Assembly (NCBI GenBank): GCA_027082825.1
Contig: JALWTO010000054.1
Span: 1 to 36,682, forward strand
Reading direction: 5' to 3'
Source of the DNA: Acidilobaceae archaeon
GTDB lineage: Archaea > Thermoproteota > Thermoprotei_A > Sulfolobales > Acidilobaceae
Length of the DNA: 36,682 nt
How positions within the stretch are numbered: position 1 is the stretch's first letter; every line of letters starts with the position of its first letter. Under the pieces are notes generated by a model that was given only the letters and a program-made list of their open reading frames with translations, had not been told where the DNA came from and did not search any database. Positions 1 through 36,682 of this stretch are shown piece after piece. The translations under genes and the position numbers were made by a program.

Positions 1-250
1 CTACAACGGTTCCTTTCACCATATCGTTCATGTTCTTTGAAGGGACTAGGTAATCTTTAAACTTCTTTTTAGCAACCTCATAAAATGCATCGAAGTTTCT
101 TAAGTATCTTAGAGCTTCACTAACGTCCTGTGTCTCATACCCTAACCTTTTTGTCAGCTCTCTCAGAAACTTTTCTGCTTCATTTAAATTGAACTCTATA
201 TTGATATACTTTCCAAGATCGATCTCAAGAGTAAGCTTTTTCTCGGACAA
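1..250 (-). CDS. hypothetical protein, partial (runs off the window start)
   Basis: Open minus-strand frame from a TTG at 250 to the window edge: (M)SEKKLTLEIDLGKYINIEFNLNEAEKFLRELTKRLGYETQDVSEALRYLRNFDAFYEVAKKKFKDYLVPSKNMNDMVKGTVV. Confidence 0.6.
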   Translation of the reverse strand, partial: MSEKKLTLEIDLGKYINIEFNLNEAEKFLRELTKRLGYETQDVSEALRYLRNFDAFYEVAKKKFKDYLVPSKNMNDMVKGTVV

Positions 251-339
251 AGTCCCACCCTTCTTAAAGAGAAGGTTCAATGGTTAATATACTCCAATAT
301 TCATATTTATTTGGGAATGGAGACAGGAGGCGATAGAGT

Positions 340-1095
340 TTGTTTAAGGTTTCATACGGAACGGCGTCGAAGTTCAAATACATAACCCAGGCCATGGCAA
401 AGGTAAGTGATGAAGCAACTCTTGAGGTTGGACCAGATGAAGTAAAGTTCTGGTTGATGAGTCCTGACAAGACTAGCCTGGCAATATTTAGAATACCCGC
501 AATCAGTCTAGAAGAGATAGAAGCTGAAGAGGAAACAAGGATTATAATAAGATCTGATGAATTAAATAAGTTAGTTAAGAGAGCAACAAGGAACGACATT
601 CTAACCTTGGAATACGATCCCTCTACTGTAACTCTAAAGTTAAATCTTGTTGACAGAAAACACGAGATTTCAAGAGGTTTTGAACTAACGGTTATAGACA
701 CAAATGCTCCTGAACTTAAGGAGCCTAGCTTTGACACGACCACTAAGTTTACAATGGATGCGAACATATTTAAACTAATAGTACAGGATGCGAAAGTTGT
801 AGGAGATGTTATCACGTTTGAGAGTACAGAAAATGAAGAGATAATTGTCAGTACGAGAGGAGAGGAGAAGGAGTATATATGGAAGCTTCTAAGAGGAAGA
901 CCCCTCGAGGATATAGAAATTATTGAACCCAGCAGGGCTTCTTATGCTAGAAGTACTCTTGAAGCCTCTGTAAGGCCTACTGGGGCTGCAGAGAGAACAA
1001 GGGTTGAATATGCCACTGACCATCCAATTAAGATAGAATATGGATTCCCAAATGCAGAAAGAATGATTATTTATATAGCACCGACCATCGAGTGA
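340..1095 (+). CDS. pcn: DNA polymerase sliding clamp (PCNA)
   Basis: 251 aa, PCNA-like throughout (C-terminal YATDHPIKIEYGFPNAERMIIYIAPTIE); TTG start after an AGGAGG Shine-Dalgarno. Confidence 0.95.
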   Translation: MFKVSYGTASKFKYITQAMAKVSDEATLEVGPDEVKFWLMSPDKTSLAIFRIPAISLEEIEAEEETRIIIRSDELNKLVKRATRNDILTLEYDPSTVTLKLNLVDRKHEISRGFELTVIDTNAPELKEPSFDTTTKFTMDANIFKLIVQDAKVVGDVITFESTENEEIIVSTRGEEKEYIWKLLRGRPLEDIEIIEPSRASYARSTLEASVRPTGAAERTRVEYATDHPIKIEYGFPNAERMIIYIAPTIE

Positions 1096-1096
1096 G

Positions 1097-1363
1097 GTGC
1101 ATCATTTGCCACCTAGAAATACATTAGCCTGGAATGTTTGTGAGATATGTAAAAGACATGTACCTACATTTGAGTGTAGAATAAATAACAAAAAGGTTAA
1201 GATCTGCCCATATTGTATGTTATTATTTAAAAATCTTTGTATAGATTATAATAGAGAGAGCCTTGATAGAGAGATTATCCTTTCACCAAATGAGGAACTT
1301 ATTGAGACCTTGTCCAAGAAGAATTCAAGAACAATAAAAAGGAAAAGGAAACAACATCATTAA
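1097..1363 (+). CDS. small zinc-binding protein (two CxxC motifs), hypothetical
   Basis: CEICKRHVP...CPYC zinc-ribbon-like pairs; directly follows pcn; true start may be TTG at 1106. Confidence 0.65.
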   Translation: MHHLPPRNTLAWNVCEICKRHVPTFECRINNKKVKICPYCMLLFKNLCIDYNRESLDREIILSPNEELIETLSKKNSRTIKRKRKQHH

Positions 1364-1633
1364 GAAAATAAGATATTCGACAGTTTCTGATGTGGATGTT
1401 ATATCTGTATATTTTTGTGGAAATAGGTACAGGGTTGAGAAACATATAGATGAATCCTTTGTCCTTGGCCTTTAAACTATTTACTTTAAACTATTTATTT
1501 GATATAAGGTTCTAGATTATAATTCAATAGTATAAAAAAATATATTTATCCCTATTATTTTAATTTTCAATTTTTCTTTTTAAGAGTAACCGTTAGTCCA
1601 TTTTAATAATGTATTTATAAAATTTACAATAAT

Positions 1634-1644
1634 CTTTAAATAAC
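1634..1644 (+). promoter_or_regulatory. TATA/BRE-like promoter for the Liv operon
   Basis: CTTTAAATAA-type box in the intergenic region upstream of the substrate-binding protein. Confidence 0.4.
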
Positions 1645-1723
1645 CCTATTTTCCCCCCGCAATATACGAGGAATAAGGAGTTTGGAATCGAAATACTAAA
1701 ATAAAGTGTAAATGTTATGAGGT

Positions 1724-3265
1724 GTGTACGTTTTGAAGAAGCTATATATGATGGTTGCACTTTTATTGATACTTATTGTGACTGTCGCTCCCCTAGCTAC
1801 AGTTGTCAGAGCACAGACACAACCCAAGACTATTGTCATTGGGGCCCTTTTACCTCTTACTGGAGATCTTAGTGACTATGGACAGAGAGCCCTTGCAACA
1901 CTTCAAGTTGGAGTACAAGATGTTAATGCGTTCCTTGCACAAAATAACGCCTGGTTTAGAGTAAAGCTTTTAGTTCAAGATACTGCAACTAATCCTGATC
2001 AGGCAGTAGCTAGATATAATGCCTTAGTGGCTGCTGGAGTAAAGTTCATTATAGGACCCATGACTAGTGCCAGCGCTAAGAAAGTGAGAACATTGGCCAC
2101 CAAGCAGAATGTCATATTAATAAGCCCTTCAAGTACGGCAATATCACTGGCCATACCTGGAGACAACCTATTTAGGTTCTGCCCAGCAGATAATGTTCAG
2201 TCTGCAGCAGTAAGTACCTTAGTTAAATATCTTCATATAAAGGCTGCAGTTCTAATAATAAGAGCTGACACATGGGGCATAGGATTAGAAAAAGCACTTG
2301 AACAGGACCTAAAGTCTATGGGTGTTGCAATTAAGCCACCACTTGAATATAACCCTGAAAGCCCTGACTTTGCCTCAATAGCTTCACAGGCAAATTCCTA
2401 TGTACAGGATCTAATTAGTAAATATGGAGCCGAGCATGTTGCAGTTTATCTAGTTGCCTTCAAAGAGGCTACTGAGCTTTTCACAGATGCCATAAGTTAT
2501 TCTGCACTTAAGAATGTCATATGGATAGGAAGTGATGGTACAGCAAAGTTAACGACAATAAGTGGGAACCCTATAGCAGCTAAGTTCGCTGCTACAGTCC
2601 TTTTCATTAACCCTCTATACGCACCAGCTGCAACAAAGAACCAGCAAATTATAGCCCAGAAAGTTGAGAGCAAAATACACCAACCCCCAGATGCCTATAG
2701 CTACGCTGCATATGATGCTCTTTGGGCAATAGCTCTTTCCCTTTATCTAAAAGGCAACTCTAGTATGACTGCTAGCCAGATGGTTAATCTAGTAAAATAT
2801 GAGCTAGAACATGGAATTACTGAAAGTAAGATATTTGCAGAACATTCTTCAACTGGTGCTTTTCCATTAAATGCAGCTGGTGACAGGGCAACAGCAGACT
2901 ATGACTTCTGGGTAGTTTATAGTATGGGAGGTAAGTATGGATGGTATAAGGTGGGAAAGTACTTTGGAGATAATCAGAGTATTGCCTGGACACCCTTATC
3001 TAATGGCAAGACTTATCCAGAGTTAATGATGGAGAAATACCACGTAACAACAAGTACGACAAGCTCTAGCTCTCCAACAAGTAGTAGCCCTACTTCTTCC
3101 ACTTCATCAACGTCTTCTACCATGTCACCCGTAAGTTCATCAACAACAAGCACCTCACCCACTCAAACAACGACAAAAAGCAACCATGGAGTAATAGTGG
3201 CAGCAGTCGTAATCATAATAATTATTATAATAATAGCAGCTTGGGCGGTCACAAGAAAACGGTAA
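1724..3265 (+). CDS. branched-chain amino acid-type ABC transporter substrate-binding protein (LivJ/K-like), membrane anchored
   Basis: Signal peptide, periplasmic-binding fold (IGALLPLTGDLSDYGQRA), Ser/Thr-rich linker, poly-Ile C-terminal TM with RKR tail; upstream of Liv ABC genes. Confidence 0.9.
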   Translation: MYVLKKLYMMVALLLILIVTVAPLATVVRAQTQPKTIVIGALLPLTGDLSDYGQRALATLQVGVQDVNAFLAQNNAWFRVKLLVQDTATNPDQAVARYNALVAAGVKFIIGPMTSASAKKVRTLATKQNVILISPSSTAISLAIPGDNLFRFCPADNVQSAAVSTLVKYLHIKAAVLIIRADTWGIGLEKALEQDLKSMGVAIKPPLEYNPESPDFASIASQANSYVQDLISKYGAEHVAVYLVAFKEATELFTDAISYSALKNVIWIGSDGTAKLTTISGNPIAAKFAATVLFINPLYAPAATKNQQIIAQKVESKIHQPPDAYSYAAYDALWAIALSLYLKGNSSMTASQMVNLVKYELEHGITESKIFAEHSSTGAFPLNAAGDRATADYDFWVVYSMGGKYGWYKVGKYFGDNQSIAWTPLSNGKTYPELMMEKYHVTTSTTSSSSPTSSSPTSSTSSTSSTMSPVSSSTTSTSPTQTTTKSNHGVIVAAVVIIIIIIIIAAWAVTRKR

Positions 3266-3346
3266 ACCTTTTTTCAAAGTGAGTAACTATTCTTTTTTGT
3301 TTTTTATTAAACTTTTGTATAGATAGAAGATTGTGGGAAACTGAGG

Positions 3347-4156
3347 GTGATCTATAGGATGGCAGTACAAACAGAGAAATTGAGGGAAAGACCAACTGGC
3401 GATATAATACTGGAAACTAAGGAAATAGTGAAGAGATTTGGTGGAGTCATTGCTTTAGCTGGAGTTTCTGTTAAGATACCTAGAAAGTGGATAGTATTGC
3501 TTATAGGCCCGAATGGCTCGGGTAAGACAACACTAGTTAACGTCATTACAGGGTTCCTTAAGCCAGAGGAAGGAAAAGTGATTTATGAAGGAAAGGACAT
3601 AACTGGAATAGAACCCCATATAATAACTAAGATGGGAATAGTCAGAACATTTCAGATACCTAAGCCTTTTATAAATCTGACTGTTTTGGAGAATCTTTTG
3701 GCTGCATACCCTCCAGGACCTCACGAAAACCCGTACAAAGCTGCTTCAAAGAAAAGTTGGATAAACACGGAGAAAAAGGCTGTAGAAAGAGCATTCGACA
3801 TCTTAAAAACTTTGGGTATGGAGAGAATTTGGAACCAAAAAGCATCCGAGCTTAGTGGTGCAGAGCTAAAACTTCTAGAGGCTGGCAGAGCTTTAATGAG
3901 CGGTGCGAAGCTAATAATAATGGATGAGCCCGCTGCTGGTGTTAACCCAACGAAGGCTCATGAAATATTCTCTGTGATTAGAAGGCTCAGAGAGGAAAGA
4001 GGAATAACCTTTCTAATAATAGAGCACAGAATAGATATTGCCGCACAGTATGTTGATTATGCCTATGCTTTACATCTAGGAAGACTCATAAGCCAGGGAT
4101 CTCCTCAAAAGGTCCTTAATGACAAGGCAGTAATTGAAAGTTATATAGGAAGTTAG
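3347..4156 (+). CDS. livG: ABC transporter ATP-binding protein (LivG-like)
   Basis: Walker A GPNGSGKTT, Walker B LIIMDEPAAG; signature is LSGAE rather than LSGGQ. Confidence 0.9.
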   Translation: MIYRMAVQTEKLRERPTGDIILETKEIVKRFGGVIALAGVSVKIPRKWIVLLIGPNGSGKTTLVNVITGFLKPEEGKVIYEGKDITGIEPHIITKMGIVRTFQIPKPFINLTVLENLLAAYPPGPHENPYKAASKKSWINTEKKAVERAFDILKTLGMERIWNQKASELSGAELKLLEAGRALMSGAKLIIMDEPAAGVNPTKAHEIFSVIRRLREERGITFLIIEHRIDIAAQYVDYAYALHLGRLISQGSPQKVLNDKAVIESYIGS

Positions 4157-4175
4157 TTTGTCTGAGGTGTAAAAT

Positions 4176-4901
4176 ATGACTCTAAATGATAATGTAGTTT
4201 TAAAACTTGAAAACATAAATGCTGGTTATGGTAAGTTCCATGTGCTCTTTGATATGAACCTGGAGGTTCCCAAAGGCAAAATAACAGTTCTCGTAGGACC
4301 GAATGGTGCAGGAAAGACAACTACACTTAACACAATATTTGGTCTGGCAACTATTCATTCAGGAAAGGTCTATTATAGAAACAAAGATATAACAAAAGTA
4401 CCTGCTCACCAGAGAGCTAAGATGGGCATGGCCTATACATTACAGCTCTTTAATATATTTTCATCTCTAACAGTTAAGGAAAACCTTGTCCTAGCTACCT
4501 ATGACATTCCAGAGAGTGAGGCTAAAAAGAGAATGGAAGAGGTATTTCAGCTTTTTCCGAGGCTAAAGGAAAGACTCTTCCAAAAAGCAGGAACTTTAAG
4601 TGGTGGCGAGAGACAGATGTTGGCCATATCAATAAGCCTAGTAAGAAAGCCAGAGCTCATGTTACTCGATGAGCCAACAGCTGGTTTGGCACCAAAGTTA
4701 GCAAAAGAAGTTTTCCAGGCTATAAGACAGCTGGGTGATCAAGGTTATACAATAATTCTTGCTGAACAGAACGCTAAGGGAGCTCTTGAGACAGGTGATG
4801 AAGCAGTCCTTATAGCAAGTGGACGAATAGTGGCAAAAGGCAAGGCCTCAGAACTTCTTGAAAGAAAAGACCTTGCAAAGATGTATTTAGGCTTAATTTG
4901 A
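4176..4901 (+). CDS. livF: ABC transporter ATP-binding protein (LivF-like)
   Basis: GPNGAGKTT, LSGGERQMLAIS, LMLLDEPTAGLAP. Confidence 0.93.
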   Translation: MTLNDNVVLKLENINAGYGKFHVLFDMNLEVPKGKITVLVGPNGAGKTTTLNTIFGLATIHSGKVYYRNKDITKVPAHQRAKMGMAYTLQLFNIFSSLTVKENLVLATYDIPESEAKKRMEEVFQLFPRLKERLFQKAGTLSGGERQMLAISISLVRKPELMLLDEPTAGLAPKLAKEVFQAIRQLGDQGYTIILAEQNAKGALETGDEAVLIASGRIVAKGKASELLERKDLAKMYLGLI

Positions 4902-4911
4902 GGTTGATATT

Positions 4912-5976
4912 ATGGGGTTCGCAGCTTTTATGGCACCATTATATTATGCGAGTATACTGTCTCTCCTGAGCGTAGGTATAACTCTATCCTATATGACAAC
5001 TAAAGTATTTAACTTCGCTCATGTAAGATATGCAACAGTTGCAGCATATTTTGCTGCAGCCACTATGCTCACCTTGATAGTACATCATCATATAACTCTT
5101 AATGCAGCCACAAGAACCATCGGGGGCATACAATACATTATGCCTCTACCTGGATGGATTTATGTCGTAGGCTTCGTGGTAGCCTCAATAGTTGGTGGAC
5201 TTGTCTCAATATTCTTGTATTATGCTATATTAAAACCTCTAGAGAGAAAAGGGCTACCACCACTAGCCTTAATGATATCAACTCTAGGCTTTGATTTCCT
5301 TTTAGTAGCATTCCTGTTCATCTTTATGTCTGAAAAACCAATAATAAACCTGGCAGCAAAAGCAAGCTCGATTATAGGTACTGTTAACTTTGCAAGTCTA
5401 GGACTAGACTTTACTGATGCATACATACGCATAGGAAATACAATGGTTAGAGGAAGTGTTCTTGGAGCACTCGTACTGGCTGTTGTTACTACTATTGTAT
5501 TGACATTTTTAACAAGGAAGACTAAGCTTGGTATAATGATGAGATCTTCTATAGAAAATCCTAACTTAGCCCTGGTCCTGGGAGTAAATGTCGATAGAGT
5601 ATTTGCAATAGCATGGTTTTTGGCAGGCCTAATAGCCGGAATGGCAGGCTTCTTGTTACTTTTCGGAACGTCCTTCCTCAAGTTCATATCACCAACGAGT
5701 CCATACAATAGCATTGTAGTTAGTGTATTTGCTGGAAGCATAGTAGGAGGAATCTTTAATGTCGAGGGAAGCATAGGTGGTGGCTTCCTCATAGGACTTA
5801 TAGAGAAGTGGTTTGTTCCATGGCTTGCAGCAGTTCTCAGTATGCCTTCATTAATAAAATACAATAAGGTGTTCTCAATGTTTGCCGTAGCACTTACTCT
5901 GCTATTCATACCAGAGGGACTTGCCTCCATAAGATTTAGCAAGTTTAGGAAGAAGAAAGGTGGAGGTGAAGCCTAA
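4912..5976 (+). CDS. livH: ABC transporter permease (LivH-like)
   Basis: Multi-TM permease in Liv operon order; FNFAHVRYATVAAY and GLIAGMAGFLL motifs. Confidence 0.9.
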   Translation: MGFAAFMAPLYYASILSLLSVGITLSYMTTKVFNFAHVRYATVAAYFAAATMLTLIVHHHITLNAATRTIGGIQYIMPLPGWIYVVGFVVASIVGGLVSIFLYYAILKPLERKGLPPLALMISTLGFDFLLVAFLFIFMSEKPIINLAAKASSIIGTVNFASLGLDFTDAYIRIGNTMVRGSVLGALVLAVVTTIVLTFLTRKTKLGIMMRSSIENPNLALVLGVNVDRVFAIAWFLAGLIAGMAGFLLLFGTSFLKFISPTSPYNSIVVSVFAGSIVGGIFNVEGSIGGGFLIGLIEKWFVPWLAAVLSMPSLIKYNKVFSMFAVALTLLFIPEGLASIRFSKFRKKKGGGEA

Positions 5977-7097
5977 TGACTAATTTTGTGATATTAGCAG
6001 AACAAATATTATCATTTATAGGAATCTATTATATAGTATCCATAGGCCTTAACCTAAAAGCTGGGCATATGGGCATTCCAGATTTCGGTCATGCAATGTT
6101 CTTTGCCATGGGAGGTATTGTTGTCGGAAATATCGTCTCACATCTGGCTGCTGCTGTAGCAGCAAAGAGTATACCTGGAGTTACAGTAGCTGGAGTTATA
6201 GCATCTAACACAAAGACTCTAACAATAATGAACAGACAGTTTTTCCCCCATCATCCATTCCTTGACATAGGTCTGATAATACTGGCATTAATATTATCTA
6301 CCCTTTTAGGAGGTTTCTTGGGCTGGATAGCATCACTACCAGCACTAAGATTAAGAGGAGAGTTCTTGGCTATACTCCTTCTTACAGTAGCTGAGGGCCT
6401 TAGAGTAATCTTTACTTATACAAAGTCCTTAATGGGTTCTACACCAACTGTAGGCTTGAGCACTCCTGCACTCTTTTCATGGACACATAACTCAGGAGTA
6501 GCGGCAACTGTCTTCACCATAATAATGGCTTTAATAGTCTATGCCTTTGTAGAAAGACTCCATAACAGTCCTGCTGGCAGACTTTTCAGAGCTGCTAGAG
6601 ACGATGAAGACGCTACTGAGGCATTAGGAAAGAATGTAGTAACGGTGAGAAGAGATGCAATGATCATAGGCAGTGCTCTTGCTGGAATAGCTGGAACTGT
6701 ATATGCTCTCAACCCATTCCTTGGTGGAGGTTCTGTAGCAGCAGTTTCAATATTCAACAGAGTCTGGTGGACCTTCTGGCCTTGGGCCTTAATAATATTG
6801 GGAGGCATGGCAAGTAACAAAGGAACAGGACTGGCAACAATAATTGTAGGTGTTAGCCTTATATGGCCCGTTAGGCTTTACAGCTTTAAGGTAGCTCAAT
6901 TACTTCATGCAAGTGCTTTAGGAATTAATCCGGATCAGTTTGCCAACGCTTTGGAGTATGCCTTCATAGGTCTGATAATATTGATTGTGCAGGCGTCTTT
7001 GCCTCGCGGAATAATACCAGAGCCTCCATCAAGAACTTTACCATTTGAGAAATATGCAAAGGGTAGAATATTACCTCCAGAGTCTAAGAAAAAGTGA
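5976..7097 (+). CDS. livM: ABC transporter permease (LivM-like)
   Basis: Multi-TM; GHMGIPDFGHAMFFAMG, RLFRAARDDEDATEALGKNV; overlaps the livH stop. Confidence 0.9.
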   Translation: MTNFVILAEQILSFIGIYYIVSIGLNLKAGHMGIPDFGHAMFFAMGGIVVGNIVSHLAAAVAAKSIPGVTVAGVIASNTKTLTIMNRQFFPHHPFLDIGLIILALILSTLLGGFLGWIASLPALRLRGEFLAILLLTVAEGLRVIFTYTKSLMGSTPTVGLSTPALFSWTHNSGVAATVFTIIMALIVYAFVERLHNSPAGRLFRAARDDEDATEALGKNVVTVRRDAMIIGSALAGIAGTVYALNPFLGGGSVAAVSIFNRVWWTFWPWALIILGGMASNKGTGLATIIVGVSLIWPVRLYSFKVAQLLHASALGINPDQFANALEYAFIGLIILIVQASLPRGIIPEPPSRTLPFEKYAKGRILPPESKKK

Positions 7098-7198
7098 CTT
7101 TGTCCCCTAATTATTCTATTGTTTTTACAAAAATCTTTTAATTCACAATTATTTTAAGTCTTCGTTGAGGTCATTTATATGCGATGTGATTCGAAAAG

Positions 7199-8281
7199 GT
7201 GTCTTTACTTATGTCATTAGAAAAACCCTGTATTCTGATAAAGACAGTTTTGGGTATGGAGAAAATAGTTGCTAGTAGGGTAGAGGAGTTAAATAAAGAT
7301 CTTAGAGCTATTCCGTCTCCTCATGGTTTTAAAGGATTGGTTTTGGTTTACGGTTGCAAGGATCCTGAGACAGAAGCAGTCAAATTAGAGAAAGATGTTA
7401 TTGAAGCAGATAGAATACTTATAATACAAGCTCATGCAAATGCCGAACTAGAGGAAATGGCAAAGAGAGCTACAGATCTGGCTAAAGGCAAAATATCTAG
7501 CAATGAATGCTTTGCAGTTAGGACTGTAAGAAGAGGGAAACATAACTTTACTAGTATAGATGTTAATATTGTTGTGGGAGATTCTGTGAGAAAAGCAACA
7601 GATGCCTGTGTTAACCTAGATTTTCCCGACAAGGTAGTACTAGTCGAAATAATAGATAATAATGCATTCATTTCTATATATCCAGGCAACATAGAGTGGA
7701 AGAAAATGAGACCTGGAAAGCATCCTGTTCTAAAACTGTTTAAAAAGGTTGCTGCTATTCAGATGCCATACTTAGGTCCTCTCGATGCCTGTAAAAACAT
7801 GGGAATAAGAATTGGAAGAGAAGTTCAGAACTTTGAGATCAAGGAACTTGTAGTAGCTCCAATGGGATCCGTCAAAGCAAGAGAACTTTACGAGTTTCTT
7901 GGTGGGATATTTGAAGGCATAGAGTCTAGATATAGGATTCAAATCAAAACATATCATAGAAAGGTAGAAAGAGTACCAGTTTATGTTCAGGATCTTCATC
8001 AAGTTGTAAGAGATAGAAAAGAGGAACCGATAATAGTGTTCGAACCTGAAGGGGAGCATATATCAAAGCTCAGTGAAGACCTCTGGCCTCTATTCAAAGG
8101 ACATAGAAGGGTAAATCTTCTTTTTGGTTCTAGGGAAGGTATTCCACTAGGAATATATAGGCATGCAGATCTAGTTGTTGATATAGCCCCTGGAGTAACT
8201 CTATCAACCGAATATGCAGCAGCCTCTGCCCTTATAGCCTTGGCAACAGTCCTTCATGGAAAGCTTGGTGAGAAGAATTGA
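7199..8281 (+). CDS. THUMP-domain / archaeal SPOUT-type RNA-binding protein
   Basis: N-terminal THUMP-like region (ECFAVRTVRRGKHNFTSIDVNIVVGDSVRKAT) and C-terminal SPOUT-like region (YRHADLVVDIAPGVTLSTEYAAASALIAL). Confidence 0.75.
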   Translation: MSLLMSLEKPCILIKTVLGMEKIVASRVEELNKDLRAIPSPHGFKGLVLVYGCKDPETEAVKLEKDVIEADRILIIQAHANAELEEMAKRATDLAKGKISSNECFAVRTVRRGKHNFTSIDVNIVVGDSVRKATDACVNLDFPDKVVLVEIIDNNAFISIYPGNIEWKKMRPGKHPVLKLFKKVAAIQMPYLGPLDACKNMGIRIGREVQNFEIKELVVAPMGSVKARELYEFLGGIFEGIESRYRIQIKTYHRKVERVPVYVQDLHQVVRDRKEEPIIVFEPEGEHISKLSEDLWPLFKGHRRVNLLFGSREGIPLGIYRHADLVVDIAPGVTLSTEYAAASALIALATVLHGKLGEKN

Positions 8282-9516
8282 AACTAGTCTTACTTGCTGC
8301 AGGAAAGGGAGAGCGACTCAGACCAATAACTGAGACTAGGCCTAAGCCTCTAGTAAGAGTTGTAAAGGAATCCATGCTATGTAGAAACCTCAGAATGGCC
8401 ATGAGTCTCAGAAGCTTTGATGAGATACTTGTTGTAATCCAGAATGAATTGAAAGATAGGCTCTTTGAAATCGACTGCCTTAGAGGTCTTGATGAAAAAA
8501 CAAGGTTAATAATTCAAAAGAATCCTAAAGGCACTGCCCATGCTGTTCTTACAGCAATAAACGAGTCAGGATTTGACGATCTTTTTGTTGTCTATTCTGA
8601 TGTCTTTATTCCAATGTCTCTATGGAATAAATTAGATAAGCTGAGGCCTTCGTCAATTCTAGCAGCCCCTACAGACAAGCCTTGGGAATATGGGGTTCTC
8701 AAAGTAAAGCCTCCTCTAGTCTATGATATATTTGAGAAGCCAAAGCCAAATGAGGTATCCAGTAACTTAGTTTTTATAGGAATAGCATCAATAGCCAGAG
8801 AACATGTAAGATATATCAAAGAGGTCAAAGAGTCTAGTAGGGGGGAGCTTGAGCTAACTGACGCACTTCTTAAGATAGCCAAGAACGAGGAGTTAGCCTT
8901 TGTCAATTTGGGAAGTTATGAGTGGCGAGATATAGGTAGGCCCTGGGATCTACTTCTAGCAAACAGATATGTTCTTGATAACGAGATAGAAAAATGGGAA
9001 AAGAAAGGAGACGTACATCCTACAGCCTTTATTAATGAAGATGTATATATAGAGCCAGGAGCTAAAATAGGACCTTATAGTGTTATTAATGGTCCATCAT
9101 ACATAGCAAGAGGAGCAACTATAGGTCCTCATAGTCATATAAGACCTTATAGTGTTATTCTCGAAAATGCAAAGGTTGGCTACTCAGCAGAGATCAAGGC
9201 CTCAATACTCATGGAAAAAGCAAGAGCTCCACATTTCAACTATGTCGGTGACAGTATAGTATGTGAGGATGTAAACCTTGGTGCAGGAACCATAACAGCG
9301 AATCTGCGTTTTGACAAGAAAACCATTAAAATGACTTTGAAGGGTAAGAGAGTGGATTCTGGATTAAGAAAACTAGGAGCTGTTATAGGTGGTCATGCAC
9401 AAACTGGGATAAATGTTTCTTTGATGCCAGGAGTCCGAATAGGATCCTACGCGAGAATATGGCCAGGTTGTGTTGTCTATGAAGATGTACCCCAAGGAGC
9501 TGACTATAGGTGTTGA
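8278..9516 (+). CDS. bifunctional sugar-1-phosphate nucleotidylyltransferase/acetyltransferase (GlmU-like)
   Basis: LVLLAAGKGERLRPITETRPKPLV pyrophosphorylase signature plus left-handed beta-helix hexapeptide repeats; TTG start overlapping the previous gene. Confidence 0.9.
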   Translation: MKLVLLAAGKGERLRPITETRPKPLVRVVKESMLCRNLRMAMSLRSFDEILVVIQNELKDRLFEIDCLRGLDEKTRLIIQKNPKGTAHAVLTAINESGFDDLFVVYSDVFIPMSLWNKLDKLRPSSILAAPTDKPWEYGVLKVKPPLVYDIFEKPKPNEVSSNLVFIGIASIAREHVRYIKEVKESSRGELELTDALLKIAKNEELAFVNLGSYEWRDIGRPWDLLLANRYVLDNEIEKWEKKGDVHPTAFINEDVYIEPGAKIGPYSVINGPSYIARGATIGPHSHIRPYSVILENAKVGYSAEIKASILMEKARAPHFNYVGDSIVCEDVNLGAGTITANLRFDKKTIKMTLKGKRVDSGLRKLGAVIGGHAQTGINVSLMPGVRIGSYARIWPGCVVYEDVPQGADYRC

Positions 9517-11045
9517 AAGCTGTAGGCTTCTTTTATCCAGGACCTCCACATGTAGCATATTCCAGTCTAGCCTTTCATATGATAGGAAACTACATAAGCG
9601 ACGTACTCAAGGTTCCTGTATACAGATATTTTCTTGAAGAAAACGATATAATATCCTTTGATAGAGCTCCTGATCCTTCAAAGCTAAATTTGATATTTGT
9701 CAGTATACCCTTTGAATCATTGTATCCATCGGTTGTGGAAATGCTTTACCGAGCTGGAATACAATTATTTAGTAAAAAGAGAAGACAGCCTATAGTTATT
9801 GGGGGAGGACCACCTCTCTCAGCGAATCCTCTGCCTTTGAAGGAAGTTTTAGATGTTATAGTCATTGGAGAAGCAGAGCCTGTACTTGATGACTTGGTTG
9901 ATTTAGTTGATTGTAATATCAATAAAAGGATTTGTCTGGAAGGACTTTCTGATAAAGAAGGACTTTTTCTAACCGAGGAACCCAATCTCACAAAACAAGT
10001 GTATGTTAAAGATTTAAATAAAGTATGGCATCCCGTGAAGCTCTATCTAAAGGGAGGTATAGAGCCAATATGGGGAAGGAGCTATCTTCTCGAGACAAGT
10101 AGAGGCTGTGGAAGAGGCTGCAGATTTTGCCTGGAAGGCTTTACCTTTAGGCCCCCTAGGTATAGAAGCTTTGAGGTTCTCAGGAACCTTGCCATTAAAG
10201 GGATAAATGTCAACAGGCTCACAAAGATATCCTTTTATAGTCTGTCATTTTTTGACAATCCTAAGGCAGAGGATATCCTGGCTTTTGCAGTTAACGATCT
10301 AGGATTGGAGATAAGCGTTCCTAGTATGAGGGTTGAAACTCTAACGCCTGGAAGATTAAGGCTTATAGCTAGGGGAGGCCAAAGATCAATTAGTATCGCA
10401 CCAGAAACGGGCAGTTGTAGGATAGGTAGGGCTTTTAAAAAATGTATAGAAAAAGACCTTGTCATAAATGTTATTGAAGAAGCGATAGAAGCTGGAATAA
10501 GATCTGTAAAGCTTTACTTGATAGCTGCTGTTCCAGGAGAAAATGATAAGGACCTAAACGAAACTGTAAGATTGGTTGAACTTGCTTCAAAAAAGATAAG
10601 AACCTTGGGCGGCTTACTTAAGGTTAGCGTAAATCCTCTTATACCTAAACCTTATACACCGCTTCAATGGCTTGGATTTAATAGAAAATTTGTTGAAAAA
10701 AGACTCAGGGAACTGGTTAAGGCTTTAAAGAAAATTGGAGTAGATATAAGAGTTTATGGTGCTAAGCAAGCCCAAATACAAGCGCTTCTAGCTTTAGGTG
10801 ATGAGAGGCTTTCAAACATAATAGTTGACTGGGGAGTTAAAGGTGGAGGATTTAATGTCATCAATAACCTCTTGAGAAAAAGAGGGTTGAGCATAGAAAC
10901 CTATTTAGACAGTAAGGATCCTAACTATGAACCCCCTTGGCATAAATACATATTTAATGAGTTTGTAGACATAAACCTCTTAAGGAAAGAATTTAAGGCG
11001 TTTTTAAAGATTCTTTCTCTTGATGACACTAAGTGGAACAGCTGA
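9510..11045 (+). CDS. radical SAM protein with N-terminal B12-binding-like region (COG1032 type)
   Basis: Cx3Cx2C cluster CGRGCRFCLEG; SIAPETGS and LIAAVPGEND motifs. Confidence 0.88.
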   Translation: MLKAVGFFYPGPPHVAYSSLAFHMIGNYISDVLKVPVYRYFLEENDIISFDRAPDPSKLNLIFVSIPFESLYPSVVEMLYRAGIQLFSKKRRQPIVIGGGPPLSANPLPLKEVLDVIVIGEAEPVLDDLVDLVDCNINKRICLEGLSDKEGLFLTEEPNLTKQVYVKDLNKVWHPVKLYLKGGIEPIWGRSYLLETSRGCGRGCRFCLEGFTFRPPRYRSFEVLRNLAIKGINVNRLTKISFYSLSFFDNPKAEDILAFAVNDLGLEISVPSMRVETLTPGRLRLIARGGQRSISIAPETGSCRIGRAFKKCIEKDLVINVIEEAIEAGIRSVKLYLIAAVPGENDKDLNETVRLVELASKKIRTLGGLLKVSVNPLIPKPYTPLQWLGFNRKFVEKRLRELVKALKKIGVDIRVYGAKQAQIQALLALGDERLSNIIVDWGVKGGGFNVINNLLRKRGLSIETYLDSKDPNYEPPWHKYIFNEFVDINLLRKEFKAFLKILSLDDTKWNS

Positions 11046-11696
11046 AACATATGATAAAGCCAGAATCTCTGGTATCCCAGCGAGAGCTGCAATACTGGCC
11101 ATAGATATTGGATGGACGAGCTCCTGAATTCTTGTGGCATCACTCACCAATATTAGGTCAATTCCGTATGAAAATGTCCTTCTTATAGAATTCAGTAAAT
11201 TAGGTAATTTGTCCGGGCTTATTATGGTTTCCCTCAGACTCAACTCTATAGGCTTATAGCCTTTGTTTTTCAGGAGCTTTGATTGACTTTTGTCTATGAA
11301 CCTGTAAGCCTCTGGTTCGAATCTTAATATATCAATGTCTTTTTTAACAGCGGCATAACGAGCAACGTCTAAAGTTCTTATTTTAGCAACATTCAGAACA
11401 TCACTTAGGCCTTTGACCTTTAAAAGAACTTTAGCAATCTCCCCTCGGGTATTTCCTTCAAGCTCAACTCTACACACAACTTTTACTCCAATAGTTTCTC
11501 CTAACTCTTTTGCAATCCCACATAGATTTCCATATTTTAGACCAACAACTTTAACGTCAAATTTGTTCTTTATAAATAAGAGCATATCTTTAAGCGATCT
11601 ATGATCCTTAGGGTTTATCGAAAGATCTACAAAAACCTTTCCCTGACTCTCAGACCTTATAGTTTTTTTCACTGGGATTTTCAACCTATCGGACAC
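11004..11696 (-). CDS. rnp3: RNase P protein component 3 (Rpp30)
   Basis: Rpp30-like: FVDLSINP, YGIDLILVSDATRIQELVHPISMASIAALAGIPEILAL; located with the L15e/COG1325 genes. Confidence 0.85.
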   Translation of the reverse strand: MSDRLKIPVKKTIRSESQGKVFVDLSINPKDHRSLKDMLLFIKNKFDVKVVGLKYGNLCGIAKELGETIGVKVVCRVELEGNTRGEIAKVLLKVKGLSDVLNVAKIRTLDVARYAAVKKDIDILRFEPEAYRFIDKSQSKLLKNKGYKPIELSLRETIISPDKLPNLLNSIRRTFSYGIDLILVSDATRIQELVHPISMASIAALAGIPEILALSYVSAVPLSVIKRKNL

Positions 11697-11947
11697 CTAG
11701 GAGTGAATGTTAAGCACCAAGGCTTATCAATAATAAAAATAAATGATTATAAAAGCCTTGTGTTTTTGAAGAGGACAACATGTAAATAACAATAAGGTAT
11801 TCAAAGATTATTATGGAAAGTCTTCTGTACTTTCTCATCTGTAGGCTCTACATGCGGATATTGACCATAACAAACCCTACCAGCAACTCTGATTCGTGAT
11901 ATTCACCTCACCTAGACAGAAGTAAAAACAGTAAGAAATTGAGAATC

Positions 11948-12472
11948 CTATCTACTAGTTGTAGAAAGGGTTTTCTTTTTTTCATAAATAGAATTTAAAT
12001 AATTAGTCAAATCCTCAAGGACTTTTTTTCTTCTACCCTCTAAATGAATTGAAACTTTAACTACGTCATCTCCTTCAAACATTATAAGTCTACCCAGATA
12101 TGCATCTTGTTTACTTATCCTTAGATGAAGGGTTCCATTCCTATCAACTCTCTCATCTAATGTAGAAAATAGGTATTCCAGATCGGTTAAGTTCAACCTG
12201 TCTAAGATGTAGCTAAAGGTCTTTATTGCACTTTCATTATTAGTAGTTTCAGCTCTTATCCTTACTATTGGATTGTTATAGTGCCCTTTAAGTTCTTCAC
12301 GGACAAGAACTATGTACTCCCTGATTTCTGGAGGAAAAACTTCCAAGAGGGCTTTCATAACTTTCTTTTCATCCTCAGTAGCATGAGAATGCTCATAAAC
12401 TTCAATCCTGAGTATTTTTAGCATTCTTTTTCTCCCTATATAGGTAGGTTTGGTTATAAAAGCTACCCTCAC
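11948..12472 (-). CDS. RNA-binding protein, COG1325-like (exosome-associated family)
   Basis: [25 protein letters not shown]...[13 protein letters not shown]...VKVSIHLEG; follows L15e; likely start is the internal Met MLKILRIEV. Confidence 0.8.
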
Positions 12473-13146
12473 TGAAGATCTTCAGAATGATATTTTTCTC
12501 TGATCTCATCAGGTGCTATAAGTCTGGCACCACGACTTGCTTCATGTCTCTTCTTGAGTTTTCTCTCTTTTTGTTTCTTCTTCCACTTATGCCTGTGGAT
12601 GCTCTTTAGCCCTCTACTTGATCTTAACCCTCTAGCCTTTCTTGATGCAGATGTAAGTCCACGGCATGGCCTACATCTATGCTTTCCATTTGTAACCCAT
12701 TTGAGATCCTGGTCATTTACTATAGCCTCATGGTTTGGATCTACCATTATAACCTCATACCACTTGTAAAGGCCATCCTCGCCAACATAATAGCTTCCTA
12801 CAACAACTAGGTTCATGTATTTCCTTTGTGCCCTTTCTTCAGCTATGGCCTGTAGACCTTTAGCTGGAGCAAAGCCATAAACACCCATTCTCTTAGGTCT
12901 TCTTCCCTTATTTGGCCTAGGCTTTCTTCTCCCACCTTTTCTAATCCTGACTCTTACTACTATAACTCCCTGTTTAGCCTTGTATCCAAGCTCTCTAGCT
13001 CTATTAAGTCTTGTAGGTTTTTCTATTCTAACTATTGAAGGCTGTCTCCTCCACTGCATAAGCCTTTCCTTCATTAACATACCATGGTCTCCATCATAAG
13101 GTCTTTTCCACTGCAATGCCATGTAATGGTACATGCTCTTTGCCAT
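12469..13146 (-). CDS. rpl15e: 50S ribosomal protein L15e
   Basis: [16 protein letters not shown]...[38 protein letters not shown]...[18 protein letters not shown]; start refined from 13170. Confidence 0.96.
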
Positions 13147-13261
13147 CAGTCCACACCGCCATATCTCCATATCTCTATGCTGAACGTAGGGCCTTTATAG
13201 CTATCACGCTCTTGTTATATCTATTAGGAACCGTCAAATTAAAGGTCAGAGGAGGTGCGAT

Positions 13262-14494
13262 TTGGAGGCAAGTAATATCCTAGTAGGAGTTGTTGGTAAA
13301 ACCAATGTGGGGAAGTCGACATTCTTCTCAGCAGCCACAGAGATAGAAGTTCAAATAGATAACAGACCGTTCACAACTATAGACCCAAACTTAGGAGTTA
13401 CCTATGTCAAGAAGAAATGTGTGCATGTAAAGCTAGGTCTGTTGAAATGTGATGCATCAAACAGCCTATGTATAGAAGGTTTCAGATATATACCAGTAAA
13501 GATAATGGATGTAGCAGGACTTGTTCCAGATGCACACAAAGGAAGGGGACTAGGTAATCAATTTTTAGACAATCTTAGAAGGGCTGATGTTCTTCTATTG
13601 GTTGTCGATGCTAGTGGTGCAACAGACCCTGAAGGAGTACCTGTAAGACCAGGTTCTTTCGATCCAGTCGAGGAGGTAATGGCTATGATAGGAGAAATAG
13701 AGGAATGGATGTTTTCAATAGTCAGTAAAGATTGGGATAAGTTTGTTAGGGGTGCTGAGAGTATAGGAGTTAGTGACATAGCAGGTCTACTAGCTCAAAG
13801 ACTTTCAGGCCTAAGTATCAGAAAGTCTCATGTGGTCTTAGCTTTAGAGAGGACGGAATTAGGAAACAAGAAGCTTTCATCATGGACTAAGGAAGACCTT
13901 AAATCGTTTGTCTCTGAGCTAAGAAGAGTTTCAAAACCAATACTTATAGTTGCTAATAAATCTGATGTGCCCGAGGCCGAGGATAATATAAAGAGGCTTA
14001 AAAACAAATTTAAAGAAGTTCCTGTAATACCTACTAGTGCAATTTCGGAACTTGTACTAAGAAAGGCCGCTAAAGCCAACATAATTAAATACAGACCTGG
14101 AGACGATGGCTTTACAGTGAATGATCCCTCAAAGCTTGATAGAAGACAGAAAACAATACTTGATGCTATAGCAAAGCGTGTTCTCAAAAAATGGGGATCG
14201 ACTGGAGTCCAAGATGTAATAAATAAGGCTGTGCTTGAGGCCTTAAATATGATATCTGTCTATCCGGTTGATGATGTTAATAAGTTCACAGATAGCAAAG
14301 GTAGAGTACTTCCTGATGTTGTTCTAATACCTAAGGGAACGAGTGCCAGAGAATTTGCATATAAAATACATTCTGATTTGGGAAAAACCTTCCTCTATGC
14401 AATAAATGCTATAACTAAGCAAAGAGTAGGAGAGTCATATATTCTTAAGGATGATGACGTCATAAAAATCATAGCTACAGCTGGAAGAAAATAA
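13262..14494 (+). CDS. redox-regulated ATPase YchF / archaeal Obg-like GTPase
   Basis: GKTNVGKSTFFSAAT, VKIMDVAGLVPDAHKGRGLGNQFLDNLRRAD, C-terminal TGS-like domain. Confidence 0.95.
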   Translation: MEASNILVGVVGKTNVGKSTFFSAATEIEVQIDNRPFTTIDPNLGVTYVKKKCVHVKLGLLKCDASNSLCIEGFRYIPVKIMDVAGLVPDAHKGRGLGNQFLDNLRRADVLLLVVDASGATDPEGVPVRPGSFDPVEEVMAMIGEIEEWMFSIVSKDWDKFVRGAESIGVSDIAGLLAQRLSGLSIRKSHVVLALERTELGNKKLSSWTKEDLKSFVSELRRVSKPILIVANKSDVPEAEDNIKRLKNKFKEVPVIPTSAISELVLRKAAKANIIKYRPGDDGFTVNDPSKLDRRQKTILDAIAKRVLKKWGSTGVQDVINKAVLEALNMISVYPVDDVNKFTDSKGRVLPDVVLIPKGTSAREFAYKIHSDLGKTFLYAINAITKQRVGESYILKDDDVIKIIATAGRK

Positions 14495-14495
14495 G

Positions 14496-14969
14496 CTATT
14501 GAATCTTAGCAAGCTCTTTTGCTCTTTTAAGACTTCCAGTCGTTGTTATAGGTATTACAAGAACTTCACTACCATCTATATTTCTTATAAGTCCTAAAAC
14601 GGCCAGCGCCATATATTTATGTTCTCTTCTAATTCTGAGTATACCTCTGGCCTTCTCTTCGTCGTAATAAATGAGCTTCATCCTTGCCTCACTAATCCCT
14701 TTATAACCAAGAACTTTTTCAGCAACTTCATAGATACTAGTTTTTATCTTTTCAAAACTAATACCTGAAGGGAAGACTTCAAATACTATATATCTTTTTT
14801 TGGGTCTTAGCGAATACTGCTTTGAAAGGTCTCTTATTTTCCTTTCTATATTCAACCCACTAATAAGAGAGTCTAATATAAGGTCAAGCATATTCATTTT
14901 TTTCCTTACAACCAAGAGTATTACTATGCTGATAGTTAATAATGATACTGATACTAGCAAACATACCAC
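14496..14969 (-). CDS. rnp2: RNase P protein component 2 (Pop5-like) with N-terminal hydrophobic extension
   Basis: RPKKRYIVFEVFPSG...KLIYYDEEKARGILRIRREHKYMALAVLGLI...LVIPITTTGSLKRAKE is Pop5-like; preceded by MVCLLVSVSLLTISIVILLVVRKK. Confidence 0.75.
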   Translation of the reverse strand: MVCLLVSVSLLTISIVILLVVRKKMNMLDLILDSLISGLNIERKIRDLSKQYSLRPKKRYIVFEVFPSGISFEKIKTSIYEVAEKVLGYKGISEARMKLIYYDEEKARGILRIRREHKYMALAVLGLIRNIDGSEVLVIPITTTGSLKRAKELAKIQ

Positions 14970-14996
14970 ATCTAGATCCAGAGCCCAACACCTCCA

Positions 14997-15052
14997 AGGT
15001 CAGATAGTCACGAGCCTATCATCTATCTTCCTGGGACGGCATCATCATCCCT
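14997..15052 (-). ncRNA. candidate C/D-box sRNA
   Basis: Minus strand: C box ATGATGA (15042-15048), internal GATGA (C'-like), D box CTGA (15000-15003), AGG/CCT terminal pairing with a 3-nt K-turn bulge; TTTAAAAAAAC-type TATA about 25 nt upstream. Confidence 0.62.
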
Positions 15053-15264
15053 ATCTTCAATCAACCCACTAGTTTTTTTAAAGTATTCAGATGAGAGAAG
15101 ATTACATCATCAATTCAGTGGTCGGTCTCTACATCATTCATTCTAATTCAGACTTAAAGTTAAGTCTGCCTGTTATTTCATTCACTTTAGAGCCAACTAA
15201 GCCAAGCTTATAAACCTTCAGAGAATTATAATTAAATGCAAAGTTCATTGTCTCTGGGTGAAAG

Positions 15265-15786
15265 ATGTTGGGCTTCTTTGAAAGAAGAAGAAGGAGCATT
15301 TTTGATGTATTTGACGAAATACTCAGAGAGTTTGAGAGAGAAATGGCCGACATTGAAGATGAGTTTGAGAGGCTTGCTAAGGAAAAACCTAGAGGTGCAC
15401 TAGGACCTTATTACTATGGCGTTAGAATAACAATAGGACCTGATGGAGTTCCTAAGGTCGAAGAGTTCGGAAATATAAAGAGAGTTGGTGGTAGGCCTAT
15501 AGTAACTGAGGAGGCAGAACCTTTAGTCGATGTCATAGATCAGGATGATGAAATTATAGTTGTTGCAGAACTACCAGGAGTTGACAAGAACAAAATAAAG
15601 GTGAGAGCCACTGAGGAAAAGCTTATAATAAATGCTGAAAATCATAGAAAATATCATAAGGTTATAGATTTGCCAGCTAAGATTAACCCAAACACAGCCA
15701 AGGCTTCATATAGAAACGGAGTACTCGAGGTCAAATTAAAGAAGGAAGGAAGAAAGGAAGAAGGTGTTGATGTCAAATTAGAGTAA
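15265..15786 (+). CDS. hsp20: small heat shock protein (Hsp20/alpha-crystallin)
   Basis: alpha-crystallin core: PLVDVIDQDDEIIVVAELPGVDKNKIKVRATEEKLIINAE...ASYRNGVLEVKLKK. Confidence 0.94.
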   Translation: MLGFFERRRRSIFDVFDEILREFEREMADIEDEFERLAKEKPRGALGPYYYGVRITIGPDGVPKVEEFGNIKRVGGRPIVTEEAEPLVDVIDQDDEIIVVAELPGVDKNKIKVRATEEKLIINAENHRKYHKVIDLPAKINPNTAKASYRNGVLEVKLKKEGRKEEGVDVKLE

Positions 15787-15789
15787 GCG

Positions 15790-16407
15790 TCACTTCTTAT
15801 GTAGATAGCTAAGGCTTTCACTTTTCAATTCTTCACATTCGTTATCTATAGGAACTTCATGAGTTTTTTCTCCTTTGACGGAACTTGTACCCTCAAAATC
15901 GCATAAAACTAATGTAAACTCCTCGTATCCATCTACAGCTTTCTTTAACCAATCTAAATTTTCTTTACATCCAGGTTCTAATTCCCTGCCTTTACATGCC
16001 ACTTTTGTAGCTTCAAGAAACCTGAGAAGAATTCCTTCAACAGTAGTTATGAACCCTACACTTGCTGGTCCTGGAAGCATTTTGTAACCTTTTTCTTTAA
16101 TTTTGATTGCAGATGTAGCTGATTTAACAATAAGATATCTTAGTTCATCTTCTCCATGAACTTCAACAACCACTTTTTTAGGCCTACTAGCATCGAGAAC
16201 TTTTACGTCTCTAAATTTATAACCACATTTCTTGCAGAACCCCTCAGTAAGTAAAATATCACCAAAATAAGGGATTGTATAAATATATTCCCTTACAATT
16301 AGACTAAGAGAACCACATCGAGGACATTTAACCTTTTCTTGAAATATCAACTTAGGTTCTTTTTTGGATTTTTTGAGTAGATTATTTGTTAGGTCTTTTT
16401 TAGACAC
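15790..16407 (-). CDS. ZPR1 zinc-finger domain protein
   Basis: CPRCGS...IPYFGDILLTEGFCKKCGYKFRDVKVL followed by a ZPR1-type domain (PGPASVGFITTVEGIL). Confidence 0.88.
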   Translation of the reverse strand: MSKKDLTNNLLKKSKKEPKLIFQEKVKCPRCGSLSLIVREYIYTIPYFGDILLTEGFCKKCGYKFRDVKVLDASRPKKVVVEVHGEDELRYLIVKSATSAIKIKEKGYKMLPGPASVGFITTVEGILLRFLEATKVACKGRELEPGCKENLDWLKKAVDGYEEFTLVLCDFEGTSSVKGEKTHEVPIDNECEELKSESLSYLHKK

Positions 16408-16414
16408 CTTTTTA

Positions 16415-16762
16415 TCACCTTAAATTTTTCAAAAGATTTAAGAGCTTAGATCTTATCTCATCTAATGATTTTATTACACAATTACCTATACAAGACTCTA
16501 GTTTCTCTTCCTCTACTCTACTACAGCTCTCGTAAAGACATTTGTTTCTAAGACCTCTTTCATTAATTCTTATTACAGTCAAGTTTCTGCTTGTATTTAT
16601 AATAAAAGTTCCCCAAAGACCCATTTCACCAAAGAACTCTTCGATACCCTTTAAATCAACAATATTTCTATCAATAACTATTCCCCAAAGGCCTGATGAA
16701 AGAGCACGGACTACTCTCTCAATGATGTCTTTATGAGTAAGCACCACCTTAGATCTACTCAA
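16415..16762 (-). CDS. hypothetical protein with Cys pairs (CLYESC, CIGNC)
   Basis: 115 aa ORF in the same direction as the ZPR1 gene, 7 nt apart. Confidence 0.6.
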   Translation of the reverse strand: MSRSKVVLTHKDIIERVVRALSSGLWGIVIDRNIVDLKGIEEFFGEMGLWGTFIINTSRNLTVIRINERGLRNKCLYESCSRVEEEKLESCIGNCVIKSLDEIRSKLLNLLKNLR

Positions 16763-16780
16763 TTAGAATCACCCTTCAGT

Positions 16781-16845
16781 TACCTCAGTAGCGGTAGGGC
16801 TTCTTCACATTAAAATATCAGCGGTAATACCACTCTTCATCGGTA
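16781..16845 (-). ncRNA. C/D-box sRNA, dual guide (predicted 16S 530-loop and tRNA D-loop)
   Basis: Minus strand: TACC-GATGA (C, 16837-16841), D' CTGA (16818-16821), C' GTGAAGA (16802-16808), D CTGA (16785-16788)-GGTA; guides complementary to CGGUAAUACCAC and UAGCGGUAGGGC. Confidence 0.75.
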
Positions 16846-16883
16846 TTTTTCTTCTGAATATTATATGTTTCTAAATGAATATA

Positions 16884-17150
16884 TTATATTTGTTTTGTTG
16901 CCCCTTCTTGAGCTAGATCCTCTCTTACAATATCTTTATTCCACTTCTTTACATAAAGCGCTAAGACAGAGTAATTTCTTCTTACGACATTGCTTTCTAT
17001 ACATCCAGTACTTAATTTCTCATCTTCACTAGTATAGGCTACTATCTCCTTATATCCCTTGACCTTATCACAGTCCTTTATTTCAAGCCTCTTTATCTTT
17101 CCCAGCATTGCTAGACCTTCAAGTTCTATAATGTTCGTCCTTAGAATCAA
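16884..17150 (-). CDS. hypothetical protein
   Basis: 88 aa ORF, no recognised motif. Confidence 0.4.
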   Translation of the reverse strand: MILRTNIIELEGLAMLGKIKRLEIKDCDKVKGYKEIVAYTSEDEKLSTGCIESNVVRRNYSVLALYVKKWNKDIVREDLAQEGATKQI

Positions 17151-17294
17151 AGCCCTTCACCAATATGCAAAAAAGAAAATTCCAACCTTTAAATTCAATT
17201 ATACTATAGCAGAATAACCACTATTTTCTCTTTGGTGTATCATGACTCATGTTTTTAACCTGTAGGTAACGAATTTCAGCGAAGGGGATAAAAC

Positions 17295-17642
17295 TTGTCT
17301 GAAGAAAGGAGAAAGAAGAGAATGAGAATGACATTACCTAAGAAAAAGGAGGATTTAGAAAAGGTCGTTGAAGAGGTAGAGGAAACTCATCCAGAACATC
17401 AGCATCACCATCATCATGAAGAAGAGGTAGAGGAATTCCTAGCTGCATTTGAATATCTCCTTGACTCCTTAAATGCTAATGTCAAGGTTTTGGACTCTAC
17501 TGTGAAAGAACATACTATGGAAATAGCAAGGTTATATAAAATTCTGGCTAGAATAGTTGAGGCCTGTTTTTCGAATGACGAAGAGAGAAAGAAGAAAGCA
17601 CTGCTCGATGCACTTTCGGTCTTGGAAATTAAGAATTTCTAA
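17295..17642 (+). CDS. His/Glu-rich coiled hypothetical protein
   Basis: HPEHQHHHHHEEEVEE tract followed by an amphipathic helical region. Confidence 0.65.
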   Translation: MSEERRKKRMRMTLPKKKEDLEKVVEEVEETHPEHQHHHHHEEEVEEFLAAFEYLLDSLNANVKVLDSTVKEHTMEIARLYKILARIVEACFSNDEERKKKALLDALSVLEIKNF

Positions 17643-18603
17643 GCCTGATTATTTTGCCAGGAAATTCCTTAGTGGCCAAATATACTATACTTCGATCCTT
17701 GGAACAAAGGCCTTCTATTTCAAATATCCCTCCTGTATATAACACTTTAGCAATATTATACTCAAAGGATATCACCAGAGTTCCATCTCTCGATACAGCG
17801 CAAGGAGGATAAAGAAGAGACCCTTCTTGCCCGGTATCTATAGTTACTTTAATTCGGCAACTTCTCCAAGGAGACTCCTCCTTAACAATTTTTGGACAGT
17901 GTCCCATAATTCTTCTTGGAACGCCTATCCAAGAGACGAACCTTATATTATAAAGGATGTTCCTCCTCCAGTTTGTATTTATGGCTGGTAATACATTAAG
18001 TCCCCCAAGGTTTTTCTTTAGATTCTTATGAAAGGCCTTCTTTTTTTCAAATATCTCTAACATCTTATTGGCACTCTTATGTCCATAGACTACTAAGTCT
18101 ATATCACTTACTTTAGAATTAGCAAATCCTAAAGCAACAGAACCAGTTATACCTATATCTTCTAATGGGATACCTTGTTGTCGTAACTTATAGCTTAATT
18201 GAACCAAATCGTATTCTATCTCCGATTTAGGTCTTTTTATTATATTAATTAACGCCTCTTTAGGTTTACTGAATAGCAAAATTTCTCGATGATCGATACA
18301 TGATAAGTGGCTATGAAATGTTACTGAATAGCAAAGATGGATAAGATTTCTTGTTTTCATAGTAGCCTTCAAAAGACCTTGAGGTCCATATTCAGAGATT
18401 ATTCTCCTGAAAAAACCTCCTGGTCTTCTCCAAGGGGTTTTTTCAGAAGATACAACATATTTTGGGATTATAATGAGTTTTTCCAAAGCAGGAGGGGGGA
18501 GGCCTAAAACCTGAGCCAAAAGCCCTTTCTCAGTAACGACTACTATTCCATGAATCTGTTCTTCTGATCCTACCCTGGGGATCAACAGATATGACCACCT
18601 CAT
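17629..18603 (-). CDS. nucleotidyltransferase-domain protein (COG2413-like)
   Basis: GITGSVALGFANSKVSDIDLVVYG (GS..G...SDxD) Pol-beta-superfamily motif. Confidence 0.75.
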   Translation of the reverse strand: MRWSYLLIPRVGSEEQIHGIVVVTEKGLLAQVLGLPPPALEKLIIIPKYVVSSEKTPWRRPGGFFRRIISEYGPQGLLKATMKTRNLIHLCYSVTFHSHLSCIDHREILLFSKPKEALINIIKRPKSEIEYDLVQLSYKLRQQGIPLEDIGITGSVALGFANSKVSDIDLVVYGHKSANKMLEIFEKKKAFHKNLKKNLGGLNVLPAINTNWRRNILYNIRFVSWIGVPRRIMGHCPKIVKEESPWRSCRIKVTIDTGQEGSLLYPPCAVSRDGTLVISFEYNIAKVLYTGGIFEIEGLCSKDRSIVYLATKEFPGKIIRLRNS

Positions 18604-19408
18604 CCCTAGTTAGAACTATGTCAGGAAATAGAATTTCAAAAACATTAGTTTTTAGTTCCTGATATCTAGTTCTCCAAGTCTCAAGAAAAATCTCTAATCT
18701 ACCATGAAGAAAATTAAGAAGCCAGTCAGGTCCTTTAATTATTTTTATTTTATATCTTGCTGGAACTAAATAGCTCTCATTGTTATCTATTATCCGAACT
18801 AAAAGCTTATCTATCCTACCCAGAGATACAAAGGCCTCAGAACATGGAATTTCATTCATGAATCTGAGAAACCTTATGGTATATGGGACTCCTTTATAAC
18901 ATGATTCAAGAACTCTATCATTCTTATATTCCTCTACGATCCATTGTTCCTTGACCTTGTTAAGCATGTCATAGTCTGTACGACACTGAAAGATTAATTT
19001 TTCTTTTTTCAACTTCTTTAAAATATCAAAAGATTTTCTAGAATCAGACGTGTAGATGATCAGATCAACATCACTGTTTTTGTTTTCTTCTCCAAGAGCC
19101 CAAGATCCAGTTAATCCTACAAAGTCGATCTTTAGAATATTTATTAGTTCCAGAATAGGTCTGGGTAGTTCTTTTTCCCTTAGCCTAAAGACGGAAAATG
19201 GATTTATTTCTGCGATGACATTTCTTCTTGGAACAAGAGGAACATACCTTCCTATGCATGAAAGATATGAGACCAGCCAACTGGGTATTAATGCTTCTCT
19301 TTTATAAGGTATGGCAATTATGAAGTCCTCTGGATGGACATATCCTTTAACTAACCATAGACCTACAGTACCTCCTAAACTAGCCTTCACTAGCCAACCA
19401 TCTATCAA
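18530..19408 (-). CDS. nucleotidyltransferase-domain protein (tandem paralogue)
   Basis: GLTGSWALGEENKNSDVDLIIYT motif; overlaps both neighbours. Confidence 0.75.
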   Translation of the reverse strand: MIDGWLVKASLGGTVGLWLVKGYVHPEDFIIAIPYKREALIPSWLVSYLSCIGRYVPLVPRRNVIAEINPFSVFRLREKELPRPILELINILKIDFVGLTGSWALGEENKNSDVDLIIYTSDSRKSFDILKKLKKEKLIFQCRTDYDMLNKVKEQWIVEEYKNDRVLESCYKGVPYTIRFLRFMNEIPCSEAFVSLGRIDKLLVRIIDNNESYLVPARYKIKIIKGPDWLLNFLHGRLEIFLETWRTRYQELKTNVFEILFPDIVLTRDEVVISVDPQGRIRRTDSWNSSRY

Positions 19409-20345
19409 GGTTAATCTCCATCTTGTTCTTAGGCTTGATCTTGATAGGTATTAGATGTGTCCCATCGCATGAAGGTGCATTAAACCAATCTTTTGTCGTA
19501 AGGCCCTCACGACACGTAGCATATTCAATTCCATGTTTTTTAGCACTTTTTATAATAGGATTTAATAGAGTTTCTCTCATGCCCCTTGGGAGATAAATGT
19601 AACCTTGAACCTTAATTCCTTTGTTTTTATACAGTCTATAGAGTCTCTCTCCTAGCTCTCCTAAACCTTTTTTCATACGAACAAGGTTATCAGGCTTGGC
19701 CTTATATGTCGAGGTTACAATAAAATTAACGCCAAGTCCAGCCAAATTAGCAACAAGCTCCTCCATTTCTTTATTGTCGTCATTAACATAAGGTATTATT
19801 GGGTCGACCCTCACGCCAACAGGAATATTATTTGATACAAGGCTACTAATAACATTAAGCCTTTCTTTTGGTGGCGGTGCTTTAGGCTCAATCATTTTAG
19901 CCAGTTTTTCGTCTAAAGTTGTGATTGTTGGAGTGACAGCTACATTACCTCTTTTCATGATATTAATATCTCTTCTGAGTATAGTCCCCTTAGTTGTTAT
20001 CAGAACCTTTCTTCCTATCTCAGCCAACATGGTTAAGGCTCTTCTGGTCAGTTTGTAAATAGACTCTTCTGGCGGATAAGGATCACTACTAGTTCCGATG
20101 TTTATTGGGACTAAAGGATTAGTTCTTTTAAGATCGTGAACCAGATTTTTTATAAAATTCCTTTTTGGAATACTCTCTTTAATACCTATGTAGGATGTTG
20201 CATAACAATAAAGGCACATATGAGAACATCCAGTATAAGGATTAAGGCTATACTTAAAAGGACATGTACATAAGGGGCTATTCCAAGGGTCAAACGGTCT
20301 AAGAACTCTCAACGAACTTTCCTTTTTGGTTTTCATTTTTGTCAT
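19380..20345 (-). CDS. radical SAM protein, SplB-like (COG1533)
   Basis: [19 protein letters not shown] (Cx3Cx2C), [24 protein letters not shown]. Confidence 0.88.
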
Positions 20346-20983
20346 TCTATATTTGCATGTCTTTGAAGCATTTCCTCTTCAGTTATCCTGAGTTTCCTCA
20401 TTAGACTATAAACTATTCCATCGAGAAGTATGAGGGCTGTATCCTCAAAAAGCGTTCCTAAGGGTGCAAGAGGTTCATGAATTCCTAGTATTTGTCTTGC
20501 GAAATAATCCTCCATCTTTGATGATTTTGTCCTCCCAGGAACCCTAACAATATAATCTGCCAAATTGCCAAGTGGACTCTTTGGATAAGTCGTTATGGCA
20601 ACTACTGTTGCTCCAACACTCTTCGCAGCCTCTGCAGCAGTTACTATAAGTCTTGTTCTACCAGAACCAGAGATTGCTATAACTATATCATTTTTATAGA
20701 TACTGGGAACTATTGTATCCCCAAGAACATAAACATTAAAACCCATATGCATAAGTCTCATGGCAAAAGCTCTTCCTACCAAACCACTTCTTCCAGCACC
20801 TATAACAAGTATTTTCCTTCTCCCATTTTCTTTATATGCATTAACTAAGAGATCGATGAACTCCTCTATTTCATATTTATTTATTACATTGGATGCCTTT
20901 AGAATGAACTCAGCTATCTCTCTCATAGCTCTAAGAGCTTCTTCTCCATCTGTCACCTCAAAACTCGCCTCAGAAGTCTCCAT
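20342..20983 (-). CDS. hxlB: 6-phospho-3-hexuloisomerase (SIS domain)
   Basis: [53 protein letters not shown]...[21 protein letters not shown]. Confidence 0.92.
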
Positions 20984-21177
20984 TTTTGGCTTTTCATATA
21001 ACCCAGAGCTTAAAAGGAATTATTCCTAGACCAAGATTGATTTCAAAGAATAGAATACAATCAATATAATTTAGGCATCTAAAAAATCTATGCCAGCTCA
21101 ACTTCTCATTCTTTGATCAGCAGACCAGGAAGAAGTATTTTGTTCACCCAGACTGCATCTTCATATGCCAAACCATA

Positions 21178-21228
21178 TCAGCACAGTTAGGCTCATCACG
21201 CTTCCTCTCGGAACCCTAAGGTCATCGA
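21178..21228 (-). ncRNA. candidate C/D-box sRNA
   Basis: Minus strand: GATGA (C core, 21222-21226), D' CCGA (21208-21211), C' GTGATGA (21193-21199), D CTGA (21178-21181); TTATAAATAT TATA-like box upstream. Confidence 0.55.
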
Positions 21229-21368
21229 TAATTTTTATCATTCTATATTTATAATTTTGAAGTAATCAAATTACCTTAAAATATCAAGAAGTTAGAAACA
21301 ACCTCATTGTTTTAAACCTGGTTCGATCTCTATGATCCTTAATAAGTTCCGATAAAAAAAGGATCTAA

Positions 21369-21447
21369 TTGGCCCCGCCCTCTCACATCCGCTGTAGACC
21401 TCTCTATGAGGAATGAAGATGACAGCGGATCGGTAGGCGGGGACCAA
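21369..21447 (+). ncRNA. GC-rich structured RNA, H/ACA-like hairpin with K-turn (orientation inferred)
   Basis: TTGGCCCCGCC/GGCGGGG(A)CCAA, ATCCGCTGT/ACAGCGGAT and CCTC/GAGG stems nested with asymmetric internal loops; apical GA-CCTC / GAGG-AAU-GA K-turn signature; TTAATAAG TATA-like box about 26 nt upstream. Confidence 0.6.
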
Positions 21448-21455
21448 CTGACCAC

Positions 21456-21692
21456 TTATCTCTGACTTCGAAGGCAGTTCTGAAAAGAAGCCATGTGGAA
21501 AGAGCAGAAGCCTAATCTCTTTCGGATTTTATCTCTAACCATAGTGTCATTAACGTATTCATAATGGAAGCTCCTGACCTCCTCCTTTCCAACGCTCTCA
21601 ACAAGTCTACATACGGGACAACCTCCGAGCTCTAGGGCTTCTTGAAGATGAATGTCCATTATTAACGAACATTCGTTATCTTTCTTCTTCAT
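21456..21692 (-). CDS. short zinc-binding protein resembling the N-terminal part of DUF6062-type proteins (possible truncated gene)
   Basis: LQEALELGGCPVCRLVE...YEYVNDTMVRDKIRKRLGFCSFH, then stop. Confidence 0.5.
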   Translation of the reverse strand: MKKKDNECSLIMDIHLQEALELGGCPVCRLVESVGKEEVRSFHYEYVNDTMVRDKIRKRLGFCSFHMASFQNCLRSQR

Positions 21693-21797
21693 GTCTTGGT
21701 CCTAGCAATACTGAAGAGCCAACAACTAATATTTGGTTTTTGATCAAGATGATAGAAAATTGTGTTTTCTAAAAGTATTATAAAGTATGTAAATAGT

Positions 21798-22850
21798 TCA
21801 AGTCATTAGGGAATTCATTACATACCTTGCAAGTGCTGGTGCAGCTGTAAATCCTGGAGAATCGATCCCATAGATAACTATAACGTTCTTTTCCTTTTTT
21901 ACGACAAAGTCGTATTTTGGTGGAGCCTTTATTCTTGTGCCTGCAAAATATTCAATAATTTTGGGTGACGAGTCCAACAAGTCTAAATAATACCCTAGCG
22001 TTTCTTTAGCATCTTTTTCAGAAGCATTTGTGTCCCAAGGGCTATTTGTCTCATTAAATGAAGGCCCAAAGAGCACCCTTCCATCAGGCCAAGGAATTAT
22101 ACCTCCTCCCTTAGTCTTTTTATTTCTAGTCTTAGAGAAAAGAGCTGCAACGATCGCATCACAATCAATTCCTTTAGTTAAAACCATAGTCCCCTTGACA
22201 AATTCCAGACCTCCTATATCTTGTATGATATCTCTAGTACCTCCACCAGCTACAACGATCACCTTATCGAACATATAGGTGTTCTTAGTAGTAATCAACT
22301 CAGGCTTTATATCTTCATTTTTTACCTTGATAACCTTTTCATTGAAATGCATTTCAACATTTCTCTCCTCTAGAAACTTAACATAGGCCTTAAGTACCTC
22401 AAGAGGGATAACGGTACCATAGCCATCAACCTTTATAGAACCTTTAATGTGTCTAGATATGTCAGGGCAGAGGTCCCTCATAGCCTTCTTATCTATCACC
22501 TTAACTTTAAAGCCTTTAAATTTAAGATATTTGGCTACCACAAAGGCGGCAGCTTTCTCTGCATAATTTCTATATGCCAGAAGGGCTGGGAGTCTCCTTA
22601 TTCTAAAGCCCAAGTTTTCTGATAAACTATCATAAATAGGATTTCCTTTAAGGGCAAGCTTGCTCTTCCAACTCTTGAAGGGCAACTGCAGAACATGAAT
22701 TACTCCTGCTGTATGACCGCTAGCCCCTCTACCAACATCTGAAGCCTCCTCGAAGATAGTAACCTCCATGCCTCTTTTTAAACCTCCCAAAGCAATGTTA
22801 AGACCCACAATTCCCGCTCCAACTATCGCCAATCTCACTACTTCTTGCAC
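21798..22850 (-). CDS. FAD-dependent oxidoreductase (glycerol-3-phosphate dehydrogenase/DAO-like)
   Basis: IVGAGIVGLNIALGGLKRGMEVTIFEE dinucleotide-binding motif, GRGASGHTAGVIH, C-terminal IYGIDSPGFTAAPALARYV. Confidence 0.88.
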   Translation of the reverse strand: MQEVVRLAIVGAGIVGLNIALGGLKRGMEVTIFEEASDVGRGASGHTAGVIHVLQLPFKSWKSKLALKGNPIYDSLSENLGFRIRRLPALLAYRNYAEKAAAFVVAKYLKFKGFKVKVIDKKAMRDLCPDISRHIKGSIKVDGYGTVIPLEVLKAYVKFLEERNVEMHFNEKVIKVKNEDIKPELITTKNTYMFDKVIVVAGGGTRDIIQDIGGLEFVKGTMVLTKGIDCDAIVAALFSKTRNKKTKGGGIIPWPDGRVLFGPSFNETNSPWDTNASEKDAKETLGYYLDLLDSSPKIIEYFAGTRIKAPPKYDFVVKKEKNVIVIYGIDSPGFTAAPALARYVMNSLMT

Positions 22851-24244
22851 CTCGATGTCTTGAACGGCATGAGATCCCTCACAACCCCATTAGGATCTAA
22901 GGCCTTCTTTATAGCACTCATGAGTTTGATTCCGTTATTCCCATATTCCAGCCCGATCCACTTCCATCTTTGGATGCCTACTCCATGATGATGGCCTATA
23001 CTTCCACCATATTTGTTTGTTGTCCTCATCACAACATCCCATATCTTGTCATATACTCCATCTAATTTTTCGACGTCGAAAACTATAGTAAAGTAGAGTG
23101 CTGCTCCTGAGCCATAGAAATGCCCGGAATGAGCTCCTGCGTATTCGATCTCTTTTAGCCTTAGCAATGATTCTATGGTATGTTTATAGACGTCAATAAT
23201 TCTTCCCCAGGTAGCAGAGACCTCAATAGTCTCAAAGGCCAGACCAACTTTAAACAGATCCTTTACCTTCTTTATTACATCAAATCTTTCTTCAAGCCAA
23301 ACATCTGCCTTTTTGTCTTCCACTAGCTTGCAGCCATTTAATTTCACAATTCTTGATATTGTATCATATTTTGATTTGACTAATTCTTTTTCGCCTTCTA
23401 TCATACCAATGGATAAGCTTCCTTCATCGCCAAAGGTGATCTGAGTCTCAAAGTTATCAAACAATCTAAAGAGTTCGGGTGAAACTCTTTTTCTAACAAT
23501 GATCTTGGCGACCTTGAGAGACTTAATGAAGTCATCACAAATCCATGATATTTTTTGAGACCTTTCTTGAAGATCTACGGCTTCTAGATAAACTCTTGTT
23601 ATTATTCCCAGAGTTCCCTCGGATCCTATAAAAAGCTCTTTTAATGGATAAAGAAGGCTTCTTCTTGGGGCTGGAGGGATCCTTAGGAGACCTATTGAAG
23701 GTATTACAATGTTTAAACCCTTTACAAAGTTCTCAATGCTACCATATCCAGTTGAATACTGTCCAGAACTCCTAGTTGCCACAAGGCCTCCTATTGCGGC
23801 TTCTGGAAGAGATTGTGGATAATGTCTTAAACTTTTTCCACGATCATTAAGCCACTTTTCTAGCTCTATAAGAAGGGTTCCAGGTCCCACATCGACGATA
23901 CCGGCCTCTTCATCAAACCACCTGATCCAGTTCATTCTTCCTAAATCTATAACGACGAAGTCCTGATCAGGACCAAGAGTTCCTCCAAGAACACCAGTAC
24001 CACCTGCATAAGGTATCAGTACCGTTTTTTCCCTCTCAGCCGATCTAACTATCTCAACAACTTCATCTTCAGTTTCTGGAAGAAGAACTACTTTTGGCCT
24101 AGGCTCCAGCCTTGCTCCCTTAGCCTCCTTTATGACTAAATAAGGCCAGTAATCCCTAACATAAGCCTCCAGGTCACTAGGATCGCTGATGACCCTCTCT
24201 TCTCCAAGAAGGTCAGAGACTTCTCTCATAAACTGTTTTAACAA
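22838..24244 (-). CDS. FAD-linked oxidase, GlcD/alkylglycerone-phosphate-synthase-like
   Basis: PETEDEVVEIVRSAERE...IPYAGGTGVLGG...LPEAAIGGLVATRSSGQYSTGYGSIENFVKGL...GGSIGHHHGVG. Confidence 0.87.
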   Translation of the reverse strand: MLKQFMREVSDLLGEERVISDPSDLEAYVRDYWPYLVIKEAKGARLEPRPKVVLLPETEDEVVEIVRSAEREKTVLIPYAGGTGVLGGTLGPDQDFVVIDLGRMNWIRWFDEEAGIVDVGPGTLLIELEKWLNDRGKSLRHYPQSLPEAAIGGLVATRSSGQYSTGYGSIENFVKGLNIVIPSIGLLRIPPAPRRSLLYPLKELFIGSEGTLGIITRVYLEAVDLQERSQKISWICDDFIKSLKVAKIIVRKRVSPELFRLFDNFETQITFGDEGSLSIGMIEGEKELVKSKYDTISRIVKLNGCKLVEDKKADVWLEERFDVIKKVKDLFKVGLAFETIEVSATWGRIIDVYKHTIESLLRLKEIEYAGAHSGHFYGSGAALYFTIVFDVEKLDGVYDKIWDVVMRTTNKYGGSIGHHHGVGIQRWKWIGLEYGNNGIKLMSAIKKALDPNGVVRDLMPFKTSRCKK

Positions 24245-25107
24245 GTTCTCACCTCTAAGAGATCAAGTAATGTATATGAACGCACTCCTTTTCTAGAAAA
24301 CAACATCTGAGACCTTCTGCACAGAGTTATGATCGGGACGTTCTCGTCTATATTTCTCTTTAGCTCCCTAAAGAAGAGATCGCTTATCTTAAGTCTTTCT
24401 GAGCTTAAATAAGCACCACTACATTCATTAGTTGTCATCATAGATCTTCCTGATATGATATTTTCTATTCTTTCAGATACAGAAGGATCTATTCTACAGG
24501 GTATGTGAAGTACATATTTTTCACATTTAATGTCTTTATCTAATATCTCCTCAAAGGAGCCTAGCACCCTATCGTAGCTGATTATTGGAAGGTCTAGATC
24601 CTCAAGTAATATGTATGCATACGCACTTAGCGCACTTAGCTTTTCTTTCATATCATCTATTTCTAATAGTCCATTTAAGTAATAATATGTAATTCTTTCT
24701 GTATCGAGCCAATACGTCTCATATCTGCCTGAAAGCTCTTTAACTATTTTATTGGAAGGTCTCTTAGGAGATAAAATGATCAGTTTTTTACCTTCACCAC
24801 CTAAATAAGTAGGTTCGGGTATTTCTAGTTTAACCTCTTTAACAAGCTCTTTTCTCATTAATCTTAAAGCTTCAGGAAGAGCATTGTTTATCGGACAATG
24901 CTTTTCACAATTTTTACAATAATTGCAATAGAAAGCCACATAAGGATCTATATCTTTATATCTTAAATACCTTAGCATTATCCTAGCAATTGAGTTAGGA
25001 GAAGCACTTCTAAGTCTTGTTGTCATATAGATAGGACAGGAGGAGATACATATTCCGGGACAGAGACTACAAGTTGTAAAGATCTCCTCCATGTTTACGT
25101 TTTTCAA
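24238..25107 (-). CDS. Fe-S (4Fe-4S) protein, GlpC/HdrC-type electron carrier
   Basis: CSLCPGICISSCP and CNYCKNCEKHCP cluster-binding motifs; operonic with flavoenzymes. Confidence 0.82.
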   Translation of the reverse strand: MKNVNMEEIFTTCSLCPGICISSCPIYMTTRLRSASPNSIARIMLRYLRYKDIDPYVAFYCNYCKNCEKHCPINNALPEALRLMRKELVKEVKLEIPEPTYLGGEGKKLIILSPKRPSNKIVKELSGRYETYWLDTERITYYYLNGLLEIDDMKEKLSALSAYAYILLEDLDLPIISYDRVLGSFEEILDKDIKCEKYVLHIPCRIDPSVSERIENIISGRSMMTTNECSGAYLSSERLKISDLFFRELKRNIDENVPIITLCRRSQMLFSRKGVRSYTLLDLLEVRTC

Positions 25108-25116
25108 TGATATCCC

Positions 25117-26544
25117 CTAGATCTGCATGTTTTTAATCAATTTCACAGCCTTAATTATACTATTGTCTGAGAGAATTTTAAGATCCTCGTTAGGTTCTAA
25201 TATCTCCATTTCTGGTTCTGAAAATGAGTCTTCTGAGTAACAGGCCCTCTGAGCCAGCCTAGCTACCCCTCTTAATGACATGTGAGGATCTTTAGTTCTC
25301 AAAATAGGTCTCTCTATATAGCTGGCTATCAGTTTAGCCAAAGTTTTTGACCTTGAGAGACCTCCAGTGACCACTATCTTTTTGGGTCTTCCTGCCTTTT
25401 CAGTAATGATTTTATAATAAAACCTAGTGAGAAGTGCAATGCTGTGAAGGACACTGCTCAAAACTCTTCTATGAGAAAGACCATAGTAATCTACGGGTAA
25501 GAATGTGAGTCCTTTGCTCATTTTAGGAAACCTAAGGCCATAAAGAGTTGGTAAAACGAATATCGGGTCCTTCACATCAAGTACCTTTTCCATAACTTCG
25601 TAGTTTACATCAAAGAGTTCTAATATTGAGTCGATAAATGTACCTATTCCAGGAACATAAGCTTCAACCCCCCAGTTAACATTGCTTGAAACCTTGTAAA
25701 GGACTATGGGCAAAAGGCCTTGACCAGTCATTAATCTAAAGTTGCTTCCCAAAGAGAGATCAAGAAAAAGACCACTTCCTACAGTTATTTTGAGGCAACC
25801 CTCTTCTATGCAATTACTTCCTAAGGATGCCGCCTGTTGATCTCCCATTATTCCTCCCAACTTAATACCTTCTTCCATCAGGCCAAGTACCTTTTCATGA
25901 TCGATAATTTCAGGAACGTTAAACCTCTTCAGGCCGAGGAAACTGAGCAGTCTCCACATATCATTAAAATTCTTTGGATGATAAATTCCCGTTAGAGTTC
26001 CTATCGTTGCATCAGTATAACATTTATTTATTAAATTACTGACTATGAACGCATCAACGTTCCATATGCATATACTATTGTTGTAAATTAAGTCTACCAA
26101 ATCGTTCCTCTCTCTAGTTAACGCTAAGAGCCTAATAATCAGAGATTCTGGACTAAGAATAGGACCTATTTTAGGAACTTTCGAAAACAACTTGATACTA
26201 AAAGGTAATTTTTTGTATCTTATTGACGATCTTAAATCCATCCAAGTTATTATATTTGATAAGGCATGATTATCATTTCGGTTCCATATTGCAAGAGATC
26301 CTCTATAAGTTGTTATACCTAGGCATTTAACTCCTTTCTTTGAGAAATACCTTATTGTTTCTTTGATTGAAAGGATGAGCCTTTTTGGATTGTGTTCTGC
26401 TATTGGGCCTTTATGTATAACAGGGCTTCCTAGCTCAGCAAACTCGATTAAGTTTCCGTAGGCACTATATATTCCTGCCTTAATTTTTGTTGTTCCAACG
26501 TCTATGGCCCCTATCTTTAATTCCTCCAATAAAAACACCATCAA
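25117..26544 (-). CDS. FGGY-family carbohydrate kinase (glycerol-kinase-like)
   Basis: IGAIDVGTTKIKAGIY, ITTYRGSLAIWNR, GGIMGDQQAASLGS, IVVTGGLSRSKTLAKLIASYIERPI. Confidence 0.88.
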   Translation of the reverse strand: MMVFLLEELKIGAIDVGTTKIKAGIYSAYGNLIEFAELGSPVIHKGPIAEHNPKRLILSIKETIRYFSKKGVKCLGITTYRGSLAIWNRNDNHALSNIITWMDLRSSIRYKKLPFSIKLFSKVPKIGPILSPESLIIRLLALTRERNDLVDLIYNNSICIWNVDAFIVSNLINKCYTDATIGTLTGIYHPKNFNDMWRLLSFLGLKRFNVPEIIDHEKVLGLMEEGIKLGGIMGDQQAASLGSNCIEEGCLKITVGSGLFLDLSLGSNFRLMTGQGLLPIVLYKVSSNVNWGVEAYVPGIGTFIDSILELFDVNYEVMEKVLDVKDPIFVLPTLYGLRFPKMSKGLTFLPVDYYGLSHRRVLSSVLHSIALLTRFYYKIITEKAGRPKKIVVTGGLSRSKTLAKLIASYIERPILRTKDPHMSLRGVARLAQRACYSEDSFSEPEMEILEPNEDLKILSDNSIIKAVKLIKNMQI

Positions 26545-26960
26545 TACTTATAGATATCTTGATTAAAAATTTTTCAATACTATGAGCATAAGTGTTATAT
26601 ACTAATCAATTTTTAGAAATGTAGGCAGTTCTGTGTTTCTCAGTTGAGCTTGCTTAAAATTTTCTATTAACGATTAAAGTAATTACTATAGGAATAATAC
26701 CATTCAACGGATTAAAAAGATCATTAGCACACAAAATAATTTCTGAAAGGACTCAGAAGAAACATCCAAAGGGTGGAGATGTGTTAAGGAAATAATGGAG
26801 ACTATTAGAAATCATGGCAGAAGGGAACAAGTTCCTACTAAAGATCCGTTGAGAAAAACTTAGACACATTTTTCGCCTTGATAGTCCCATATCACTGTAA
26901 CCCTATAGTATCTATAGTTCTTGATTGGATTTTGAATTAGGATAAAATTTGTATAAGGAA

Positions 26961-27022
26961 AAGTCCCCGTCCTCATTCTAAGGGGAGGAACTCCCCTGTC
27001 AGCGGGTCGGCGCGCCTTTTTT
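26961..27022 (+). ncRNA. GC-rich hairpin transcription-unit candidate of unknown class
   Basis: CCCG...AGGGGAG-GAA-CTCCCCT...CGGG nested stems, GGCGCGCC followed by TTTTTT; GGATAAAATT TATA-like box about 25 nt upstream. Confidence 0.45.
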
Positions 27023-27053
27023 AAAAGGATAGAAAGAAGTTATTTTGTTTTTA

Positions 27054-28364
27054 TTAAAGGAAATCTAAAAGCGTTGAAACTCCAGAGAGGTTTATTTCTT
27101 TGAGATCATCTTCCCTAAGACAATAGTGGACTGTTCTAAATTTCTGTCTAAATTCACTAACTTTTCTGGCTACTTCGGAGGGATCTCTCTTATCCATAAG
27201 AATAATCTTCATGAAATTGGCTATTTCCTCCATATCATCTTCTTTCATACCAAATCTTGTTACTTCCTGAACTCCAAGTCTTAGCCCGCTAGGATCCTTT
27301 ACCTTGTCTGGAGTATCGTATGGCAATAGATTTTTGTTAACTATTATGTTAGCATCCTCTAGGAGTTTGGCAGCCTTTGCACCACCTCCCTGGCCTCTTA
27401 CATCAACTAGAACCTGATGACTTTTTGTGTATCCAAATTTCTCTCCAAGCACCTTAAAGCCTAAGCTAGCTAAGGATTCAGCGAGTTTTTTAGCATTTTT
27501 GACAATCTGTTCAGCATATTTTTCTCCAAACTTTATCATCTCTAGAGCAGTTATCGCTGTTGCAGGAATCCTATGAAGATGGTGATTGCTTACAAACCAT
27601 GGAAATATAGTCTTTGATATACTCTTAAATAATTTCTCATTAACCGAGGCTATAACCCCTCCTTGAGGTCCTGGGAAGGTCTTGTGAGTTGAAGCCGTTA
27701 ATACATCAGCTCCTAGCTTAAGTGGATTGTGCCATCTCTTTCCCATTATTAAACCAAGGACATGTGCAGCATCATAGTGAAGATACCCACCAACGGAATG
27801 AACAGCATCAGCAATTTCCTTTACTGGATGTGGGAAAATATAAACACTTCCTCCCAGAACGGCAAACTTAGGTTTGACCTCTTCAATGAGCTTGACAGCT
27901 TTATCTATGTCGACATTCATATTTTCCTCGTCATATGGCATCTCAACCTGTTTTATTGAAAGTGCACCAAGTGTACCAAACTTTGTGTGACTTACATGGG
28001 CACCAGCTTGGACAGGAGCTATTACAGCAAGATCTCCTGGCTGTGCAAGAACCCTAAAGACAGAGGCGTTAGCTATAGTACCACTTACAGGTCTCAGATC
28101 GACTAAGTTTGTATCAAGAAGTTTACCAATTAAACTATCAGCTAAAACTTCAAGTTCGTCAATAAGTTTTGTTCCCTGATAATATCTTTTGAAAGGCTTG
28201 CCCTCTGCATAACGAAACATAAAGTCGCTTACATAAACCTTAAGTGCGAGAGGACCCATTACATTTTCGCTGGCTATTAAATTAATAGACTTTGCTATCC
28301 TCCAGACATTTTGGGAAAATGTGAGTTCAATAATCTTTTTTAGATATGAATAAGTTTCTTCCAA
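27054..28364 (-). CDS. glyA: serine hydroxymethyltransferase
   Basis: [47 protein letters not shown] start. Confidence 0.95.
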
Positions 28365-28594
28365 AAGTATTCACCAGAGTTTTATAGATTCATTCAATTT
28401 AATAAAATTTTGGATGCGGATTTTGAATAGGTCTGTAACCTGCTTCTGATTTGTGGATCTTTTAAGGCCTCTTTAGGCTTCTTTTTACATCAAGAGCTAC
28501 GAGATATGCTTATAAGATCATAACTCCATAAAATTTATCGGTGATCCCTGTTTCCGAGATCCATAGAAGTCCGTAGGGAGGGGCTAGGGAAACC

Positions 28595-29419
28595 GTGATG
28601 AAAATGAATTTTCCAATTGATTATCATGACAGAAAGCCTCTGGGAAAGACAGGAGAAAAGACATCTGCCATAGGATTAGGTACATGGGCCATTAGGGACT
28701 ATTCGATAGCCGAAAAGGTTTTTATTAAAGCTATTGAGGATGGAATAGATTTAATTGATACTGCAGAAATGTATGACTCTGGTAACGCCGAACTCTTTGT
28801 AGGCAAGGTGATAAAGAAAGTAGGAAGAGACAACATCTTCGTTATTACAAAGCTGTTACCATCTAGGTTTAGAACAGAAGACCTCGCGAAGAAAGCAGCA
28901 AAAAACTCCTTAAAAAGATTAGAATTGAAATACTCAGATCTAATATTAATACATTGGCCTGATTATTCTGTATCTATAGAAAAACAGGTCAAAAACCTTG
29001 AGGTACTTGTAGATCAAGGACTTACAAGGTATATAGGTGTTAGTAACTTTTCCAAGAAAGAGCTAGAAGAGGCTCTCTGGTCCCTAAAGAGACATGAAAT
29101 AACCGTTGACCAGGTCAGGTACAGCGTTCTTCATAAGAATATAGAAAAAGAACTTTTACCTTATGTATTAAATGTAGGAATAACTATTGAGGCATATACA
29201 CCAATAGAAAAAGGCAAAGTTAGTAATATCCCTGAGGTCCAAAAACTATCTAAGAAGTATAATAAACCTCCTATAGCAGTAGCACTCAATTATATTATAT
29301 CTAGGCCAATGGTAGTTGCCATAGTCAAGACCGAGAGATTAGATCACCTTTTTGATATAGAAGCGACTCTTGGCTGGAGACTTTCTGAGAAGGATATAGA
29401 TCTTTTATCTAGTATATAA
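28595..29419 (+). CDS. aldo/keto reductase
   Basis: GLGTWAIRDY, DLIDTAEMYDSGNAELFVGKVI, LILIHWPDYSV, YIGVSNFSKKELEEAL. Confidence 0.93.
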   Translation: MMKMNFPIDYHDRKPLGKTGEKTSAIGLGTWAIRDYSIAEKVFIKAIEDGIDLIDTAEMYDSGNAELFVGKVIKKVGRDNIFVITKLLPSRFRTEDLAKKAAKNSLKRLELKYSDLILIHWPDYSVSIEKQVKNLEVLVDQGLTRYIGVSNFSKKELEEALWSLKRHEITVDQVRYSVLHKNIEKELLPYVLNVGITIEAYTPIEKGKVSNIPEVQKLSKKYNKPPIAVALNYIISRPMVVAIVKTERLDHLFDIEATLGWRLSEKDIDLLSSI

Positions 29420-29444
29420 TTCATTTAGCAATAAGGACAGGTGC

Positions 29445-29627
29445 TTGGGTATGGGAGACTATGTCCTAATAGATGAATATGGATCACTGTTTAAAGTAAA
29501 TATTTCAGAAAATGGGCTCTTTATTTGCCCTCTCTGTGGAGCTAAGTTCTTTTCAGTAAAGGATCTTATAAGCCATATAATTTTTCACTTTTCGACTGAA
29601 CGAGAACTTAAACACACAAACCAATAA
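29445..29627 (+). CDS. single C2H2 zinc-finger small protein
   Basis: 60 aa with CPLCGAKFFSVKDLISHIIFH (C-x2-C-x12-H-x3-H). Confidence 0.65.
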   Translation: MGMGDYVLIDEYGSLFKVNISENGLFICPLCGAKFFSVKDLISHIIFHFSTERELKHTNQ

Positions 29628-29631
29628 AATA

Positions 29632-30012
29632 TCAATTAGCAGCAGCAATAAGATACTCTGCGGAGGAGAAGTTTCCTGGACCTTTCTGATAGCTTAAAAG
29701 AGGTTCTTCTACACTCTTTGCTAAAGAACCTATATTGACAAGGATTTCATCTACAAGCCTATCGACCACTTTCTCAGGTTTTCTATATTGAGTTCTTCTA
29801 ACTCTTATCTCTTTTCCACATATAATTATTTTAAGTTCATCGTCTAAATTTCCATAAAGCCACCCTCCTTCTAAGAACCTGACATATACATTAATTCCGT
29901 ACTCATTTCTGAGTTTATCAACAACATTAAAGAGTAATTTAAGGTCATTCTCGTTACCTTCCTTAATATAAATTTCATATGAGGGATTGTTGACCTTCAC
30001 TTTCAGAGACAC
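29632..30012 (-). CDS. conserved-looking hypothetical protein
   Basis: 126 aa ORF, compact alpha/beta pattern, no recognised motif. Confidence 0.6.
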   Translation of the reverse strand: MSLKVKVNNPSYEIYIKEGNENDLKLLFNVVDKLRNEYGINVYVRFLEGGWLYGNLDDELKIIICGKEIRVRRTQYRKPEKVVDRLVDEILVNIGSLAKSVEEPLLSYQKGPGNFSSAEYLIAAAN

Positions 30013-30077
30013 CTCTATGGAAAGTTTTATGAGAGGCCGGAGATTTTATTACATTGCTGAGTTTTAAAGAGGGTTTA

Positions 30078-30100
30078 ACCTCTGTACCACCAGAGGAACA
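30078..30100. terminator. small perfect hairpin (possible terminator or structural element)
   Basis: CCTCTG-TACCAC-CAGAGG inverted repeat in the intergenic region. Confidence 0.25.
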
Positions 30101-30215
30101 CACTAATACTACAATAACTGAATTTCAAAGAAAATTTATTTTATCTGGACATTAGGACCTTTTAAGCTTGTTTTAATCAACCACAAACTAGAAGGACTAA
30201 GAGGGGCCAAGAACC

Positions 30216-30449
30216 TTGAGTGCTAAAAGAGAAGTGGTGTTTCCAAAGATATATGTTCTTTCGAAGAGGCCGGAATCTAACTGTGATTTCTTAGAAATAG
30301 AGGAAAGTAAAGAAGGTTTCTATCTTGCCCATTGTAGGGTCCTTGATAGGTATTTGACTACATATCAGGTTGTTAAGTGTGAGAGATTCTGGAAAACCTG
30401 TCCATACAGAAAATTTGGACTTCAGTTCTTGGCTATGAGTTCTAAATGA
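30216..30449 (+). CDS. small Cys-containing hypothetical protein
   Basis: 77 aa, TTG start; NCDFLEIEESKEGFYLAHCRVLDRYLTTYQVVKCERFWKTCPYRKF. Confidence 0.6.
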   Translation: MSAKREVVFPKIYVLSKRPESNCDFLEIEESKEGFYLAHCRVLDRYLTTYQVVKCERFWKTCPYRKFGLQFLAMSSK

Positions 30450-30665
30450 TTTTACTACAATAAGACTACTGCTTTCTTTCTTAAGGCCTTTTATGTCTCT
30501 GCAACCAATTTATCTTTCTCTAAACCTTAATCCCACTTATCGGGGAGCAGGCAATATCATTACTTAGATAGAAATCATTATCAATAATTCTTTATAAATT
30601 TGAAAATACAATAGAATCTGAAGAGGCTTGAAAGATTATAAAACAGAAACTAACTCTACATAATC

Positions 30666-31031
30666 CTACTGAGGCCTTACTCTCTTCAATGAAACTTCAA
30701 GCTCTTTGGCTTTATTCAATGCATCATCCTTAAGTTTGGGACCTGTTCCGTAAAGAACAAGTATTGGCTTGAACTTATTTTCGTCAGCAGCCTTTCTAAG
30801 TTTTTCAATGACCTCAACAGGAACGTATGTATTCTTTGCAAAAACTTTAATTCCTAATCTTTCATTTCTTTTTGACGCAATAAAGTTAACCTCGGCCTCT
30901 TCATTAGTATCAGTTATATCTATTTTGTGCCCAGCAATTCTATAAAGCCCTGCAACCTTACCAATAATCCCATATTTTTGAGCAAGCTTCTTGGCGTCAA
31001 ACATTTCCTTTGCTGTCACCAACTTGCGCAC
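30666..31031 (-). CDS. hypothetical protein, possible degenerate restriction-endonuclease-like fold
   Basis: 121 aa; AEVNFIASKRNERLGIKVF...KFKPILVLYGTGPKLKDDALNKAKELEVSLKRVRP. Confidence 0.55.
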   Translation of the reverse strand: MRKLVTAKEMFDAKKLAQKYGIIGKVAGLYRIAGHKIDITDTNEEAEVNFIASKRNERLGIKVFAKNTYVPVEVIEKLRKAADENKFKPILVLYGTGPKLKDDALNKAKELEVSLKRVRPQ

Positions 31032-31067
31032 CCCAAGGGTTCTGATATTCAGATTAAGTTCTTAAAT

Positions 31068-32018
31068 CTACCTTTTGGGAAGAACCACAGTTCCAGACCT
31101 TCCATTTATCACATTATATGCATCTTCAAGAGAACCTATTATGGCTATATTCCCTGTTGAGTTGACAAAGTTCATTGATGCTCTTACCTTAGGACCCATA
31201 CTTCCTGGGGGAAAATGTCCTTCATTATAATATCTTTCTAGCTCACCTACGTAGACCTCTCTTAACCATTTTTCATTAGATCTTTTGAAGTTTAGTGCAA
31301 CACCCTTTACGTCGGTAAGTATTACGAACTTATCAGCGGAAATTTTAATAGCCAGCACTGAAGAGGCAAGATCTTTATCTATAACTGCCTCTACAGGAAT
31401 ATATCTATCTCTATCTTTAACTACAGGAATCCCTCCTCCACCTACGGCTATTACGATAGTACCTTCGTTTGCAAGTTTTAAAACAATATCTGACTCTAAG
31501 ACATCCCTGGGCATAGGGCTTGCAACAACTCTTCTATAACCACCACGTGGGTCAGGTTTCATTAACCAGCCTCTTTCTTTACTTAACTTCTCAGCCTCTT
31601 TCTCTGTGTAGTATCTTCCTATGTATTTTGTCGGATTTTTGAAACCCGGATCATCTTTCTTAACAACAACTCTTGTAATTACACTAGCTATATTTTTGTT
31701 TATCCCTCTTTTTCTAAGCTCTTCTTGAAGAGCATGCTGTATTAGATATCCAATCCACCCTTGTGTCATTGCTACAAGTATATCTAATGACTGGTGAGGA
31801 ACCTTGTCAGCTATCGCATCTACAGCCTCAGCAAGATAACCCACTTGTGGCCCATTTCCATGGGTTATAACCATTTTATTTCCATTTAGTGCAACTGAAA
31901 CTAAAGCCTTAGCTGCCTTACTAACATTCCTCCACTGCTCATCAGGACCGCCCTTGTCCCCTTTTTTTAATATGGCGTTTCCTCCTAGCGCAACAACAAG
32001 AAGAGTCACTAAAACCAC
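31068..32018 (-). CDS. arcC: carbamate kinase
   Basis: VVALGGNAILKKGDKG, MVITHGNGPQVGYLAEA, VIAVGGGGIPVV, FPPGSMGPKVRASMNFV. Confidence 0.95.
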   Translation of the reverse strand: MVLVTLLVVALGGNAILKKGDKGGPDEQWRNVSKAAKALVSVALNGNKMVITHGNGPQVGYLAEAVDAIADKVPHQSLDILVAMTQGWIGYLIQHALQEELRKRGINKNIASVITRVVVKKDDPGFKNPTKYIGRYYTEKEAEKLSKERGWLMKPDPRGGYRRVVASPMPRDVLESDIVLKLANEGTIVIAVGGGGIPVVKDRDRYIPVEAVIDKDLASSVLAIKISADKFVILTDVKGVALNFKRSNEKWLREVYVGELERYYNEGHFPPGSMGPKVRASMNFVNSTGNIAIIGSLEDAYNVINGRSGTVVLPKR

Positions 32019-32045
32019 CTTTCATTGGCTAAAAAGTAAAGAGCC

Positions 32046-33392
32046 TTAGGGTAATTTTTCCTTGACTCTCTCTAGGAACTCATTAATCATCTCTTCAACA
32101 GAAGGTCCTTCAACTATTTTTAACTCATAACTTACTCTTACAACAGGCTTATCGATTTTTATAAGCCTAGTAACATCAGCAGGTGTACCTAAGACAACAG
32201 TATCAGCATTAGCCTTTCTTATGGTCTCTTCAAGGTCATTAAGCTGTGATTCACTATAGCCTGTACTAGGCACTACTGGCCCCATATGTTTGTACTTCTC
32301 AATCATTTCTTTTATTATACCAACTGCATAAGGCCTTGGATCAACTATTTCGGCCGCACCGAACTTCTTCGCAGCAACATATCCAGCTGCATAAGGCGTT
32401 CCTCCATGGGTGACTGTAGGGGAATCCTCAAGTACTAACACCCTCTTATTCTTAATAAGATCTGGCTTATCAACATCAACAACACTCTCGGCAACAGCAA
32501 TTTTTGCCTTAGGATTAGCTCTATTTACATTATTCTTTATTGTTTCAATCGCGTTAGGCTTTGCTTGATCAGCCTTATTTATTATAACAACATCAGCCAT
32601 TCTTACATTGATCTCACCAGGAAAGCTTGCAACTTCTTGGCCTGGTCTCATGGCATCAGCAACAGTTATCATATAATCAGGCCTTATGAAAGGCCAGTCA
32701 TTATTTCCTCCATCCCAGAGTATGATATCTCCTTCTCTTTCAGCTTCCTTAAGTATTGCACCATAGTCCACTCCTGCAAATATAGGAAGATTCATTCTTA
32801 TGTATTGTTCATATTCTTCTCTTTCCTCAACAGTAACATTGTATCTATCAAGATCCTCCATGGTTCTGAACTTCTGAACGGCCATCTTTGCAAGGTCTCC
32901 GTAAGCCATTGGATGCCTTATTGGCACAAGTTTGTAATCTTTAGATACTATAACTCTTGAGACAGCTCTTGAGACGGTACTTTTTCCACAACCAGTTCTT
33001 ACTGCGGTTACCGCTATTACAGGCTTTGAGGATTCTAGCATAGTATCCCTAGGACCTAGTATCATGAAATTAGCTCCAGCTGAAAGGGCCCTGCTAAGTT
33101 TCTCACCAACAACCTTATATTCCAGATCGCTATAGGAGAGAGCAACCAGATCAACTCCCCAGGTTTTTATAGCCTCCTCAAGTTTCTCCTCTGGAATAAT
33201 GGGAATACCATCGGGATATTGAGATCCAGCAAGCTCTGGGGGATATCTTCTCCCAATAATGCCTGGTATTTGAGTTGCTGTAAACGCGATGACCTTGTAT
33301 TTAGGATTGTTACGAAAATATACATTAAAGTTATGAAAATCACGTCCACCAGCACCCATTATAATTACTTTAACTTGTTCTGCCAATTTCAT
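32046..33392 (-). CDS. cpgS: cyclic 2,3-diphosphoglycerate synthetase-like P-loop protein
   Basis: Glycine-rich N-terminus VIIMGAGGRDFHNFNVYFRNNP; P-loop TAVRTGCGKSTVSRAV; DIILWDGGNNDWPFIRPD; VIINKAD. Confidence 0.85.
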   Translation of the reverse strand: MKLAEQVKVIIMGAGGRDFHNFNVYFRNNPKYKVIAFTATQIPGIIGRRYPPELAGSQYPDGIPIIPEEKLEEAIKTWGVDLVALSYSDLEYKVVGEKLSRALSAGANFMILGPRDTMLESSKPVIAVTAVRTGCGKSTVSRAVSRVIVSKDYKLVPIRHPMAYGDLAKMAVQKFRTMEDLDRYNVTVEEREEYEQYIRMNLPIFAGVDYGAILKEAEREGDIILWDGGNNDWPFIRPDYMITVADAMRPGQEVASFPGEINVRMADVVIINKADQAKPNAIETIKNNVNRANPKAKIAVAESVVDVDKPDLIKNKRVLVLEDSPTVTHGGTPYAAGYVAAKKFGAAEIVDPRPYAVGIIKEMIEKYKHMGPVVPSTGYSESQLNDLEETIRKANADTVVLGTPADVTRLIKIDKPVVRVSYELKIVEGPSVEEMINEFLERVKEKLP

Positions 33393-33400
33393 ATCACCTC

Positions 33401-33465
33401 AGAACAGCCAATGTTCTAATGTATAGCCTGTTCACAAATAAATTTTGTGGATTTGAACATTAGAA
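33401..33465. promoter_or_regulatory. clustered inverted-repeat operator candidate in a divergent promoter region
   Basis: AGAACA-gccaa-TGTTCT, CTGTTC, CACAAA-taaat-TTTGTG and GAACATTAGAA (inverse of TTCTAATGT) within 65 bp. Confidence 0.5.
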
Positions 33466-33559
33466 GGTCTTTAAACTGGCATAAGGTGATATAATTACTT
33501 TTTAGTAGTACTCTCCTAGAGTTCTAAGAGGAGAAAGGGGTAAAATAGGGTGGAGATTT

Positions 33560-35992
33560 TTGGTCAAGGGGAAAAAAAGAAAGATTAAGCAAAAAGAAGT
33601 GAATCTTTCTGAAAGGTTAATCAGTTCTTTCCAAAAAAGATCTATAACGATTACTGTTATTATTCTGATTATAACACTCTTTGCGGGAACATATATTAGA
33701 ATGCTTCCAGCAATAAAATACAAGTTGGAGCTAGATGCAAGTGATCCATGGATACTCTATTGGATGGCGAAGTACTTCTATGTTCATGGACCCCTTAACC
33801 TAAATGGGCTTAAGGACGTAAAGACATTTTGGTGGCCTCAAGGAAGAGATTTCCTGAGAAGTGAATATATAGGTATTCCTTGGATAACAGCAGTAACTTA
33901 TCCATTAGTGAAACACTTCGGTCTTTCATTAAGGCAGTGGATAAGCCTGGTTCCGGTTATTTCAGGAGCTCTATCCATAGTAATGATATTTTTCTTCGTG
34001 TATTATTTGCTTAAATCTAAGCTAGCTGGAATAATATCGGCGGTCTTTTTTGCAATAATGCCTGGAGCTGTTGTAAGGACCACAGCTGGTTTTGTAGAAA
34101 AAATAGGTGCCGCAGTACCAGTAATAATGTTATCATACATATTTCTTGCAGCAGCCTTTAAGAACGATAGCAAAATCAAGAGGCCAATTTATTCCTTTTT
34201 AGGAGGCCTAATAGGCGGTTTCGTTGCATGGTTATGGGGAGGATATCATCTAGAGACAGCCACTTTTGCTCTAACCCTTTTACTTGATTTGATACTTTAT
34301 AAGCCAACATTATCCAAGTTCCTTAGATTGCATCTGCCATTATTTTTAGGTTACTTCATATCTGTATCTCTATCTCCAGAGGTTGGATACTACTACTTTG
34401 AGAAGAGCGTGGGATTAGTCTTCTTAGGAGCCCTTATATTTTATCTTATAGGAATAAGTTTTGAGAAATTAATCGGAAGAACAACAACACTTCTAAGATT
34501 TTGGCTTGTCGTGACTTTTGTTTTCTTGGGTATAGCCACTGCAGTAAGCGGCGCTGCAAGTCTCTCTGGAAGAATGCGTCTTGTCTTAGGTCTTACATAT
34601 CATCTAAATCCTCTTGAAACGAGTGTTCAAGAATATACACCTCCCAGCTGGAAGACCATATTTGTTGACTATGGATTGGCGCTGTTATTGGGTCTTGGAG
34701 CAATAATTATTGACCTGTACAGACTATATGAGAGCAGAAGAAAAGGTGTTTCCCTACCTTCAGTTTATCCATTCAGATTATCAATATTGATTATATTCCT
34801 GTTCTTGATATATGTAAACAAACATATGTACTATATAGAGCAAATGGCCTCCTTTTATGCAATATTGGCAGCGGGTATATTTACAGGGTTTGTAATAACT
34901 GGAGAAATTTCATCCAGTAAGGCTACTGGAAAAGCAGGAAAGAAGGTAAAGAAGAAAATAAGAATGAAAGTACCGAGCGGAACTTTGTTAAGTGACTCTC
35001 TAAGACTGGCTGGAGCATTGACAATCATAATAATGACCCTTGCAGGCGCTGTTATTTATGCCCAGCAGACGTATTTCAGAAATGAATATCATGCACCATC
35101 GATAATGACCTCTATGCTTGGAGCTCTAACTTTAAACGTAAATGGGAAACCAGAAATAGTTGTTCCGCTAAACGATGCATGGATAAATGCATTAAAGTTC
35201 ATAAATGAATCCACCCCATCGAATGCCCTTATAGTATCATGGTGGGACTATGGTTACTGGATTACAGTCAATACAAATAGGAGAACTCTAGCAGATGGAG
35301 CAACTCTTAATGGAACTCAGATAAGGCTTCTAGCTCAGATTTTAACTGCACCTGAGCATCAGGCCTCAGGCCTCTTGAAGCTTATAGGTGCTAAGCCTAA
35401 CGACACCTATGTCGTGTTTTATGATGCTTTCAGAGGCCTTCTATCACCTCAAGGAGTTCTAACAGTATTTCCACTGATGTCATTCTATCCAAGCCCAGTA
35501 AATAGGAACATGTACTTTATTGTATATGGAGTAGGAGATCTGGCAAAGTCCTTCCAGATGTTGAGAATAGGGTATAGGATAAGTAACCCATATACAAAAA
35601 CTCCATTTAACACAAGCTGGTATGCAACAAGCATGACAGTAAGTAATAATGTCTATTATATGTTCCCAGGATTTGTTGGTAATCCGCAGAAAACTGCAGA
35701 GAAGGTTAGAAACGCACTTCTCTATAAACTAACTATATATGGCCTTTATCATATTCTAGACCATCCCATAACCAATAAAGACTGTCTTCAGATGCTAAAG
35801 GAAGCAAAAATGGTAAGCCCATCAGTTCCTGTATCTCAATATAATATAGCAAAGATACCCCCTGTTAATGTGACAGACTTCAAACTGGTTGCCGAAGCCA
35901 TAGGCTGTCCTAAGAATACAGTGATGCACGTTTCAGGTGGTTATACGTCATTTATTCTTGTTATAGTGTTCATATACAAGTGGACAGGCTAA
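33560..35992 (+). CDS. aglB: oligosaccharyltransferase catalytic subunit (STT3/AglB)
   Basis: 810 aa, multi-TM, IVSWWDYGYWITVNTNRRTLADGATLNGTQI (WWDYG motif). Confidence 0.95.
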   Translation: MVKGKKRKIKQKEVNLSERLISSFQKRSITITVIILIITLFAGTYIRMLPAIKYKLELDASDPWILYWMAKYFYVHGPLNLNGLKDVKTFWWPQGRDFLRSEYIGIPWITAVTYPLVKHFGLSLRQWISLVPVISGALSIVMIFFFVYYLLKSKLAGIISAVFFAIMPGAVVRTTAGFVEKIGAAVPVIMLSYIFLAAAFKNDSKIKRPIYSFLGGLIGGFVAWLWGGYHLETATFALTLLLDLILYKPTLSKFLRLHLPLFLGYFISVSLSPEVGYYYFEKSVGLVFLGALIFYLIGISFEKLIGRTTTLLRFWLVVTFVFLGIATAVSGAASLSGRMRLVLGLTYHLNPLETSVQEYTPPSWKTIFVDYGLALLLGLGAIIIDLYRLYESRRKGVSLPSVYPFRLSILIIFLFLIYVNKHMYYIEQMASFYAILAAGIFTGFVITGEISSSKATGKAGKKVKKKIRMKVPSGTLLSDSLRLAGALTIIIMTLAGAVIYAQQTYFRNEYHAPSIMTSMLGALTLNVNGKPEIVVPLNDAWINALKFINESTPSNALIVSWWDYGYWITVNTNRRTLADGATLNGTQIRLLAQILTAPEHQASGLLKLIGAKPNDTYVVFYDAFRGLLSPQGVLTVFPLMSFYPSPVNRNMYFIVYGVGDLAKSFQMLRIGYRISNPYTKTPFNTSWYATSMTVSNNVYYMFPGFVGNPQKTAEKVRNALLYKLTIYGLYHILDHPITNKDCLQMLKEAKMVSPSVPVSQYNIAKIPPVNVTDFKLVAEAIGCPKNTVMHVSGGYTSFILVIVFIYKWTG

Positions 35993-36010
35993 AGCTACAA
36001 GAAACACTAG

Positions 36011-36514
36011 GTGGGTTATGATATGTTCAAAAGAAAGGAATCAAGTACCAACATCAGAGTTGCTGTAGCCAGGGCTCTCAGTTCTGTCAGACAATCTCTT
36101 CTTAAAGTGAAGCTACAAGAGAGAAGACTTGAGATTACGGCAAAGAAAGATCCAATAGCCCGTAAGGCCTTAGAAAACCTCTATGAGATTGAACATTTAT
36201 TAGAGTTTATTTCATTAAGACTTGAAACACTAGCCGTCACAGGTATAATTCCTTTAAGTGAACTAAATTTGCCCCTAAAGCTTTTGAAAAGAGTTACAGA
36301 GGTTATCGGAGGTTCACCTCCAGATCTTCTTAGCTTGTTAAGTCAGGCTGAGGATTCGTTAAAGGCAGCTTTAGAAAATTATAGCCCAATTCCAGAGGAA
36401 CTGCTCACAGAACCAAATCACATTAGTAGGACAGAGAAAGAGGATGTAGAAACTATATTAAATGAGGCCAGGACCGTGGCTGAACGTAAGCTCGAGGAAG
36501 TTCTGAGTCGATGA
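36011..36514 (+). CDS. ESCRT-III/CdvB-like protein, shortened
   Basis: IRVAVARALSSVRQSLLKVKLQERRLE...LLEFISLRLETLAVTG...ETILNEARTVAERKLEEVLS resembles crenarchaeal CdvB paralogues. Confidence 0.65.
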   Translation: MGYDMFKRKESSTNIRVAVARALSSVRQSLLKVKLQERRLEITAKKDPIARKALENLYEIEHLLEFISLRLETLAVTGIIPLSELNLPLKLLKRVTEVIGGSPPDLLSLLSQAEDSLKAALENYSPIPEELLTEPNHISRTEKEDVETILNEARTVAERKLEEVLSR

Positions 36515-36571
36515 AGACTCCTAGCCAGACCGAGGTTGTAACCTGTGATGAATGGACCACAGTCTGAGACT
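36506..36571 (+). ncRNA. candidate C/D-box sRNA overlapping the CdvB-like stop codon
   Basis: AGTC-GATGA (C core), D'-like CCGA (36530-36533), C' GTGATGA (36545-36551), 12-nt guide, D CTGA (36564-36567)-GACT. Confidence 0.5.
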
Positions 36572-36682
36572 TTAATTCATTGTAGCCCTTATAATATTGT
36601 CTTTTAAACCTCTATGAAAATGAGCTTTCTTTGGGGGCAACAAAATTTGACAGTTCAAAGCTCTACATGGACTATACTGTAT

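Follow-up and report, generated by a model that had tools for sequence, protein, structure and literature searches.

What does the gap between two small ORFs on the minus strand of this archaeal contig encode, and which RNAs would its product act on? The window, meaning the whole 36,682-nt stretch of DNA analysed, is an entire contig of a Desulfurococcales (Acidilobaceae) archaeal MAG of 1.30 Mb and 84% completeness. An earlier note, made without database searches, had placed in this gap a set of C/D boxes with TACC/GGTA ends, and we found the array exactly there, at 16781-16845. It has the layout of a canonical dual-guide C/D box sRNA on the minus strand, with the C, D', C' and D boxes in order, and reads TACC-G-ATGAAGA-GTGGTATTACCG-CTGA-TATTTTAAT-GTGAAGA-AGCCCTACCGCTA-CTGA-GGTA, a 12-nt D' guide being set between C and D' and a 13-nt D guide between C' and D (Table 1). 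While the layout stands as first described, box C reads better as ATGAAGA (RUGANGA) than as the GATGA originally proposed. A strict C/guide/D'/C'/guide/D pattern matched the window once, at this array, and gave no match in 300 first-order Markov simulations of the window; no Rfam family reached its gathering score in the window, and neither flanking ORF had a Pfam or NCBIfam match. Sigma-70 promoter and terminator scans, whose models are uninformative for an archaeon, returned one terminator-like match, overlapping the sRNA itself. By its boxes and guides the element is thus a predicted archaeal C/D box guide sRNA, for which expression, RNP assembly and methylation would be expected from the behaviour of the family.

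Table 1. Coordinates of the predicted sRNA, its parts and the flanking ORFs in the window
Feature	Position	Strand	Basis or remark
C/D box sRNA, whole element (TACC...GGTA)	16781..16845	-	Pattern search; guides identical in same-genus genome
Terminal stem 5' half, TACC	16842..16845	-	Pattern search
Box C, ATGAAGA	16834..16840	-	Pattern search; kept as RTGANGA across the family
D' guide GTGGTATTACCG	16822..16833	-	11 bp to 16S CGGUAAUACCA, predicted N+5 = E. coli A532 (archaeal A509); 64/147 order genomes
Box D', CTGA	16818..16821	-	Pattern search
D'-C' spacer TATTTTAAT	16809..16817	-	3 nt in genus-mate
Box C', GTGAAGA	16802..16808	-	Pattern search
D guide AGCCCTACCGCTA	16789..16801	-	16S ~E. 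coli G550 as best-supported candidate target, 16S nt 37-45 as alternative; tRNA unsupported
Box D, CTGA	16785..16788	-	Pattern search
Terminal stem 3' half, GGTA	16781..16784	-	Pattern search
88-aa ORF	16884..17150	-	Directly upstream of sRNA; kept beside sRNA in relatives (synteny marker)
115-aa ORF	16415-16762	-	Other flank of sRNA

Is this array an isolated occurrence? A pattern made of the C box and the D' guide (TGANGANTGGTATTACC) was found at 65 sites in 64 of the 147 genomes of the order, and the reversed pattern matched once; at least one of the sites (L241) resembles a chance match in coding sequence. Most of the 65 sites are followed by a recognisable C' box, a second guide and a D box. 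The named carriers are mostly Desulfurococcales and Acidilobaceae MAGs and include a contig of a same-genus genome, in which both guides are identical to the letter while the flanks and the D'-C' spacer diverge. Roughly two dozen loci, from different genera and families of the order, have the 88-aa ORF next to the sRNA and so represent one orthologous locus. This locus adds to the handful of A532 guides previously predicted an order-wide, syntenic family directed at the decoding centre. Co-transcription of the ORF and the sRNA is possible. Also on the minus strand, two nucleotidyltransferase-fold proteins are encoded in tandem (17629-18603 and 18530-19408), followed by a radical SAM protein and a 6-phospho-3-hexuloisomerase, and the synteny of the nucleotidyltransferase-fold pair with the sRNA is also kept in relatives.

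The D' guide has a clear candidate target. Its complement is CGGUAAUACCA, and the 16S rRNA of relatives reads CGGUAAUACCAG, so that 11 of the 12 bases pair. The 530 loop had been named as the target from the start, and this identification held; the full 12-base complementarity claimed for it did not. The paired segment, CGGTAATACCA, forms 11 contiguous pairs and places N+5 on the A after CGGU, which is E. coli A532, as had been predicted; the assignment is backed by the identical copy in the same genus and by the conservation across the order. None of 400 shuffled guides reached 11 contiguous pairs through N+5. The 16S of all relatives reads GCCGCGGTAATACCAGCC, and the target is invariant among them. 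Both this site and the G550 site discussed below were read in relatives' 16S, the organism's own gene being assembled to about nt 411 and that of its genus-mate to about nt 113. Indeed, in each of the two genus assemblies the 16S gene is cut off by a contig end (G000:C3, L270, and G001:C188, L271), and an SSU family search missed these end fragments of ~411 and ~113 nt. The architecture, the conservation and the 11-bp match of the D' guide to the 530 loop are thus read directly from the sequence and its comparison with relatives.

In archaeal C/D RNPs, the proteins L7Ae, Nop5 and fibrillarin assemble on the C/D and C'/D' kink-turns, and methylation falls on the 2'-OH of whichever target nucleotide pairs with the guide five bases upstream of D' or D. 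By analogy, the three proteins would assemble on the kink-turns of the present sRNA, its D' arm would pair with the 16S 530 loop and give Am at E. coli A532 (archaeal A509), and its D arm would pair with AG(C/U)GGU-x-GGG of the same 16S and place N+5 near E. coli G550 (archaeal ~G527). The D arm may additionally contact nt 37-45, close to the 5' end of 16S. We consider it probable that the sRNA is such an acidilobacean C/D guide, its D' arm directing Am at A532 and its D arm a second 16S site on the same stretch.

Is A532 a new kind of target? Archaeal A509 corresponds to E. coli A532, as follows from the equivalence of G507 of Dennis et al. with E. coli G530 (PMC4644070), and methylation of A509 has been predicted in three archaeal species, including Thermoproteus tenax (sR15) and Pyrobaculum calidifontis (sR53) (Dennis et al. 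2015, PMC4644070). The site is therefore of an already known kind, predicted for Thermoproteus and Pyrobaculum sRNAs. Like T. tenax sR15 and P. calidifontis sR53, the present sRNA has one guide with N+5 at A509, although it is the D' guide here and the D guide there. The second guide of those two sRNAs is predicted for 16S 530 together with 34/35, a linked plus a distant site (PMC4644070); compared by published target positions rather than by sequence alignment, the candidate sites of the second guide here would lie about 3 nt away from theirs, with N+5 at ~527 instead of 530 and at 37 instead of 34/35. A further group, T. tenax sR114, P. calidifontis sR28, Sac sR115 and Iho sR21 (16S A512 and G491; PMC4644070), likewise consists of double guides addressing both strands of helix 18, but their methylated A lies 3 nt further on and their second guide is directed at G491; among relatives of the present sRNA, those of family f3 also direct their second guide to the 5' strand of helix 18. 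On this evidence, the sRNA is a real and conserved but ordinary archaeal rRNA-methylation guide, as predicted from its sequence, and it establishes no new kind of target.

What, then, does the D guide pair with? The two targets of double guides usually lie within 100 nt of each other (Dennis et al., PMC4644070). At a site 18 nt downstream of the D' target (AGUGGUCGGG) the D guide scores 10.3 (P 0.026), or 11.5 (P 0.0045) if the fourth base of the site is C, as in some relatives; that base, unread in this organism, decides between the two values. Counted from A532, N+5 falls on E. coli G550; in archaeal numbering this is ~527, a distance of 3 nt from the position 530 given for the published A509 sRNAs. 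One mismatch interrupts the match and one of its pairs may be G-U, nor is it, over the whole 16S, the single best site of the D guide. Still, the best reading of the D guide's target is this linked 16S site around G550 (archaeal ~G527), the guide then probably serving as the second arm of a double guide on one stretch of 16S. Three other leads were discarded: on 23S the longest match was of 7 contiguous pairs, the chance level; a site toward the 3' end of 16S (UAGCCGUAGGG) had the top simple score, but its mismatch falls on N+5; and a search of rRNA for exact 8-mer matches to D guides yielded noise.

The second guides of the wider family bear on this question. From the family we took 58 distinct second guides by hand, and a family 16S served as the reference for scoring each of them. 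In 21, the top-scoring 16S site was no more than 50 nt away from the D' target, against a mean of 4.9 and a maximum of 11 after shuffling. The guides were chosen by eye and the relatives are not independent, so that the P values of this scoring, those given above for the site around G550 included, are rough. Second guides of family f3 favour the 5' strand of helix 18, 19 nt upstream of the D' target; a downstream site is preferred in families f7 and f4 (at 18-20 nt) and by several members of family f1 (at 32-34 nt). In the present sRNA's own family, the best site lay near the D' target for only 5 of 19, which suggests that the second guide drifts. A steady first guide, combined with a second one shifting from family to family among nearby 16S sites, is useful for understanding how guide RNAs evolve. 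In family f7 (loci L045, L200, L256-L260 and L262-L265) the second guides follow a common pattern, GCCC-NN-CCGCT(A/G), with minor deviations; it is mainly NN that varies, and NN is never fully complementary to the 16S site that is otherwise fitted.

Could the D guide simply have no target among stable RNAs and be kept as the partner of a functional D' arm? D guides change fast between families, and about a third of archaeal sRNAs in one survey were without rRNA targets (PMC4644070), which gives this explanation some weight. Against it, two species with widely different flanks agree in all 13 nucleotides of the D guide, and we regard an orphan guide as unlikely, if the most serious of the alternatives.

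Somewhat less likely still is a D guide whose sole target is 16S nt 33-45, with N+5 at G37; serving either to guide methylation or as a folding chaperone, it would link helix 18 with the 16S 5' end. Here the D guide forms 9 contiguous Watson-Crick pairs with nt 37-45, read in the organism's own and its genus-mate's 16S fragments, and the site resembles the published distant one at 34/35, which the A509 sRNAs also address (PMC4644070). The D guide of one relative (G006) has its best 16S site at C34. However, guide positions 2 and 4 are mismatched, N+5 comes to lie at the edge of the helix, and shuffling gives P of about 0.04 when 16S alone is considered and 0.125 over all targets. As an addition to the linked site around G550, pairing of the D guide with nt 37-45 is possible.

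The earlier note had proposed something more striking, namely that the D guide directs methylation to the D-loop of at least one tRNA, at G18, so that one sRNA would serve both 16S and tRNA. The D guide is complementary to UAGCGGUAGGGC, and this sequence occurs once in the genome and once in the genus-mate, in each case opposite the sRNA. It is present in none of the 33 tRNA genes over the cut-off here nor of the 31 in the genus-mate (Rfam RF00005 inventory), tRNA genes missing from the two incomplete assemblies being a small loophole. Searching both genomes for the D-arm, exactly and with 2 mismatches, gave no tRNA; across the 147 genomes of the order, a 15-nt D-arm (GCCUAGCGGUAGGGC) with at most one mismatch had 22 sites, none of them in an ARAGORN-detected tRNA. 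The nearest tRNA match, CAGCGGUAGAGC, belongs to tRNA-Tyr and, in the genus-mate, also to tRNA-Asn and tRNA-Thr. It pairs with guide positions 2-9 and 11-12 and is mismatched at 1 and 10. Seen from the tRNA side, this means that AGCGGUAG offers 8 contiguous pairs and 2 past a mismatch, with N+5 at G18 and an energy of -17.5 kcal/mol, compared with -17.9 for the 16S 5' site. Nevertheless, 8 contiguous pairs to a tRNA are reached by ~11% of shuffled guides (P about 0.11), that is, at chance level; both mismatches, though removable by simple base changes, are kept in the two species; and several 16S sites match the D guide equally well or better.

Precedent exists for such a target. PMC7668247, citing Ziesche et al. 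2004, reports that an sRNA guides methylation of tRNA-Gln at G18 in Sulfolobus acidocaldarius; that organism thus has a C/D sRNA acting on G18 of a D-loop, whereas no tRNA here adequately matches the D guide. Going by that report, a positive tRNA result would not be the first of its kind, and the novelty attached to the proposal was overstated. The second guide of tRNA-targeting sRNAs usually has no target (PMC7994747), which also speaks against a tRNA role. The suggested check for a trmH-like gene came out in favour of the tRNA reading: the genus-mate's single SpoU gene is TrmJ-like rather than TrmH, though below the cut-off of the TrmJ model, and no SpoU-type gene was found in this genome. 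Taken together, we hold methylation of tRNA G18 by the D guide to be improbable. Even less credit is due to a combined scheme, with methylation of the 16S decoding region through the D' arm and, through the D arm, methylation of 16S as well as of G18 in tRNA-Tyr, -Asn and -Thr. If true, this would link the modification of the ribosome to that of tRNA in an archaeon that lacks TrmH. In passing, a tRNA-Thr-like gene in both genus genomes (L021 763-850 and L136 1501-1588) has a D-arm that is apparently interrupted by an intron (CAGCGGTAGA / CCTGCGCGGGCCGACA / GCGCC).
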